Shown piece after piece: positions 1 through 64,000 of a stretch of DNA of 64,000 bases. Position 1 is the stretch's first letter. Each line of letters starts with the position of its first letter. This DNA comes from Micromonospora sp. WMMD1155 (GTDB taxonomy: Bacteria > Actinomycetota > Actinomycetes > Mycobacteriales > Micromonosporaceae): positions 7,254,501 through 7,318,500 of the forward strand of contig NZ_CP120742.1 in the NCBI RefSeq assembly GCF_029581275.1, written 5' to 3'. Under the pieces are notes generated by a model, which searched no databases, had not been told where the DNA came from, and saw nothing but the letters and a program-made list of their open reading frames with translations. Position numbers and translations under genes: made by a program.

Positions 1-446
1 GGGCACTACGGTCCGGCACCGGCCAGCGGGCCGCGATCACCGATCGGGCGCCGCGCCGCAGCGCGACGGTCACCCATTCCAGCGGCACGGCCGGCGCGCT
101 GCCCTCCGCGGTCCGGCAGGCACCGAGGTTGACCACTGGCGGCAGCGGCCACTCCAGCAGTTCGGGCAGGACCAGGGGCCGGTCCGGTGGGTCCAGGATG
201 GGCACACCACCGCGGATCGTGGCGCGTGCGGCGACGGTCAGCACGTCGGCCGACTCCGTCTCCAGCTTGTAGCCGACGGTTGGAACCGAGCAGTTCCTCG
301 GGCGGCTCGGCCGGTCCGGCGGTGAACGTCTCCACCATGCGCATGTTTGTGCTCGTCATATCGATCAGCCGATTTAGGCATGGCTCAACCCGTTCGGCGA
401 AGCCACAGGCGAAGAAGGGGTCTCCGATGGGCGGATCGGAGGCCAC
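1..446 (-). pseudogene. CHAT-domain protein, frameshifted and cut by the window edge
   Basis: Opens with GTG at 446, ten bases after the jetD stop, so it looks like a fifth gene of the Wadjet operon. The opening frame reads plausibly for about 55 residues (to roughly position 280) and then becomes Arg/Pro/Gly-rich nonsense. One frame over, positions about 270-1 encode text typical of a CHAT (caspase-like) protease core: VVNLGACRTAEG carries the expected catalytic Cys, and GARSVIAARWPVPD follows. The two halves need a single-base shift near 265-300 to join, because the CHAT frame has a stop (TGA) near 357 and no obvious start of its own. CHAT proteases often act as effectors in bacterial immunity (known). 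Whether this is a true mutation or a sequencing error cannot be told here. The C-terminus is outside the window. Confidence 0.55.
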
Positions 447-455
447 GCCCGGGGG

Positions 456-1586
456 TCAGAGGAGGTCGGTGTGCCACGTCCGGGTGCGGACGAGGTGCCG
501 ATATCCGACCCATTCCTGGGCGATGCGGCGTCCCTCGACCAGAAGCCGGGCGGCTGCGTCATGGTGTTCCTCGGGAAGCCAGCCGACCAGCGACCTGGCG
601 CGGCCCTCTTCCACGGCGTTGTCACCGGCCCGCCAGCTTCGGCCCGTCGCGAAGAGTTCCGCGTAGAGCCGCACCGCGGGGCGCACCTGCGGCAGGCCCG
701 CGGCGCACGCCGTACGCTGGGCGGAGTCCGGGATGCGCAGTCCGGAGAGGTCCACGTCGCCGAAGTAGCGGATCCGGCGGATTTCGTGGTTGTCGGCGAT
801 CGACCGGACGGATGCCATGAAGCTCGCCCCCAGACCCCAGGCGACGTGTCCCACGTTGTGGCTTGCGGGCAGGGCCTTCACGATCGACCACCATGTCGCG
901 CTGTTCTCCACCACGAGCAGCAGGTCACCGTCGCCGACGTGGGTCCAATGGTTTGCCGCTACCTTGGTCAGTACGCGTTTGCTCAGCAGCGGGGGTGGGG
1001 TCGCGACGGCATGCAACAGTCGAAGAAGCCGCTCCTGGTCACCGAAGAGGGGCCCATCGCGCATGCCGTCCAGCGCCTTCTCGGGCGAGGGGAAGCCTTC
1101 CTCATCACCGGAGGCGCTGAAGATTTCCAGAGCCCGTTCCCGCAGCGGGACCAGGGTGGTGTCGGGATTGCTCAGCAGCCAACGGTTGATCGCCTCGTAC
1201 CGGACGCGCTGCTTGTCCGTGGCCGTCGGCCAGGCATCCTCCAGGTCGTACATCTGCGGGTGCCATCGCGGCATCGGCGGCACAATCCTCCGCGTCTTCG
1301 GCGCTACGGGCACGAGCTTAACCTTCTGGGGCAGCGCGATTCTCTCGGAGTCGGTGGCCCGCACCGGCACGATCTGCGCTCGCTCGGCCAGGACGGACAG
1401 GCTCGCGCGGAGCATCGCCGTGGCGGCATCATCGCCCTCTCTGCGCTGGTAGACCGCATGGAAGCACCGACGCACCTCGTCAATGGGCACCTCCTTGAGC
1501 GTGGTGCCGCGCCACCGTTTCGCGGTGGCCCATTCTCTGAGCTTGTCGTATAGGGCTTCCGCTAGCTGGTCAGTACGCTTCGCCAC
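456..1586 (-). CDS. jetD: Wadjet subunit JetD (Toprim-like nuclease)
   Basis: 376 aa, GTG start overlapping the end of jetC by 17 bp. JetD is the nuclease of Wadjet, which cleaves circular plasmid DNA after loop extrusion by JetABC (known). The C-terminal half carries the Toprim-like acidic signature: a hydrophobic strand ending in Glu227 (LLLVVENSATW) and Asp277/Asp279 in RYFGDVDLSGLRIP. The DVDLSG block matches the JetD/topoisomerase VI A-like fold. The N-terminal about 200 residues are helical and probably contact JetABC. Length is normal for the family. It is the last intact gene of the jetABCD operon in the usual order. Confidence 0.9.
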   Translation of the reverse strand: MAKRTDQLAEALYDKLREWATAKRWRGTTLKEVPIDEVRRCFHAVYQRREGDDAATAMLRASLSVLAERAQIVPVRATDSERIALPQKVKLVPVAPKTRRIVPPMPRWHPQMYDLEDAWPTATDKQRVRYEAINRWLLSNPDTTLVPLRERALEIFSASGDEEGFPSPEKALDGMRDGPLFGDQERLLRLLHAVATPPPLLSKRVLTKVAANHWTHVGDGDLLLVVENSATWWSIVKALPASHNVGHVAWGLGASFMASVRSIADNHEIRRIRYFGDVDLSGLRIPDSAQRTACAAGLPQVRPAVRLYAELFATGRSWRAGDNAVEEGRARSLVGWLPEEHHDAAARLLVEGRRIAQEWVGYRHLVRTRTWHTDLL

Positions 1587-4500
1587 GGCGCCGCTCCGGG
1601 ATGACGATTCTCGTGGTGGTAACGACGCCGGTGCCGTTGGGCGACGCGAGCGCCTCCAGATGCGGCGCTATCCGTTCGTCCACGGAGAGATACTTGCGCC
1701 CGGCGCGCAGGTCCGCGTCGTTGCGCAGCCGGACGATCATCGGAAAGCCGCCCAAGGCTTCCTCCTCGTAGAGACCGGTGGTGTAGACGAGCTGGACGCC
1801 AAGGGCAGCCGCCACCCCGCGTTGGAGGTCGAGCAGGTAGGTGGCGGATGCGCGGCCGATGGGATTGTCCAGGAACAGCACGCCGGAGTGGTGGTGTCGG
1901 GTCTTCCCCAGATCGTTCGCGCGTAGCGCGGCCAGCGTGCAGTAGAGGATGATCGCGGCGGTGAGGTGCTGTCCGCCGGAGAACACGTCACGCACGTCGG
2001 AGATCCGGACCCGTTCGGCACGCAGCACCGCGTCCGGCTTAAGCATCGTAACCTTGAAGCCTTTGGGTACGGCGGCTCGGACCGCCCGCAGCACGACGCC
2101 GAGTCCGTCGCGCTTCTCGGTCGCCGTGTAGCGCTCCACGGCGTCGTCGAGGACCATGCCCAGTTGGTGGGCGAGCAGGTCTCCATCGACGGCTGAGCAG
2201 CCGATGCGCAAGAACTCGAGTCCGGTCCAGTCACCGAGCCCTTCGGGGAGCTTCGACAGCCGTTGCGCCGTGCGCAGCCTACGCAGTGCGCCGTCCACGA
2301 TGGCCTTGAGCCGTTCGAGGATGATGGTGCGGTGCCGGTCGACCTGTGCCAGGTCGTCAGAGAGCGACCGCAGGCGCGGCCCCAGTTGCCGAGCCCATTC
2401 AGCGGCGTAACCTGCCAACGCCGAGATGGTCACCTCGGCGATCAGGGTGCGGATCGGAATGGCGAGGCTCGCGAATCTCGCCTCTGCGGCGAACTGGTGG
2501 AGTCCCTCCGCATGCTCGTGCAGCGCACGCTGAGCCTCCGAGGCAGCCTTCTGATTCTTGACGGCGATACGCTGTAGTTCCCGGTAGCGATTGCTGGCGG
2601 AAGCGGCGTCTCCGTGGAAAGGCTCGGCTCCGGAGGCACTTGACGGGGACTGATCGTCGTGCGCCGTACGGTGCGTGTCGGCAATGGTCTCGAACGATTC
2701 GATGACGATCCTGGCCCGCTGCACTTCGGTGCGAACTCTGTCGAGTTCGCCGGCCCGGATCTTGTGGGTGTTCTTCGCCACTGCAAGGGTCGCGGCGGCT
2801 TCGGCAGTCAGCCATTCCCCGTGCGCGACGTCGCGTGGCCGGGCCGACTGGTCGAGGATTACCGACGGTTTCGGGAGCTGCCGCAGACGCTCTTCGAGCA
2901 TTGCCGTCTCGCCGAGGGCCCGCCGGTGCTCCTGGTTGGCGGCCTGGAGACGGCTGTCGGCATGGGCGGCCGCGGCGGCTCGCGACGCGGCATCGGCCCC
3001 GTCCGTGGACTCCAGCAGCAGCCGGGCAGTGTCGCGGACCTCGACAGTTACCTCCTTCCAGCGCAGGAGCGTCTCGTGGGCCGTGCTCTCGGCCTGTTTC
3101 AGCTCCTTGAGCTGGTCGTCGCCGACCTCTGCCTTGTCGTAGACGCGCTGTGCTGCGCGCAGCACGTCCCGGAGCATGGCGACGGGCTGTGTGGGGAGCG
3201 GATCACTACGGTCGACCGTGGTTCCCTCCGGGAGGTTGTCGATCTCCTCGCGGGTTCTCGCCGCCAGTGCGCGATGGTCGTCGGCTCTGCGTTGACGGTA
3301 TTCGATGTTATCGCGTAGCCGGTCGAGGTCACCGGCAAGCCGTGCCGCCCGTTCCTCCCCGGCTCCGGCTTCGACCCGGGCCTGTCCCGCGTCGCGCTTC
3401 CAGATTTCTGCCTCGCGTCCGCGGGAAGCGAGTTCGGTGAGGCCGCGGGATCGCTCCTTGATCGCGTCGAGCGCTCCGCGCATGCCTACGAGCGCATTCT
3501 TCAAGCTGTCGCGCGCCTTGACCGCGTCGCCGAGCAACCGATCCCGGTCCTTAACATGGGTGGCTGCCTCCCGCAGAGCGGCCTCGGCCGAGGCGGCCGC
3601 CTCCGCGAGGCCGGCCATGGCGCCGGGCGGGTACTCTCGGCGCCATTCCGCCAGCCTGGCCGCGAGCGCCCGGTCCGCGCCGTACGCGGCATCCAGTTCG
3701 CACAGCCGAGCCTTCCGAATCGCGTGCTCCTCGGCCATCCGCGTGTACTCCGCCTGTGCAGCCGTACGGTCGAACAGCCCCGCGCTGGGCGGGGCGACGA
3801 ACCCGGCCGACGAGGGAATCGAGAGGTCGAACCGCGAGTCCACCACGACGTCGAACGACTGTGAAGTGGCGACGACGACGGTACCGGTCGGGTGGTAGCC
3901 GTGCGCAGCGATCACCTCTTGAGCGCGGGCCAAGTGCTCGGGCTTGTTGACCAGGACACCACCGGCCAGGTGCGGCAGCCGCCCGACGAGCTCGGCGCGT
4001 ATCGACTCGTCGGTGCGGTCGGCCAGGTAGTCCCATCCGGTCCCGCAGGCGATTCCCTCCGACTCCAGCAGATCCCGGATGCGGGTGACCTCGTGGTGGG
4101 GCGGCAGCAACGCTTCAGGATCGTCCTCCCACACCAGCAAGGCGGGTTCGTCGCCCACGTTCGCCACCCGCAGGGCGGTGCGCTGCCCATCGATGTCGGC
4201 CTGAGACTGCGCGAGCTGGTCGAGCAGCGTCTCGGCGTCGTACTCCAGCAGGACGTCGTCGGTGTCAACCAGTTCGGCCAGACGTGGCTCCCGGGCAAGT
4301 GCCGCCGCAGCGGCCTCAGCACGCTTCAGCGCGGCCCGTACGGCGTTGTCGTGGCCCTGGGCGGCGATCCGGGCCTCGCGCGCCCGGGCCAGCTCCGTCT
4401 GGGCCTCCTCCACCTCGCCTTGGCGTACCTCCAGAAACTGCTCGTTCTCGACGAGAGCGGCCGCGTCGGCCCGGACGGTCTCGGCCAGCGACACCGCGTC

Positions 4501-6027
4501 CTGGGCGAGCGTGGCCGCCGACGTGATCACTTTCGCTCGGACGGCCTGCGTGATCTCGGCGTCCACGCCGGCGATACGGACTTCGAGCTGCGCCGCCCGA
4601 GCATTGGCCTGGGCGGTCTCCTCGATCGCGGCACGCCACATCCGGTCGGTGGCCCCCGCCGCGCTCCGCAATGTTATGAGTTCGGCGTCCTCCCGCCCCA
4701 TTTCGTCAAGAGCCTCGTCCACGGTGACCAGGAGGGCGCGCCCCAGTTCGCGCGACCTCGCGTTGCGTGCGGACAACGCCGCCCGAGCGGCGTCCTGCCG
4801 CTGTCCCACTACCTCCCGGAGCGCGGCGGCGTGCCCGGCTGCCTTCTCCATGTCCATGAGGGTGCGCGTCGCCGCCCATCCGTGGACGACGCGCTCGGCG
4901 TGTGCCTTCGCCTCGGTCGACGCTTGCTCCATCACGCGGGCGGCGTCCAGCCGTAGGGTCGCGGTGTGGTGCATGAGGACGGCGTGGGAGTTCTCCGCGC
5001 CGCGGAGCGCACGTTCGGCGTCCGAGACGGCGTCGCCAAGCTCCCCGATGTGCTTCTCGCGCTGCTCGATCAGCCCGGTCTCATGGACCACCCGGGCGAC
5101 CAGCCGGGCGACGAACCGGTCGAGGTCGGACGACGCCATGCTGGCCTCAGCGACGGCCCGCTCGGTGAGGGACCGCTGCCCCTCCAGCGGTCCGAGGCGC
5201 TCGATGGCCTCCTCGACGAACGAACGCTCCAACTCTAGGTCGACCCGGGTGGCCAGCTTGCGGGCGTGTCCGGCGATCGAGTCGGCGAGATCGGCAAGTT
5301 CCCCGGCCGGGAGCACCGCCTTGAGCAGGAAGTCGACGAACGCCTCGTCGGTGGTGAACGTGAACGCGTCGGCCGCCTCGCCCTCTCCGGCGTTCATGGC
5401 GCGCTGGTAGCGGAACAGCTCGGAATCCAGGCCGAGCTTGCCGAGCCACGCGGACCACTTCCCGTGCTTGTCTGCCCACTCCAGTTCGAGGGCAGGATCG
5501 TCGTCGGCGAGGTCGTCGAGCCGGGAACGGAACTCGGTGGCGACGAGATTATGGCCGCCGTCGGCGATCGGGAGTGTCGCGATACCCACGGTATCGTTGG
5601 GGCGCAGGCTATACCACAGGTCGACGAGGCTGTCCTCGCCAGACTGCGGACTGCGTCCGCGCCAGTCCGAGACCTTGCCGGTGAGCAGCAGGCGGCCGGT
5701 CCGGGTATGCATCCATTCCAGTACGACGTGCGCGACGTCGTGGCGGCCCACGAAATTCTCTAGCACCTTCGTGTTCGACGTACCAACCACCTGTCGTCGT
5801 CCGGGCAGCATCACCGAGAAGATCAGCTTGATCAGCACCGACTTCCCGCCACCGTTCTCCAGGAACAGGATCGAGGCGGGCGACGGCCGTCGCAGCTCCG
5901 GCTGGCCGAGCATCAACTGCTGCTCGGGTACGGGCTCGCCCGCGCCAGACAGGTCGATGGTGACGTCCTCGTAGCGTGCGCCGGGAGGGCCGACGGAGTA
6001 CAGCCGCACTTTGGAAAGCTCATACAT
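1570..6027 (-). CDS. jetC: Wadjet subunit JetC (SMC/MukB-like ATPase)
   Basis: 1485 aa. It is the SMC-type motor of Wadjet: two ATPase half-heads separated by a long coiled coil. Visible are Walker A near residues 57-63 (LENGGGKS), a central region of about 1250 residues rich in Ala/Glu/Arg heptads, the ABC signature VFSGGQ near 1347, Walker B VLFLDNP near 1380 with the D-loop right after, and a C-terminal switch-like segment. This is the MukB/JetC layout rather than a canonical SMC. The start overlaps jetB by 8 bp and the end overlaps jetD by 17 bp, indicating translational coupling. It is expected to dimerise and work with JetA (kleisin) and JetB. Confidence 0.92.
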   Translation of the reverse strand: MYELSKVRLYSVGPPGARYEDVTIDLSGAGEPVPEQQLMLGQPELRRPSPASILFLENGGGKSVLIKLIFSVMLPGRRQVVGTSNTKVLENFVGRHDVAHVVLEWMHTRTGRLLLTGKVSDWRGRSPQSGEDSLVDLWYSLRPNDTVGIATLPIADGGHNLVATEFRSRLDDLADDDPALELEWADKHGKWSAWLGKLGLDSELFRYQRAMNAGEGEAADAFTFTTDEAFVDFLLKAVLPAGELADLADSIAGHARKLATRVDLELERSFVEEAIERLGPLEGQRSLTERAVAEASMASSDLDRFVARLVARVVHETGLIEQREKHIGELGDAVSDAERALRGAENSHAVLMHHTATLRLDAARVMEQASTEAKAHAERVVHGWAATRTLMDMEKAAGHAAALREVVGQRQDAARAALSARNARSRELGRALLVTVDEALDEMGREDAELITLRSAAGATDRMWRAAIEETAQANARAAQLEVRIAGVDAEITQAVRAKVITSAATLAQDAVSLAETVRADAAALVENEQFLEVRQGEVEEAQTELARAREARIAAQGHDNAVRAALKRAEAAAAALAREPRLAELVDTDDVLLEYDAETLLDQLAQSQADIDGQRTALRVANVGDEPALLVWEDDPEALLPPHHEVTRIRDLLESEGIACGTGWDYLADRTDESIRAELVGRLPHLAGGVLVNKPEHLARAQEVIAAHGYHPTGTVVVATSQSFDVVVDSRFDLSIPSSAGFVAPPSAGLFDRTAAQAEYTRMAEEHAIRKARLCELDAAYGADRALAARLAEWRREYPPGAMAGLAEAAASAEAALREAATHVKDRDRLLGDAVKARDSLKNALVGMRGALDAIKERSRGLTELASRGREAEIWKRDAGQARVEAGAGEERAARLAGDLDRLRDNIEYRQRRADDHRALAARTREEIDNLPEGTTVDRSDPLPTQPVAMLRDVLRAAQRVYDKAEVGDDQLKELKQAESTAHETLLRWKEVTVEVRDTARLLLESTDGADAASRAAAAAHADSRLQAANQEHRRALGETAMLEERLRQLPKPSVILDQSARPRDVAHGEWLTAEAAATLAVAKNTHKIRAGELDRVRTEVQRARIVIESFETIADTHRTAHDDQSPSSASGAEPFHGDAASASNRYRELQRIAVKNQKAASEAQRALHEHAEGLHQFAAEARFASLAIPIRTLIAEVTISALAGYAAEWARQLGPRLRSLSDDLAQVDRHRTIILERLKAIVDGALRRLRTAQRLSKLPEGLGDWTGLEFLRIGCSAVDGDLLAHQLGMVLDDAVERYTATEKRDGLGVVLRAVRAAVPKGFKVTMLKPDAVLRAERVRISDVRDVFSGGQHLTAAIILYCTLAALRANDLGKTRHHHSGVLFLDNPIGRASATYLLDLQRGVAAALGVQLVYTTGLYEEEALGGFPMIVRLRNDADLRAGRKYLSVDERIAPHLEALASPNGTGVVTTTRIVIPERRRGEAY

Positions 6028-6835
6028 CGATTCCTCGCTTCAAATCTTCTCCGGCCGCTGCGACGTTCAGACCGCTGCCGCTCGTTGGAGGCACCACACC
6101 CAGGTCGAGCAGCTCGCGGAACGCGGCCTGCGACGCAAGCTGGCGGACGTGGATCTGGTAGCGGCTGGTGGTGCGGAAGACCTCGTCGGCCTCCTCGCCC
6201 ACGGCTTGCAGCAACCCGCGGTCGGCGAGCCACCGGAGCGCGCGGCTCACCATGCCGCGCGTGCTGTCGCTGTTGCGCCGACTGTCCTTGGTGGACGCCA
6301 CCTCGGGGCGCCGTAGGTAGGCGCGCCACGCGCGTTCCAACTCCGGTTCGTCGGCCGAGGGGTCGGTGTTGGAAAAGTCGCGGTTGGCCCGCTCGTCCAG
6401 CAGGCGGCAGGTCTCCCGCACCACCAGGTCCACCGACTCGACCGAGACACGCCCCACGTACTGGTCGTTTGCCAGGTCGTCTGCCCGTGGGAAGCTCAGC
6501 GCCGCGACGGCGAGGTGCGCGATGCCGTGCAGCACCTTCTCGGTGTCACGTCTCTCGCGGAGCTTCGCCTGGCGCGCATACTCGTCCATCCTAATCTCGA
6601 ACGCCGAGCCGGGCTGGGCCGCCAGCACGATGCCGCTGCGCTTCGTGACATCGAGCACGGTCAGCCCGAGCCCGTCCGCTATCGCGTCGACCGAGGCCGC
6701 GAAGACCTCGTCCTGCTGGTAGCGGTGCACCAGCTCGCGGTAGGTCATATCACGGTCGGGCACCTGCTTGCCCCGCAGTCCCATGCCGACCAGCCGAGCC
6801 GCCTGCTCGGTGTCGGTGACGTCGGGTCGGTTCAC
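6020..6835 (-). CDS. jetB: Wadjet subunit JetB (MukE-like)
   Basis: 271 aa with a GTG start overlapping the jetA stop by 4 bp (GTGA). Position and size match JetB, the MukE-like KITE subunit that binds the kleisin JetA and the JetC heads (known for Wadjet). The protein is largely helical with winged-helix-like segments. The block around residues 160-215 (Arg-rich, with GMVSRALRWLADRGLLQ) looks like a winged helix. No catalytic motif is expected or seen. The assignment rests on gene order and overall character more than on a single diagnostic motif. Confidence 0.82.
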   Translation of the reverse strand: MNRPDVTDTEQAARLVGMGLRGKQVPDRDMTYRELVHRYQQDEVFAASVDAIADGLGLTVLDVTKRSGIVLAAQPGSAFEIRMDEYARQAKLRERRDTEKVLHGIAHLAVAALSFPRADDLANDQYVGRVSVESVDLVVRETCRLLDERANRDFSNTDPSADEPELERAWRAYLRRPEVASTKDSRRNSDSTRGMVSRALRWLADRGLLQAVGEEADEVFRTTSRYQIHVRQLASQAAFRELLDLGVVPPTSGSGLNVAAAGEDLKRGIDV

Positions 6836-8760
6836 GCGGGCTCCTTCGCTAGGGCGACGGGATCGTCGGTCGGTGCCTCCACCACGTCGGCGGTGGTGAG
6901 CAGCAGGTCGTCGCCGGCTACCCCAGCAAGCGACGAGTCGATGGGACAGCCAGCCGGAAGAGCGAGCAGCATCCGGCGATTGCCGCCCAGGGCCGCCGCG
7001 CCGATCCCCGGGCTGTACGCGTGGGCGGCGCGCAGCGCGACTAGCACCGGCAGGTCGTCGTCGAAGTCCGCAGCCTCGCGCAACAGCGAGCTGAGGTAAC
7101 GAACCTCGTCGCTCAGGTCCAGCAAGGCCTCCGCCCTGTTCCGATGCTCGTCGGTAAACCTCCGGTCGTCCGGCACTTGGTCGACCCTGGGGACTACCAC
7201 GGGGCCGGCCCTCGGATCGCGGTCGGCAATAGGACGCAGCAACATGGACACCAGGGACGACAGCGAAGGTGTGTCCGGGCTGTGCACGCCAGAGGCGGCC
7301 CGGAAGAACCGCTCCAGCGGAGTCACCGCATCGGAGACGGAGAGGCCGAGCACGGGCCTGAGGAGCTGGCCGTGCAGATCAAGCGCCGCCCGCTGCGGCG
7401 GACCGGAGAACTGCTGACGGTCCTGCTCCTCGCGGAACACCCCCCGTGCGGACTGAAGACGGCTCTGTAGCTGGGTGTGCCGTCGTATGCATTCCGTGAC
7501 GATATCGACGAGTTCCGCGGCCCGGCGTTTGTGATCCGGGTCGTCCGACTCGTCGCGCGCCTCCGTGATGTTGCGCAGGATGGCGTGCTCGACCTTGAAT
7601 CGTTCCTCGATGTGGTCCAACGCCCGGTCGAGCATGTCGGGCAGCTCGTGCTCCCAGTCCACCACGCGCACGTTGCGGCGGGTGGCCTCGAGCTTCTGGC
7701 GGAGCATCTCCCCGTACTGGACGGTGCGGTAGCGGGCCTGTTCGGCGGCCACCCTCGCGTCCGCCAGTCGGCCGCGGTTGATCAGATTGTTCAGCTTCAC
7801 CTCAGTCGCCACCTGCGCGGACTCGACGTCGGTGTCGAGTGCGCCGACGAGCACGTTGATCGCCTCGTCGGTCGCGCGCAGATAGATCTCGCCGTGGATC
7901 CCCGGTACCTCGCGTACCAGCTTGAAGTCGAAGGTGTGCCGCTGGTAGTCGCCGTCGGCGTTGATCTCGCCGTAGACATGTCGGAACACGCGGTCAACCG
8001 TGCCGACGTTGATCAGCTTTTCGAGAACCCATCGGGCCACGCGCCGGTGCTCGTCGGACCCTCGATGAGATGCCTGAGAAGCCACGAACGGCGTAACGCG
8101 TTCCTCGACCGTCTCGTGAGCCGCCCCGGTGTCGAAGTCCATGGCGATGGTGACCTGGTCGATGATGTGCATCGCGATTTCGGCCATCTGGTACACCGAG
8201 GCGTCGATGCGCTCCAACTTGGCCTTGTGGTGATCCAGCTCGTGGAGCGGGACGGTGCAGGCGAGGGCCTTGAGCCGGCGGGTCAGCCCCAGGTCCGCGC
8301 TGGACGTGGGACCGATGCCGCGTCCCGGAACCCCTTTTGGCTCCGGTGCGGGCGTGGCCGGCACAGGCGGCAACCCGGGGGAAGCCGGCTTGTCCGCCCG
8401 GACGGGAAACGGAATGCCCAGCGCGGCCCGACAGCGGGCCGCCAGGTCCATGGCCTCGTCGAATCCTTCCTCCTCGGCAAGCCGGCACCAATCCAGCGCC
8501 TCGGCGTATCGCTTAGCGCGAACCAGCACGCCGGCAAGCAGGAGCAACGAGTCTCCGACGCCCTCCCGAGCCGCAACCGTGAGATGTCTTACGGCCTCGT
8601 CAAGATCTCCGCGTTGTTCCGCGTGCCTCCCTTCCGCCAGTGCCTGCTCTGCCTGGTCGAACAGCTCCATCTCCGCACGCGGCGGGCGGTGTCGATGCTG
8701 GGTTTCCAGCAGCTTCATCCAGCGTCGCACGCTGAGGTCGTCGTCAATCACTGGTGTCAT
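6832..8760 (-). CDS. jetA: Wadjet subunit JetA (kleisin) with N-terminal TPR/Sel1-like region
   Basis: 642 aa. It lies first in the jetABCD order, so it is assigned as the kleisin-like subunit linking the JetC heads. Residues about 35-115 form helix-turn-helix repeats of TPR/Sel1 type (AEQRGDLDEAVRHL, then AKRYAEALDWCRLAEEEGFDEA), followed by a Pro-rich linker (about 118-150). The rest is helical with predicted coiled segments (about 330-440), consistent with a MukF-like body. The N-terminal repeat domain is an addition to what I expect of a plain JetA. The start overlaps the sigma factor gene by 17 bp, and the ATG follows a run of six G residues. Confidence 0.78.
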   Translation of the reverse strand: MTPVIDDDLSVRRWMKLLETQHRHRPPRAEMELFDQAEQALAEGRHAEQRGDLDEAVRHLTVAAREGVGDSLLLLAGVLVRAKRYAEALDWCRLAEEEGFDEAMDLAARCRAALGIPFPVRADKPASPGLPPVPATPAPEPKGVPGRGIGPTSSADLGLTRRLKALACTVPLHELDHHKAKLERIDASVYQMAEIAMHIIDQVTIAMDFDTGAAHETVEERVTPFVASQASHRGSDEHRRVARWVLEKLINVGTVDRVFRHVYGEINADGDYQRHTFDFKLVREVPGIHGEIYLRATDEAINVLVGALDTDVESAQVATEVKLNNLINRGRLADARVAAEQARYRTVQYGEMLRQKLEATRRNVRVVDWEHELPDMLDRALDHIEERFKVEHAILRNITEARDESDDPDHKRRAAELVDIVTECIRRHTQLQSRLQSARGVFREEQDRQQFSGPPQRAALDLHGQLLRPVLGLSVSDAVTPLERFFRAASGVHSPDTPSLSSLVSMLLRPIADRDPRAGPVVVPRVDQVPDDRRFTDEHRNRAEALLDLSDEVRYLSSLLREAADFDDDLPVLVALRAAHAYSPGIGAAALGGNRRMLLALPAGCPIDSSLAGVAGDDLLLTTADVVEAPTDDPVALAKEPA

Positions 8761-9283
8761 CCCCCCGCACTACCTGAAGCCGGCCACGGGCACGGGCGAG
8801 GTTCGTGCGGACGCTGGATTCCCTGATATTGAGCGCTGCGGCGATTTCCTTGGTTCCCATGTCCGACTTCCACCAGAGTTCGATGATCTGACGCTGACGC
8901 GGCGGAAGGCGAGCCACGGCGTCCTCGAAGTCGAGGTACTGGGCCACAGCCTCGGAGGGATCCGACACGGCCTGTCGATCGTTCGTCAGCGGTGCCGTGG
9001 GAAGTCGCCGTCCTTCCCTGCGCAGCCGGTACAGCGTGTGCGCGATGACCCGGATGACCCAACCCACCGGCTGATCCATGGCCGAGACCGCAGACCACCG
9101 CATGTATGCCTCGATCAAGGCTTCTTGGGCAGCGTCCTCGCCCTGCTGGCGGTTGTCCGCGATTCGGCGAGCGTGGTCGAACAGGCGGTTACGGTGCTGG
9201 CGGAAGAAGTCCTCGTAGTCGAGTCGTGGCGCGGTTTCGTCAGGGACGACGTCATCCGCACCATCCTCACTCGTTGTCGGCAC
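8744..9283 (-). CDS. ECF-type RNA polymerase sigma factor inside the Wadjet operon
   Basis: Start chosen at GTG 9283 because GGAGGAGG lies seven bases upstream; this gives 179 aa, normal for ECF sigma factors. The same frame stays open further upstream, but that part reads as a different domain. Region 2 spans about residues 20-95 (YEDFFRQHRNRLFDHARRIA, then GEDAAQEALIEAYMRW). Region 4 spans about 120-175 (RLPPRQRQIIELWW, then KEIAAALNIRESSVRTNLARAR). No anti-sigma gene is adjacent. The 3' end overlaps jetA by 17 bp, so sigma and Wadjet are probably co-translated. It could drive this operon in response to a signal, or another regulon; no matching promoter motif could be assigned. Confidence 0.85.
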   Translation of the reverse strand: MPTTSEDGADDVVPDETAPRLDYEDFFRQHRNRLFDHARRIADNRQQGEDAAQEALIEAYMRWSAVSAMDQPVGWVIRVIAHTLYRLRREGRRLPTAPLTNDRQAVSDPSEAVAQYLDFEDAVARLPPRQRQIIELWWKSDMGTKEIAAALNIRESSVRTNLARARGRLQVVRGDDTSD

Positions 9284-9838
9284 CGTCTTCCTCCTCCGCG
9301 ATCCGCTGTCGGGAGTAGATGTGCTCTGGAGCCGCGATTCGCTGCACGGGATGCCGCAATCCACTCTCCAATCACCCGATCGGGTGACTAGACGTCCGCC
9401 ACGGTGGTCACGTTCCCTGACGATTGGACGGGCGAGACGCACAGCCAGTCCGTCGGTCGCGGCTCGGTCAGTCGTTGAGCACAACCGCAGCGGCTCGAGC
9501 GCAACGAGACGGCCGGTGACGATCTCCCCGATACTGAACAGGCCGCTCAGCGTGTCGTTGGGGTTGGTGGTGACCGCCTCCCAGCCGACCTCGACCGCAG
9601 GGCCGGGCAACAGCCGCACGGTGACCGCGTCATCGGTTACGGCGGCCACCTCAGCCACAAACCACGTCACCGATCTGGTACGCCTCGTTGGCACCCGCAA
9701 GAGAGCGCTGGCGAGATCGGTGAACCGCGGCGCGGCACGCAGGTCCAGGCGTCGCGAGCACCGGTCGTAGCTGCCCGCAATCGACTGCCCCTCGACGAGC
9801 ACCTGGTTCAGCGCCAGGCCGGGGACGGTCAGTTCCTC
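9284..9838 (-). pseudogene. S1-like domain reading frame downstream of an in-frame amber codon
   Basis: This stretch is in the same frame as the upstream 219-aa gene, separated only by TAG at 9839-9841, and runs without a stop into the sigma factor. It contains a beta-barrel-like segment resembling an S1 domain (TWFVAEVAAVTDDAVTVRLL, then FSIGEIVTGRLVALEP). It could start at GTG 9802, but no ribosome site stands at the right distance; AGGAGG lies right at the amber codon, too far from 9802. After about 9470 the text loses domain character. It may be the detached C-terminal half of the upstream gene, a separate poorly initiated gene, or a readthrough product. Confidence 0.45.
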
Positions 9839-10498
9839 CTACACCGTCGCCACCGACATGTCGTCGAACACGACCAGCGCCCGCGACCCGATGATGCCCT
9901 GCGCCCGCCCATATCGCTGCTGCGTTCCTGGACGCGTGCGGGGCTCGACCAGTCCGGCTGCCATCGGCGCTTGCAGCGCATCGCTGATCAACTGGTCAGT
10001 GATGCGTTTGCGGTCGTGTAGCGAGCAGGCGAACCGCAGCCTGCTACGCCCAGGGTCAGAAACCCAGGCATGATCAACCGGGTACACACGACCCGCGCCG
10101 CCGTACACCTGGGTCATGCACGGCATCACCCGCGAGAACGCCCACGAGGCGTCGCTCGTGGGCATCAACACCACCTCAGCCAGGTCGCCGACCGCCTCCT
10201 CGATCTCGTCCGGATCACCGAACGGCTCGTCATACCCCGCGGGAATGGTCAGCACCACGACCGGCCACCGCCGCCCAAGCATCAACAAATGGTGCGCAAG
10301 CTCGCTGGCCTCGGCCTCCGAAGCGATGCGAAGTACCTTCGGTGGCGGCGCAGCAACGCCGGCTACCTCGCCGCTAGCCGATCGCTCCACAGGACCCGAC
10401 CACCTCTCCACACAAGTCAAGTCCCACAAAGTCACCACGCGCGGGACTCGGCCCGCGGCGGCGATCGGGAAGCGGCGAGCAGAACAACAGCCGGTCAT
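9839..10498 (-). CDS. Unrecognised protein, possibly truncated by an amber codon
   Basis: 219 aa; ATG three bases after the helicase stop, so translation is probably coupled to it. I do not recognise a family with confidence. Residues about 65-150 look like an alpha/beta domain (ELAHHLLMLGRRWPVVVLTI, VGDLAEVVLMPTSDASWAFS, TQVYGGAGRVYPVDHAW). The protein ends shortly after RALVVFDDMSVATV at TAG 9841-9839. The reading frame continues for another 185 codons beyond that stop and includes an S1-like barrel, so the intact ancestor may have been a two-domain protein. Position between the helicase and the sigma/Wadjet genes suggests it belongs to the defence operon. Confidence 0.55.
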   Translation of the reverse strand: MTGCCSARRFPIAAAGRVPRVVTLWDLTCVERWSGPVERSASGEVAGVAAPPPKVLRIASEAEASELAHHLLMLGRRWPVVVLTIPAGYDEPFGDPDEIEEAVGDLAEVVLMPTSDASWAFSRVMPCMTQVYGGAGRVYPVDHAWVSDPGRSRLRFACSLHDRKRITDQLISDALQAPMAAGLVEPRTRPGTQQRYGRAQGIIGSRALVVFDDMSVATV

Positions 10499-10501
10499 GC
10501 A

Positions 10502-13500
10502 TCACCACACAGCAACGCCGATCAACATGAGATCGTCTGCACCGTCATCCAGCCGCGCTCCGGCTATCGGCTGCAGGCCCGCCCCGACCACACCGTCGGC
10601 ATCGCGTCGGAGCCATAGCCGCCCCACCGCGGCGTCGCCGTCACGACGGGCGAGGACGACACGACCTTCGTAGAGGTCGAGTTGCCCGGAGGTGACGGGC
10701 TCGAAGACCTCGCCGGGCGCCTCCGTCACCAGGAATCGGCGGGTCGCGGTAAGTGCGGGCCCGACGTCCGAGAGCGAGACCCGCAGCGCCCCGACGGGCG
10801 CCTGGTCGTGCTTGCCGAGGAGGCGGCTGAGCACGTCCGCCGCCACGCCGCGACGTAGCTGCTCGTGGTAGCGCTCGTTGCGGAACACCCGCAGGCAGCG
10901 GTAGCAGCTGGTCTCTGGGCCGCATTCACAGTCGCGGACCCGCTGTAGCGCCTGGTCGAGTACGTCCCGCAGTCGCTCAGCGATGCGCCGGACGTGGCCA
11001 GCTCCTCCGGGCACGGTGTCGTAGAGCATGATCACGCTGCGGCCGGCTTCGGTTCGGTAGACCGTCGCATCGATGTCGTCGCGGGAGATCTCAAGCGCGC
11101 GTACCGCACCCTCGACCAGCGCGTACGCGACCGATCGCCAGGCGTTGTCCTCCACTCCGACCACGACCGCACCATCGAAGCTCAGGTCCAGGACGTCCGT
11201 CTGATATTTGTGGGCCAGCGACAGGTTCTCCATGCGGCCACGGCACTCTCGGCCGCTGAGTGGACTCTGGTGGTCGACCCGACCGTCGGTGGCCCGGCCG
11301 GCGAAGCCACAGGTCGCGCAGACCAGGAAGCCGCGTCCCATCGCGCCGTCGCTGATTGCCACCAGCTCGCCCCGTGCACCGGCCCGGACGGTGATCGCGC
11401 CTCCGGCGAGGTCCAACTTGTCCGCGTAGAGCTCGGCACCGGGCGAAACGACATGGGTTGCACCGTGCCAGGCCCGTCGCGGCGCACTGGTGGGTCGCCG
11501 GCCGGTACCGCGTGCTGCGATAAATCCGAAGACGGGAATGGCGTACTGACGGGGTACGCCGACGAGGGCGGCGCCGCAGGCCGGGCACTCCTGGTCGAGG
11601 CGGTCGATCGAGTCGCGGTAGTGGCCGCATCCGTCGCACACCGCGTAGTAGCGTCGCTCAAGGTCGCGTCCGGGCAGTCGGTACAGGCCGGCCGACTGCC
11701 AGACCAGTCCCCCGGCGACGACCTCCGCACCGGGTGCGTACTCGTAGATGGCCGACGAGAGGTCTCGGGAAAGCTCCAGTTGCTTGGCGACGGGGGCGTC
11801 CGCGAACGCCAGTCGCAGCTCGACGGTGTCGACGGGAAATCCGTACTTTGGCAGGACGTTTCGGTTGGCGAGCAACCCGAGCAGTTCGCGGCGAGTGATC
11901 GTGTTCATCACCCGGCCGTACCGCGTGGCCTTGTCGTCCTGGCGGGCGGTGAAGGCCTCCTGCCGCTTTTGCTCGTACGTGTCGACATCCTGCTGCAGCT
12001 CGGCCCGGACCGACTCCAGCAGGTCAACCAGGTGCTCGACCCACTCTTCGGAGTCGACGCCGATGATGTCGAGCACCTCGGCCGGCAGCACCTGCCGCAG
12101 CGATTCGCTGACCCGCCCAGGAACTGGGTTGAGAAAGTCGCGGACCAACGTGACCGGGGCGATCCCGTTGTCACCTGGCAGGAAGAACTCCCCTGCCGTA
12201 CGCCAGATGGTGCCGTGGAGCCGAAACTGCTCCCGAAAGAATGCAGCGAGCGCGACGGAGTGGGCGTGCCGCCGATCGATGCGCACGTTGGTCAGGGGCA
12301 CGTACGGCGCCCGGACCTCCCCGGCGATCATCCGGTCGGGCTCGGCGAAACGGGACAGGTCATGCGAGCGGCGCTGGGCATAGGTGAGCACGAGCGCGGC
12401 TGAATCGGCTCGGCGGCCGGCCCGACCCGCTCGCTGGACGTAGTTCGCGGTGGTCGGAGGCATGTTGCGCAGCATGACGGCTTGTAGCTCGCCGACGTCG
12501 ACGCCGAGTTCGAAGGTGGTGGAGCAGGAGAGGGCGTTGACTTCGCCGCGGACGAACTGCTGCTGGATTTCAGCGGCTCGCTCGCTGGTCCACTGGGCGG
12601 TGTGTTCGAGAACGCGCAGCGGCACTGGGTTCATGTCCCGGTAGACGTTGCGGTAGTGGTCCGGGTCGGTGTCCGCAGCAGGGGGCGTCCATGGTTCGAG
12701 GTCACCGGTGCAGGCGATGGTGGGGCAGGTGGCGCGCACGTTGAAGGGGGTGAGCTTTCGGCACCTGCTGCACTGCCACATGGTCAGGCCGCCGGCCGTC
12801 GCTGTGCAGGTGATCAGGGCGGAGTCGAGTTGGTGGACCTGGCCGATGCCGGGCTCGGTGCCGGCGATCAGCCACTCTGCCTGTGGCCCCTTGGTCAGCA
12901 GGCGCCACACGCCCTCCAGCAGTTGGATCGGGTCCGCCTGCCGGTCGAGCCGAGCAAGCACGCGGGTCACGAAGTCGGCCCGCCGGTTGGTCCCCTTGGT
13001 CGGCAGCCAGCTGAGGACCTTGCGGCGCGCGTCGGAGCCGGTGCCGCGTACGTAGATCGGGCCGAGCCGCGGCTGGAACGCCTCGTCGCGGGGGTCCACT
13101 CCGTCGAGGGCACCGACGGCGCCCTGGAGCCGGATCGATCGGATCAACTCGGAGAGCAACGCCCAGGCCTCTGCGCCGCTGAGGCCGAGGGCGAGGAGCG
13201 GCTGGGGTGTTTGCCAGGCGGGGTCGCGGGACATGTCCCAGGCGACGAGTCCCCTGCCCTCCAGGGAGTTGCGTTCGTCGACGCCGACGGCCTCGATCTG
13301 TGCCCAGAGGGCGACCTGCCTTTCCCGGGCCTGTCGGCTCTGCCGCCGTTCGAAGATGCCGTACCGGTCGGCTACTCGGGAGGTGTGGTAGACGACGTCG
13401 GTGAGGCGGACCTCGTCGCCGGCCGCCGCAGCGGCGACGGCACCCTCGTGGAGCAGCCGCCGGCGCTGCACCCGTTCATAGGAGTCTTCGAGGTACGGCG

Positions 13501-15430
13501 CGAAGTAGGCCGCAGACTGTCGGCTGTCGCTGAACAGCAGCAGCTTGCGCCCGCCGCCTCGTAGGCCCCGCTGGATGGGGTCGGAGGCGACGGGAAGCTT
13601 CTGGTAGAGGGCGGTCGCGAGGACCGAGGCGGAGGCTTCGTTGCCGCTGGCGAAGAGCCGGACCAGGCCGGCTCCGCGTCCCCCGCACGAGAGGCATGCC
13701 GTGAGCTCGTCGCTGCGCTGCCGTAGGAAACGTACGGCGCGCATGGCGCCGTCCGGGCAGCGCGGGCAGGTGGCCGCCTTACCGATCTGGAACACCCCGC
13801 ACCGGGTGCACAGTGCGCCCAGCTCGCCGGCCGCCTGGGCAGCACCGCTGAACATCTCCTCGTCGTCGTCGGTCGCCACGTCGTCGACCAGGGCCATCCA
13901 CACCTGCTGCTCGTCGCGGGAGCGGCGGGACCGGAACACGGTGAAGGTGCCGACCCGCTCCAGCGTGCCCATCAGGTAAACGGTGCCGCAGCGGCGGCAG
14001 GTGCCGAACTCGAAGGCGGCGTCGCCGCACCGTCCGCAGCGCTCGTGCCGGGTCAGACTGACGTGCGGCCCGTTGGCTCCGAGGCAGGCGAAAGCCCCTT
14101 CCGTCGCGCGGGCGAAGAGGTGGTAGCGGGCGGAGAGCACCGGGGTGCCGGCCTCATCGTGGATGCTGTTGGCGAGAGCGACCATCGACGCGGTCTCGGA
14201 CGCGCCGCTACCGGGGAACAGGGCCTGGGCGACCTCGTGCAGCGGTATCGGCCCGTGGGCGAGCAGCGCCTTGAGCCGGCGAACGCGCTGCTCGTACGCC
14301 AGCGCCTCGGCGGGGTCGTCCCCGGCGTACCCGTGCTCGCGGGCGAGGGCCACGACGGCGCCGGCGGGGTCCGGCGTGTTGAGCAGCTTTTCGTACGCCG
14401 TGGCGGGCAGGGGTCCCCACTCGGGCCCGGGTGGCAGCTGGACCCGGTCGGCGGTGATGACGTCCTGCCTCGCCTCATCGGCGGGGTCGTACTCGAAGGG
14501 GACGGGGAAGAGGGAGGCAGCGAAGTCGACCACGGCGGACATGTCGCTGCCGACGGTCGCGCTCGTCGCGATGCACTGCACCGGTCGGCCCGAATCCACT
14601 CGGTCGGCGAGTCGGCGCAGCAGCATCGCGAGCTCGGCCCCGCGAGCCCCGTCGTAGACGTGCGCCTCGTCGACGACGATGAACTGCCAGTGCCCGGCGT
14701 GTTCCCCCTCGAAGAGGTCCATGTCCAAGGGCCGCAGCAGCAGGTATTCGAGCATGGCGTAGTTGGTCAGCAGGAGGTGCGGCGGTCGCTGCTGCATCTC
14801 CTCCCGGCTGAGCAGTTCGTTGGGCAGCGGCTGCTCGCCAGGGTTCTGCTGCTCGAAGACCTCCACGGCCTCCCGGCGACTGCGGCGGGTCTCACCTGTG
14901 TAGCGGCCAAAGGTGATGTCCGGTGCCTCGGCCAGCAGGCCCCGCAGCCGCTTCATCTGATCGTTGGCCAGTGCGTTCATCGGGTACAGCAGCAGCGCCC
15001 GCACGCCGGGCCCGAGGGTGCCCGCCGCGCGTTCGGCCATCAGCCGGTTCAGGATGGGGATGAGGAAGCTCTCGGTCTTGCCGGATCCGGTGCCGGTGGC
15101 GACGACGATGTTGCGCCCTGCGGTGGCCTTCCGGATCGCCCGCTCCTGGTGTTGGTAGAGCGGACGGTCCATGGCCAGCCCGGCGCCCAGGCTGGCGATG
15201 CCGGGATCGAGCACGCCCGCGTCGATGAGCTGCCGGGGTGTGGCGCTGGTGACGTAGGGCGGGGTCGCCTCGAGCAGGGGTCCCTTGGTGATCTCCTGGT
15301 TGATCGCGTCGCCGATCGCGGCTTCGAGCGCGCTCGCGAGCCGGGGATCCTTCGGCTCCACGAGGGAACGAAGGTAGCGCCGGTAGGTGGAGACGATCGC
15401 GTCGCTGGTGGCGAGGGGGTCGAGGATCAT
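10502..15430 (-). CDS. DEAD/DEAH-box helicase with C-terminal DUF1998-type Cys region (DruE-like)
   Basis: 1642 aa from ATG 15430, which overlaps the stop of the upstream gene as ATGA. A longer in-frame extension upstream is Arg/Pro-rich nonsense inside that gene and is rejected. Motifs: Walker A VVATGTGSGKTES near residue 108, DEAH box VVDEAHVYDGARGAEL near 251, SAT motif (ATSATVG), a mid-protein Cys-rich zinc-ribbon-like segment (CERCGDAAFEFGTCRRCG), helicase C domain with QRAGRAGR, and a C-terminal Cys block (CECGPETSCYRCLRVFRNER, about 1498-1519) typical of DUF1998/MrfA-like helicases. Large helicases of this kind are core to Druantia (DruE) and DISARM (DrmA). With a large unknown protein upstream and no drmB or drmC nearby, a Druantia type III-like assignment is the better guess. 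Confidence 0.85.
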   Translation of the reverse strand: MILDPLATSDAIVSTYRRYLRSLVEPKDPRLASALEAAIGDAINQEITKGPLLEATPPYVTSATPRQLIDAGVLDPGIASLGAGLAMDRPLYQHQERAIRKATAGRNIVVATGTGSGKTESFLIPILNRLMAERAAGTLGPGVRALLLYPMNALANDQMKRLRGLLAEAPDITFGRYTGETRRSRREAVEVFEQQNPGEQPLPNELLSREEMQQRPPHLLLTNYAMLEYLLLRPLDMDLFEGEHAGHWQFIVVDEAHVYDGARGAELAMLLRRLADRVDSGRPVQCIATSATVGSDMSAVVDFAASLFPVPFEYDPADEARQDVITADRVQLPPGPEWGPLPATAYEKLLNTPDPAGAVVALAREHGYAGDDPAEALAYEQRVRRLKALLAHGPIPLHEVAQALFPGSGASETASMVALANSIHDEAGTPVLSARYHLFARATEGAFACLGANGPHVSLTRHERCGRCGDAAFEFGTCRRCGTVYLMGTLERVGTFTVFRSRRSRDEQQVWMALVDDVATDDDEEMFSGAAQAAGELGALCTRCGVFQIGKAATCPRCPDGAMRAVRFLRQRSDELTACLSCGGRGAGLVRLFASGNEASASVLATALYQKLPVASDPIQRGLRGGGRKLLLFSDSRQSAAYFAPYLEDSYERVQRRRLLHEGAVAAAAAGDEVRLTDVVYHTSRVADRYGIFERRQSRQARERQVALWAQIEAVGVDERNSLEGRGLVAWDMSRDPAWQTPQPLLALGLSGAEAWALLSELIRSIRLQGAVGALDGVDPRDEAFQPRLGPIYVRGTGSDARRKVLSWLPTKGTNRRADFVTRVLARLDRQADPIQLLEGVWRLLTKGPQAEWLIAGTEPGIGQVHQLDSALITCTATAGGLTMWQCSRCRKLTPFNVRATCPTIACTGDLEPWTPPAADTDPDHYRNVYRDMNPVPLRVLEHTAQWTSERAAEIQQQFVRGEVNALSCSTTFELGVDVGELQAVMLRNMPPTTANYVQRAGRAGRRADSAALVLTYAQRRSHDLSRFAEPDRMIAGEVRAPYVPLTNVRIDRRHAHSVALAAFFREQFRLHGTIWRTAGEFFLPGDNGIAPVTLVRDFLNPVPGRVSESLRQVLPAEVLDIIGVDSEEWVEHLVDLLESVRAELQQDVDTYEQKRQEAFTARQDDKATRYGRVMNTITRRELLGLLANRNVLPKYGFPVDTVELRLAFADAPVAKQLELSRDLSSAIYEYAPGAEVVAGGLVWQSAGLYRLPGRDLERRYYAVCDGCGHYRDSIDRLDQECPACGAALVGVPRQYAIPVFGFIAARGTGRRPTSAPRRAWHGATHVVSPGAELYADKLDLAGGAITVRAGARGELVAISDGAMGRGFLVCATCGFAGRATDGRVDHQSPLSGRECRGRMENLSLAHKYQTDVLDLSFDGAVVVGVEDNAWRSVAYALVEGAVRALEISRDDIDATVYRTEAGRSVIMLYDTVPGGAGHVRRIAERLRDVLDQALQRVRDCECGPETSCYRCLRVFRNERYHEQLRRGVAADVLSRLLGKHDQAPVGALRVSLSDVGPALTATRRFLVTEAPGEVFEPVTSGQLDLYEGRVVLARRDGDAAVGRLWLRRDADGVVGAGLQPIAGARLDDGADDLMLIGVAVW

Positions 15431-18400
15431 TCGGCTGCTCCGGCTCCGGTCAGGAGGAACTCCGCGAGGAGAAGGTCGATGGCGACGAGACGCGGCGCGC
15501 TGCGGGCGAGCGTCGCGTGCAGGGGAAGGATTCGTGGCAGTAGCTCGGCCGGGGCCGCGTGCCCTCGGGCGGCCAACCGCGCCACAAAGGCGAACGCCAG
15601 CGACAGCGCGGGGAGAGCGAGCCACCCTCGAGTCGGGTTGCGGGCCTGCAGCGCGGCTGCCGCCCGCGGCCCACCGCAATCGGCCAAGGGTGTTTGCAGG
15701 GCGCGCAGCAGACTCTCCGCGTTGCTGGAGAGCCGTCCCAGGCCGGGCCGCACCCGTACCTCGAACAGGTGGCGGGCCGCAACCATCCGTTCGTCGGCGT
15801 CGAGCAGGCCGCCGGGAACGACGCGCATCGCCCGCCACACCCGGTCGCGTTCCGCAGCCGGCAGCAACGCGAACACCTCGGCCGACTGGTCGAACCTGCC
15901 GACCGTCTCGTACGGGTCGGGACCGCCGGCGAGCAGGTGCGTTGCCACCTCACCGCACACGGCGGCGATCTGTTCGCCCAGGTCGGCGTGCGAGGCGATG
16001 TCAGGCAGCCGGTGGGCTGAGGCGAGCATTGCGGCCAGCGGGCTCGCCGTCCAGAGCCGCGCCTCGTCGGTCGCACTGACGTACCTGTCGGGAGGCAGGG
16101 CGATCAGACCGGAGTGCACCAGGGGCGCGACCACCTGGTCAGCCGAGGCACGGTGCTTGGTGAGCGCGGCCAGCGCGGCGGCGGGATGCGGGCGCAGGAG
16201 CGCCGCGGCGCCCCGGATGTTGGCCGTGACACCTCGGATACGAAGGTCGTCCGCGCGCGGGTAAATGTCGAACAGCAGCGGCGCGATGTCCGGTAGGTCG
16301 GGCAGGGCAGCTGCTCCGGCCAGGTACGCCGAAACTGCCTCACCCGCCGGGTCCTGGCCGGTCGGCTGCCACATCAGCTCGGCGAGGTCGAAGGCGTTGT
16401 CGCGGCCAGGCCACTCCGGCCAATCCGACGGCAACCACGGATCCTCGATGCGCAACAGCGCCACGAGGGGCCCCGCCGTGGTGACCCGCGTGGGGAGCGG
16501 GTCGCTGACCAGGTCCTCGCCAAGGCGCGCAAGGTACGGCGGTTCCCACGGCGCGTACACCTGGTACAGCGCGGCCGTCAGCCCCTCGGCCCGCACGCCG
16601 TCGACCAGCACCAGCCGGTCGTCCTCGATGTGCACCGCGCTGGCGAGGCGTCGAGGCACGCAGCGCGCTGCCGGGAAGTCCTGCCCGTCAAAGCGGACGT
16701 CGAGCTGGGCGAGCCCGTGGGCGCCGACCGTGTCGGCGATGGCCGCGAGCCCAAACCGGGCCATCGGCTGCCCGTAGGTCTCTCCGGACGGAACGGTTTG
16801 CAGCTCGCGGCCCCCGGAGCGGACGATCAGCCGTGCGTCCACCGCCCGCGGCAGCCGCACCAGCAGTTCACCCTCGCCGATCGTCTCGGTGTCCAGACGC
16901 AGTGGCTGCAGGGACCACTCGCCGCGGCTGCCGCCGCCGAGCCGTTGGAGCGCCATGTGGGCGGGCGTGACCCGTACGGTGGTCGCGCCGCCCTGGCTGT
17001 CGAGCTGCAGTTCGACAGCGGTGTCGGCGGGGCCCAGGTGGGTCATTGAGGGCGTGACCGACAGGTCGGGCAGGGTGGCGTCGGCTCCTACGGTGGCCGG
17101 TTCCAACCCGTCCGCAGTGATCTCTCGCCAAGCGGGGTGGGAGATGACAGACAACCCCTCGGCGAACTCCAGCGTACGGGCCAGGCCGCGGCCGAGCGGA
17201 CCCCGAACGGTGATCTCGTAGGCGCCGACCAAGGGGCGGGCAAGGTCCCGCCACGGGTCAACCGTCGTGTCGTGGTTGGAGGACACACTCTCCGTGTACA
17301 GGAGCTGGCCGGCGCCGGGTCGGCGGATCCGGATCGACCAGTCGGTGCTCACGCCGGGCTCGGTCGGCAGGGTCAGTCGTGGGGCCGTCGCGAGCACCGG
17401 TGCGCCAGCAAGGCTGCCCACTCCTGGCAATGGCTGGGCGAGTTGCAGTTGGGCGCGGCGGGCACCCTTGACCCGGCGCGGTGTTCCCGCACCAAGCCGT
17501 AGCTGCGACACCTGGCGAAGGTCGGCGCGGCGCAGCGTCCAGCCGAGCCAGCCGTACGGGGCCGGCACGTCGTACGTGTCGACCAGGTCGCCGTCCACCT
17601 GCAGCTCGAGCAGCCCACCGCCGTCGCTCTCGTGCGGGTACAGCAGCCACACCGGCTCGGGCGGAAGGCCGGTGGTTGCCGGCACCCGTCGGCCGTCCTC
17701 GGTGAAGACCAACAGAGGATCCCGCGGGTCGACAACATCCAGCTCGTACTCCTGGTCGTAGCCGCCCAACTCGACAGTCACCTGGCGGGCAGGGCGGGCG
17801 ATGGCTACGACCGATGCGGGTGCCGTCTCCCTGGTGCCAGGCCAGCGCGATTGGCTGACGACCGACTGGGCCTCGCCGTCGAAGCGCAACTGCCACATGA
17901 CGCGACCGTCCGGTGCGTCGTGCACCGGTGGCAACCACACCATCAGGCCCCGGCCGAACGGCTCCAACTCCAGGTGAGGGCGCTGCGGCGCCGCCTGGGC
18001 GGCCGACCCGCCGCGCTCTGAACTGCCCGTCCAGTCGAGCTGCTTCGCCTCCGCGAGCGCCTGAGCTCTTTCGATCAGGTGTGGGGAGAGTCCCAGTCCG
18101 TCGGCGGTAAACCCCGGCTGCCGTAGCCGCTCCAACAGGTCAAGGCAGCGGTCGACAAAGTCCGCGGCGTAGTCCTCGCCGCGCTGGATGAACCGCTGCA
18201 CCGGCTTGTCCGTCCCCTTCAGGCGCGACTCGCGGCCGGGCGCGAGCGCCCAGGCGAGGAAGTTCTCGCCGGTGATTCCGGGCTCGCGGGCCTGGCGCTG
18301 CAGCAGAAGATTCAACAGGTCGCCGAGGCAGTACGCGGGAACCCCGGCATGCATGAGGATCTCACCGACGTAGACCTGCGGCAGACCAGGGAACCGGGCC

Positions 18401-18738
18401 AGCCGGAAGTGGTCGAGGTTGAGGCGGAAGGCCCTCCCCCAGAACGACTGGTCGATCTGGCCCGGTGCCTCGTTGTGGACGGCGCTCCAGTAGTCGCCGT
18501 GCTCGTACCCCACGGCACCGATCCCGGCCAGGCCGACGACCAGGCACGCAGGGTAGTGACGGGTGAGCAGCCGCTGCCGGTCGAGGGGCGAACTGAGCCA
18601 AAAGACTCGTCCCAGGGCGCGGACGACCTCTTTGGCGTGATCCTCCGGTGCGTCAATCTCGGCGACCAGCGACACCGCGCGCAGGGCTGGCGCCCACTCG
18701 GCTTCCCGGAGCCGAAGTACCTCGGATGCGTGTGACAC
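15427..18738 (-). CDS. Large protein of unknown fold paired with the helicase (DruH-like candidate)
   Basis: 1103 aa from GTG 18738, preceded by AGAGGGAG four bases upstream. The open frame reaches 18999, but the extra residues cover an intergenic hairpin and promoter and are not protein-like. The N-terminal about 220 residues are helical (VVRALGRVFWLSSPLDRQRL, NLDHFRLARFPGLPQVYVGE). The middle, about 230-780, is beta-rich with many short Trp/Arg-containing strands and Ig- or jelly-roll-like periodicity. The C-terminal about 250 residues are again helical and Ala/Leu-rich. No nuclease or NTPase motif was found. Its 4-bp overlap with the helicase suggests an obligate partner, as for DruH with DruE in type III Druantia. 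The name is inference from size and context. Confidence 0.65.
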   Translation of the reverse strand: MSHASEVLRLREAEWAPALRAVSLVAEIDAPEDHAKEVVRALGRVFWLSSPLDRQRLLTRHYPACLVVGLAGIGAVGYEHGDYWSAVHNEAPGQIDQSFWGRAFRLNLDHFRLARFPGLPQVYVGEILMHAGVPAYCLGDLLNLLLQRQAREPGITGENFLAWALAPGRESRLKGTDKPVQRFIQRGEDYAADFVDRCLDLLERLRQPGFTADGLGLSPHLIERAQALAEAKQLDWTGSSERGGSAAQAAPQRPHLELEPFGRGLMVWLPPVHDAPDGRVMWQLRFDGEAQSVVSQSRWPGTRETAPASVVAIARPARQVTVELGGYDQEYELDVVDPRDPLLVFTEDGRRVPATTGLPPEPVWLLYPHESDGGGLLELQVDGDLVDTYDVPAPYGWLGWTLRRADLRQVSQLRLGAGTPRRVKGARRAQLQLAQPLPGVGSLAGAPVLATAPRLTLPTEPGVSTDWSIRIRRPGAGQLLYTESVSSNHDTTVDPWRDLARPLVGAYEITVRGPLGRGLARTLEFAEGLSVISHPAWREITADGLEPATVGADATLPDLSVTPSMTHLGPADTAVELQLDSQGGATTVRVTPAHMALQRLGGGSRGEWSLQPLRLDTETIGEGELLVRLPRAVDARLIVRSGGRELQTVPSGETYGQPMARFGLAAIADTVGAHGLAQLDVRFDGQDFPAARCVPRRLASAVHIEDDRLVLVDGVRAEGLTAALYQVYAPWEPPYLARLGEDLVSDPLPTRVTTAGPLVALLRIEDPWLPSDWPEWPGRDNAFDLAELMWQPTGQDPAGEAVSAYLAGAAALPDLPDIAPLLFDIYPRADDLRIRGVTANIRGAAALLRPHPAAALAALTKHRASADQVVAPLVHSGLIALPPDRYVSATDEARLWTASPLAAMLASAHRLPDIASHADLGEQIAAVCGEVATHLLAGGPDPYETVGRFDQSAEVFALLPAAERDRVWRAMRVVPGGLLDADERMVAARHLFEVRVRPGLGRLSSNAESLLRALQTPLADCGGPRAAAALQARNPTRGWLALPALSLAFAFVARLAARGHAAPAELLPRILPLHATLARSAPRLVAIDLLLAEFLLTGAGAAE

Positions 18739-18780
18739 GGTCTCCCTCTTGTGGATTGGGGTGGTCAGCGCGGTAGGGCG

Positions 18781-18809
18781 ACTATGCAAGCAAGCCAAGG
18801 CTTGATCAA
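18781..18809 (-). promoter_or_regulatory. Putative sigma-70-type promoter for the DruH-like/helicase operon
   Basis: On the minus strand TTGATC (18809-18804) and CATAGT (18786-18781) are separated by 17 bases, and the gene start at 18738 is about 40 bases further on. It lies in the only sizeable gap in an otherwise packed minus-strand series, immediately downstream of a strong hairpin. Confidence 0.5.
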
Positions 18810-18952
18810 GACCAAACCATCGCCTCGGCGTCCGCCGTGCCCGATCGGTCACTGAGGTGAAACCGGTCGGCTGCAGCGGTGGACAGGTCAGACAAGACGC
18901 CGCCCCACTCAGGGGAGTGAGAACTGGCGGCGTTGACTTCGCCCGCCCTGGC

Positions 18953-18985
18953 GGGCCGGTCACCTGGCGGGCAGGTGACCGGCCC
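18953..18985 (-). terminator. Strong 14-bp hairpin after the 134-aa gene
   Basis: Perfect inverted repeat: arms GGGCCGGTCACCTG (18953-18966) and its complement (18972-18985) around a 5-base loop. It begins 10 bases past the stop of the 134-aa gene. There is no T-tract in the minus-strand direction, so it may be a GC-rich actinobacterial terminator, an attenuator or an RNA processing site. It separates the ATPase unit from the helicase operon. Confidence 0.6.
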
Positions 18986-18995
18986 GGCACTCGGA

Positions 18996-19400
18996 TCACT
19001 GGAGGACGGGCGCGTCAGGCCGTGGCCCCTCCGGGCTGGCGGGGGCGGCCAGTTCGAGTTGGGGTAACAGTGCGGTGACGTCCTGGTGCCAGCCGCGGAG
19101 CTCCGCGACCGTGGGTGCGAGTTCGTAGGTGTGGTGGTGCATCGCGCGCGACAGGCCGTGCCAGGCGGTACGCGCCGTCGAGGCTGCCTCGGCACCGGCG
19201 AAGGTGGGCAGGACGAGCAGTTGGTTGCGCATGGGTCGGTCGACGACGGACGGGGCGACCCGGTCCCAGTAGTGCCGCAGCCCTTGTTCGAGGGCGAGGC
19301 GGGTCAGGCAGGCGGATCCGCGTTGCCAGCAGCGGCGCATGCTGGACGGCGGGTGCAGCAGCAGCATGCTGGCAGCGTTCAGATACGTGTGTGGGCTCAC
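18996..19400 (-). CDS. Small unrecognised protein coupled to the RecF/SMC-like ATPase
   Basis: 134 aa; the GTG start overlaps the ATPase stop as GTGA, so the two are translationally coupled. It is helical, with several Trp, His and Arg residues (LEQGLRHYWDRVAPSVVDR, MHHHTYELAPTVAELRGWH). It shows no catalytic motif or membrane segment and ends in a Pro-rich tail. It is unrecognised. Defence ATPases of this class are often followed by a small partner or effector gene, and the coupling makes that plausible here, but nothing in the residues proves it. Confidence 0.6.
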   Translation of the reverse strand: MSPHTYLNAASMLLLHPPSSMRRCWQRGSACLTRLALEQGLRHYWDRVAPSVVDRPMRNQLLVLPTFAGAEAASTARTAWHGLSRAMHHHTYELAPTVAELRGWHQDVTALLPQLELAAPASPEGPRPDAPVLQ

Positions 19401-21862
19401 GGCTGGCTCAGCCTCCCCACCACCGCACGCGCGTCGGACACGAGCCCGGCCAGGGCGCCGGAGCCCTCGCCGTGCGCGCCACGGTTGGCGAAGGCGACCA
19501 CCCGGCGAGCTGCGGGGTGCAGCCGATCCAGCGGCTGGTTCAACTCTTTGCCGGCCCGCCGGTGATCCGACAGGAGCGTCAGCGCGAGGGTCGGTCGCAG
19601 ACCGTGCGCCTCGCTGATCGCCGCCTCCGTCTCCGCGATCGGCACCCCGGCCCGGAAGTCACGGGTACGGATCCGCTCTTGGCAGGTGTATTCGAGGGCG
19701 TCGCGGATCAGGTTGCAGACGACCGGGCGCCGGACCTCGTCGGCCATGTCGTCGTCGCGGACGATGGCCGTCGCGTCGTCGAGGTAGCGCCGGGCGGGGT
19801 CGCCGTGCGCGTCACCGGTGACGGTGACCTGGGACTGCGCCAGCCTGCTGACGATCCGAATCCGGGCGTCGAGCTGCAGGTGCCGCACCGCGGCCGGAAG
19901 GCGGTCGTCGTGGGTAAACACAATGACCTGCCGGTGCTTCGCCACCTGGTCCAGGACCCTGGCCAGCCCGTAGACCTTGGCCGGGTCCATGGACTGCACC
20001 GGGTCATCGATGACGAGAAACCGGAACGGGCTCTCGGGCATCGTGGCGCGGGGCAGGAAGAGCGCCAGGGCGAGCGAGTGCAGTTCGCCCTGGCTCATCA
20101 CCCCCAGTGCCGCCCCGGGCACGCCGTCGACGTTGACCTTCAGGTCCACCCGCCGGCTCGTGCCGGTGCCCGCGAGTTGGATCGCGCCGAGATCGACGTT
20201 GCTCTCCTGCCGCAGCGTGTTCCAGATCCCGGTCGCCTCCGCGGCCACCGGTGCGAGCTTGTCGTTGCGGATGCTCCCACCGACCGTCTGCAGCCAGGTG
20301 ACCGCGGCCTTCAGCGCCGTGAACATCTGGACGGACTGACGGCTGGCCTGCTCGGTGTCGATCCAGGCGCGGATCTGGTCAGCGAGCCGCTGCCAGGCGG
20401 CCTGCCGGCGTTCGAGCGCCTGCCGTGCTGCCGCCTTGACCGGCTGCAGGACGGTGGTGAGCGCGTCGAAGGCGACGAGCGCCGCTTCGGCGATCTTGTG
20501 CGAGTCGGCCGACCCGATCAGCTCGTCCCAGTGCTGCCATGCGGCCCGGGCGTCGTCGGTGTCCACCCCCTCGGCGATGAGGTCGACGGCGAGTACGGGC
20601 GGTAGCTGGGGCAGCCAGCTCCGCAGCGTGCGACGCGAACCCCGCTCGATGTCGTGGGCTTCGTCGAGGCGCTCGGCCCGCTCGGTGAGTCGTCGCAGCT
20701 GCGCCTGAGCCTGCTCGGCCCACGCCTCGTCCAGGGTGCGACCCCCGCACACTGGACAGGGCTGGCCCGGGTGGCTGTGGTGATGGCGCAGGGCATCGCT
20801 CAGCAGCTTGGCAAGCGCCCGGGCTTCCTCCACGGGGGTGCCGGCCAGGTCGTCGATCTGTTGCAGCGCCCCGCGGAGTCGCTCCAGCTCGCGTACCAGG
20901 GCGTCTCGTTCGGGCAGGTCGAGTACGTCGAGCTGGCGCAGCGGCACGAGGGTCGTGTCACTGGTCGGCTCATCAGCGGTGGCCAACGCCGCAAGGGCGT
21001 CGAGGTCGGCGGCCTTGCCGGTGAGCGCCTGCTCGGCGCGGCGGGCGCGCGGGTCGGGGTGGGCGGCGAGCGCGGTCCGCAGCTGCGGCAGCTGGATGCC
21101 GGCCAGCTTGCGCCGGTCGTCCATCTCCTTACGCGCGGTCTTGAGCATGGTCTCGATCTCGACGAGGCGACCGAGGCCGAGGATGCGGTGCAGCGAGTCG
21201 TGCATCTCGCTGGGGCGGCCGCTGAGCAGCCCACCGAGTTCGGCGTAGGAGAGGAACGGGCGGTACAGCTCCAACGGCTGCGTCCATCCGAGGTCGGCAA
21301 CCGACTGCCGGGACTTACCGGCGATCTGCAGGAACGTCTTGCCATCGTTGAGCCCTGCCTCGGGCTCCCAGTCACATTCGACGGTTGCGCCGTTGCGGTG
21401 GCCTTCGACCCCGAGTCGTACGTGGATGCGAGGGCTTTCGGTGGCGTGCAGGTTGCGCCAGCCCTCCTGCCAAACCGAGCTCCGGCCAGCCCACCGCTTG
21501 TTCTCGCCGGTCAGAGCGAACTCGGCGGCTTCGGCGAAGCTGGACTTACCCGAGCCGTTGCGACCGGTCACGATGGTCAGCCCCGGTCCGGGCACGAGGT
21601 TGAGCGTGGCAGTGGGTCCGATGCCGCGGAACCCGGTCACCTCGATGCTGGCGAGGTAGGTCCCGATCGGTTCCGGGGTTTCGGTGTCGGGCGACGGGGG
21701 TGCCGGTCGGCGCGGCGCCGCACCGCCGAGCACCGAGGCGAGCTCGTCGCCGCCGAGCAGGGCGGCGATGACGAGGTCCTTGGCGGTCTCGGTCAGGTCG
21801 GAGTGGTCGAGGTGGTCGAGGATGAGCTGGTCAACGGTGTCGGCTTGAGGGTCGATGCTCAT
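19397..21862 (-). CDS. RecF/SMC-like ATPase with zinc-hook CxxC
   Basis: 821 aa from ATG 21862, with AGGAGG six bases upstream; the frame continues further but that part lies in the divergent promoter region. An N-terminal helical stretch of about 65 residues (LILDHLDHSDLTETAKDLVI) precedes an ABC-type head: IEVTGFRG strand, Walker A GRNGSGKS at 100-107, coiled-coil arms with a CPVC zinc-hook-like motif near 369, a signature-like MSQGELHSLALALFLPRA, and Walker B FLVIDDPVQSMDP near 617. This is the AAA/RecN/RecF-like group found in many defence systems as a DNA-end or DNA-structure sensor. It precedes the 134-aa gene and is divergent from the HTH methylase, from which it is separated by one shared promoter region. 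Confidence 0.85.
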   Translation of the reverse strand: MSIDPQADTVDQLILDHLDHSDLTETAKDLVIAALLGGDELASVLGGAAPRRPAPPSPDTETPEPIGTYLASIEVTGFRGIGPTATLNLVPGPGLTIVTGRNGSGKSSFAEAAEFALTGENKRWAGRSSVWQEGWRNLHATESPRIHVRLGVEGHRNGATVECDWEPEAGLNDGKTFLQIAGKSRQSVADLGWTQPLELYRPFLSYAELGGLLSGRPSEMHDSLHRILGLGRLVEIETMLKTARKEMDDRRKLAGIQLPQLRTALAAHPDPRARRAEQALTGKAADLDALAALATADEPTSDTTLVPLRQLDVLDLPERDALVRELERLRGALQQIDDLAGTPVEEARALAKLLSDALRHHHSHPGQPCPVCGGRTLDEAWAEQAQAQLRRLTERAERLDEAHDIERGSRRTLRSWLPQLPPVLAVDLIAEGVDTDDARAAWQHWDELIGSADSHKIAEAALVAFDALTTVLQPVKAAARQALERRQAAWQRLADQIRAWIDTEQASRQSVQMFTALKAAVTWLQTVGGSIRNDKLAPVAAEATGIWNTLRQESNVDLGAIQLAGTGTSRRVDLKVNVDGVPGAALGVMSQGELHSLALALFLPRATMPESPFRFLVIDDPVQSMDPAKVYGLARVLDQVAKHRQVIVFTHDDRLPAAVRHLQLDARIRIVSRLAQSQVTVTGDAHGDPARRYLDDATAIVRDDDMADEVRRPVVCNLIRDALEYTCQERIRTRDFRAGVPIAETEAAISEAHGLRPTLALTLLSDHRRAGKELNQPLDRLHPAARRVVAFANRGAHGEGSGALAGLVSDARAVVGRLSQP

Positions 21863-22059
21863 GTGGTGCCTCCTCTCATGGGAGAGGGGCGAGTGGCCGC
21901 GCCGGAAGGCGGGGCAACTCGCTGCGTCGGCATGAGGAATCTGACCGGCCAGAAGGGCTAGGCCGGACATGAGGTGGTGCGCCCGGGCGTCGACACCCGG
22001 ACAGGAAGCATCGGCGGCAGCCGAGGCAAACCTCGGCCCGCTCACTGAAAACGACACTA

Positions 22060-22088
22060 GCACACTAGAAACTGAAAGCGATGTCAAA
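22060..22088 (-). promoter_or_regulatory. Putative minus-strand promoter of the ATPase gene
   Basis: A perfect TTGACA -35 hexamer reads on the minus strand at 22088-22083. The -10 is unclear: TGTGCT at 17-base spacing or TAGTGT at 14. A 297-base divergent intergenic region contains this site and the methylase promoter with nearly abutting -35 boxes, plus a CACTAG-CACACTAG direct repeat. This stretch is noticeably AT-richer than the genes. Confidence 0.4.
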
Positions 22089-22091
22089 CCG

Positions 22092-22119
22092 TTTACACGC
22101 CCCAGGGGTCGTGTAGAGT
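22092..22119 (+). promoter_or_regulatory. Putative promoter of the HTH-methylase gene
   Basis: TTTACA (22092-22097) and TAGAGT (22114-22119) with 16-base spacing, 41 bases before the ATG at 22160. The spacer holds a small palindrome, CCCCAGGGG. Its -35 sits next to the opposing TTGACA, so binding of one polymerase, or of the HTH methylase itself, could affect both directions. Confidence 0.55.
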
Positions 22120-22159
22120 GATCCGCGAGCAGGACAATGGATGAAACGACAGGACACCG

Positions 22160-24289
22160 ATGCCCAGACATGCCCAGGTGACCGCCGCCGAGATCTCCCG
22201 GCTGGCCGGGGTCACGCGCGCCACCGTCAGCAACTGGCGTCGGCGTCACCCAGACTTCCCGGCCCCGACCGGCGGCACGGACACCAGCCCGGCCTACGAC
22301 CTGGAGGCGGTCCAGGGGTGGCTTGCCGCGCGGGGTCAACTCCCAGCCACCTCGCCCGCCGACGACCTACGCACCGCCATCCGGTCCACCCAGTCGGGTG
22401 CCGGCACGCCGATCAGACTGCTACCGCTGGTCCTGGCCGCGGGCCAGATGTCCGACAGCGACCTGAAGCAACTCGTCGACCTCCCGGACGGCCAACTGCC
22501 CGAGCGGGCGTTGCAGGCGGTCCAGCCACACGTCGCCGATATCCCCGGGATTGCCGACCTGACCTACGACGCGGAGGACGTGGCGCTGCTGCGGGCGCTG
22601 CTGCGGTGCGTCGCGGACGAGGGAGCATTGCGGGCCGCGGACGTGCTCGCGGAAGGCGACCTGGACGCCACCAACGCTGGCGGCATGTACGACACCCCCG
22701 CTCCGGTGGCCGCGTTGATGGCCGACCTGCTCGCGGAGCCGGGCGAGCCGTACCCGGAGGCTGTCTTCGACCCCGCCTGCGGTGCCGGCGGCCTTCTTCT
22801 CGCGGCCGCAGCCTGCGGGGCAGGGAAGCTGTACGGCCAGGACATCGTCCCCGCGCAGGCCGCGCAGGCCGCCGTACGCCTCCCCCTTCAACCTGCGGAG
22901 AGCAGCGCTCAGGTGAGCGTGCGTGCCGGCGACAGCATCCGTGCCGACGCCTTCCCTGCCCTGACCGCCGAGGCCGTGCTCTGCGCCCCGCCCTACGGTG
23001 ACCGCGAGTGGGGTCACGAGGAGTTGGCGTATGACGCACGGTGGGAGTTCGGCCTACCGGCGAAGAGCGAGTCCGAGCTCGCCTGGCTCCAGCACTGCTT
23101 CGCACACCTGGCAGAGGGTGGACGCGCCGTTCTCCTCATGCCGCCAGCCACCGCCGAGCGAGGATCGGGCCGCCGGATCAGGGCCGAGATCCTTCGCACC
23201 GGCGTGCTTCGGGCCCTCATCGCCCTACCACCAGGGGTCGCGCAACCCCTACACATCGGCCTGCACCTGTGGGTGATCGAACGCCCACACCCGCAGGCCA
23301 CGTTGCCGCTGAACATCCTCATGGTGGACACCGCCACGCCCGACGTCTCTCGGCCTGACCAGCCACCAAGCCGGCGCCAATCGTTGGACTGGTCCGCGCT
23401 GCGCGACGACGTGCTCAAGGCATGGAACGACTACGACCGGCATCCAGACAACTTCGATCCCGTTCCGGGCGTCGCTCAAGCCGTCCCCATCATTGACCTG
23501 CTCGACGAGACGGTAGACCTCACGCCCGCCCGCCACGTCCGAGCCACCCCGGTGCCGGCGATGCCCGACGAGCTCGCCGCGATCGGCCACGAACTGCGGG
23601 CCAAGCTACGGCGGGCAGCCACGGGGTTGATCACTTTGAGCGGCGGCGAGGCCTGGCCGCCCGTCGGCGCCGCCCCCCTGTCCTGGCGCACCGCCAGCAT
23701 CGCCGACCTCCTACGCGGCAACGCGCTGGAGCTCCTGCGGGTGCCGGCGGCGATCCGCAGTTCAACCCCCGTCGCAACAGACCCGTCCGCGCCGCCCACC
23801 CTGACCGCCCGGGACGTGATGTCACATCGCCCCGCCTCCGGCGCTGCCGAGGAGCCCTCAGGCACCGAGATCGAGATCCAGGAGGGTGACGTCATCCTTC
23901 CGGAACTGCTACAGAACGGCACCGGCACCGCCCGGGTCGCCGACGCCCGCGACGCCGGCCTCCGTCTCGGCCGTCACCTGCATCTGCTGCGACCCGATCC
24001 CGCCCGCCTCGATCCGTGGTTCCTGGCCGGCTTCCTGGCTGCCCAGGAGAATCTCAACGCCGCCTCGTCCGGCTCCACCGTGATCCGCCTCGACCCGCGC
24101 CGCTTGCGGGTGCCGCTGCTGCCCCTCGCCGAGCAGCGGCACTACGGCAGGGCATTCCGCCAACTGAACGCCCTGCGCACCGCGGCCGACATCGCCAGCC
24201 GCCTCGCGGACGAGACGGCCCGCACCCTTGCGGCAGGGCTCGCCGGCGGCGCGCTGCAACCACCCGGCGCCGATCAGACGCCATCCTGA
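22160..24289 (+). CDS. HTH-containing N6-adenine-type DNA methylase with degenerate motif IV
   Basis: 709 aa. Residues about 5-60 are a MerR/Xis-like helix-turn-helix (AAEISRLAGVTRATVSNWRR). The methyltransferase domain starts near 165: motif I VFDPACGAGGLL near 200 and motif IV CAPPYGDREW near 273. Typical HsdM-type enzymes have NPPF/Y, so the catalytic Asn is replaced by Ala. The C-terminal about 250 residues resemble an HsdS-like or target-recognition region (EIEIQEGDVILPELL, RLDPRRLRVPLLPLAEQ). It may be a DNA-binding or regulatory methylase homologue rather than an active one. It is divergent from the ATPase and 54 bases upstream of hsdM, so it could serve either system; motif IV makes it unlikely to be the type I modification subunit. 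Confidence 0.8.
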   Translation: MPRHAQVTAAEISRLAGVTRATVSNWRRRHPDFPAPTGGTDTSPAYDLEAVQGWLAARGQLPATSPADDLRTAIRSTQSGAGTPIRLLPLVLAAGQMSDSDLKQLVDLPDGQLPERALQAVQPHVADIPGIADLTYDAEDVALLRALLRCVADEGALRAADVLAEGDLDATNAGGMYDTPAPVAALMADLLAEPGEPYPEAVFDPACGAGGLLLAAAACGAGKLYGQDIVPAQAAQAAVRLPLQPAESSAQVSVRAGDSIRADAFPALTAEAVLCAPPYGDREWGHEELAYDARWEFGLPAKSESELAWLQHCFAHLAEGGRAVLLMPPATAERGSGRRIRAEILRTGVLRALIALPPGVAQPLHIGLHLWVIERPHPQATLPLNILMVDTATPDVSRPDQPPSRRQSLDWSALRDDVLKAWNDYDRHPDNFDPVPGVAQAVPIIDLLDETVDLTPARHVRATPVPAMPDELAAIGHELRAKLRRAATGLITLSGGEAWPPVGAAPLSWRTASIADLLRGNALELLRVPAAIRSSTPVATDPSAPPTLTARDVMSHRPASGAAEEPSGTEIEIQEGDVILPELLQNGTGTARVADARDAGLRLGRHLHLLRPDPARLDPWFLAGFLAAQENLNAASSGSTVIRLDPRRLRVPLLPLAEQRHYGRAFRQLNALRTAADIASRLADETARTLAAGLAGGALQPPGADQTPS

Positions 24290-24343
24290 ACCCGCCCCCG
24301 ACTCCCCCAGCCACCACAGCACCGGCTCTTCGGAAGGACCCCG

Positions 24344-26392
24344 TTGAACAGCAGCAAGCACACCGAACTGGCAAACCACGCCTGGTCGGTCGCCGACCTC
24401 CTCCGCGGCGACTACAAGCCGTCCGACTACGGCAAAGTCATCCTGCCGTTCATCGTGCTGCGCCGCCTGGAGTGCGTCCTCGATTCCAACCGCGACAAGG
24501 TCCGGATCGAGTACGAACGGCTCAAGGATCAGAACGTCGACATCGCCCGGTTTCTGCGCCGCGCCTCAGGGCGCAGCTTCTACAACGTGAGCGGCTACAC
24601 ATTGAAGTCGATCGCCAACGACTCCGCCCAGGCCGCGAAGCACCTGATCGCGTACGTGGGTGCCTTCTCCGAGAACGCCCAGGAGGTGATGGAGCGCTAC
24701 GAGTTCCCCCAGCAAGTTCGGCGACTGGACAACGCGGGCCTGCTCTACCGAGTGGTAGGACGCTTCGCCGACCTCGACCTGCACCCTTACCAGCGCGACA
24801 AGAAGACCGGCGAGATCCTCACCGACGAGGACGGCCAGCCCTTGGTCAACGTTTCCAACCATCAGATGGGGTACGTCTTCGAGGAGCTGATCCGGCGTTT
24901 CGCCGAGCAGTCCAACGGTCCTGCCGGTGACCACTTCACACCGCGCGAGGTCGTCGAGCTGATGGTCAACCTGCTCATCGCTCCCGACGACGACGCACTG
25001 AGCATCCCGGGCACCTCTCGTACGGTGATGGACCCGGCCTGCGGCACCGGCGGCATGCTCTCGGCAGCCGAGGAGCACATCACCAAGCACAACCCGTCCG
25101 CGACGGTCACCGTCTTCGGCCAGGAGCTCAACCCGGAGTCCTGGGCGATCTGCCGATCCGACATGATGATCAAGGGCCAGGACCCTGAGAACATCAAGTT
25201 CGGCAACTCGTTCAGCGACGACGGCCACCGTGGCGCCCACTTCGACTACCTGCTGGTCAATCCACCCTTTGGCGTGGACTGGAAGAAGGTCAAGGACGAG
25301 ATCGAGCACGAGTACGAGACGCTCGGCGAGAGCGGCCGGTTCGGTGCTGGGCTGCCCCGGATCAACGACGGCTCGCTGCTCTTCCTCCAGCACATGATTT
25401 CAAAAATGAAACCGGTCACCGCCGACGGCAAGGGTGGCAGCCGCGTCGCCATCGTCTTCAACGGCTCCCCGCTGTTCACCGGAGCGGCCGAGTCCGGCGA
25501 GTCCCGGATCCGGCAGTGGATCCTGGAGAACGACTGGCTGGAGGGCATCGTCGCCCTGCCGGATCAGCTCTACTACAACACCGGCATCTCCACGTACTTC
25601 TGGATCCTGACCAACCGCAAGGCCAGAGGCCGCCAGGGCAAGGTCGTCCTGCTCGACGCCCGTGACCAGTTCGCAAAGATGCGCAAGTCCCTGGGCGACA
25701 AGCGCAAGCTCGTCACACCCGACCAGATCAAGCAGATCACCCGGCTGTACGCGGAGGCGCTCGACGCCGCCAAGGATCCCGAGCACCCGCAGCACAGCAA
25801 GGTGAAGGTCTTCGCCAACGAAGACTTCGGTTACCGCCGGATCACCGTCGAGCGTCCGCTGAAGCTTTACTTCGAGGTCACCGAGGAGACGCTGACCGCG
25901 CTGGCCGTCTCGAAGCCGATTCAGAAGGTGTCGGACGCCGACGCGCTCACCACCGCGCTTAAGCCGCTGGTCGGGCAGGTGTGGACGACGAAGCGGACGG
26001 CGTGGGACGCGCTACGGAAGGCGATGGCCGAGGCCGGGGTGCTCTGGCCCACCGGCACCGCCTTCCAGAAAGCGATGCGGGACATCATCGGGGTCCGCGA
26101 CCCTCAGGGTGAGGTGCAGCTCGTCAAGGGCAGCCCCGAGCCCGACCCGGAGCTGCGCGACTACGAGAACGTGCCACTGGACGAGGACGTCGACGAGTAC
26201 CTGCGGCGCGAGGTGCTCCCGCACGTCCCCGATGCCTGGATCGACCACGAGAAGACAAAGATCGGGTTCGAGATCCCCTTCACCCGCCACTTCTACGTCT
26301 ATAAGCCGCCCAGGCCGCTCGCCGAGATCGACGCCGAACTGAAGGCGCTGGAGGCTGAGATCCAGGCCCTACTTGGCGAGGTGACTCAATGA
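24344..26392 (+). CDS. hsdM: Type I restriction-modification, modification subunit HsdM
   Basis: 682 aa, TTG start with GGAAGGA five bases upstream. The N-terminal helical domain (WSVADLLRGDYKPSDYGKVI, then LPFIVLRRLE) is typical of HsdM. Motif I MDPACGTGGMLSA is near residue 230 and catalytic motif IV VNPPFGVDW near 303, intact. It methylates adenine with HsdS supplying the target and protects the host from HsdR (known). It is somewhat longer than a minimal HsdM, with a C-terminal helical extension of about 180 residues after the catalytic domain that may contact HsdS. It overlaps hsdS by 4 bp (ATGA). Confidence 0.95.
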   Translation: MNSSKHTELANHAWSVADLLRGDYKPSDYGKVILPFIVLRRLECVLDSNRDKVRIEYERLKDQNVDIARFLRRASGRSFYNVSGYTLKSIANDSAQAAKHLIAYVGAFSENAQEVMERYEFPQQVRRLDNAGLLYRVVGRFADLDLHPYQRDKKTGEILTDEDGQPLVNVSNHQMGYVFEELIRRFAEQSNGPAGDHFTPREVVELMVNLLIAPDDDALSIPGTSRTVMDPACGTGGMLSAAEEHITKHNPSATVTVFGQELNPESWAICRSDMMIKGQDPENIKFGNSFSDDGHRGAHFDYLLVNPPFGVDWKKVKDEIEHEYETLGESGRFGAGLPRINDGSLLFLQHMISKMKPVTADGKGGSRVAIVFNGSPLFTGAAESGESRIRQWILENDWLEGIVALPDQLYYNTGISTYFWILTNRKARGRQGKVVLLDARDQFAKMRKSLGDKRKLVTPDQIKQITRLYAEALDAAKDPEHPQHSKVKVFANEDFGYRRITVERPLKLYFEVTEETLTALAVSKPIQKVSDADALTTALKPLVGQVWTTKRTAWDALRKAMAEAGVLWPTGTAFQKAMRDIIGVRDPQGEVQLVKGSPEPDPELRDYENVPLDEDVDEYLRREVLPHVPDAWIDHEKTKIGFEIPFTRHFYVYKPPRPLAEIDAELKALEAEIQALLGEVTQ

Positions 26393-27642
26393 CACTATCG
26401 GGAGCAGTGGCATCTCTTGGAAATGAGAAGAGGTGGCAACCTCTTGCCCTGCGCGCATTCCTATGTCAGAGCAAGACCACCGGCAGCCCAGACCTTCCAT
26501 TGCTTGGGGTCAACCTCCACAGCGGTGTGACGATGCGAAGCTCGGACGATGGGCGGCCCGCGCCAAGCGAGGACTTGAGCGCTTACAAACTCGTCTCCCC
26601 CGGCGACATTGTCATGAATCGACTTGGTAAACCTCACGGGTCCATCGGCATGTCGCCGTGGCGCGGCATCACAAGTCCTGCATACTGGGTTTTGACGGTT
26701 AACGTCAAATATGGCTATCCGCGGTATCTTCACCACCTCCTACGGTCACGCCACATGATCTCAGAGTATGAGCGGCTCGGGAAGAATCAGCCGCCCAACC
26801 AGTTTGATATCGCCTGGGAAGTATTTCGAGCGATCGAGGTCCCTCTTCCGAAATTACAAGAGCAGCGCCGTATCGCCGATTTCCTCGATGTCGAAATTGC
26901 GCGGATCGACCGATTGGGTGAGGCAATGCGTCGGCAGGTGGAGACGCTCGCCCAGCGGCGACTGCGAGCGCTGGACCGTGCTTGGCCCGCCCTCGATATG
27001 CCTACGAAGCGGCTTGGGTACGGTGCTCAGTTGGTCACAAGCGGTTCTCGCGGATGGGCGGACTTTGCAGGGGATTCCGGATCACGCTTCTTTCGCAGCG
27101 CGAACCTTCGCCGGGACAGCCTTCAACCAAATCTGGCATCTTTAGCTTATGTCCAGCTTCCTGCCTCTGTGGAGACAGAAGCATTGCGGTCACAGATTCG
27201 CGAAGGCGACGTGCTGATTGGCATTACCGGAGCCAACGCAGGATGGGTCACCCTTGCCGATCATTCGATCGATGGCGGCAATGTCAGCCAACACGTCTGC
27301 CTCGTGCGTCCCGTCCGGAATGAGATTGACGGACGGTGGCTTGCCTACCTGATCGCATCGCCAATCGTGCAGACTCGACTGATGGGGAGCCAGTATGGCG
27401 GCACGAAGACCCAGCTATCTCTGCCGGATATTCGCGATATCCGCATTCCCGTACTTCCACTCGAGGCGCAGCAGGAGCTAGCGGCAGAAGTGGACGGACT
27501 CCTAAACAGCCTGGACAAGCAGCGCGACTTGCGGAAGCAGCAGCTTAGCGTATTGGCCGAGCGGCGGCAGGCGCTGATTACGGCGGCGGTGACCGGGCAG
27601 ATTGATGTGTCGACGGCGAGCGGACGAGGGATCGAGGACTGA
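26389..27642 (+). CDS. hsdS: Type I restriction-modification, specificity subunit HsdS
   Basis: 417 aa, ATG start overlapping hsdM. Two target-recognition halves are each followed by a conserved helix: TRD1 about 1-150 then PLPKLQEQRRIADFLDVEIARI, and TRD2 about 200-350 then PVLPLEAQQELAAEV with a coiled helix (LDKQRDLRKQQLSVLAERRQ). It sets the bipartite target of both HsdM and HsdR. Base composition is visibly less GC-rich than its neighbours, especially in the TRDs, as expected for a gene whose specificity domains are swapped horizontally. It ends 6 bases before hsdR. Confidence 0.93.
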   Translation: MTLSGAVASLGNEKRWQPLALRAFLCQSKTTGSPDLPLLGVNLHSGVTMRSSDDGRPAPSEDLSAYKLVSPGDIVMNRLGKPHGSIGMSPWRGITSPAYWVLTVNVKYGYPRYLHHLLRSRHMISEYERLGKNQPPNQFDIAWEVFRAIEVPLPKLQEQRRIADFLDVEIARIDRLGEAMRRQVETLAQRRLRALDRAWPALDMPTKRLGYGAQLVTSGSRGWADFAGDSGSRFFRSANLRRDSLQPNLASLAYVQLPASVETEALRSQIREGDVLIGITGANAGWVTLADHSIDGGNVSQHVCLVRPVRNEIDGRWLAYLIASPIVQTRLMGSQYGGTKTQLSLPDIRDIRIPVLPLEAQQELAAEVDGLLNSLDKQRDLRKQQLSVLAERRQALITAAVTGQIDVSTASGRGIED

Positions 27643-27648
27643 GCTGCG

Positions 27649-30600
27649 ATGGGCCCCATACACCATGAGTCTGCCTTCGGTGACGCGATCGTCGCTTCCC
27701 TCCTCTCCGGTGGGTGGGAGCGTGGCGACACCGCCGACTACCGCCCCAACCTCGGTCTGGACACCCACCAGCTCTTCACCTTTATCGGCACCACCCAGGC
27801 CGCCCAATGGGAGGACCTCGTCATCTCATACGGCGGCGACCGGGACGCGGCGCAACGCGGGTTCGTCAAGCGCCTTGACCAGGCGATTGCCACTGACGGG
27901 CTGCTCGACGTGCTGCGCAAGGGTGTGAAAGACCACGGGGTACGCATCCGAGTCGCCTACTTCAAGCCGTCCTTCGTGGAGTCGGACGAGATCCTCGCCG
28001 ACTACCGACGCAACCGGCTCACCGTCGTCCGGGAGTTGGCCTACGCCACGAAGCAGGCCGACCGGGGCAACCGGCTGGACCTGGCCCTGTTCCTCAACGG
28101 CATCCCGGTGGCCACCGCAGAGCTGAAGAACCCTCTGACCGGCTCAGGGGTCGAGCAAGCCAAGGAGCAGTACCGGACCGAGCGCGACCCCACCGAGCTG
28201 ATCTTCTCCCGCCGCGTCATCGCCAACTTCGCCGTTGACCCGGACCTGGTCTTCGTCTCCACCCAGCTGCGCGGCAAGCCGACCCGGTTCCTGCCGTTCA
28301 ACACCGGTTCGGAGGGCCCAGGTCGGCCGGGTGGCGAGGGTAACCCGCCGGCCACGGAGTACGGGAAGTACGCCACCTCCTACCTGTGGGAGGAGATCTG
28401 GCAGCGGGACAACTGGCTCGACCTGCTGGAGCGGTTCATTCACCTGCACAAAGAAAAGAGTGCGGACGGGCGTACCCGAAAGTCCTTGATCTTCCCCCGC
28501 TACCACCAGTGGCATGCCGTGAAGAAGCTGACGGCGCACGCCGCTCGGCACGGGGCGGGTCACAACTACCTGATCATGGCCTCGGCGGGGTCGGGGAAGT
28601 CGAACACGATCGCCTGGCTCAGCCACCGCCTGTCGTCCCTGCACGCGAACGGCGACGTGGCCAAGCTGGACCCGGACGCGGGGCGGGCCCGCCTGCAGCC
28701 TGGCTCGCCCGTCTTCGACAAGGTCATCATTATCACCGACCGGCGGAACCTCGACGCCCAGCTCCGCGCGACGGTTGGCAGCTTTGAGCAAACCGCCGGC
28801 CTGGTGGTGAAGATCGACGAGAATCACGGGTCGAAGTCCGAGCAGCTCGCCAGGGCGCTCTCCCGTGAGACGGGCAAGATCGTTACCGTCACGCTGCACA
28901 CCTTCCCGGCGCTCGAGGAGTACCTCAAGCAGAACCCGACCGAGATCCAGGGCCGGCGGTTCGCGATCGTCATCGACGAGGCGCACTCGTCCCAGTCCGG
29001 TGATGCTGCCGCCTCGGTCCGCGCGGTGCTGCGCGACCTGGGCCTGGACGCCGACTCCGACGATCCGGGTGCGACCAGCGCGCCGGCCGCACCTGACGTC
29101 GAGGCTCAGCTCAAGGCCAACGCGCGCAAGCGGCAGCGGGCCGCGAACCTCTCCTACTTTGCGTTCACCGCCACCCCGAAGCACAAGACCCTAGAAGGTT
29201 TCGGCACGCTCGGTGAGGACGGAAAGTACCACCCGTTCCACACCTATTCGATGCGGCAGGCCATCGAGGAGAAGTTCATTCTCGACCCGCTGCGCAACTA
29301 CGTCACCTACAACACCTACTGGAAGCTCGTCAACGGCAACCGCGACGAGCGGAAGGTCGACCCGGCCAAGGCGAATCCGCTGCTGGCCCGTTACGCGCTG
29401 ACCCACGACTCGACCGTCGCCCAGCACGCGCAGGTGATCGTCGAGCACTTCCGCACGCACACCGCCGGGAGGCTTGGCGGGCGGGCGAAGGCGATGGTGG
29501 TCACCGCGGGCCGGCCGCAGGCCGTTCAGATGGCCCGGTCGATCAAGAAGTACATCGGCGATCTCGGCTATCCCGACCCGGGCGTCCTGGTGGCTTTCTC
29601 GGGCACACTCACCTACGACGGTGAGGAGACCACCGAGGCGAAGGAGAACGGCGGGCTCGCCGAGAGCGCCCTGCCGAAGGCTTTCGCTTACACGCGCGCT
29701 GACGACAAGTCCGCCCAGGCCGGCGGAGCCGGGCAGCCCGAGTACCGGATCCTGGTCGTGGCGGAGAAGTACCAGACCGGTTTCGACCAGCCGCTGCTCA
29801 CCACGATGTACGTCAACAAGACGCTGACTGGCATCGCCGCCGTGCAGACTCTGTCCCGGCTCAACCGCACCGCCGACCGCAAGAGCCAGTCCGACCTGGC
29901 GGTGCTGGACTTCGTCAACGACGCCGAGGACATCAAGGAGTCCTTCCGCCCGTACTTCGAGGAAGCTGCCACCCTGCCCTCGGACCCCAACCTGCTCTAC
30001 ACCGCGCAGAGCAGGGTGATGTCTGTGCCGGTCCTCGTCGATGAGGAGATGCAGGCGTTCGCGGCTGCTTACCTGGCTGCTCAGCGGCAGGCCGCCGGCA
30101 ACACGGCGAAGTGGGAGAAGCTCCACGCGGAGCTGTACCGGCATCTCGATCCTGCGGTGACCCGCTTCGCCGACCTGCTCAACGGCGACGACGAGGACGA
30201 CCAGGAGACGGCCGAGACCTTCCGGGCCGACCTGAACGACTACGTCCGCAAGTACAGCTTCCTCTCCGGCATCGTCACCTACATCGACGCCGAACTGGAG
30301 CGTCTCTACCTCTACGGGCGGCACCTGCTCAATCGGCTGCCGCGCGGTGAGGACGGCGGCGTGGACATCGGCGAGGTCGACCTCAGCCATCTTCGGGTGG
30401 AGAAGACCGGTGAGCACGACGTGAGTCTCGTCCCCGAGGGGCCGGCCGACATGAAGGGCTTCGGCGATGGATCCGGCGGTGCCAAGGAGTCGGAGAAGTC
30501 GCTGCTGTCGGAACTCATCGACAGGTTCAACCAGAAGTACGGCACGGAGTTCACCGAGCAGGACGTCATCAAGCCCTTCAACGAGGCGCTAGCCGACCCG

Positions 30601-30828
30601 AAGGTGCGGCTGGCCGCCGTCGCCAACGACGAGGAGAACTTCGGCCACGTCTTCGACCCGGTCTTCGAGGACAAGATGATGGACCACTTCGACAGCACCG
30701 CCGACCTGGGGCGCAAGTACTTCGACCCGCAGCAGAACTTCCGCAGCTCGCTCAACCGCAGCGCCCGCAGCGCCGCCTGGCGGCTGATCCGCCGACAGGA
30801 GGGGGTCGTCGACGACGCGGTGGCCTGA
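27649..30828 (+). CDS. hsdR: Type I restriction-modification, restriction subunit HsdR
   Basis: 1059 aa. The N-terminal endonuclease domain has a PD-(D/E)XK core near residues 143-163 (LDLALFLNGIPVATAELKN: Asp, then Glu-x-Lys). SF2 translocase follows: Walker A MASAGSGKSNTIAW near 308, DEAH-like VIDEAHSSQSG near 439, motif III FTATPK, and helicase C with KYQTGFDQPLL and QTLSRLNRT. The C-terminal helical region probably docks to the methylase. It translocates DNA and cuts unmodified DNA at a distance (known). Complete with no visible lesion; last gene of the operon, followed by a hairpin. Confidence 0.95.
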   Translation: MGPIHHESAFGDAIVASLLSGGWERGDTADYRPNLGLDTHQLFTFIGTTQAAQWEDLVISYGGDRDAAQRGFVKRLDQAIATDGLLDVLRKGVKDHGVRIRVAYFKPSFVESDEILADYRRNRLTVVRELAYATKQADRGNRLDLALFLNGIPVATAELKNPLTGSGVEQAKEQYRTERDPTELIFSRRVIANFAVDPDLVFVSTQLRGKPTRFLPFNTGSEGPGRPGGEGNPPATEYGKYATSYLWEEIWQRDNWLDLLERFIHLHKEKSADGRTRKSLIFPRYHQWHAVKKLTAHAARHGAGHNYLIMASAGSGKSNTIAWLSHRLSSLHANGDVAKLDPDAGRARLQPGSPVFDKVIIITDRRNLDAQLRATVGSFEQTAGLVVKIDENHGSKSEQLARALSRETGKIVTVTLHTFPALEEYLKQNPTEIQGRRFAIVIDEAHSSQSGDAAASVRAVLRDLGLDADSDDPGATSAPAAPDVEAQLKANARKRQRAANLSYFAFTATPKHKTLEGFGTLGEDGKYHPFHTYSMRQAIEEKFILDPLRNYVTYNTYWKLVNGNRDERKVDPAKANPLLARYALTHDSTVAQHAQVIVEHFRTHTAGRLGGRAKAMVVTAGRPQAVQMARSIKKYIGDLGYPDPGVLVAFSGTLTYDGEETTEAKENGGLAESALPKAFAYTRADDKSAQAGGAGQPEYRILVVAEKYQTGFDQPLLTTMYVNKTLTGIAAVQTLSRLNRTADRKSQSDLAVLDFVNDAEDIKESFRPYFEEAATLPSDPNLLYTAQSRVMSVPVLVDEEMQAFAAAYLAAQRQAAGNTAKWEKLHAELYRHLDPAVTRFADLLNGDDEDDQETAETFRADLNDYVRKYSFLSGIVTYIDAELERLYLYGRHLLNRLPRGEDGGVDIGEVDLSHLRVEKTGEHDVSLVPEGPADMKGFGDGSGGAKESEKSLLSELIDRFNQKYGTEFTEQDVIKPFNEALADPKVRLAAVANDEENFGHVFDPVFEDKMMDHFDSTADLGRKYFDPQQNFRSSLNRSARSAAWRLIRRQEGVVDDAVA

Positions 30829-30837
30829 CCGGCCGGT

Positions 30838-30872
30838 GCCGTCGCGGCGCCAGCGTGACACGCCGCGGCGGC
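30838..30872 (+). terminator. Putative terminator of the hsd operon
   Basis: Two 12-base GC arms (30838-30849 and 30861-30872) pair perfectly in RNA apart from one G-U pair, with an 11-base loop. It starts ten bases after the hsdR stop. There is no U-tract, as is common in high-GC actinomycetes. Confidence 0.5.
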
Positions 30873-30944
30873 AACCCTGGACGGTGATCGGTTCGACCGC
30901 AACACTGACCATCTGGCTGGGACAGTCGCAGGGGTGGGGGCAAC

Positions 30945-32516
30945 GTGCGGGCAGAGCCGATCGCCGGTCGATACGAACGGGTCGAGGAAGTCGGCTCGGG
31001 CGGCATGGGGCATGTCTGGCGCGGCTACGACAGCGTCCTCGACCGTGAGGTCGCCATCAAACTGATCCGCGTCGAGGCCGTGCAAACCTCGCAGCAGGCG
31101 GAAGAGTTCGCCAAGCGATTCCGCCGCGAGGCCCGCGTCACCGCACGCATCCAACACCATGGCGTGCCCCAGGTGTACGACGCGGTCCTCGATCGCTCAT
31201 ACGACCGGCTCTACCTGGTGATGGAGTTCGTTCGCGGCACCGCCCTGCGGGCCTTCATCGACCCACAGCGGCCGCTGCCGGTTACCTGGGCAGCCGCTAT
31301 CGCCGCGCAGATCTGCACCGTCCTCTCCCACGCCCACGCCATCCCCGTCGTGCACCGCGACCTCAAACCCGACAACGTTCTGGTCACCTCGGATGGGGCG
31401 ATCAAGCTCCTCGACTTCGGCATCGCCGCCATCCTGCGCACCGACGTCACCCGCCTCACCGCAACCGGCAGCGCCCTCGGCACCCACCACTACATGCCGC
31501 CCGAGCAGATCCAGAACGCACAGGTCACGCCGCAGAGCGACCTGTACGCCCTGGGCTGTGTCCTGCACGAACTCCTCGCCGGGCGACGCGTCTTCGCTGG
31601 CGGCAGCGACTTCGAACTGTGGCACCAGCACATCACCGAGCCGCCACCACCGCTACGGACGCTCCGCCACGACGTGCCCGCAGCGATCGAGGAACTGGTC
31701 CTCGATTTGCTGGCCAAGGCCCCAGAGGACCGGCCGGCGGACGCCTACGACGTCTACGAGCGGCTGCTGCCTTTCCTGCCCCTACCTGGATCGGCACTGC
31801 CCGCCTCCGAGCGCGCGAGCAGCACGATGCCCGACCCGACGCTGGTGTACCGCCGACCCAATGCGCCCCGCCGCCGACCCGCACCCGCTCCCGTGGTCCC
31901 GGCGCCGCGCATGTCGGCTGCCGATCCGGCGGCGATCCTGCGGACCGAGGTTCGAGACGCGATCAAGGCCGCCGTTACCCAATCCGATGAGCTGCTGGAC
32001 GACGAGCGGTTCGCCCAAGCCGCGGATGTGCTCGAGAGCGTCATCGGCCCCGCCAGCGAGGCGCTCGGTGCTGAGAGTCCCCGCGTACTGGGCCTGCGAT
32101 CACGGCGAGCCGCCATCCTTATCATCGGCGGGGACTTCCGGCGCGCACTGCCGGAGTTCGACGCCCTCGCCGCGGCGTACACCCGTACCGCTGGCCCCAC
32201 CAGCGAGGACGCGTTGGAATGCCTCCGGCAGGCAGCCCACTGCCGGGCGGAACTCGGCCAGGCCACAACAGCCCTGCGCCAGTTCCGGCAGGTGCTGACG
32301 CACGTACGCGCCGCCTCCGGCGACGTTTCCCCCACGGCTCTCGACCTACGTTTCAACATCGGCATACTGCTGGTCTCCGAAGACAAGGCCGCCGAGGCCG
32401 CAGACGAGCTGCAACCGCTGCACGACGACCTCTGCGTCGTCTACGGCCCAGACCATGAGCTGACCCGGGAAGTCGCCGACCTGCTTGCCCGGCTCAGACT
32501 CGCCGCCGACGGATAG
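30945..32516 (+). CDS. Soluble Hanks-type Ser/Thr protein kinase with C-terminal TPR-like region
   Basis: 523 aa, GTG start after GGTGGGGG. Kinase domain about 8-270: glycine loop VGSGGMGHVW, VAIKLI lysine, VHRDLKPDNV near 136-145, DFG near 157, and an APE-like PPEQ. There is no transmembrane segment, unlike PknB-type receptor kinases. After a Pro/Arg-rich linker (about 280-330) come helical pairs resembling TPRs (about 345-520: FAQAADVLESVIGPASEALG, AELGQATTALRQFRQVLTHV). Such soluble kinases occur in defence islands and in signalling. Its position directly after hsdR and before a putative nuclease suggests a defence link, but that is inference. Confidence 0.88.
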   Translation: MRAEPIAGRYERVEEVGSGGMGHVWRGYDSVLDREVAIKLIRVEAVQTSQQAEEFAKRFRREARVTARIQHHGVPQVYDAVLDRSYDRLYLVMEFVRGTALRAFIDPQRPLPVTWAAAIAAQICTVLSHAHAIPVVHRDLKPDNVLVTSDGAIKLLDFGIAAILRTDVTRLTATGSALGTHHYMPPEQIQNAQVTPQSDLYALGCVLHELLAGRRVFAGGSDFELWHQHITEPPPPLRTLRHDVPAAIEELVLDLLAKAPEDRPADAYDVYERLLPFLPLPGSALPASERASSTMPDPTLVYRRPNAPRRRPAPAPVVPAPRMSAADPAAILRTEVRDAIKAAVTQSDELLDDERFAQAADVLESVIGPASEALGAESPRVLGLRSRRAAILIIGGDFRRALPEFDALAAAYTRTAGPTSEDALECLRQAAHCRAELGQATTALRQFRQVLTHVRAASGDVSPTALDLRFNIGILLVSEDKAAEAADELQPLHDDLCVVYGPDHELTREVADLLARLRLAADG

Positions 32517-32530
32517 TTCCGCCACCGCCG

Positions 32531-33343
32531 TTGGCTCAAGTCTCCACCCGCGGAGTTGCTCCCGGCCTCGATGATCTCTATGCTTCCTGGGCGTCAAGAG
32601 TGGTCAGCGTCAAGCCTCCCGGCTTGCTGACCCGGCAACCGCGCCACCCGCGCACGGTGCCTCCGGGGGAAGACCAGGTCGACCGCAAGCTGCGGTACGG
32701 CAAGAGCGGGTGCCTCGTGGCACCGGAGAGCGAGTTCACCGTGCCGTTCGAAGAGCTGGACCTGACTGCTTTCGCGGTCTGCCTGACCTGCGGGCACCTC
32801 CGCGACGGCGCCCCACGCGAGCAGCGGTGCCGCTGCCAGCCGCGTACGCCGGAGTGGGAGCAGCAGTGGGAGGGGCAGGACATCCCCGGTGACCTCGACC
32901 TGTGTGTGTTGTGCGTGCGGGACACGGTGACCACCCGAACCCGGTGGTCGTGGCTGGCCTGCGAGACCTGCCGACACGTCTCGCAGGTGGTCGGCGAGCG
33001 GTACGGCCACCGCGCCGCACTGCCGCTGGGCCGACACTCGATCATGAACGGCGGCGTGATCCAGCCGCAGACGGCCACGACCACCAAGGTCGCCGCCACG
33101 CTGATGGCCTCCGCGCGGCGTGGTAACAAGCTGCGCGAGTGGCAGCAGGTGGAGTTCGCCCGGCTCGCCGAGCCACTACGCCTGACTGCTTCGAGCGTGC
33201 CGCTGGCCGAGTGGCAGCGGCACTCGCCGCCGTCGCTTGGAGCGAGCGTTGACGCCTTCGACCGCTACGGGGTCATGCCCGTACCCAACGACCTCAGCAG
33301 CCTCCGACAGGCCCAGAACGAATTCCTGTCCACTGCTCGTTGA
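32531..33343 (+). CDS. Unrecognised protein with CxxC zinc-ribbon motifs
   Basis: Up to 270 aa; the TTG start at 32531 has no ribosome site and GTG 32600 is an alternative, so the N-terminus is uncertain. Four Cys pairs lie in the central part: CLTCGHL, CRC, CVLC and CETCRHV (about 83-150), suggesting one or two zinc ribbons. The C-terminal half is helical, with Trp/Arg residues (RRGNKLREWQQVEFARLAE). There is no catalytic motif. It begins just after the kinase gene and is codirectional, so it may be a substrate or partner. Unrecognised. Confidence 0.6.
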   Translation: MAQVSTRGVAPGLDDLYASWASRVVSVKPPGLLTRQPRHPRTVPPGEDQVDRKLRYGKSGCLVAPESEFTVPFEELDLTAFAVCLTCGHLRDGAPREQRCRCQPRTPEWEQQWEGQDIPGDLDLCVLCVRDTVTTRTRWSWLACETCRHVSQVVGERYGHRAALPLGRHSIMNGGVIQPQTATTTKVAATLMASARRGNKLREWQQVEFARLAEPLRLTASSVPLAEWQRHSPPSLGASVDAFDRYGVMPVPNDLSSLRQAQNEFLSTAR

Positions 33344-33518
33344 CCGCCAGTCCAGGCGGCTGCTGTTGGCGGTACCCGACATCGCCAACAGCGGCCGCGC
33401 TGGTCATCTTCCATCGACGGTCCGGTGATGACGGGCAGCTCGAATGCCGCGGCGTTCGATAGCATCCGGCCATGATGGACAGTGGCGGGCAGCGATGCCG
33501 GCGCCTGGTGGTCGAAGC

Positions 33519-34454
33519 ATGACCATCGTTAGTGGTTGGCCGGCGCTGACCGTGGCATTGAGCGACAGAGCCTCTCCAGCGAGGTTGTTCATTCAGGGGC
33601 GGTTCGGCCGCTGGCAGGACCTGCAGGCCCGGTATCGGGAATCCGTGGGCTCCCTTGTCGTGCCTGGGAGCCAGGCGAACCCGGGCACCGTCGGCTCGGC
33701 CTTCGACTGGATGGTGCGCTTCATGGTGCATCCCAGACCGGATCTGCGCTTGGCAATGCTCGGCGCGCGCACTCCCCCACTCCGGCACGCGGTCCACGAA
33801 CTGGCGCGCACGCTGAATTACTCCGGAAGCGGCGACAGCCTGGGGACCTCCCGGTTCACCGGGCCGGCCACGGGCAGCGAGGCCGACCATCAACTCGTTG
33901 CCCGGGCCTGCTGGGCGCTGGCGCTCCTCACCGACCTGCACCGGGTCGGTCCCACGCCCGGATCCCCGTTGATGGCCCTGGCCCCAAGGTCCATCACCGC
34001 CGAAAAGCTCCTTGAGCTCGCCCCACCCGCCGCCCTCGATGAGCTCCAGACCCTGCGTGCCTTCGCCAAACAGAGCCTCCTGCCGTCCCTGTCGACACGG
34101 CACGGCGCTTGGGCCGTCGGGCCGACCTTCACCGGATCATCGCTGATGAACGCCGACGCCGACCTGATCGCCGCAGGCCTGCTGCTCGAACTCAAGACGA
34201 GCCTCGGCAGCAAGCGCCGCGACGGGACACGGCGGCCATCGCTGGAAGCGCCGACCATCATGCAGCTGCTCGGCTACGTACTGCTGGACTTCCCTGACGA
34301 GTTCGCCATCGAGGCCGTCGGCGTCTACAACGCCCGCTACGCACATCTGACGACGTGGCGCCTACCGGAACTCCTGGCTGAGTTGGCGGGCCGGCCCGTT
34401 GATCTATGGGAGGAACGTGTGGCCTTCCGTCAGCTGCTCACCACGGGCGGTTAG
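33519..34454 (+). CDS. Putative PD-(D/E)XK nuclease-like protein
   Basis: 311 aa from ATG 33519; an upstream in-frame ATG exists at 33444 but the added residues are not protein-like. Residues about 211-227 read NADADLIAAGLLLELKTSLG: an Asp, a hydrophobic strand, then Glu-x-Lys, the spacing of the PD-(D/E)XK nuclease core. A further Gln/Tyr-bearing helix follows (IMQLLGYVLLDFP), as is common after that motif. The N-terminal 200 residues are helical (PGTVGSAFDWMVRFMVHP) and unrecognised. Convergent with the GIY-YIG gene, one base between stops. Nuclease activity is inferred from the motif only. Confidence 0.65.
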   Translation: MTIVSGWPALTVALSDRASPARLFIQGRFGRWQDLQARYRESVGSLVVPGSQANPGTVGSAFDWMVRFMVHPRPDLRLAMLGARTPPLRHAVHELARTLNYSGSGDSLGTSRFTGPATGSEADHQLVARACWALALLTDLHRVGPTPGSPLMALAPRSITAEKLLELAPPAALDELQTLRAFAKQSLLPSLSTRHGAWAVGPTFTGSSLMNADADLIAAGLLLELKTSLGSKRRDGTRRPSLEAPTIMQLLGYVLLDFPDEFAIEAVGVYNARYAHLTTWRLPELLAELAGRPVDLWEERVAFRQLLTTGG

Positions 34455-34455
34455 G

Positions 34456-35202
34456 TTAGTCCTCGCGTCGGAGACCATCTATGCAGCCCTGGATGAGGGC
34501 GGACGCGTCGCGAAAGTCGAGGTCGAAGAACTCGCGGTCCTTACGCACGCGGTAGGGTGCCAGTCGATCGTGCAGCTCAGCCTCTACTGACGGAGCATCC
34601 GCGACCACCCACAAAGCGCGCACGCCATACGGGATAACGACGCCTGTCGCCCGGTTGATCTCCTTCACCCGCTCCTCGACGGTCCGCTCGGTGTAGCCAA
34701 TCTTCAGCATCCGAGGCTGCTCGCGAGTCGACAGCACGTAGATGTAGCCGGCTCCTCGCGGTTCACGTGGTTGTTCTTCGACGAGTCCAGCGAGATGGAC
34801 CTGCACGTTCGCGTCAGTCAGGAGCGTGAGCTGATTCGCAGCGGTGGCATCGTCGCCGTCATTGATGGCGGTCCGTAGGCGACTGAGCGCATCACCAACT
34901 TGTAGGCAGCGCTTACGTCCGGGGCGGCCCAGCTGTTGCCACACGGTGAACCAGTCCCACTGGTCCTGCTTGTGACAGCGCGAGTAGAACCCCTTGACTT
35001 CCGACAGGGCCTCCAGCAGTGGCGGGCTGGACTCAATCGGCCCGTTCTGGAGGTAGCTCAGCACGGCCGCTACCGACTGACGTCGTTTCTGCTGGACCTC
35101 GGGCTTGACGGGGGCCATCCCGAAGCCCCACTTCTGCACGACCTGCACGCGATGGTCTCGAACTGGAGATGCCACGACCGCCTCCTCCTCCCGTAGCTTC
35201 AT
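34456..35202 (-). CDS. T5orf172 / GIY-YIG-like domain protein
   Basis: 248 aa. Residues about 150-245 match the T5orf172 (MUG113-like) branch of the GIY-YIG superfamily: GYIYVLSTREQPRMLKIGYT carries the YIY and GY-T elements, followed by an Arg helix (VEERVKEINRATGV), a conserved Glu in AEAELHD-like text (VEAELHDRLAPYRV), and DREFFDL. The N-terminal 150 residues are helical and unrecognised. The start is uncertain: ATG 35202 has no clear ribosome site, and an internal ATG about 28 codons later is possible. Such domains are found in phage and defence genes as DNA-binding or nuclease modules. Confidence 0.8.
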   Translation of the reverse strand: MKLREEEAVVASPVRDHRVQVVQKWGFGMAPVKPEVQQKRRQSVAAVLSYLQNGPIESSPPLLEALSEVKGFYSRCHKQDQWDWFTVWQQLGRPGRKRCLQVGDALSRLRTAINDGDDATAANQLTLLTDANVQVHLAGLVEEQPREPRGAGYIYVLSTREQPRMLKIGYTERTVEERVKEINRATGVVIPYGVRALWVVADAPSVEAELHDRLAPYRVRKDREFFDLDFRDASALIQGCIDGLRRED

Positions 35203-35424
35203 GCGCCGCCGGATGCGGCGATCCCGGCCACCTCAGCAGCGGCCGGAATGAGCGGGAAGAGTATCCAACATGGCTCACTGGCCGCCGAGCCGGAGCCCGT
35301 GCGGAAGACCGGCCGTCCGTGCGCGGCGGGGGCCCAGGAGCCCACAGGGCCGGATGTCGGGCTACCAACCGATGGGGTCAAGGGCATCGGGAAGCTTGGC
35401 GACGATGTCGCCGTGCCCCTCAGA

Positions 35425-36279
35425 TCAGTCGCGCGGGCCAGTGACCGTGAGAGCTTGGATTGCGGCTGCAGCGTTATTGGCCGCGAGCCAGCCGGCGGGG
35501 TTGCCACAGTCGTGGTACTGGCCGGTAATGGGTTGGATCAGTACGTCGTGATCGCGTGCGAAGGCAGCGACGGCGTCGGTGGCCTGATACTCGCCGTTAG
35601 AGGCCGGGGTCAGCTTCTGGAAGTAGGCCACCGCGTCGGCGGGTAGCAGGGTGCGGCTGATGTTGATGTACGCGGTCGGTTCGCCGTAGCTGTCGGGCTT
35701 CTCCAAGAGCTCGTCGAGCAGGTGGTGGCCGGCTGCGGCGGTGCGTGGGTGGAGGATGCCGTATCGGTGGGCCTCGGCGCCCGGCACCGTAGCGGCGGCG
35801 AGCGCGGCCGGTGTACCAGCGGCGGCCCGGGCAGCCGCGAGGTCGGCGAGGTCGGATCCACCGTCGGCGCGGAGGAGAAGATCGTCCCCGGCGACAAGGA
35901 GGAAATCCTCGTTGCCGATGAACTCGGCGGCGATGATGGCAGGCAGCGCGGTGCCGTACCGGTCGTCGCGGGGCTGCTCGAGGAACGTGAAGTCGGCCTG
36001 GTGGTGTAGATCGGCGAGAGGCGCGTACTTGTCCTGCCAGCCTCGTGCGCTGAAGTATGCCTTGAGGTCGTGGTCCTCGCTGAGGTAATGGCGCACCTGG
36101 CGGCCGGCTTCGCCGGGGGCGGTCACGATCGCGATCTCGCGGGCACCGGCTGCGATGCAGTCGGCGACCGCGTAGGCCAGGACCGGATGGTTGAGGATCG
36201 GCAGCATGGACTTGTTGATCGTCTTGCCGATCGGAAAGAACCTGCTGCCCATGCCGGCAACAGCGATGACGGCCTTCAC
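35425..36279 (-). CDS. GalU-like sugar-1-phosphate nucleotidyltransferase
   Basis: About 284 aa from GTG 36279, preceded by AAAGGCGAG; a second in-frame GTG at 36306 is possible. The N-terminus shows the nucleotide-binding loop GMGSRFFPIGKTINKSMLPI, close to GalU (GxGTRxxPxTK..K.MLP). A central block VAGDDLLLRADGG matches the metal-binding Asp region. It is expected to make an NDP-sugar from NTP and sugar-1-phosphate. It lies downstream of the radical SAM/glycosyltransferase operon with a 167-base gap, on the same strand, so it probably supplies the activated sugar used there. GalU is also a housekeeping enzyme, so the link is inference. Confidence 0.85.
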   Translation of the reverse strand: MKAVIAVAGMGSRFFPIGKTINKSMLPILNHPVLAYAVADCIAAGAREIAIVTAPGEAGRQVRHYLSEDHDLKAYFSARGWQDKYAPLADLHHQADFTFLEQPRDDRYGTALPAIIAAEFIGNEDFLLVAGDDLLLRADGGSDLADLAAARAAAGTPAALAAATVPGAEAHRYGILHPRTAAAGHHLLDELLEKPDSYGEPTAYINISRTLLPADAVAYFQKLTPASNGEYQATDAVAAFARDHDVLIQPITGQYHDCGNPAGWLAANNAAAAIQALTVTGPRD

Positions 36280-36446
36280 TGACTCGCCTTTCGGTCGGAG
36301 GTGCACCGGCCGTCAGGGTGTTGCGACGGTGAGCCGGGACGCGTATGCCCAGTTTACGGTCTGTCGGTCCAGATTCATGGCACATGGAGCACGCGCAACG
36401 AGCGGGGACCGCCGGCGGTTCAGTGCCGGCGGTCCGCGGCATCGCA

Positions 36447-38576
36447 TTAACGCGGGGTGGACGGCATGAGCAGGGTGGTGGGAGGACGCTCGGCGGCGGC
36501 TGCGGCCAGGGAGCCAGCGTGACGGATCCGGTCCCACGTCGGCGTACGGCGAAGGTCGGGATCGAGACCATGGTGCAGTGCCTGCCGGTAGACGGCGTTC
36601 AGCATGGCGTCGTAGTCCCGCGGGGTTCCCCGCGGGCCCTCGACGTACTGGTGGAGAGCGGCGATCCCGACCTCGGCCACCGTGTAATTGCTTCGCCGAA
36701 TGGCGGCGAGCAGATCGCTGTCGAACGCCAGGCTCTGGTCCGTGACGAGAGGCAGTGCGGCGCGTAGGGCGGCGACAGGGAAGGCTTTGAAGCCGGCCTG
36801 CGGGTCGGTGGTGTCGAGTTGCAGGAGGTCCCGGACGGCTCGCTGGTAGAGCAGAGCGGTCGGGACCGGGCCAGCGGGCGGGTAGTAGCCGTGGGAGTCG
36901 GGTCGGCGGCGGGAGCCGACGACGACGCCAACGGTGGGCTGGTCGAGGGCAGCGATGTGGAGACCGAGTTGGTCGAGCGGGTAGGTCAGGTCAAGGTCGG
37001 TGTAGGCCAAAATGGTGCGACCGGCACCGGCGAGTTCGGCAAGACCCCACAGCACGGCGCCACCCTTGGCGCTGCCGTCGTCGGGGCGAGCCGTGATGGT
37101 CACGCGGATCTGCGGGTGATTGGTCTGGATCGTGTGGGCGGCTGCGCGGGCGGATGCGCAGTCGGTGCTCTCGTCGACCAGCAAGAGATCGGCGCGGGCG
37201 TCGGGGTGCGCTGCCAGGAGCCAGCCCAGTTGGGCGACCTTGGCAGCAAGCGCGTTGTCTCCGTTGAGGACGCGCGTTAGGCGTTGCGTCTCGGCGCGCA
37301 TCGGCACGACGATGCCGAGGTCGGCAGGAACGGCCCGGGCCAGGAGTGCGGCCTTGGACCGGGCGGCCTTGATGGCGGCGATCAGGCCTGTGACGTGCAG
37401 GTCCGCAGGGATGCTGTCGCGGCGGTTCTTGGCAAGGCCGTGCACGAAGGCGATGAGGAGTCGGTCGTCGTAGTGCGGGAGAGGGCTGTGTGTCTGGTGG
37501 CCGGTGAGGTGGTTCGCGACAATGTGCAGCAGCATGCGACCGGTCGGGTCGGCGGCCCAGCATTCGTCAGGGGTGGGTGGGACGTCAGCTCTCGGCCAGG
37601 TAGTACGGACGTGTTCGGCGAGCAGGTCGTAGCCGGTCACCAGGGCACGCTGGGTGTCGTCCCAGCGGGCACCGTCGTCGGTGGCTTCGGCTGCCTGCCA
37701 CGCCTCTTCCCAGCCGCTCTGGTGGGTGCGGGTGGTGCGGGCGGCAGTGACCTGCTGCCAGCGGCTCCGTACGGCGGGCCAAGCGCAGGGGAGGTCTCCG
37801 CCGGAGGCGAGAGTATCGGCAGCATCCTCGGTCATGGCGAGGGCCTGACTAGCCTGGGCGGGGGTGTCGGCAGCCGTTGTCATCGCGTCGAACCAAAGCT
37901 CGGCGGCCAGCGTCAGTCCGGCGGTGTGGTGGGCCAGGTCGCGGACCGTCTGCTCGCGCCGCGCGATCAGCCCGGCGCGTACCCGGTGGCGGCGGGCACG
38001 GGTAAGAGCGGCGGTGGCAGCCAGGTCGACCTGGGCTGTCGGAGCGTGGCTGGCGCGGGCATCGAGCAACGCGATCAGCCCCGTCTCGGCCGGATCGCTG
38101 AGCGTGTCTGCGTCCAGCAACGGGGCCAGAAGCTCGCCAAGGACGGCTGGATCCGCAGCTGCGGCGGACTCGCGGAAGCGTTCGCCGCTCAGATAGGTGT
38201 CGTCGACCGATGCGGGCTGGTGGGCCAGGGCGGCGACAGTACGAGCGAAGGTGTGACACGTGCCGGGCGCGGCGGCGTCGGGGAAGAGCCTGCCTCGTAG
38301 GGTGCCCGTTGCCCGTTTGGCGTCGGGCCGGTGCGCGGCCAGCAACGCGAGCGAGGTGAGTGGCAGGTCTGCGCGGTCGTCGAGTGCTCGGGCGACCCGG
38401 TCCGCGACTGGCATTGCGGTGATCGACAGCAGCGCGCGTACGGTGGCTGGCTCCGGGTCGGCGGTCGTGGCCAGGAGCACGGCGAGGTCGGCGTGCTCGG
38501 CGTCGAGGCGGTTCAGCAACGGGGACTTGGCCAGGGGCGCGAAAACCCGGACTGGGGTGGGCCGGGCGGCGGTCAT
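36447..38576 (-). CDS. Large protein with C-terminal GT2 glycosyltransferase domain
   Basis: 709 aa from ATG 38576, which overlaps the radical SAM stop (ATGA). An upstream extension in the same frame runs through that gene and is not protein-like. Residues about 417-660 are a GT2-type domain: LGIVVPMRAETQRL, LLVDESTD, KGGAVLWGL, TDLDLTYPLDQLGLH (DxD-type metal site) and VGVVVGSRR, resembling polyprenol-phosphate glycosyltransferases. The N-terminal about 410 residues are an all-helical Ala/Asp/Arg-rich domain of unknown type. No transmembrane segment is visible. The fusion of a helical domain to a dolichyl-phosphate-type GT is unusual. Confidence 0.78.
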   Translation of the reverse strand: MTAARPTPVRVFAPLAKSPLLNRLDAEHADLAVLLATTADPEPATVRALLSITAMPVADRVARALDDRADLPLTSLALLAAHRPDAKRATGTLRGRLFPDAAAPGTCHTFARTVAALAHQPASVDDTYLSGERFRESAAAADPAVLGELLAPLLDADTLSDPAETGLIALLDARASHAPTAQVDLAATAALTRARRHRVRAGLIARREQTVRDLAHHTAGLTLAAELWFDAMTTAADTPAQASQALAMTEDAADTLASGGDLPCAWPAVRSRWQQVTAARTTRTHQSGWEEAWQAAEATDDGARWDDTQRALVTGYDLLAEHVRTTWPRADVPPTPDECWAADPTGRMLLHIVANHLTGHQTHSPLPHYDDRLLIAFVHGLAKNRRDSIPADLHVTGLIAAIKAARSKAALLARAVPADLGIVVPMRAETQRLTRVLNGDNALAAKVAQLGWLLAAHPDARADLLLVDESTDCASARAAAHTIQTNHPQIRVTITARPDDGSAKGGAVLWGLAELAGAGRTILAYTDLDLTYPLDQLGLHIAALDQPTVGVVVGSRRRPDSHGYYPPAGPVPTALLYQRAVRDLLQLDTTDPQAGFKAFPVAALRAALPLVTDQSLAFDSDLLAAIRRSNYTVAEVGIAALHQYVEGPRGTPRDYDAMLNAVYRQALHHGLDPDLRRTPTWDRIRHAGSLAAAAAERPPTTLLMPSTPR

Positions 38577-40147
38577 CGCGTGAGCCTTGCGGCGACGAGT
38601 TCGGCGGCTTGCCGGGCGGTGTGGACCGGGAAGAGCAGGTTCTGGCGCAGGAATGTCCGCTCGAACTGGCTCAGTGGGGCGTGGATGACGGTGGTAGTAG
38701 AGGTGATATCCACGCGGGCATCGGGGCGGCCGATGCGAGCGAGCAATTGTCGTACCGTCTCCTCCTCCGGCGGCTGCGCTGCGGCGCAAATCTGGTGCTG
38801 CGCAGTGGGACAGCGCAGGCGGCAGTTGGTGGTCGGCAGGTCGTAGTGGCCGTTGTAGTCGGGGATGTAACTGCCGCGTTCCACCGCACGACCACACGAG
38901 GACCTCTTCAGTACGGCGGGACGGCAGTCCGCGGGCACATCGGCGTACACCTCAGCGAAAGCGGCCATGATCCGCGCCTCAGTGTCGGCAGTGAGCAGCT
39001 TTTTGCCTGGCTTGAACGTGCCCGTGGGCAGGGGCAGGCCGTAGCTCATGAAGCTGTGGACGTGGTCGTCGGCGAACTTGAGCCCACCGAGGACCACGGT
39101 GCGGGCACCGGCGTCTTTGAAGGTCTGCCAGACGTGACGCAGGTGCGCGTCAGTGGTGTTGAGTCCTTCGGCGATCGGTCGGTAGTACGCCAGCACGTTG
39201 ATCTTGTCGGATTGCAGGATGCGGCGCAGGAAACGCAGCCGGCGTTCGCGGTTGGGCGGCTCGATCGACTCGGGCATGGCGGCGTAGCAGACGTTGACGT
39301 CGAGATCGACGTGCACGAGGGACTCGAGACATTCGATCTGCTCATCGGACAGGGCGTACTTGGTGATGCACGAGACCCGGTTGGTCAGCCCGAGCTCGTC
39401 GAGTAGCTGCAGTGCGTGCCAGGTCCGGGGCCAGAGCTTCGGCAGGAACGCCTCGGACGTGGACATGTGCAGCCCGATGGGCGTGTGGTGCGGCGTGAAC
39501 CACGGGTGGGAGAGCAGCCGCGCGACGACGTCCTCCGGTTCGAGGAAACCGGTCGGCTCCCAGGAGCCGAGGTAGCCGTCGACGGTGTCGCCTTCGCGCC
39601 GGTAGCAGTACGCGCACATCAGGGGGCAGCCGATGCCGAAGTCAGCCGACATGCCGCCCTTCATTTGCGAGATCATGTAGCTGGTGTTCAACCCGTCGGG
39701 ACCGGCTGCTGCCTGGCTCGCCGCGATCTCCTCCACAGTGGCGATCGGCGCGAACCCGGCCGGCAGCACCGACTTGAACGCATGTGGAGCGTCCGGGGTG
39801 CCGACGACGCCGGGCCACGCGAAGGTGCAGCGCAGCGCGAAACCCAAGACGTCGCTTTGGTCGGCGTCGAGACCGTGGGTACGGGTGAGGGGCGTCACCG
39901 TGCGGGTGGGTAGTTCCTGCAGTGGGACCCGGCGGCCGGTCGGCTCATGCAGCAACCGCCCGGTGAGGACCTCGGTCACGGCGCGCTGCAGCGGCCCGTC
40001 GGCGAGCTGCCGCGCCGCGTCGACAACCGGATAGGGGTCGGCGATGTCGAGTATCGCTTGCAGGGCGCGGGCGACCTCTGAGCGGGCCTCGCTGCGAAGT
40101 AACGATGGAGGGTCGGTGACGGTGAGTGCGCTGGATAAGCTGCTCAC
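38573..40147 (-). CDS. Radical SAM enzyme with extra C-terminal cysteines
   Basis: 524 aa from GTG 40147, with GAGGAG five bases upstream overlapping the end of the previous gene; a longer in-frame start is rejected. The [4Fe-4S] motif GCPLMCAYCYRR (CxxxCxxC) is near 172-179. The surrounding text recalls spore photoproduct lyase-like proteins (SADFGIGC, RVSCITKYAL). Further cysteines near 417, 440-445 and 453 (SSCGRA, NCRLRC, HQICAA) may hold an auxiliary cluster. The substrate is unknown. ATGA-type coupling to the glycosyltransferase and position after the Ldh2 gene suggest a shared modification pathway. Confidence 0.85.
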   Translation of the reverse strand: MSSLSSALTVTDPPSLLRSEARSEVARALQAILDIADPYPVVDAARQLADGPLQRAVTEVLTGRLLHEPTGRRVPLQELPTRTVTPLTRTHGLDADQSDVLGFALRCTFAWPGVVGTPDAPHAFKSVLPAGFAPIATVEEIAASQAAAGPDGLNTSYMISQMKGGMSADFGIGCPLMCAYCYRREGDTVDGYLGSWEPTGFLEPEDVVARLLSHPWFTPHHTPIGLHMSTSEAFLPKLWPRTWHALQLLDELGLTNRVSCITKYALSDEQIECLESLVHVDLDVNVCYAAMPESIEPPNRERRLRFLRRILQSDKINVLAYYRPIAEGLNTTDAHLRHVWQTFKDAGARTVVLGGLKFADDHVHSFMSYGLPLPTGTFKPGKKLLTADTEARIMAAFAEVYADVPADCRPAVLKRSSCGRAVERGSYIPDYNGHYDLPTTNCRLRCPTAQHQICAAAQPPEEETVRQLLARIGRPDARVDITSTTTVIHAPLSQFERTFLRQNLLFPVHTARQAAELVAARLTR

Positions 40148-40149
40148 AG

Positions 40150-41199
40150 CTACTCCTCTGCTGATCCGATGATGGAGCGGGAAGGGTCGGGCTGGATCCA
40201 TCCGTGGGGAGCACGGACATGCGCGCGCCGGCCGGCGTCGATGAGCGCGGCGAGATCGTCGGGGTCGATGGGAATGCCGCTTTGGCGGGTCCGGTCGCGG
40301 TAAGACCAAGCGCGGTCCCCGGGCATCCGGGCGCCCTGATCGCGCACCTCGCGGGCAACGGTGGCAACTCCGGCGGCGAGCGAATCGCCGATGCCGAGGC
40401 GGCGAGGGTCGACAGCTACGACCAATAGGCCGCGACCGTCATCCCCGGCCGGCAACGGGGCGCTGCCCGTCAACGCGCCAACCAGCAGCTCTAAGACGAT
40501 CGCTAGGGCCTGGCCGCGCTCACCCGGTGGCAGCAAGACCGCAGCGAGTTTCGGGTCGTGGGCCGCGAGTCCATCTGCGCCGAGGGCACACCCGTCCGGC
40601 AACATCTGTCGATCGCGAGCCAGCTGCTGGACTCGGCCCCAGGAAGTCGCGGCTGCGGCCAGGTCCACCAGTACGGGACGTTGCGGGTCCGCGCCTGGGA
40701 CGGCAACCGCGATTGCGCTACTGCCGAGTACCGGCCTGCTGGTGCCGCCGTGCAGGGCCACGCTTTGCGCCGACGCCTGAGCGGCGGCCACACCCACCAG
40801 CCCGCGCCGGGCCAACTGCGCTGCAGGGATGCCGAGCGCGCCGACATGACCGGTCCGGCGAACGGTCACGGCGGCGACGCCGCAACGCCGAGCGCGCAGC
40901 ATTACCGCGGTGACCGCTAAGCGGGCCGCTACCGGTCCCGGGGCCAGGTCTGCATCCACCACCAGGATCGCCTCCCCGCCGGGTACGGTCCGGATCAAGG
41001 GACGCGGATTCAGGCGCCCGGTGCGGAGCTTGTCCAGGTAGTTAGGGGCCAATCGACTGCCGTGGCCGGGGATGCCGCGAAGGTCAGCCTCCACATGGGC
41101 GTCGGCCATCACCCTCGCCCCCGGTCGGTTCATTCCCGCTGCCTCGTACAGGCACTGCAGGAAACCGGCGAGCTGGCCCGGTGGCACCCGAGTCACCAT
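40150..41199 (-). CDS. Ldh2 / malate-lactate dehydrogenase-family oxidoreductase
   Basis: About 349 aa from ATG 41199 (GTG 41196 also possible, overlapping the upstream stop). The family is NAD(P)-dependent Ldh2/YlbC/MDG: LRGIPGHGSRLAPNYLDKL near the N-terminus holds the family His-Gly region, followed by AVTVRRTGHVGALGIPAAQL and VLVDLAAAATSWGRVQQLAR, which match conserved blocks. Members oxidise 2-hydroxy acids or ureidoglycolate, or reduce imines. The substrate here is unknown. Stop and next start are two bases apart, so it is co-translated with the radical SAM gene. Confidence 0.8.
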   Translation of the reverse strand: MVTRVPPGQLAGFLQCLYEAAGMNRPGARVMADAHVEADLRGIPGHGSRLAPNYLDKLRTGRLNPRPLIRTVPGGEAILVVDADLAPGPVAARLAVTAVMLRARRCGVAAVTVRRTGHVGALGIPAAQLARRGLVGVAAAQASAQSVALHGGTSRPVLGSSAIAVAVPGADPQRPVLVDLAAAATSWGRVQQLARDRQMLPDGCALGADGLAAHDPKLAAVLLPPGERGQALAIVLELLVGALTGSAPLPAGDDGRGLLVVAVDPRRLGIGDSLAAGVATVAREVRDQGARMPGDRAWSYRDRTRQSGIPIDPDDLAALIDAGRRAHVRAPHGWIQPDPSRSIIGSAEE

Positions 41200-42791
41200 G
41201 ACGCACCGCAGACCGGTAAGGCGCCGTGGGCGCGGCCGCTGCTGCACAAAATTCGGGCCAACGCCGCGGCAGAGGGCCGGTGCGGGCTGAACGCGGCCAC
41301 CAGCACGGGCGCGGGTGAACCGAGCAGGTCGTCCACGTCGCCGAGCGCAGCCTGGACAACTGTCCGTCCGAGTTCGGTCAGCCGGGTGGCCTCCCGGGCA
41401 GCCCCACTCAGACCCGCGGTGGTGGTGCGGGTGTCGTAGCCGTAGACGACTACCGGACCAGCTGTCGGCACCGGGGCACCGACAGGCACCTGCAAAATAC
41501 GGTGGTGCGGGGCGAGCAGCGCCGGCAGATAGTCCGGCGCGTGGCGGGCACTGTCAGCCCGACGCTGTCCGGCGTCGGGCACCCTCACCAGTGCCAGCAC
41601 CTTGCCGGGCGGCACGTCCAACGGAAGGAGACGGGTGCCGCGCACCACCGTTACCGACCGGTCGGCGACCCGGTCAGCCGCCCTCCAGGCTGATGCGTTC
41701 GCCTGCTGCCAGGTCGGCCGGGCGGAGCCGGGCGTCAAGCCGTACCGGCGGTGCAGAGCCTGCACACGGGCCACAGCCGCGCCGACCCGTTGACGGTCGA
41801 TCACGCCGTGCTCGACAGCGTCTATGAGCGCCTGCACGACCTCCGCCCGACGCCGAACTGCGGCGGCCCGCTCGGCCGGCTGCTTGCTCCGGCGGGAGAC
41901 CTCCGAGTCCAGCATCACGATGTCGACGCCGGCCGCCACCGCCGCGACCGCCGCCCGGGTCAGGCCACCGAGCGGCTGGTGCACCGCTCGGATCGACAGG
42001 TTCTCGCTCACCGTTACACCGTCGAAACCCAGCTCGTCGCGTAGCACGCCGAGCACGCGCGGCGATGCCAACGCGGGCCGATTGTCAAGGGCAAGGACGG
42101 TATGACTGCCAACCATCACGCATGCCACTTGCGCGTCAATCGCCGCACGGAACGGCTGCAACGCACCTGGGCCGAGCCGGTCAACGACCGGCGCGACGTG
42201 ATGGGGATCTGCGCCGACTCCGCCCAGACCCGGGAAATGCTTGGCGGTCGCCGCCACGCCAGCCGCCTGCAGTCCGCGTACGAAGGCCGCCGCCAGCAGC
42301 CCTACCTGCTCAGGATCCGACCCGAAAGCGCGGGTACCGACCGCAGTAAGCGCTGGCCACGACGCGGTGTCACAGACCGGAGCCAAATTCCACGTCAGCC
42401 CGACCGCCCGCAACTGCTCACCGATCGCCAGGCCCGCCGACTCGGCTAAGCCCTCGTCCCTCGCCGCACCGAGCGCCAGGTTCCCGGGCAACTGAGCGAC
42501 GCCCTGCCAGTCCAACGCGTTCAACCGACCACCCTCCTGATTGACGCTCAGCAGCAGCGGAAGGGAGCGTGCCGAGCTGCTGCTCGCCGACTGAGTGACC
42601 TGGCGCAACTGAGCTGGGCTGGTGACAATGCCCTTACTGATCCGGCCCGGCTCAGAAGCGGCCTCCTGGTGCGGCAATTGGACGGGACCGTCGAGACCTA
42701 GCGACCTCCGCCCAGGACGGACCAGCAGGTCGATCTGAGCGGCGAGGGCGGAATCGGTTCCGCCCGATCGCCCGGGTGCGCTGGGTGGCAT
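41193..42791 (-). CDS. GH3 (NagZ-like) glycoside hydrolase homologue with altered active-site residues
   Basis: 532 aa from ATG 42791, preceded by AAGGGAGAG. The beta-barrel GH3 blocks are recognisable: LPLLLSVNQEGGRL (usually DQEGG), WNLAPVCD, GVAATAKHFPGLGGVGADPHH (usual form KHFPGHGDT with a later DSH) and GVTVSENLSIRAV (usual form SDDL/TDAL with the nucleophile Asp). Here the nucleophile position is Glu and the second Asp is Asn, and the His of KHFPGH is Leu. The C-terminal about 200 residues form a second alpha/beta domain. It may bind rather than cleave sugars, or act on an unusual substrate. First gene of the five-gene minus-strand cluster. Confidence 0.78.
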   Translation of the reverse strand: MPPSAPGRSGGTDSALAAQIDLLVRPGRRSLGLDGPVQLPHQEAASEPGRISKGIVTSPAQLRQVTQSASSSSARSLPLLLSVNQEGGRLNALDWQGVAQLPGNLALGAARDEGLAESAGLAIGEQLRAVGLTWNLAPVCDTASWPALTAVGTRAFGSDPEQVGLLAAAFVRGLQAAGVAATAKHFPGLGGVGADPHHVAPVVDRLGPGALQPFRAAIDAQVACVMVGSHTVLALDNRPALASPRVLGVLRDELGFDGVTVSENLSIRAVHQPLGGLTRAAVAAVAAGVDIVMLDSEVSRRSKQPAERAAAVRRRAEVVQALIDAVEHGVIDRQRVGAAVARVQALHRRYGLTPGSARPTWQQANASAWRAADRVADRSVTVVRGTRLLPLDVPPGKVLALVRVPDAGQRRADSARHAPDYLPALLAPHHRILQVPVGAPVPTAGPVVVYGYDTRTTTAGLSGAAREATRLTELGRTVVQAALGDVDDLLGSPAPVLVAAFSPHRPSAAALARILCSSGRAHGALPVCGASW

Positions 42792-43072
42792 AGCGGCTCT
42801 CCCTTGCGGCTGGGGTCGGCAAGCGGGCGTGGCCCAGACGACCGGCACGGCGACCCAAGGTCCGGCGGTATCCATTCACAGAAGCTGAGGCGATGCTGGC
42901 GCCCGTCCCCGTCGCGGCCGATGCCAACTGGCGCAGCCCTCCAACGACCAGGGGTACGCCGGCTCCGCGCTCCACCGCATGTTCATGGGGCGTACGAACA
43001 GGGTGGAGCTGACGGGAGGTCAGCGCCCCGTTCTCAACGCTCCCCCTTGGAGTCGTAAGAGTGAATCCCCGG
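42792..43072. other. Divergent intergenic region between GH3-like and XRE regulator genes
   Basis: The 451-base gap from 42792 to 43242 carries no convincing gene. Its only clear element is the inverted repeat at 43073-43099, with a further half-site ATGCGGAT at 43113-43120. It must hold promoters for both directions, but no confident -35/-10 pair was found. Confidence 0.6.
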
Positions 43073-43099
43073 CATGCGGACGAAGCAGATGTCCGCATG
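43073..43099. promoter_or_regulatory. Operator-like inverted repeat, copy 1
   Basis: Perfect 9-base arms CATGCGGAC (43073-43081) and GTCCGCATG (43091-43099) with a 9-base spacer. It lies 144 bases upstream of the XRE regulator and about 280 upstream of the GH3-like gene. The same sequence with the same spacer length recurs at 46596-46621. Confidence 0.75.
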
Positions 43100-43242
43100 G
43101 CCCGCGCTGACAATGCGGATCACTCACCGACGATGTTTGGCGTGCTTGGTTGCGTCTTGCCGGACCGTGAGTGACCCTATGTGCGCGATGTCCATGCCGC
43201 TCGATTCCATTTGATACGGGAGTGGCCTGAGGAGGCGGTGTC

Positions 43243-44673
43243 ATGGGTCAGACCCCGCGGGCGCTGCAGCCGTCCTTATCCGAGCGCCACTTCTTCGGTG
43301 CCGAATTACGCCGGATGCGGGAGCGGGCCGACCTCTCCCAGGCGCGGCTGGGCGCCATGATCCGCTTCAGCGCTGATCTGGTTCAACGGGTCGAGACAGC
43401 GGACCGATTTCCCTCCCGGGAGTTCGTCGAGGCATGCGACAGAGCGCTGGCGGCCGACGGCGCCTTGATTCGGCTGCTGCCGCTGCTAGGGAAGAGGCCG
43501 AATAGCGAGGGCGAGCCATCGGTGTCCTCACCGGCCGGCGATGCAGGCGTCGCCAACCTGCTGCGTACCTACTCGGCGCGACCGTCGGGGACGTCTGAGA
43601 TGGTCATCCGGGTTCCGTTTCAACCAGGGGTCCTTGATCGTGCCGCCCTGGACTGGCTGAATGCCTCAGCCGGTCCCCTCCTCTCCGTGACCCGGCGGCC
43701 TGGCTCGCCTGATCAGGTCCGCGAAGAGGACATCTTCTCCGCTGAGACGGCCCTTGAAATGTTCCGGCAGTTGGACCACACGCACGGTGCTGGACGAGTC
43801 CACGCTCAGGTGCAGCGATACATCGAGGATGAGCTGAACCGGTTGCTGGCGAACCCTCCCGCCTCGGAAGCAATCGGTCGGCGCTTGTACACGTTGGCGG
43901 CTGGCTTCTTCGAGCTGTGTGGCTACCAGGCGGTCGATACCGGTGCCCATGGTCTCGCGCAGCGCCGCTACCTACGCGCGTTGCGGCTGACGCAGGCCGC
44001 CGACGACCGCCTCTACGGCAGCTACCTGCTGGCTGTAAACATCGGCCATCTCGCGCTGCATTGCGGTCACCCCGAGCCGGCCCTGCGGATGGCGCTTACG
44101 GCGGTGCGAGGCGGTGAGGGTCTGGCGACGCCAGCCGTCAAGGCAGGGCTACACGCCGTGGTGGCACGCTCGCACGCCCGACTCGGACGTGAGGGCGAGT
44201 GCCTCAGGCACCTCGACATCGCGGAGGGACATCTGGCCCGCAGCCGGCCTGAGGACGAGCCGACGTGGATTCGGTACTTCACGACGGCCTATCTGGCGGA
44301 CGAGATGGCCCATTGCTTCCATGACCTGGGCAGACCGCAGCAGACTCAGCAGCACCTGGCTGTCGCGCTTGCCGCGTTGAGTCCCACGCACGTCCGTCGT
44401 CTTGCCATCGACACCGCGCTACTGGCCTCGTCGTTGGCAGCCGCCGGCCGCATTGATGAAGCGTGCGTTGCTGGCCGAGAGGCGGTAGATCATGCAGCGA
44501 AGACCGCCTCGCACCGTTGCTTGCAGCGCGTCGTCGAGGTCCAAGCGGACCTTGAGCCCTACCGGTGCGAGCTAGAGGTTCGTGAGTTCGGCGAATACGT
44601 TCGCCATCAGCTGCCGCTCGCGGCAGTGCGACCGCCTCGACTGGCCGCGGCAGCTGCTATCGCTTCCCGGTAG
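43243..44673 (+). CDS. XRE-type helix-turn-helix regulator with TPR-like sensor domain
   Basis: 476 aa, ATG with GAGGAGG seven bases upstream. The N-terminal HTH (about 15-75: FFGAELRRMRERADLSQARL, DLVQRVETADRFPSREFVEA) is the Streptomyces-type XRE fold. The rest is a helical TPR-like repeat region (LYTLAAGFFELCGYQAVDTG, HLALHCGHPEPALRMALTAV, LARLGREGECLRHLDIAEGH-type repeats). Regulators of this layout often sense small molecules in secondary metabolism. The inverted repeat at 43073-43099 sits upstream and a second copy lies upstream of the permease gene, making it the prime candidate for the binding protein. The 3' end overlaps the convergent S9 peptidase gene by 67 bases. Confidence 0.85.
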   Translation: MGQTPRALQPSLSERHFFGAELRRMRERADLSQARLGAMIRFSADLVQRVETADRFPSREFVEACDRALAADGALIRLLPLLGKRPNSEGEPSVSSPAGDAGVANLLRTYSARPSGTSEMVIRVPFQPGVLDRAALDWLNASAGPLLSVTRRPGSPDQVREEDIFSAETALEMFRQLDHTHGAGRVHAQVQRYIEDELNRLLANPPASEAIGRRLYTLAAGFFELCGYQAVDTGAHGLAQRRYLRALRLTQAADDRLYGSYLLAVNIGHLALHCGHPEPALRMALTAVRGGEGLATPAVKAGLHAVVARSHARLGREGECLRHLDIAEGHLARSRPEDEPTWIRYFTTAYLADEMAHCFHDLGRPQQTQQHLAVALAALSPTHVRRLAIDTALLASSLAAAGRIDEACVAGREAVDHAAKTASHRCLQRVVEVQADLEPYRCELEVREFGEYVRHQLPLAAVRPPRLAAAAAIASR

Positions 44674-46437
44674 TGGGCCAGTTCCGCCTCCAGTGCCGCA
44701 CCCGCCCGCTTGGATGTTGCCACGTAGTGGCCGATGTCGGAGAGGAGTAGAAGCTCGTGAGGGATACCGCGAGCCTCCAGTTGATCGGCAAGCTCCCGTA
44801 CGTCCTCGGCCACGGCCACTTCATCGGCAGTGCCGTGAATGAACAGCACAGGTCGCTGAACGGCAGCGGCATCGACTCGCCCGGCGCCGCCGCGAAGCCG
44901 CATAGCGTGCGCACGCTGGAATCGGGGCACAGTCTTGGTCCACCGGTCAGGATCCACGATCGCTGAAACGGCGGTGGCAGCAGCGAATGGACCATCCTGC
45001 GCCACCGCGTGCAGCGCGGTGTATCCGCCGGCGCTGGCACCGCGGATGAAGACCTGTCCGGGAAAGGGCTTGTCCTGCCGTCAGGATCTGGTTCGCCACT
45101 GCTGCGCAGTCGTCGACGTCGTCCAGGCCCCACCGGCCATACAGGGATTCCCGGAAGGCTCGGCCGTACCCCGTGCTGCCGAGATAGTCCACGTCTACGA
45201 TAGCGAATCCACGACTGGTGAAGAACTGCGCCTGCCAGTCCAGGCGCAGCAGGCAGGATGCGGTTGGCCCAGGGTGTGCCCGAACGATCACGGGAGCCCG
45301 CCACGACGCCGGTGCGCCCGTCGGTGGATACACCAGCGCCAAGATCTCACGACCATCTTTGACGCGGACCCGCAGCTCTGTCGGCGTCGACACCTGCACC
45401 CGGGCAAGCCCGGCATGCTCCGATCGGGCAAGCACCTCCACCTGCGGGTCGTCATCGGCTAGGTCAACGAGCGCAATCTGGGGCGCCGCCGTTGGTGACG
45501 AACCGATCAACGCCACCGCCCTACCCAGCGCGGCCAGATAGGGCTTGATCGACGTGTACGGCAGATCCACCTGTCGGACGGCGCCGCAAGTGTCGATGAC
45601 AACGAGTCGGTGTCGCGGCCCCTCCTGCACTGCCACGACGATTCGCCCGTCGTCGAGGAAGTCGTATGACGCGTAACCCAGCTCCCACGGCTCTGCGGCG
45701 CACTCGCCGGCGATGGATGCCACCGCCTCGACCTTGTCTCCATTCCAGCGGAACAGATTCCACCAGCCGCTGCGGTCTGACATGAAGTACAACGCGCCAT
45801 CGGGTCCCCACCGAGGCTCGATCGCTGACTCGTCGGCACCGCCGGCGACCTTGACCGGTGCCTCAATGCGCCCATGTGATGAATAGGGCGCCACCCATAC
45901 CTCGCAGGCATCCCAAGGCATGTCGCGCTCGCTCCATGCACACCAGGCCAGGGAACTCGGACCTGGCCTTGGTGCGCTCAGGAAGCCTCTGCTCGCGACG
46001 AGGGTTCTCAGCTGTCGTGCACCCGTAAGTGAGAACGCGATCAACTCGTCGCCGTGGTCCGACTCTCGCACCGCCAGCAACTCGCCGTCGCCGAGCGTCA
46101 GATCTCCCAAGGACACCCGGCTGACCAGGTCGAACTCACCGCCATGACGACCCTCGTACAGGCCACCTTCGCCGACACACCACAACGACTCCCCGGCGAC
46201 GGCGAAAGACCCACCACCGTACGCGTGAACGGTGTTGATGACGTTGAATCCCCCCGGGCTGGCATCGAGCTTGCCCTCGCCGGCCCGCCAGCGCGTCAAC
46301 GTCGTGACCCCACCAGCGTCCGGACGGGTTTCCAACCAATAGAGCATGCCGTCAGAGACACGAAGCTGGTCGTAGCTGACAGACGCGCTGACAGCGTCTG
46401 CCAACGAGACGGCGGCGTCAGGATCCGCCACTTGCAC
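44607..46437 (-). pseudogene. S9-family prolyl oligopeptidase-like protein, frameshifted
   Basis: Start placed at GTG 46437, with GAGGAGG three bases upstream. Residues 1 to about 460 form a beta-propeller-like domain (RWGPDGALYFMSDRSGWWNL). The catalytic domain is split: the first frame is open to 44947, but from about 45055 the family text continues in another frame (QVFIRGASAGGYTALHAV with the nucleophile Ser, then PVLFIHGTADEV and DIGHYV) to the stop at 44607. One extra T in GCCCTTTCCCGG near 45055 accounts for it; deleting it restores LPGQVFIRG. All catalytic residues remain in the DNA. It is either a recent inactivating mutation or a sequencing error. Confidence 0.75.
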
Positions 46438-46595
46438 GGCCCTCCTCGAACAACTCTGGCATGTCCCCGCCCGTCGCCGGACCGGCCGGGGCGAGTGTCC
46501 CTCGGACATCGGCGACTCTACGCCGGGCTTACCTGCCCCGGCCGGACATCTCCTGCCGAGCTGCCCGCTGGCCGGTTCGCGCGCAGAGCCCTCTC
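46438..46595. other. Divergent intergenic region between S9 peptidase and APC permease
   Basis: The 324-base gap (46438-46761) has no supported gene. It contains the second operator-like inverted repeat at 46596-46621. An open frame through it joins the permease frame but has no protein-like content. Confidence 0.55.
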
Positions 46596-46621
46596 CATGC
46601 GGACAACTCCTCTGTCCGCAT
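46596..46621. promoter_or_regulatory. Operator-like inverted repeat, copy 2
   Basis: Arms ATGCGGAC (within 46596-46604) and GTCCGCAT (46614-46621) with a 9-base spacer, identical in arms and spacing to the copy at 43073-43099. It lies about 140 bases upstream of the permease start and about 160 upstream of the divergent S9 peptidase start. Confidence 0.75.
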
Positions 46622-46761
46622 TTCCGGTATCGACCCGGCCAACCATTCCGAGCGACCCTCTCGAGGTGGAAAGGCCCCGCAGGTCTGACCGGCAGCGACT
46701 GTCCCGCCCGAACAAATACGAGATGATCGGAATGGCTTCGATGCAACTGCAAGAGGAATTG

Positions 46762-48147
46762 ATGCGTTACGGCTACCGCCAGGAATTGAGCCGCCGTTTG
46801 CGTTTCCGGGACCTGCTTGCCTACGGCCTGGTGTACATGGTGCCGATCGCGCCGATGGCGATCTTCGGCAGCGTGTACGCCGGCTCCGGCGGGATGGTGG
46901 CACTCGCATACGCGGTCGGTGTCGTGGCGTTGGTGTTCACGGCGCTCTCGTACGCGCAGATGGTGAAGGCGTTCCCGATGTCGGGCAGCGTCTACAACTA
47001 CGCCGGGCGCGGCATCAGCCCGCCGGTCGGGTTCCTCGCCGGCTGGGTGATCCTCCTGGACTACGTCCTCGTACCGGGGCTGTTGTACCTGGTGGCGTCA
47101 GTGGCGATGCACGCCACGGTTCCGTCGGTGCCGGTCTGGTTGTGGCTGCTCGGCTTCGTCGCGGTCAACACGATCGTCAACTCGGTTGGCATCCGCATGA
47201 CGGCGGCCGTCACCCGGGTGATGCTCGTCGGCGAGCTGATCGTCTTGGCGGTCTTCCTAGCCGTCGCCGGCTGGGCCCTCGCGACCGGGAAGGGCCGGTT
47301 CAGCTGGGACGCGTTCTACAACTCCGACACGTTCACCTGGTCTCTGGTGGCGGGAGCGGTGTCGATCGCCGTGCTGTCCTTCCTCGGTTTCGACGGCATC
47401 TCGATGCTGGCCGAGGAAACCAAGGGCGGCTCCCGGCAGATCGGGCGCGCGATGGCCGCGGTCCTCGTACTGGCGGGTGTGCTGTTCGTCGCGCAGACGT
47501 GGCTGGCCGCGATGCTCGTCCCCCAACCGGGCAGGCTTCTCGTCGAGGGTGATCCGAACGGGACCGCCTTCTACGACGCCGCCTCCATGGCTGGCGGGGG
47601 GTGGCTGGCGACGGTGTGCGCGGTCGCGACGGCGATCGCGTGGGGGCTGCCGAACTCAATGGTCGCGCAGGTCGCCACGTCTCGGCTGCTGTACGCGATG
47701 GCCCGGGACCGGCAGCTGCCGGCATTTCTGGCGAAGGTGTCGATCCGGCGTAACGTGCCGATCAACGCCACGCTGCTCACCGGCGCGGTGTCCCTGGCGC
47801 TGGGCCTGTACATGGCTACCCGTGCGGATGGGATCACCCTGCTGTCGTCGCTGATCAACTTCGGGGCGATGGTCGCGTTCCTCGTCCTGCACGTCTCCGT
47901 CGTGGTGCACCACCTCATCCGGGAGCGCAGCGGTAACTGGTGGGCGCACCTGGTCATGCCCGCCGTCGGCTTCACCATCTTGGTGTGGGTGGTCGTCAAC
48001 GCCAACATCGCCGCCCAGCGCCTCGGCCTGGCCTGGCTCACCCTCGGGATGGTCGTTCTGGCCGGCCTGTACCTGTCCGGCCGCCGGCCTGCCCTCTCGG
48101 GGTTGGCGCCCGCGCAGCCGCAGGCACGTCACGTGGAGCGGGTGTGA
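46762..48147 (+). CDS. APC-family amino acid/amine permease
   Basis: 461 aa from ATG 46762, chosen for AAGAGGA four bases upstream; in-frame ATGs at 46723, 46732 and 46741 would add up to 13 residues. It opens with the actinobacterial APC pattern YGYRQELSRRLRFRDLLAYG, followed by about twelve hydrophobic segments. A glycine-rich first helix (PIAPMAIFGSVYAGSGG), a substrate-binding helix FLGFDGISMLAEETKGG and WGLPNSMVAQVATSRLLYAM are typical. It imports an amino acid, amine or similar cation by proton symport (family knowledge). The stop overlaps the formamidase start (GTGA), so it may supply the amide or amine substrate. Confidence 0.9.
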   Translation: MRYGYRQELSRRLRFRDLLAYGLVYMVPIAPMAIFGSVYAGSGGMVALAYAVGVVALVFTALSYAQMVKAFPMSGSVYNYAGRGISPPVGFLAGWVILLDYVLVPGLLYLVASVAMHATVPSVPVWLWLLGFVAVNTIVNSVGIRMTAAVTRVMLVGELIVLAVFLAVAGWALATGKGRFSWDAFYNSDTFTWSLVAGAVSIAVLSFLGFDGISMLAEETKGGSRQIGRAMAAVLVLAGVLFVAQTWLAAMLVPQPGRLLVEGDPNGTAFYDAASMAGGGWLATVCAVATAIAWGLPNSMVAQVATSRLLYAMARDRQLPAFLAKVSIRRNVPINATLLTGAVSLALGLYMATRADGITLLSSLINFGAMVAFLVLHVSVVVHHLIRERSGNWWAHLVMPAVGFTILVWVVVNANIAAQRLGLAWLTLGMVVLAGLYLSGRRPALSGLAPAQPQARHVERV

Positions 48148-48971
48148 CCGGCATGGACACGTTCACCTACCGGCCCGCCCGGGACGAGTTGGCGTACACC
48201 TTCGGCGGTCGGATGCCGGTGGCGCACGTGCGCGGCGGGGACGTGTTCACCGTCGTGACGGAGGACTGCTTCGGTGGTCTCGTGAGAGGGCCGGCGGACC
48301 TACCGTCGCAGGTGTGCCGCATGCCGTACCTCAATCCGGTGTCCGGGCCATTCTTCGTCGAGGACGCCGAGCCTGGCGACACCCTTGCCGTCCACCTCGC
48401 CGCTATCGTCCCCGCGCGGGACTGGGGTGTGTCCTCGACGTTCCCACATTTCGGGGCACTGACGTCCACCTCCCACACCGCCACCCTCCAGCCGCCGCTT
48501 CAGGAGCGGGTGTGGGTGTACGGCATCGACCGGCAGGCCGGGACCGTCCGGTTTCAGGCCACGCGCAGCGACCACATCGTGGACCTGCCACTGGACCCGA
48601 TGATCGGCACGATCGGTGTCGCCCCCGGTGCGTTCGAGGCCCGCTCCACACTCGTGCCCGACACCCACGGCGGGAACCTCGACACCCCGCACCTGCGCGC
48701 CGGCACCACCCTCTACCTCGGTGTGAACGTTCACGGGGCGATGCTGGCCCTCGGCGACGGGCACGCCCGCCAGGGCGAGGGCGAGGCCTGCGGCGTAGGC
48801 GTGGAGATCGCCACGACCACCACCCTCGCCATCGACGTCATCAAAGGCGTCACCACACTCCCGCCCCACCTCTCGGTGGGGCGTGCTCGAAAGCGGTTGG
48901 GAGGCGCCGCCCGCACGAGCGGGGACCGTGGAAGCACTGCTCCTTCCACACCGGGTTCGGTTTCGTGGTGA
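48144..48971 (+). pseudogene. Acetamidase/formamidase, C-terminally truncated
   Basis: 275 aa from GTG 48144, with GGAG upstream, overlapping the permease stop. Residues 1-235 are FmdA_AmdA: HVRGGDVFTVVTEDCFGG, GPFFVEDAEPGDTLAVHL, GTIGVAPG, DTHGGNLDTPHLRAGTTLYL and VNVHGAMLALGDGHARQGEGE are strong family blocks. After IDVIKGVTT the expected C-terminal segment (the family is normally about 300 aa or more) is missing and the text becomes Arg/Gly/Ser-rich. The break falls at a hairpin (48862-48883). Probably a truncated, non-functional enzyme, though the metal-binding core survives. Confidence 0.75.
48862..48883 (+). terminator. Hairpin at the truncation point of the formamidase gene
   Basis: Perfect 9-base arms CGCCCCACC and GGTGGGGCG with a 4-base loop TCTC, located where formamidase homology ends. 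It resembles an intrinsic terminator, although the reading frame runs through it. A second, weaker hairpin (GTGGAAG 48928-48934 / CTTCCAC 48943-48949) follows. Confidence 0.5.
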
Positions 48972-49153
48972 GCACGGACCTAAAGCCGGACCGAGTCACC
49001 ACCCGTACCGGGCGGCGCCCGAGACCGCTCGCGCACCCCGGCTGGCATGTCGGAGGGGTGATCGGTCTCGTGACCGCCAAGAGCCCGTGTTGGGCCCGGT
49101 TCCCCGGGGCTGACCGGCAACGCTGGCCAACCGTCACCCAACGGGTCGCCTGG

Positions 49154-49951
49154 TCACTGGCCGGGCCACGCCCGCAGGGACGTGCGGCGAACCGGCTTGG
49201 CCGGACGGGTACGCAGCCTGACGTGGGCCAGTTCCCCGGCGCGGATGGCGTCCACCAGCCTCGACTCAGCCCGGTCGCGCCAGTGCGAGGCCAACTGTCC
49301 CGCGATGCCCCACCGGGCCGCCGCCGCCTGCACCGATGCGCCTTCCAGCCGCGTCTCGGCGATGATGTTGGCGTCGTCGGCGTCGATCACCCCGATCGCC
49401 ACCGCGCGGGCCAGTACGAACTCCGGGTGATCCCACGGCTGCAGCGGGGTACGCGGCCCGGGCGGCTCGCTGTCGAAGGGTTCGGTGGTGACGTCGGCGT
49501 ATCGCACCTTCAGGCCCGCCCGCCCGGCAGCGTCGAGCATGCGCGGGAGGATCCGCGGTTGGTCGACGTCCACCCGGCGCATCAGGCGGTCCCAGAAGGT
49601 CCCCAGAATCTCCGCGTCGATATCGTCGCTGTCGCCCCGGTAACCCCGCGCCAGCCCACCGGCCAAGGCCCGCAGGCCGGGCATCGCGAGGCCGACCGCC
49701 CCCAACCCCCAACCGGGGCCGTCTTGGCGCGACCGGACGACGAGTTCCCGCCAAACCAGGTCGCGGACCCCTCGCGAGGTATCCCGGTCGAGGAGGAACC
49801 GCTTCAACTCGTTCAGAGACATCAGGCGGTCCGGGCAGCCGTCGAGCTGGCAGCCGTCGAACTGAAGAGTCGTGGGCGGGTGGACGAGCAGGTCGAAAGC
49901 GCGCTGGGCGGAGTCCAATGGAGACTCGGGCCATTCGGAGAAGGAAGGCAT
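49154..49951 (-). CDS. Unrecognised actinobacterial protein with possible C-terminal HTH
   Basis: 265 aa from ATG 49951, preceded by GGGAG; an in-frame start at 50023 adds non-protein-like residues. The region about 195-245 (VLARAVAIGVIDADDANIIA, EGASVQAAAARWGIAGQLAS) looks like a helix-turn-helix of the sigma-region-4 kind, followed by an Arg-rich helix (HWRDRAESRLVDAIRAG). The N-terminal part includes a Cys pair (CQLDGC) and helices. A DNA-binding role is suggested, not shown. It lies between the truncated formamidase and the T7SS genes, divergent from the latter. Confidence 0.6.
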   Translation of the reverse strand: MPSFSEWPESPLDSAQRAFDLLVHPPTTLQFDGCQLDGCPDRLMSLNELKRFLLDRDTSRGVRDLVWRELVVRSRQDGPGWGLGAVGLAMPGLRALAGGLARGYRGDSDDIDAEILGTFWDRLMRRVDVDQPRILPRMLDAAGRAGLKVRYADVTTEPFDSEPPGPRTPLQPWDHPEFVLARAVAIGVIDADDANIIAETRLEGASVQAAAARWGIAGQLASHWRDRAESRLVDAIRAGELAHVRLRTRPAKPVRRTSLRAWPGQ

Positions 49952-50207
49952 CGCGATACTCCCGGTGTGCGGCGGGCTGCCGCCGGCGGCGGTAGCTCTC
50001 GAGGCACATCCACACACGCGCACCCAACGCGACCCCGGCGTTCACCGATGCTCCACGACCTCAGAGATCGGCACGCGCACGTTTGTTGTCCGCAGGCCAG
50101 AACGCTGGACCGCCTGTTGGCCTCCAGGACGCCACTCTTCGCGGGACCCCGCACGGAGATCGCCGACAGGGTCTCTTTCGGCAGCTCAAGAGTGCTGTTG
50201 GCTGGCG
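49952..50207. other. Gene-free divergent region upstream of the T7SS gene set
   Basis: The 477-base gap 49952-50428 contains no supported coding region. The only distinctive element is the AT-rich palindrome at 50208-50227. Confidence 0.5.
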
Positions 50208-50227
50208 TTGGGTAAAAATTTTGCCAA
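50208..50227. promoter_or_regulatory. AT-rich imperfect palindrome upstream of the T7SS genes
   Basis: A 20-base element opening TTGG and ending CCAA around AAAAATTTT, an obvious AT island in GC-rich DNA, about 200 bases upstream of the EbfC-like gene. It could be an operator or a nucleoid-protein (Lsr2-like) site. Confidence 0.35.
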
Positions 50228-50428
50228 TGGGGTGCGTCCGGCTTTCCGCTGCGGAGATCGGCGCGGTTCCCCGGGAGCCTCTCTGCCGCGACAAATGTCC
50301 TCGCCGTGGCGAGACGTCCAGCCCAGCGCCCGGGGTCCCACGGATCTTGGTCATTCACGTACCGTGGTCCTACCTCGCCGTGGCGGGCGAATTACGGAAA
50401 GCGTTGACGAGCAGGAGGCCGGGGGCGA

Positions 50429-51091
50429 ATGCAGCACGGCAGCAGGCGTGAACGCCCCGAACTGGCAAGCCTGGATTTCCTGGGCGACGATTCCGTCCTG
50501 CGCGAGCAGGCCGATCGTGCGCTGCGCGAGACGGGACGTGAGCTGCGAGCCGCGGACTGCTCCGGAGCGGACCACTCCGGCTCCGTCCGCGTGGTGGTCG
50601 ACACCCAACGAGAGGTCTCGGCTGTCACGATCGCTCGCGACTGGCGCAGCCGCCTCGGCCCCAGCGGGTTCGCCGATGCGCTCTTCGAGGCGTACGCCGC
50701 CGCCGTGCAGGCTGCCCTCGAAGCGGCGGCGCTCCTTCATCTACAGACGCAGGAGAGAGATCCTGCGGCGTCGGGTCAGGAGCCGCTCGACAGGAGCCCC
50801 GATCGGGACGTCGACGAGTACACGTGGCTGCGCGACACCTGGCGAACACTGTCCGACCTCGACGCGGATTTGGACGCTGCGGCGCGGCGGACCACGCGGA
50901 CGGACGAGTCGAGCATGTCGAGCCCAAACGGCTGCCTGACATTGCGCATCCGCGGAGGCGGCATCATCGGCATCACCGGCGACGTCCGGCGGATCGCACG
51001 GGCAGACGCGGGCCAGTTGCAGTTCGAGGCCCGTTCCCTCTTCCGCGCGTTCGAGCTGGCCCGCGCCGGACGGACTGGACTCGTGAGGTAG
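50429..51091 (+). CDS. YbaB/EbfC-like nucleoid-associated protein of a T7SS locus
   Basis: 220 aa, ATG with AGGAGG ten bases upstream. The pattern is that of actinobacterial YbaB/EbfC DNA-binding proteins encoded beside ESX genes: SVRVVVDTQREVSAVTIARD is the family strand pair, then a long helix (FADALFEAYAAAVQAALEAA). The Gly-rich segment (CLTLRIRGGGIIGITGD) may be a second small strand region. Such proteins are usually cotranscribed with WXG substrates and may regulate the locus. The stop is 5 bases from the next start. Confidence 0.7.
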   Translation: MQHGSRRERPELASLDFLGDDSVLREQADRALRETGRELRAADCSGADHSGSVRVVVDTQREVSAVTIARDWRSRLGPSGFADALFEAYAAAVQAALEAAALLHLQTQERDPAASGQEPLDRSPDRDVDEYTWLRDTWRTLSDLDADLDAAARRTTRTDESSMSSPNGCLTLRIRGGGIIGITGDVRRIARADAGQLQFEARSLFRAFELARAGRTGLVR

Positions 51092-51095
51092 TGAG

Positions 51096-51413
51096 ATGGC
51101 TGACCTGAACGTCATCACCGATTCGCTACGCGATGAGGGAAGTAAGTGGCTGACGCTGTCCGACCGCGTCGCCGCCATCAAGGTCGCTGCAGAGCAGCTC
51201 CACCTCGACCCGTCGGCCTTCTTCATCGGTGACGCGAACGTCGTCGTCCACTCGCTGGCATACAGGGATTTCCACACCTTCATGGTCGGCGTCCTGGATG
51301 GGGCGGTGACCGAATTCGAACAGGTGGGTAAGGCCCTGCGGCATATCGCCGACGAGTACGACCGGGCCGACGAGGTCGTCTCACTGGACCTCAACAAGAT
51401 CTACAAGGCCTAG
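51096..51413 (+). CDS. EspC-like T7SS substrate/associated protein
   Basis: 105 aa, ATG with GAGG upstream. Matches the EspC-type (DUF2580) ESX-associated family: a helical hairpin with a central turn (LHLDPSAFFIGDANVVVHSL) and C-terminal LRHIADEYDRADEVVSLDL. Likely co-secreted with a WXG partner. It overlaps the next gene at the stop/GTG junction (TAGTG). Small size and lack of signal peptide fit a T7SS substrate. Confidence 0.8.
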   Translation: MADLNVITDSLRDEGSKWLTLSDRVAAIKVAAEQLHLDPSAFFIGDANVVVHSLAYRDFHTFMVGVLDGAVTEFEQVGKALRHIADEYDRADEVVSLDLNKIYKA

Positions 51414-52204
51414 TGACCCAGCGCGCGACGTTCGGAGAGGGCACGGAGCACCCCATGCAGCCAGGCACCACTGATCTCGAGTACGGGGAACCGTTCAACA
51501 AGGCGTTCGACCACATCCGCTCCGGCATCGACACAGCGATCGCCAAGTTCAATGAGATCGTCGAGCAGGTACAGCAGTGGAAGTGGCTCCTCGGACCCGC
51601 AGCACTCTTGTGGATCAAGCACAGCCTGGACAGCACCAAAACGGCACTGAACGCCGTCCTCGACCGCGTCGAGCAGGCCCTGGAGCATCAACTGCCGGTG
51701 CTCTCGCTGATCGAGGTCAGCTTCCGCTGGGTCAACGACGTGAAGACCCCGGTCTCCGAGCTTTCGTCCGCCACCACCGACCCCGCCAACGAGAACCTGC
51801 CCAAGTGGACCGGCGACGCCGCGAGTGCCTACAACGCCAAGGCACTCAAGCAGAAGGCCGCGGTCGACGAGTCCGTCGTCAAGTCCGAGTTCATCAGCCA
51901 GTGGCTGTTCACGATCGCCAAGGCGAACGTCGACTACGCCGTAGAACTCGCGAAGATCGTGACGGGCCTGGTCGGCAAACTGGTACAGGCAGCCGGTGAA
52001 GGGGGAACCGTCATCGACCTACCGTGGGCCATCTCCACCCTCGCCGAGTCGGTCGGAGAGCTGGTCACTGCCGGCCTGGACGTTCTGCTCACCATCGGTC
52101 AGCGCTTCGTCGACGCGCTGGGCAACGTCCGGGACATCGCGACGCAGGTCGGCGATCATTCGAAGCTGCCCGGGGGGCGGTGGCCGGAGGCCGTCCGGGG
52201 ATGA
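51413..52204 (+). CDS. WXG100-superfamily-like T7SS substrate
   Basis: Up to 263 aa; GTG 51413 overlaps the upstream stop and ATG 51455 is an alternative with GGAG upstream. All-helical: a first coiled segment (about 25-90), a central WxG-type turn in LPKWTGDAASAYNAKALKQK near 135, and a C-terminal hydrophobic helix set (VELAKIVTGLVGKLVQAA). The layout resembles LXG/WXG-like secreted proteins without a polymorphic toxin C-terminus. Probably the partner of the EspC-like protein. Confidence 0.78.
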   Translation: MTQRATFGEGTEHPMQPGTTDLEYGEPFNKAFDHIRSGIDTAIAKFNEIVEQVQQWKWLLGPAALLWIKHSLDSTKTALNAVLDRVEQALEHQLPVLSLIEVSFRWVNDVKTPVSELSSATTDPANENLPKWTGDAASAYNAKALKQKAAVDESVVKSEFISQWLFTIAKANVDYAVELAKIVTGLVGKLVQAAGEGGTVIDLPWAISTLAESVGELVTAGLDVLLTIGQRFVDALGNVRDIATQVGDHSKLPGGRWPEAVRG

Positions 52205-52216
52205 CCGACGAGGGCA

Positions 52217-52846
52217 TCACACCGTGGGTACGGCCGCCTGGGTCGCTTTGAGCAACGTCAGCGCCTTCGACGCGAGTGTTTCGGTGGCGGCGTATGAGGT
52301 TCCGCCGACGGCCAACCAGACCTTCACCACCAGGTTGCCCGTGCGCGCGCGGACCATGTACTCGGCGTACTTGAAGCCAGGCTCGGACCGCCGTGTGAAG
52401 GCCTCGGCCTCGTCGCCCACGCCGGTGATGACGCCGGCGGGAGTCATCACCGTCACCTGCGCCGTGGCCCGGTAGAGCAACCGAGCCTCCTGCTCACTGA
52501 CAGGCGTGGACGCCTCCACCCGCAGATTCGCCTGATACCCGTCCTTCGTCCGCATCTCGAACAGACACGACGCACCCGGCTGCCCCAGCGGCGGCTTCGG
52601 ATCGGTACGGGCCACCGTCAGGGACAGCTCCGCCAACGGCCGAAGATCAGTACGCTTGCACAACTCCAGATCCTGAGCGCGATAGCTGGGGCCGGCCGAG
52701 GCGGTAGGCGCGGTGGAGGCAACGCTGCTCGTGGCCGGCCCGGCCGTCGGCGCACTCAGCGGAGCCGAGGCACCGTCACAGGCGGCAGCGGCGAGCACCG
52801 CAACGAGCGCCACGACAAGACGAGAAACACCGGCCAGCGCAGACAC
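52217..52846 (-). CDS. Putative lipoprotein
   Basis: 209 aa. The N-terminal signal peptide ends in a lipobox (VAVLAAAACDG, Cys23), followed by a Ser/Thr/Ala/Pro-rich linker (about 25-55) and a soluble domain with two Cys (LCKRTDL, CLFEMRTKDG) likely forming a disulphide. Resembles small actinobacterial lipoproteins (DUF3558-like), exported and anchored to the membrane. Convergent with the WXG-like gene, 13 bases between stops. Confidence 0.78.
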   Translation of the reverse strand: MSALAGVSRLVVALVAVLAAAACDGASAPLSAPTAGPATSSVASTAPTASAGPSYRAQDLELCKRTDLRPLAELSLTVARTDPKPPLGQPGASCLFEMRTKDGYQANLRVEASTPVSEQEARLLYRATAQVTVMTPAGVITGVGDEAEAFTRRSEPGFKYAEYMVRARTGNLVVKVWLAVGGTSYAATETLASKALTLLKATQAAVPTV

Positions 52847-52911
52847 TTCTCGAACATACCGGCTGCGCGGCTGGCAGACTGCCCGAGCGACGAGCCACTA
52901 TGGTGCCGGGT

Positions 52912-53169
52912 ATGCCCGCAGCAGAGACCCCGGAGCACATCGCCCGGACCCGCATGGTCACCGCCCGGGCGGTCCTGCAGGGCCAAGCTGATCTTCGGAC
53001 GTACCCTTATCGTCTCTTGGCGGTGGTCTCCCACCACGGCGTCAGCGGCGAGAAGGTCAGCGAAGCGGTTGCTGCCGCCGAGGTCCTCGGCCAGTTCGGC
53101 TGGGACCTCGTCAACATCTCAGAGTTCGCCTCCAACAAAATCGTCTACGCCTTCCTGCGGCGACGGTGA
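52912..53169 (+). CDS. Small unrecognised conserved-looking protein
   Basis: 85 aa from ATG 52912 (an ATG at 52900 is also in frame). Helical with a short strand pair: RTYPYRLLAVVSHHGVSGEK, then EAVAAAEVLGQFGWDLVNIS and NKIVYAFLRR. It has no signal peptide or motif. Divergent from the lipoprotein gene; intergenic spacing of 65 bases suggests a shared promoter region. Confidence 0.55.
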   Translation: MPAAETPEHIARTRMVTARAVLQGQADLRTYPYRLLAVVSHHGVSGEKVSEAVAAAEVLGQFGWDLVNISEFASNKIVYAFLRRR

Positions 53170-53550
53170 AGATGACTCCCGGACCCTGCTGACCTGACGT
53201 GGCTGAGCAGGTGAGCGCCATCGGACCGTAGCGTTCCGTGGATCTGCTGATCGCACCACTGGCGTGTTGAGCCGCCCAGCGATCTACAGGAGGTTTAACG
53301 CTCACCCGGAGCGAGGCCCGGAGGGGGGGATGCGGTGGAACGGGCCTTCGACAGGCCAGAACCGATGGCTGTCCTTGCCCGCAGGTCGCGTTGGACGCCT
53401 GCGATCGGCCCTACGGGCCCCTTTCCAGTACGAGCACGGCGCGGTGACCGAGCAGTCGGGAGCCTCGAAAGTTTGGCGCGCGGTCAGTTGAACGCCGGAA
53501 GGGCTACGACTGCGGCATGGGTCGAGGTTGCTCCCGGCGTGCCGGACGGA
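53170..53550. other. Region with no supported gene
   Basis: 381 bases between the small gene and the SMI1-like gene. It contains a good-looking ribosome site (AGGAGG near 53290) but no protein-like frame follows. Nothing else recognised. Confidence 0.5.
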
Positions 53551-54168
53551 TCAGAGGAAGTCCCGCCAGAACGCCACCGTCGCCTTCGGGTTCCAGCGCT
53601 GATCTGTCCTGTCCATACCCGTGCCGCCGAACTCCTGATGGACGTAGTCGAGCAGGTCCATGCCGTAGTAGATAATGTCGGTCTCCACAATCGAGAGGAC
53701 TGGGTGCCCGACGGTTCCACGCCCGGCGGGCAGGAACCGATGTCCGTAGACGGGTACCAGCCGTGGCGCCTGCGCAAGCTTGAGCCGCGCGGTCTCCAAC
53801 GCCTCATCTCGGCCTGCCGGCCGATCGCCCCAGGTGTCGTGCCATACCGCGTTGTGTTCAACGTCGAAGAGCACCCCTTCCACGGGCCACTCCAAGCGCT
53901 CACGAATGGCACCGGGGTCACCGTTGCGCCAGTCCGGCCAGGGCCTCTCCCACGCATAGGACACGCCCTCCTCCGGCTCGAACGGGACGTTCAGCGGCAG
54001 CCCCGCCGCAAGGAACGCGCGATGGTCATTGGCGAACTCAAAGCCGTACGTCCGCTCGATGCGATCGAACTCCTCATCCGTCAGGCCCGGCGCGATCTCA
54101 CAACACCCGGTCTGCACGAGTCGACGCGCCGCCTCCATGCCCAGTCGAGCACCATCACCCTTGATCAC
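53551..54168 (-). CDS. SMI1/KNR4-like immunity-type protein
   Basis: About 205 aa from GTG 54168 (ATG 54138 also possible); longer in-frame text is shadow sequence over the divergent gene. Typical SMI1/KNR4 text: APGLTDEEFDRIERTYGFEF, FANDHRAFLAAGLPLN, WPDWRNGD, and VPVYGHRFLPAG with PVLSIVETDIIYYG. The family includes immunity proteins for contact-dependent toxins (known). No cognate toxin is adjacent, although a T7SS locus flanks it. Divergent from the HAD-like gene, 31 bases between starts. Confidence 0.85.
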   Translation of the reverse strand: MIKGDGARLGMEAARRLVQTGCCEIAPGLTDEEFDRIERTYGFEFANDHRAFLAAGLPLNVPFEPEEGVSYAWERPWPDWRNGDPGAIRERLEWPVEGVLFDVEHNAVWHDTWGDRPAGRDEALETARLKLAQAPRLVPVYGHRFLPAGRGTVGHPVLSIVETDIIYYGMDLLDYVHQEFGGTGMDRTDQRWNPKATVAFWRDFL

Positions 54169-54199
54169 GTCGGCACGATAGTGCTTCGGGCCGGCCAGG

Positions 54200-54763
54200 A
54201 TGAACCGATATCGTGCTGCCGTGACCAGCTCTGCAGGGCGTCCGCTGCTCTTCCTCGATGTTGACGGACCCCTCATTCCGTTCGGTGGACCGCAGCAATA
54301 CCTAACTTGCGAGACGGGCACTGCACCACGAGAGACCAGCTCGAATCCGCTTCTGTGCAGGATCAATCCCGAACACGGACCCCGGTTGACGGCGCTACGG
54401 TGCGATCTGGTCTGGGCCACGACATGGATGGACGACGCGAACGAGACCATCGCGCCGCGGATCGGTCTGCCGCAGCTGGCGGTGGTGATCTGGCCGGAGC
54501 CGACCGACACCGACGAGCAGGACGAGCGGAACGGGCTGCACTGGAAGACCCGCGCCCTCGTTGATTGGGCTGCAGGCCGCCCCTTCGCCTGGGTCGACGA
54601 CGGAATCACGGACGCCGACCGAGCCTGGGTGTCAGCACATCACGCCGGACACGCCCTGCTTCATCGCGTCGATCCCCGCCAGGGTCTCACTGATGCTGAC
54701 TACGCCGCACTGATGGACTGGCTACGCAGGATTCGTGACACACCGCCGCGTGGTGCGGCGTGA
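54200..54763 (+). CDS. HAD-like hydrolase-domain protein
   Basis: 187 aa. HAD motif I RPLLFLDVDGPLIPFGG near residue 15-30 (DxD nucleophile), motif II-like VWATTWMDDAN, and a late acidic motif AWVDDGITDADRAW. This layout matches the small HAD-domain proteins common in actinomycetes, acting on phosphorylated small molecules. The start may be the internal GTG about seven codons later; neither has a strong ribosome site. Confidence 0.8.
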   Translation: MNRYRAAVTSSAGRPLLFLDVDGPLIPFGGPQQYLTCETGTAPRETSSNPLLCRINPEHGPRLTALRCDLVWATTWMDDANETIAPRIGLPQLAVVIWPEPTDTDEQDERNGLHWKTRALVDWAAGRPFAWVDDGITDADRAWVSAHHAGHALLHRVDPRQGLTDADYAALMDWLRRIRDTPPRGAA

Positions 54764-54929
54764 ATCCCCAACCAGATTGGGTGCCGCGACACGCCGACGA
54801 CTCAAATCGACAGACTCACTAGGCTCACCCAGATACCGGCCGGCGGCCGCTGGTCCGACATCAGCCCGAGACCGTGCGGTTAATGATGCGTCCGGCTGCT
54901 GCGCCGTCCGTCCATCTGAAGGCTGAGGC

Positions 54930-55298
54930 TTACCTCTGCGGACGGGCGTTGATCTGCTCGACCGGTGGAAGCCGCCGCACGGGTTCGTCACCGATGGAGT
55001 AGACCTCCAGGCAGCACAGATAGCCCTCACCATCGACGAGTAGGACGATGCCGGCGTAGAACTCGTCGTTGCTGATGTCAGCCGAGACCGGTGCACCGGA
55101 CAAAACCGGAGCCGGCGCTGCGGCACGGCCCACAGCAAGGTTGACGGTCACGCAGCCGCACTCGCACCGACCCTCGACTGCGGCGAACGGCAACTGCGCA
55201 CGCAACTCGTCGCGCCCAGGGAACGGCACGGACAACAACCGCGCCATGACGTCCCGCTCGATGTCGCTGAGCGGGCGAGGCATGTCGTCGCCGGTCAT
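54930..55298 (-). CDS. Unrecognised protein coupled to the HEAT-repeat gene
   Basis: 122 aa from ATG 55298, overlapping the HEAT-repeat stop (ATGA); the frame upstream of that is shadow. Contains a CxCxxC cluster (GRCECGCVTVNLAV) and later CCLEVYSIGDEPVRRLPPVE, with acidic strands. It may bind a metal. Conserved small proteins of this type are often seen in actinomycetes; function unknown. Confidence 0.7.
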   Translation of the reverse strand: MTGDDMPRPLSDIERDVMARLLSVPFPGRDELRAQLPFAAVEGRCECGCVTVNLAVGRAAAPAPVLSGAPVSADISNDEFYAGIVLLVDGEGYLCCLEVYSIGDEPVRRLPPVEQINARPQR

Positions 55299-56878
55299 AG
55301 TGCCGCCTGATGGGGCAGGCCGGCATGGAACCGCAGCAGCCGGACCTTGTCCTCGCCCAGGATCGGACGAGCACGCTCGATCAGCGTGTCGAGTTCGGCG
55401 GCACGATCGCGGGATGGACCGTGATAGGTCGTGGCGGCCTGCCGATTGAGCCACGCGGTGAGGTCCGCCCGCGCGCTGCCGCGCAACCGGTCGTTGGGAT
55501 CATCGATCAGCCGTAGGTTGGTGACCAGCCGTTGCCAGGCGTTCCCCGCGACCAGTAACCGGTAGCCCGCGAACCGGATATGCGGCGCGTTGCCCGGCCT
55601 GAGCAGGGCCTCAAGCATCTCCGGGTCAAGTGCGGGGAGGTCGTGGCGCAGGGCCGCCACCACCTGGCGGGTCACTGCGCCAGACTCGTCGCGCAGCAGT
55701 GGCACCAGTTCGGCCGACCGGGTCACGCCGAGGCGACGCAGCGCTCGGACCGCCTCGACCCGACCACGCGCACGTGGATGCGCCAGCCACCGTCGAACCA
55801 GGCCGGCATCCTCGACGCCACCGGTCTCGCCCAGCCCGGCGATCACTCCCGGCGCCGGCGCCTCCCGCCGAGCACGCAGGCGATAGGCCTCTGCCGGATC
55901 CACGCCGCCGCGGCGGAGCGCGGCCTGAGCGATCGCCCGCACCAGCGGATGCCGGTCAGGCAACGCCGCCTCAGCAGCGCCCAGATCACCGACTGCAGTC
56001 ACAGCCTGCAGCGCCTCAGCCCGAACCAGCGCAGTACGGCTGACCAGCAACCCCCGCAATTCAGCCGGGCCCGTCGCGGCCTGAACGGCACCACGGGCGC
56101 ACAGGGACCGGATCGGCAGGTCGTCGTCCTTCATCGCCGCCGTGATCAACCGGCTCACACTCAACAGGCCACCGGCCGTCGCTGCCCGGTACGCCGCTCG
56201 CCGGGTTCGACGATCCCGCGCCGCCAGCAACGGCTCCAAGCCGTCCAAGGGCAGGTCCCGCAGGACACCGTCGACGCGCTCGGCCAACCAGGCGCCCTGA
56301 CCCCGACCGCGCAGCGCGAACGCCATCTCCGTGAGCTGGGTCAACGACTCCCGCGATGATTGCAGCCGACCATCCACCGCCGCCCTTGCCCGCTGGCGCA
56401 CCTCGGCCACCCAGTCGGCGGTCCGAAGCGCCAGCACCGCCAGCGCAGCCGGGTGCGCGTGATCAGCCAGGTGAGCGACCGCCGCTTCGCGGATCCGCCC
56501 GTCACGGTGGCAACCGGCCACGACCAGGCGCAGTAACTCCACCTCACCGTCAGCCAGGTCCGCCGCGAGGCTCCGCGACCAGCGCGGCGCCGACCACCAC
56601 CGCTCCCGCAGCGCTTCATCCACCGCCAACCACCACCGCGCCTCAGCGGAACCAAGCGCATCCACAGCCGCGGCCCGCAGGCCCGGCTCACCGTCGCGGG
56701 CCACCGTCAGCAACACGGCAGAGACCTCCGCGGGGCTAACGCTTCGATCGGCACCGCCGGCCGCAGCCCGCACCCACTCGATGGCCGGCAGGTCAGGCAG
56801 GTAGTCACGTTCAGGCAACTCGCTCGAGCCGACGGACATGGCTCGCAGCCACCGCCGCAGCACTGTGCCCAGCGACAT
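55295..56878 (-). CDS. HEAT-repeat protein
   Basis: 527 aa from ATG 56878. Successive helical pairs with HEAT/PBS spacing run through most of it (EPGLRAAAVDALGSAEARWW, REAAVAHLADHAHPAALAVL, TALVRAEALQAVTAVGDLGA, HPRARGRVEAVRALRRLG). No enzymatic domain. Likely a protein-protein scaffold. It is coupled to the 122-aa gene by a 4-bp overlap; its ribosome site is weak. Confidence 0.8.
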   Translation of the reverse strand: MSLGTVLRRWLRAMSVGSSELPERDYLPDLPAIEWVRAAAGGADRSVSPAEVSAVLLTVARDGEPGLRAAAVDALGSAEARWWLAVDEALRERWWSAPRWSRSLAADLADGEVELLRLVVAGCHRDGRIREAAVAHLADHAHPAALAVLALRTADWVAEVRQRARAAVDGRLQSSRESLTQLTEMAFALRGRGQGAWLAERVDGVLRDLPLDGLEPLLAARDRRTRRAAYRAATAGGLLSVSRLITAAMKDDDLPIRSLCARGAVQAATGPAELRGLLVSRTALVRAEALQAVTAVGDLGAAEAALPDRHPLVRAIAQAALRRGGVDPAEAYRLRARREAPAPGVIAGLGETGGVEDAGLVRRWLAHPRARGRVEAVRALRRLGVTRSAELVPLLRDESGAVTRQVVAALRHDLPALDPEMLEALLRPGNAPHIRFAGYRLLVAGNAWQRLVTNLRLIDDPNDRLRGSARADLTAWLNRQAATTYHGPSRDRAAELDTLIERARPILGEDKVRLLRFHAGLPHQAAL

Positions 56879-57070
56879 CGCGCCCACCGACGCCCCCGTC
56901 TCCCACCGCCGACCACCATGATCGCAGCCATTCTGTCGCCCATGAGCCGACCGAGCGAGCGAATTCACCCGCAGTGCCACGGTGACTTCACAGGGGGTGC
57001 CAACCAACCGTCAGACATGGCCCACCGAAATAAATGACCCTCGCGGTACCGGAGAAGGCAGCCAGCCGCC

Positions 57071-57119
57071 GTTGGGCCGAAACCCGCCGTCGTTGGGTGA
57101 CGGCGCCCCCGCTGTTGGG
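57071..57119. repeat. Three phased GTTGGG direct repeats
   Basis: GTTGGG at 57071, 57092 and 57114, spaced 21 and 22 bases (about two helical turns), in the 363-base gap upstream of the HEAT gene and downstream of the WXG Gly-rich gene. May be operator half-sites. No gene is supported in this gap. Confidence 0.35.
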
Positions 57120-57241
57120 CTGACCTGGCGGGCACGTCGCTATCCCTGTTCTCCGGATGAGTCTGCCGCGATCATTTGTCGGGCACGACCCCAGGGACGA
57201 CCGCTGCCGTCAACGTGCGGAGCGCTGGTCAATGGCGAGCC

Positions 57242-58597
57242 TCAGCGCAACACGCCGTCCGTGCCGTCGTCGTCCGCGCCCCATACGTCGTCGTCTTCCC
57301 TGAGCCAGGTGCCGTGTTGGGACTCTTCGTTGCCGTCGTCGGCCCCGCTGCTCGTCCCAGCCAGGCCGCCCCGGACGCCACCGCCGGCAGCACGGGAGCC
57401 CGTGCCGGACCCACCCCTGCCGCCCGCGCCGACCATGCCAGGTGCCATCGCCGCACCGCCCCTGCTGGACGGACCATTGGCACCGCGCCCGGCACCACCG
57501 GCACCAGCCGCGCCGCCCATCATCGGCGACATGCCGAGGCTGACCGGGCGGCCCAGGGAACCGCCGCCCGGAATGGGGGCACCGGCCCCGCCCAGGCCTG
57601 CCGTGCCACCAAGGCCACCGCCCCCAGCGCCCAGGCCAGTCGCGCTGGGCACGCCACCGCCGGCACCGAACCCGGAGTTCACGCCGGTGAGGGTTCCCGT
57701 ACCTGCGCCTGCCCCGGCCAAGCCGCTGCTGTACTCGCCGGCCAGAACGCCGTCACCGAGGTCGTTGCCGACGCCCGAGGACGCGCCGCTGCCGCTTGGG
57801 GCGTTGCCGTCGTAGCCGCCAGTGCCGGCGGAGAGGTCCGGGTGGGTGCCCGAGCCGAAACCTGCCCCGCCAGAGCTGACGTGACCGGTTCCCAGAGGAG
57901 GTTCACCGCCGAGACCGCCGGTTGAAGGCCCTCCACCGAGGCTGGCTGCCTGGCCGGCACCGCCGGTGCCCGTCGGACCTTGCAGGTCCACTCCGGTCGG
58001 GCCGCTGTCAGTGCGCTGCTTCGACGGAGCACCTCCGGGGGTCTCCCGTTCCCGGGCTGTGTAGTCGTCGCTGACCTGGTCGTAGGCTTTGCGCGCGTTC
58101 TCGGTGTTGTTGTTGAAGAATTCGCCGATCCGGTCGTTGAGCTGGCCGAGCTTCTCCATCGGCCAACTACCCGCGAAGTCGGCACGAATGCTCGCCTCGA
58201 ACAGCCCCGTCTCGATGACTATGGCACCATTGCGGGCCGCCGCCAGGTCACCCACGCACCCCTGTGGGACCGGCATCGCTTTCTGCGCACGCTCCAGATC
58301 CTGCGCCGCGGTTTGCAGGACGGTCACGATGCTGTGCTGACCGCCGCCCGACTCCCGGGCGCCGTCCACAATCGTTTCGGCCTGCTTGATCAGCCCTTCC
58401 ATGTGCGTGCGAAACGCGTCATACGCCGGGCCCTTCCAGCTCTCGCCCAGGTCGATGACGTCGGCGTCCACCAGCCGCTTCACCTCCTCGACGTTGCCCA
58501 GCAGCGCCTGCCAGCCCAACGCCGCGCTGGTGATATCGGCCGGCCGGCCGGCGACCAGCACCTGCCGCGCCATGTCCTCCCAGCTCAGGGCGCTCAC
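57242..58597 (-). CDS. WXG100-type T7SS substrate with long Gly-rich tail
   Basis: 451 aa, ATG start. Residues 1 to about 190 form a helical WXG-like domain (WXG in GESWKGPAYDAFRTHMEGLI near 53). Residues about 200-425 are low-complexity Gly/Ser/Ala/Thr with repeated GGAG-, GGLG- and GGGG-type runs. The extreme C-terminus is acidic (HGTWLREDDDVWGADDDG), as seen in several actinobacterial ESX-linked proteins. No signal peptide, consistent with T7SS export. Two bases from the next gene upstream. Confidence 0.82.
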   Translation of the reverse strand: MSALSWEDMARQVLVAGRPADITSAALGWQALLGNVEEVKRLVDADVIDLGESWKGPAYDAFRTHMEGLIKQAETIVDGARESGGGQHSIVTVLQTAAQDLERAQKAMPVPQGCVGDLAAARNGAIVIETGLFEASIRADFAGSWPMEKLGQLNDRIGEFFNNNTENARKAYDQVSDDYTARERETPGGAPSKQRTDSGPTGVDLQGPTGTGGAGQAASLGGGPSTGGLGGEPPLGTGHVSSGGAGFGSGTHPDLSAGTGGYDGNAPSGSGASSGVGNDLGDGVLAGEYSSGLAGAGAGTGTLTGVNSGFGAGGGVPSATGLGAGGGGLGGTAGLGGAGAPIPGGGSLGRPVSLGMSPMMGGAAGAGGAGRGANGPSSRGGAAMAPGMVGAGGRGGSGTGSRAAGGGVRGGLAGTSSGADDGNEESQHGTWLREDDDVWGADDDGTDGVLR

Positions 58598-58598
58598 G

Positions 58599-59192
58599 TC
58601 AGACTCCTTCCGCGCTGGGACCCAGACCCAGGCCGCTGGCCTTCAAGGTCCGCTGCATCTCCTGCGCTGACATCTTGTTCGCGTCTTCGGCGGTGTCGTA
58701 CTTGCGCTTGACCTCGCGCAGCGCATCGGCCGCCCGGTACATGTCGTCGGAGAGCTTCGTCAGCGACTCCGAGGTCGTCCGGTGCAGAGCATGGTGCGCC
58801 GCGGCCAGGCTCAGCCCTTTGGGAAAGCCGCCCAGCGCGCCGCCCGGGCTAGCCAGCGCCGCTTCGCCGCCGAGCAGGTCCTTGATCTCCTCCATGTCGA
58901 CGGCGAGCCGGCGCAAGTAGCTTGCATGCCGCTCGATGTTGTCGGCGGCCGCTTCCAGACGGTCCGCCTCCCACTCGGTAACGTCGCGCTGACCGGGCCC
59001 ACCCACGAGCTGCGACGGCGCCGATCCTGCGCCGGCGCGGACGTCATCCTGGCGGAACCCAACGGACGGCCCGTGCGCAGCCACCGTGGCAATAGGCCGC
59101 AACGGGCTGCCCGCCGGCATCGCATCAGCGACGCCGGGCGGCACCCGCATCCAGGCCTCCACCTGCGGTGGGCTGTTGCCCTCGTCGCTCAT
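58599..59192 (-). CDS. T7SS-associated helical protein
   Basis: 197 aa. After a disordered, Pro/Gly-rich N-terminus (about 1-70), a helical hairpin (EADRLEAAADNIERHASYLR, then LTKLSDDMYRAADALREVKR) resembles the PE/EspC-like helical bundles that pair with WXG proteins. Its operon position between mycosin and the WXG substrate supports a T7SS role. It lacks a clear WXG motif. Confidence 0.7.
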   Translation of the reverse strand: MSDEGNSPPQVEAWMRVPPGVADAMPAGSPLRPIATVAAHGPSVGFRQDDVRAGAGSAPSQLVGGPGQRDVTEWEADRLEAAADNIERHASYLRRLAVDMEEIKDLLGGEAALASPGGALGGFPKGLSLAAAHHALHRTTSESLTKLSDDMYRAADALREVKRKYDTAEDANKMSAQEMQRTLKASGLGLGPSAEGV

Positions 59193-59225
59193 CTCCGTCC
59201 TCCCCGTCGATCGGTCAGCGATGTA

Positions 59226-60698
59226 TCAGCGCTGGTGCGGGCCGCCCAAGCCCTGGGGCGGTGCGGTCCCGGGCTGCCCCGATCCACCGGGCTGCCCCGG
59301 TAGCGCCGCGAGCGGAGGGAATGGGGGTCCGGGCTGCGGCCTGGGCTGATGTGGATGAGGATGCTGCGCATCCGACCGCGGAGGCGGCGAAACTCCCGGC
59401 AGGCCGTAGCCGGGCGGCGGGACGCCCGGGTGGCCGTACCCGGGCAGCGGGAACCCTGGACCACCCACCAGCGTTCTGCCCGGTCCGGGTCCGACCGGCG
59501 GCGCGGTGCGACGGCGCCGACGGCGGGCGACGACTACGGCCAGCACCACCGCGCCGATGACGACGGTCAGGCACAGCACGCCCGCGACCATGATGCCGGT
59601 CTTGTTCTTAACCTTGATGGCGACAGCCGGCCCTTCAGTCTGCCCGCCTGCGGGGGAGGCCGTCGCTCCGTCCGGCTGCGAGCCGGCAGCCAGCAGCGGG
59701 TTGACGTCTACGGCTGACACCGGCCGCTGCAGCGCCGCAAGCACATCCACCGCGCCGAAGCCGAACTCCGGATCCCGACCCGGCACCCCCACGTCCCGGG
59801 CCGTCCGGATCAGGCGATTGATCACGTTCGCCGCGTCCAGGTCCGGGTAGCGTGATCGCACCAGCGCGACCACCCCGGCGAGGATGGCGGTCGCCTGACT
59901 AGTGCCCGAGGCAACCGCGTAACCGTTGCCCTCCACCACCGTCGGCACGGGAGCGATGATGTCGTCACCTGGTGCAGCGAGGACCACCTCAGGGCCGACG
60001 ACCGAGGCGCTGGCGAGGCCTCCCGATCGTGTCGTCGCGTTCACCGCAATCACACCAGGCGCGTTCGCCGGGGAGTCGACCGTCCGACCGCCCGCGCCGG
60101 TCGCCGCGACGAGCACGACGTTCTTGCTCAGGGCGTACTGGACCGCCTCGACGATCCGGATGCTGGCGGGCTGCTCGAAGCCGATGGACAGGCTGATCAC
60201 GTCGGCTCCGGCGTCGGTGGCCCAACGGATGTCCCGCGCCACCTCAGCGTCGTTGCCGTTGCCCTCGCTGCCGCTCAGCGCGATCGGCAGGACCTTCGCC
60301 TCCGGCGCGATGCCGAGCTGCCGGTTCCGGTCGCCGCCCCGCCCGACGATCAGGCCGGCCATCGACGTGCCGTGTCCCGCCTCCTTATCCCGGTCGATCT
60401 GGCCTTGCGGAGATCCCGCCGGGGCGGCACCGGGGCGGCCGGCCAGTTGGCCGGCGAGCGCCGGGTGCGTCGCGTCGACACCGCTGTCGATGACGGCGAC
60501 GGTCACCCCACGCCCCTTGGTGATCTCGTGAGCCTGCGGAATCTGCAGCGCGTCGAGATACCACTGCAGACCGCGTACCGTGTCGGCCGCCGACGCTGGA
60601 GCTGGCACGCCCACCACCCCGGACCCGACCACCACGCCGACCATCGACACGGCGACGGCGAACTTCAGCCCCGATCGGCGACCCTTACCCGTACGCAC
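59226..60698 (-). CDS. mycP: Mycosin (T7SS subtilisin-like protease)
   Basis: 490 aa. The N-terminal signal peptide (about 1-37) is followed by an S8 peptidase domain with catalytic Asp in VAVIDSGVD near 70, His in GHGTSMAGLIVG near 109, and Ser in ASGTSQATAILAG near 266. A C-terminal membrane helix (about 364-390: TGIMVAGVLCLTVVIGAVVL) and a Pro/Gly/His-rich tail of about 90 residues follow. Mycosins stabilise and process T7SS substrates at the membrane (known). This tail is longer than in mycobacterial mycosins. First gene of a three-gene minus-strand group with the two WXG-type proteins. Confidence 0.92.
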   Translation of the reverse strand: MRTGKGRRSGLKFAVAVSMVGVVVGSGVVGVPAPASAADTVRGLQWYLDALQIPQAHEITKGRGVTVAVIDSGVDATHPALAGQLAGRPGAAPAGSPQGQIDRDKEAGHGTSMAGLIVGRGGDRNRQLGIAPEAKVLPIALSGSEGNGNDAEVARDIRWATDAGADVISLSIGFEQPASIRIVEAVQYALSKNVVLVAATGAGGRTVDSPANAPGVIAVNATTRSGGLASASVVGPEVVLAAPGDDIIAPVPTVVEGNGYAVASGTSQATAILAGVVALVRSRYPDLDAANVINRLIRTARDVGVPGRDPEFGFGAVDVLAALQRPVSAVDVNPLLAAGSQPDGATASPAGGQTEGPAVAIKVKNKTGIMVAGVLCLTVVIGAVVLAVVVARRRRRRTAPPVGPGPGRTLVGGPGFPLPGYGHPGVPPPGYGLPGVSPPPRSDAQHPHPHQPRPQPGPPFPPLAALPGQPGGSGQPGTAPPQGLGGPHQR

Positions 60699-61161
60699 GG
60701 CACTCCCCGAACCTCGTTGACCAGCTACGCGTTGCGGCTCCGGTCCGGCTCGAGCCGGACCGGAGCCGCACGTCTGATGTTCTCAGCCCCGCACCTTGGT
60801 TGGCCTTGCCCATCTCGGTGGAGACGTCGCTGCGCGGCCAGCACCGACGGCGCCGCCGATCTCATTCAAAATCTTGCCAACGTCCCGGACGGCAGGGCAG
60901 TCGCTGCTTCGATCTCAAACACCAGTTCACGCCCTTCCGTCTCTTGTGGCGCTGGATCCGCCAGGCGGCCCTCCACCGCACGGCCGCCAACCAACCGGCC
61001 GCGTTGCAGGTGAGACGCTAGCGCAACGCGTCAAGATCCCGCCACCCTGTGTTACCAGCCGAGCCGGCACGACACCTCGTGCAGGTAATCCGACGGTCGC
61101 CATCCACGCCGGACTCGTCAGCAACCCGCCGCAGCAGTCCGACACCACCGCCGGACCGGAG
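60699..61161. other. Gene-free region between mycosin and mobile element
   Basis: 463 bases with no supported coding frame. It must contain the mycosin promoter and the left boundary of the element, neither of which I can pin down. Confidence 0.5.
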
Positions 61162-61197
61162 GTTGGCCAACCGTTGGCCAACGGTTGGGTAGCCAAC
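61162..61197. repeat. Tandem palindromic operator-like repeats
   Basis: GTTGGCCAAC occurs at 61162-61171 and 61173-61182, followed by the related GTTGGGTAGCCAAC at 61184-61197. The first two units are phased at 11 bases, about one helical turn. About 85 bases upstream of the gene at 61283, so a repressor binding array or iterons of the mobile element. Confidence 0.6.
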
Positions 61198-61224
61198 GCG
61201 CTACTCCCCCAGCAAAACCCACCG

Positions 61225-61249
61225 TCACGACCGATATTGGTGGTCGTGA
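61225..61249. promoter_or_regulatory. 8-bp inverted repeat just upstream of the mobile-element gene
   Basis: Arms TCACGACC (61225-61232) and GGTCGTGA (61242-61249) with spacer GATATTGGT, ending 33 bases before ATG 61283. It can be an operator or an RNA hairpin in the leader. Confidence 0.5.
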
Positions 61250-61282
61250 GCACGGGCCAGCCGGTGTGGAAGCCACCCACCG

Positions 61283-62020
61283 ATGACCAGATCCTCCGCG
61301 ACACCCGAGAATCCCAGCGGGCCGGACCCATCGTCCCGAGACGGCAGACCCGACCCATACGCCGACAGCTCCACCTTCGACCACCACCACGACTTCCTTC
61401 ACGTCGACGTCATCGTCGGTGGCTCGCCGATCTGGATCTCGGTGTGGCGCAGCGGCGCCCTTGGCAAGATCAGCGAGTCCACGTTTCGCCGCCTCCTGGC
61501 TCGTCGGATCATCGCCGTCTACAGCCGGCGCGGCGCAACCGTGGTCGACTTCGACGACGACCCGACCGTTCGCGACGAGAGCATTGCCGCAGGCCGCGCC
61601 TACCGTCCGGTCACCCATGATGCGGACCTGGCCGGTCTCGACACCGTGGAGCAGGTCGACCTGGTCGTACTGCGCTGGCCGCGACCCCAGCCGCTCGCGC
61701 GACCCAGGCCGGTCGACGGTGCGGTGGCCGACCTCTTCCGTGGCCTCCGGCTGGTCATCACCCCGGACGGCTTCGCGGTCCTCCTCGTCGAGCAGCGTTC
61801 AGCCCAACCGGCGCCCACCGAGATCGTGCGCCTGGCCGGGCTTGTCCCCGAGGCTCACGCCGGTGGGATGAACTACCTCCAGCACGTCCTCGCGGTCACC
61901 ACACCAGAAGGCCCCACTGCTGACAGCGCAGACGCCGATCCGTCGGCGCCCAGTCGGCACGGCTGGCCGACCACCCTGCACCTGCTGGTCTTCGTCGTGC
62001 GAGCAGGCCACCATGACTGA
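61283..62020 (+). CDS. Unrecognised mobile-element protein
   Basis: 245 aa; weak ribosome site. Central strands (HVDVIVGGSPIWISVWR, LVVLRWPRPQP) and a helix pair suggest a compact alpha/beta domain. N- and C-termini are low-complexity. I do not recognise a family. It overlaps the next gene by 8 bases and is preceded by two regulatory-looking repeats, so it is probably the first gene of the element's operon. Confidence 0.6.
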   Translation: MTRSSATPENPSGPDPSSRDGRPDPYADSSTFDHHHDFLHVDVIVGGSPIWISVWRSGALGKISESTFRRLLARRIIAVYSRRGATVVDFDDDPTVRDESIAAGRAYRPVTHDADLAGLDTVEQVDLVVLRWPRPQPLARPRPVDGAVADLFRGLRLVITPDGFAVLLVEQRSAQPAPTEIVRLAGLVPEAHAGGMNYLQHVLAVTTPEGPTADSADADPSAPSRHGWPTTLHLLVFVVRAGHHD

Positions 62021-62591
62021 CCAGCCGGAGACTGCCGCCCACCACCGCCCGTCGCGTCGCCGCCCAGCCCGTCCGCGGGTACGGCCAATCAGCTACCGAC
62101 AGGCGTGCGCCTACATCAGCGGCCACCATCAGCAGCGCGAACGACCGCAGGGACACACGTTTTCCCTCGGTCTGACCAACCAAGCCGGCCACCTCATCGG
62201 GGTCGCAATGGTCGGCCGTCCCGACGTCCGCCACCACGACGACGGCCTGACCGCCGAAGTCACCCGCCTGGCGACCGACGGGCCACGCAACGCGCACTCG
62301 GTCCTGCTTGCCGCCGCATGGCGAGTCGCCCGGCGCATGGGCTACCGACGCATGATCACCTACACCCGCACCGACAGGCCCGCCGCCGGCTTGCGGGCCG
62401 CGGGTTGGAAGGTCGTCACCGAAACGCCTCCCGCGCACGGGCAAAATCGGCTCAGCCGGCACCGAGCGCCGCGCAGCACCGGCGACGCAACCCGCACACA
62501 CTGGCAGGTCACCACCGAGGACTGGCGTACCCGAACCGAAGCCGCCGACCGCGTCCCCCGGCAGGCCAGAGAGGTACAGGACCCACGGTGA
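62013..62591 (+). CDS. XF1762-family protein
   Basis: 192 aa. Typical XF1762 blocks: SYRQACAYISGHHQQRERPQ, AMVGRPDVRHHDDGLTAEVT, LATDGPRNAHSVLLAAAWRV and MITYTRTDRPAAGLRAAGWK, an N-acetyltransferase-like fold. These proteins are common on actinobacterial mobile elements; their role is unclear. GTGA overlap with the next small gene. Confidence 0.82.
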   Translation: MTDQPETAAHHRPSRRRPARPRVRPISYRQACAYISGHHQQRERPQGHTFSLGLTNQAGHLIGVAMVGRPDVRHHDDGLTAEVTRLATDGPRNAHSVLLAAAWRVARRMGYRRMITYTRTDRPAAGLRAAGWKVVTETPPAHGQNRLSRHRAPRSTGDATRTHWQVTTEDWRTRTEAADRVPRQAREVQDPR

Positions 62592-62716
62592 CCGGCCACA
62601 CCACAGCCGCGCACGCACCAGCAGATCGGTTGCTCAACCACCGCGACGGGCCCATCGGCACCCTGCGGCCGGCCCTCGACGAATGCTCGACCTGGAGCGT
62701 CACCCCATGCCAATAG
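62588..62716 (+). CDS. Small ORF between XF1762 protein and recombinase
   Basis: 42 aa from GTG 62588, overlapping the XF1762 stop (GTGA) and the recombinase start. Polar, His/Ala/Arg-rich (DRLLNHRDGPIGTLRPALDE). Coupling at both ends is the only support; it may be a spacer without function. Confidence 0.35.
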   Translation: MTGHTTAAHAPADRLLNHRDGPIGTLRPALDECSTWSVTPCQ

Positions 62717-63669
62717 ACGCAGGAAAGATGCTCGCTGACCTGTCCACTCCCTGGCGCGGCTTCCTGGAGGACTGGCATCGGTCACTGCGGTCCGGAAACT
62801 ATCCGGAGACGACCCGCTACAACTATCTGCTCGCCGCGGCACAGCTGGCCCGCTACCTGCAGGACCGTGCGGCATCGGCACCTGACACGTCGGAGGCAGC
62901 CCACGATCCCACCGCCGTGGCCCGGGCACATGTCGAGGAGTTCCAGGCGTGGATGGTGGAGACACGCTCACCCGCAACCGCCCTGAACAAGCACAAAGCT
63001 CTGCAGCAGTTCTTCAAGTGGCTCGCGCTCGACGAGGAGGAGATCGATCGATCTCCGATGGATCGCGTTCGGCAGCCCAAGACGCCGCAGAAGCTGATAC
63101 CGATCATGCGGGACGACGACACGAGACGCATCCTGGACACGTGTCGCGGCAGAGCGTTCGTCGACCGTCGAGACGAGGCGATCATCCGCTTGCTGTACAA
63201 CACGGGTGCGCGGCTGTCCGAGGTCGCCAACCTTCATGTTGACGATGTCAGCCTCGCCGACACGGACACTGTCCGCTACCACGGCAAGGGCGCCAAGGAC
63301 CGCCGGGTACGGCTGGGACCCAAGACCGCTCGGGCCATGAGCCGCTATCTCCGAACGCGGTCCCAGCACAGAGGGTCACTCCTTGCCGAGCTTTGGCTCG
63401 CGGAGCGAGGCACACGGGCACTAGCGGCCAACGGCATCAAGCTCATGCTGAAACGTCGCGGGCGGCGCGCCGGCGTCGCGAACGTCCACGCCCACCGCTG
63501 GCGGCACAACTTCGCCCACGAGTGGAAGCGCGCCGGCGGCGACACGGGCGACCTGATGCTGCTGCTCGGCTGGACCTCAGACGACATGCCCCGGCACTAC
63601 GGCGCCAGCGCAGCCGCCGAACGCGCCCAGGAGAGCCAATCCCGTGTCGGGATCGGTGAGCGTGTCTGA
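62707..63669 (+). CDS. Tyrosine recombinase (XerC/D-like integrase)
   Basis: 320 aa from ATG 62707. SAM-like N-terminal DNA-binding domain (about 15-110: RYNYLLAAAQLARYLQD, SPATALNKHKALQQFFKWLA). Catalytic domain: first Arg in TGARLSEVANLHVDDV near 170, Lys in the beta hairpin GKGAKDRRVRLG, HxxR in HAHRWRHNF near 263, and Tyr in RHYGASAAAERAQ near 298. Full-length with all catalytic residues visible. It drives integration or excision of the element whose cargo begins at about 61.2 kb. Confidence 0.9.
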   Translation: MPIDAGKMLADLSTPWRGFLEDWHRSLRSGNYPETTRYNYLLAAAQLARYLQDRAASAPDTSEAAHDPTAVARAHVEEFQAWMVETRSPATALNKHKALQQFFKWLALDEEEIDRSPMDRVRQPKTPQKLIPIMRDDDTRRILDTCRGRAFVDRRDEAIIRLLYNTGARLSEVANLHVDDVSLADTDTVRYHGKGAKDRRVRLGPKTARAMSRYLRTRSQHRGSLLAELWLAERGTRALAANGIKLMLKRRGRRAGVANVHAHRWRHNFAHEWKRAGGDTGDLMLLLGWTSDDMPRHYGASAAAERAQESQSRVGIGERV

Positions 63670-63961
63670 GCCCGACGAACCGACAGCCGGGTCGACGGGG
63701 CTGACACCGGAGCAGCGTCGCCGCCGGGCACGCATAGCCGCCCACGCATCCTGGGCCAGAACGACCGACCGCCGCGCCCGCACGGCAGCCGGCACGCAGG
63801 GCTTCCTCAAGCGCTTCGAACGACAGGTCGACCCCGAGGGCCTGCTCGATCCAGATGTACGCACGGAAATGGCACGACACGCCAGGACGGCGTACATGTT
63901 GCAGCTGGCGGAGCTGTCCCGGAAGTCCCGCCGTCGGCGTACCGGAGATTCGCAGCCCTGA
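63656..63961 (+). CDS. Small basic protein downstream of the recombinase
   Basis: 101 aa from GTG 63656, overlapping the recombinase end by 14 bases. Arg-rich (TPEQRRRRARIAAHASWART) with a C-terminal helix. This type of short protein is a common neighbour of actinobacterial integrases or chromosomal genes; it may bind DNA. Unrecognised as a family member. Confidence 0.65.
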   Translation: MSVSEPDEPTAGSTGLTPEQRRRRARIAAHASWARTTDRRARTAAGTQGFLKRFERQVDPEGLLDPDVRTEMARHARTAYMLQLAELSRKSRRRRTGDSQP

Positions 63962-64000
63962 TACGAATCCAGCCCGCCGCTCAACGACGTCGAGAACAAG

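What the first reader, a model, noticed from the sequence alone, without database searches (positions are those of the whole stretch)
43073..46621. Identical operator-like inverted repeat in two divergent promoter regions
ATGCGGAC-N9-GTCCGCAT occurs at 43073-43099 and 46596-46621 with identical arms and spacing, in front of the XRE regulator/GH3 cluster and in front of the permease/S9 peptidase. Two exact 16-base matches in such positions are very unlikely by chance. This links the sugar cluster with the permease-amidase genes and predicts the XRE/TPR protein as the binder.
Basis: seen in the sequence. Interest (0 to 1): 0.75.

Follow-up and report, generated by a model that had tools for sequence, protein, structure and literature searches.

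The report
Operator of a TPR-sensor gene regulator
The repeated palindrome is very probably the DNA docking site of a small family of gene regulators in Micromonospora and relatives; it marks the regulators' own genes, a peptidase gene and a transporter/amidase gene pair, but there is no sign that it ties them to the neighbouring sugar genes.

Summary
Confirmed: ATGCGGAC-N9-GTCCGCAT lies at 43074-43098 and 46597-46621 (none in 100 shuffles). The 7.34-Mb genome holds four exact copies, none of the reversed control, and none with one mismatch. Three lie upstream of the only three genes with one helix-turn-helix subtype (142-152 bits; next paralogue 59 bits); the fourth is the window's S9-peptidase/permease site. 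In 160 genomes of the genus, site and regulator XRE1 go together: 35 both, 2 site only, 1 regulator (fragment) only, 122 neither. Elsewhere in the family, 18 of 19 site-bearing genomes have their best such HTH within 10 kb of a site. The site follows the HTH even where the sensor domain differs. Best reading: autoregulatory operator of an NsdA-family XRE/TPR regulator, probably a ligand-released repressor, acting on itself, an S9 peptidase and an APC permease/FmdA amidase. The GH3 sugar genes were found in none of the 43 other genus stretches searched, so that link is unsupported. Binding, sign of control and ligand are inferred. The window's S9 reading frame is broken.

The parts
43074..43098 (.). 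Operator 1, ATGCGGAC-N9-GTCCGCAT, about 144 bp before the XRE1 start
   Evidence: exact site within 300 bp of 34 of 36 XRE1 N-termini
46597..46621 (.). Operator 2, same arms and spacing, between the S9 peptidase gene and the APC permease gene
43243..44673 (+). XRE1: HTH_31 domain (HTH helices at residues 14-83 of the model) plus TPR-like helical C-terminus; NsdA-family model above cut-off; proposed binder
44607..46437 (-). S9 (prolyl oligopeptidase family) gene, convergent with XRE1; frame broken near 45.06 kb, so seen as two ORFs (44607-45005 and 44947-46752)
   Evidence: GTG start at 46437 read by eye
46723..48147 (+). APC-type amino acid permease, proposed target (start codon uncertain)
48153..48971 (+). 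FmdA/AmdA-type amidase directly after the permease, proposed target
46625..46633 (+). CGGTATCGA beside operator 2 on the permease side; TATCGA is kept in the 25 permease-side leaders printed
   Evidence: counted by eye
46515..46520 (-). TAGAGT, possible -10 of the S9 gene; TA(G/C)AGT is kept in the 17 S9 leaders printed
   Evidence: counted by eye
43147..43181 (+). TGGTTGCG...CCCTATG, promoter-like box kept in most XRE1 leaders (not in L020, L063, L065, L073, L090)
   Evidence: by eye

Best explanation
The palindrome is the operator of one subtype of HTH_31 (XRE/Cro-type) DNA-binding domain, carried here by XRE1 and, at 119-125 kb of the same genome, by a second XRE1 copy and by XRE2. A dimer places one HTH on each 8-bp arm (17-18 bp from arm to arm). 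It controls the regulator gene itself, a convergent S9 peptidase gene and a divergent APC permease-FmdA amidase pair. The TPR-like C-terminus would be the ligand sensor; most likely the free regulator represses, and a peptide- or amide-like ligand handled by those enzymes releases it. Shown by computation: site identity, rarity, co-occurrence with the HTH, gene context. Inferred: physical binding, repression, ligand.
For: Four exact sites in the genome; three HTHs of the subtype at 142-152 bits, each with an exact site upstream, and no exact site in the loci of the 17 weaker paralogues. Genus: 35 genomes with both, 2 site only, 1 XRE1 fragment only, 122 neither; Fisher p 1e-31, which overstates it because species share ancestry. 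34 of 36 XRE1 N-termini have the site. Of 73 genus sites examined, 66 lie within 500 bp of an XRE1, XRE2, S9 or APC start, and one more (L023) about 180 bp before an S9 match. Family: 56 of 354 genomes have the site, reversed control 0 in the table; best HTH within 10 kb of a site in 18 of 19 genomes outside the genus. Regulators with a different sensor domain but this HTH carry the same arms: L120, L207. For repression: in 16 of 16 XRE2 leaders TTGTCC of the right arm stands 17 bp before a TANNNT; in L120, L148 and L207 the site ends about 11-23 bp before the start codon.
Against: No binding or expression data. At XRE1 and S9 the promoter-like boxes lie some 40-95 bp away from the site, which fits repression less well. 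Two XRE1 genes (L065, L073) lack the exact site; 6 of 73 genus sites have none of these genes at hand; G657 has a site but no cognate HTH near it. The XRE2 leaders were found through their sites, so are not an independent test. Chosen by HTH alone across the class, only 2 of 29 loci read have the exact arms. A sigma-70-type consensus scan found no promoter-like site in 42700-46800.
Confidence: 0.82

Rival explanations
1. The same proteins bind the same sites but act as activators or dual regulators; operators 1 and 2 are then upstream activating sites for XRE1 and S9.
For: At XRE1 and S9 the conserved promoter-like boxes lie roughly 40-95 bp from the site, a distance at which activators often bind (recalled).
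Against: At XRE2 the operator covers the likely -35 in 16 of 16 leaders; in L120, L148 and L207 it sits just before the start codon.
Confidence: 0.25
2. Another regulator binds the site, and the XRE genes are only its targets.
For: The site also serves S9 and APC genes; no binding test exists; XRE1-lacking G085 and G018 have a site.
Against: The site tracks this HTH subtype through genera and through a change of sensor domain; the two odd genomes have unlike spacers and none of these genes at the site.
Confidence: 0.06
3. The site links the sugar (GH3) cluster to the permease-amidase genes as one physiological regulon.
For: Operator 1 lies 199 bp before the GH3 ORF as well as before XRE1.
Against: No GH3-cluster ORF in the 43 other genus stretches, while the site before XRE1 stays.
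Confidence: 0.08
4. Chance, or a DNA/RNA structural element such as a terminator or repeat.
For: Perfect inverted repeats with short spacers.
Against: Four copies in 7.3 Mb, against none for the reversed pattern; no terminator-like site in 42700-46800; same arms kept with 9-, 10- and 21-nt spacers. No Rfam search was run.
Confidence: 0.02

Closest known systems
NsdA-family TPR-like regulators (NCBIfam NF053720; NsdA and NsdB of Streptomyces)
   Same: XRE1 scores 303.8 bits and a relative's XRE2 (L024) 105.8 against a cut-off of 75; the TPR part is shared at 38-41% by proteins of the f33 genomes.
   Different: Far below the NsdA (109 against 830) and NsdB (85.9 against 700) cut-offs. The f33 matches begin at about residue 108-158, so that search showed no common HTH. 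The parts read of the NsdAsr paper (PMC12243394) name targets but no palindrome.
Autoregulated XRE-family repressors with palindromic operators (PMC12565409: 223 predicted motif clusters; abstract and passages seen)
   Same: XRE HTH, palindrome before the regulator's own gene.
   Different: 8-bp arms 17-18 bp apart (or 29 bp with N21), where the passage seen gives a spacer of around 12-14 bp; its Table S1 could not be read, so this motif may already be listed there.
RRNPP peptide receptors (Rap, NprR, PlcR, AimR)
   Different: APPBP2 (21.6) and MalT domain III (19.2) score as high or higher, so the ligand type is open. No peptide gene was identified; XRE1 and S9 overlap end to end.

Membership tests
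NsdA family TPR-like regulatory protein (NF053720) | Score above the curated family cut-off (75 bits) | tested here: met
   XRE1 303.8 bits; XRE2 of L024 105.8 bits
NsdA proper (NF050130) or NsdB (NF050135) | Score above the equivalog cut-offs (830, 700 bits) | tested here: not met
   XRE1 109 and 85.9 bits
XRE-type autoregulator with palindromic operator | XRE/HTH_31 domain | tested here: met
   PF13560, 56 bits against a cut-off of 27
XRE-type autoregulator with palindromic operator | Palindrome upstream of the regulator's own gene, kept in relatives | tested here: met
   34 of 36 XRE1 N-termini
XRE-type autoregulator with palindromic operator | Purified protein binds the palindrome | not testable with these tools
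   needs EMSA or footprint
RRNPP peptide receptors | HTH plus TPR superhelix | tested here: inconclusive
   model has both, but unrelated TPR proteins score as high as Rap, NprR and AimR
RRNPP peptide receptors | Pro-peptide gene next to the receptor gene | not tested
   no systematic small-ORF search; only the XRE1 leaders were looked at by eye, with no frame-conserved small ORF seen
RRNPP peptide receptors | Binds a secreted and re-imported peptide | not testable with these tools
   needs ligand-binding work

The most novel reading that the evidence does not exclude
The arms form an operator code of one HTH_31 subtype that has been combined with different sensor domains across actinobacterial families, keeps both arms on one DNA face with 9/10- or 21-nt spacers, and drifts symmetrically with its HTH (L287, L300); and XRE1 is an RRNPP-like peptide receptor of actinobacteria whose regulon takes up and degrades its own signal (APC permease, S9 peptidase, amidase).
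Probability: 0.15. Interest if true: 0.8.

Novelty: new member of a known kind. Interest (0 to 1): 0.5.

Why it matters
An NsdA-family regulator lowers antibiotic production in a streptomycete (abstract of PMC12243394), yet the searches made here listed no paper that defines an operator for this family. A 16-base site with only four copies in the genome, three cognate HTHs and clear neighbouring targets makes binder, sign of control and ligand directly testable, and lets regulons of related regulators be proposed from sequence.

Tried and rejected
Sugar-cluster link: no match of GH3, Ldh_2, radical-SAM, glycosyltransferase or nucleotidyltransferase ORFs at E <= 1e-15 in the 43 other genus stretches; rejected as a conserved target, not excluded for this strain.

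An operator used across the class: with any 2-30 nt spacer the arms occur in 37 of 394 genomes, at scattered spacings and with reversed-control matches too. Of 29 loci taken from that scan (L122-L150) one, L148 (N21), has the HTH (79 bits); G411 (N10) is a second. So the class-wide matches are mostly background.

Class-wide search with full-length XRE1: outside the own genome only TPR-domain matches, all in family f33, so it did not extend the operator. A small ORF in the XRE1 leader: frame not kept among the leaders, by eye. Promoter/terminator scan of 42700-46800: nothing found. Half-site strings in papers: 255 papers hold one; the 30 listed titles are not about bacterial operators, the other 225 were not seen. 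No Rfam search was run. Profile A2 was built from HTHs of known site-bearing genes, so lean towards that subtype. Scans for imperfect arms were limited: to spacers of 8-11 nt and 4 mismatches, to 2 mismatches; one search placed the start of L287 wrongly, which one search put right.

Full report
Observation. Both palindromes are real, with identical arms and spacing. No copy appeared in 100 shuffles of the window. The window is 7254501-7318500 of a single-contig genome of 7344427 bases, which has four exact copies with 7-11 nt spacers and none of the reversed control. With a 9-nt spacer and up to three mismatches there are 60 places against 37 for the control: three exact, none with one mismatch, the rest with two or three. 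Records of related loci bear Micromonospora and Salinispora titles, so the genus is taken to be Micromonospora.

The other two genomic sites. They are at 119109 and 124751 in a second locus: a second XRE1 (80% identical), an S9 gene, XRE2 (its first 82 residues 50% identical to XRE1), an APC permease and an FmdA amidase. One site precedes that XRE1, the other lies between XRE2 and the permease. The window has a compact form: S9 and permease share one site, and no XRE2 match was found in the 19-kb stretch of the window that was searched.

Who binds. A profile of the HTH domain (A2, seven sequences) finds 20 matches in this genome: three at 142-152 bits, the next at 59 bits. The three are XRE1, its copy and XRE2, and each has an exact site upstream. 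In the loci of the other 17 the best approach to the site (8-11 nt spacer) has three mismatches.

Genus. XRE1 (E <= 1e-60) is in 36 of 160 genomes; the site with an 8-11 nt spacer is in 37 of 160, with one reversed-control match, in G014. By comparing the two lists: both 35, site only 2 (G018, G085), XRE1 only 1 (G168, a fragment), neither 122; Fisher p 1e-31, too small since species share ancestry. My addition of the table gives 74 sites, 73 of them in stretches fetched. Of the 73, 66 lie within 500 bp of an estimated XRE1, XRE2, S9 or APC start; L023 lies about 180 bp before an S9 match. The remaining six are in L026, L061, L062, L087 and at second places of L065 and L073. One search gave 38 XRE1 matches; two are fragments without an N-terminus, and 34 of the other 36 have the exact site within 300 bp; L065 and L073 do not. 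Some of the 36 are shortened ORFs (L067, L071, L088). The 16 XRE2 N-termini all have the site but were fetched because of it or of XRE1; one more XRE2 (L069) lacks its N-terminus and has no site.

Site anatomy. XRE1 sites have a 9-nt spacer in 32 of 34, XRE2 sites a 10-nt spacer in 16 of 16, S9 sites 10 nt in 12 and 9 nt in 2 of the 14 counted. The regulator-side half is usually extended to GTTGTCCGCAT. In 16 of 16 XRE2 leaders TTGTCC of that half stands 17 bp before a TANNNT. On the permease side TATCGA follows the site in the 25 leaders printed; S9 leaders keep TA(G/C)AGT some 45-95 bp away (17 of 17), and most XRE1 leaders keep TGGTTGCG...CCCTATG some 40-65 bp away (by eye). Sigma-70 consensus scanning found nothing.

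Family. The site (9-10 nt) occurs in 56 of 354 genomes, with reversed-control counts of 0 in the table; 19 of the 56 are outside the genus and hold 28 sites by my addition. In these 19 the HTH profile gives 1-4 matches at E <= 1e-16, and the best lies within 10 kb of a site in 18 (exception G657; by hand). By chance this would be about 1% or less per genome. The convergent XRE1-S9 pair, at 34-51% identity, is in 12 of the 23 stretches L185-L207 (partial or cut XRE1 in two), and in 11 of the 12 a site lies before XRE1 or S9. L188 and L203 also have permease and amidase.

The site follows the HTH. A Nonomuraea antri regulator (L120) matches XRE1 only over the first 82 residues (54%) and has ATGCGGAC-N21-GTCCGCAT just before its start (seen by eye, shown). 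An NsdA-like regulator of G281 (L148) also has N21, and L207 (G411) has N10. L120 and L207 match no NCBIfam model at 1e-5, and L188 matches only a HipB-type HTH model below its cut-off. N21 is about one DNA turn longer than N10. In a sample chosen by HTH alone (39 matches in 32 of 394 genomes, three of them the own genome) I read 29 of the other 36. Two have exact arms (L275, the gene of L148, and L276, that of L207). L300 has a symmetric variant, AAGCGGACA/TGTCCGCTT. By eye, L287 has CGATGAGTACAG/CTGTACTCATCG and L288 TTCAGAC/GTCTGAA, both with the 10-nt core spacing. The other 24 show no site within two mismatches; L308 and L313 have unrelated perfect repeats. So exact arms are the exception outside the family.

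Mechanism. Most likely a dimer on the palindrome represses its own gene and the APC-FmdA and S9 genes until a ligand releases it. Binding is strongly implied; repression is inferred from site position at XRE2, L120, L148 and L207; the ligand is a guess. The window's S9 frame is broken near 45.06 kb, ahead of the nucleophile region, whereas each of the other 37 genus stretches with S9 matches in one piece, two of them only in part because S9 runs off the stretch. The copy at 119 kb is among those in one piece.

Against known work. The searches of an open-access library listed no paper on this operator. Of PMC12243394 I saw passages and section 10: targets, no palindrome. Of PMC12565409 I saw abstract, outline and passages: 223 predicted XRE motif clusters in a table I could not read, so prior listing is not excluded. 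Of PMC10075063 I saw the start of the abstract and passages: RRNPP systems described for Firmicutes.

Verdict. A real and well-kept operator of a known kind of regulator, with clear targets and without the sugar link.

Noticed in passing
window 44607-46437: S9 peptidase gene with a broken reading frame near 45.06 kb; the other 37 genus stretches with S9 match in one piece. Real pseudogene or assembly error is open.
   Followed up: partly
window 43113-43119: A further half-site-like ATGCGGA 15 bp after operator 1; L076 and L085 have an extra GTTGTCCGCAT half-site after theirs.
   Followed up: no
window 35425-42875, - strand: Run of nucleotidyltransferase-like, glycosyltransferase-like, radical-SAM, Ldh_2 and GH3 ORFs beside XRE1, not found in relatives' XRE1 loci.
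   Followed up: partly
L185 site 8881, L186 site 9485, L187 site 9051: In three genomes of one genus the site lies by a gene beginning MIRSQD; in L187 it is 74 bp before an AdoMet synthetase, a possible further target.
   Followed up: partly
L065 site 5433, L073 site 13652: A second site about 0.8 kb beyond XRE2; in L073 92 bp before a NUDIX gene. In the same two genomes XRE1 lacks the exact site.
   Followed up: partly
flank left of the sites, e.g. window 43061-43073: XRE1 sites are mostly preceded by TGAATGCC and S9 and XRE2 sites by TCGATA(C/G) a few bases before the left arm; meaning unknown.
   Followed up: no
L194 (G708) 5554 and 10422: Two different regulators of this HTH type in one stretch, each with an exact site upstream.
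   Followed up: no
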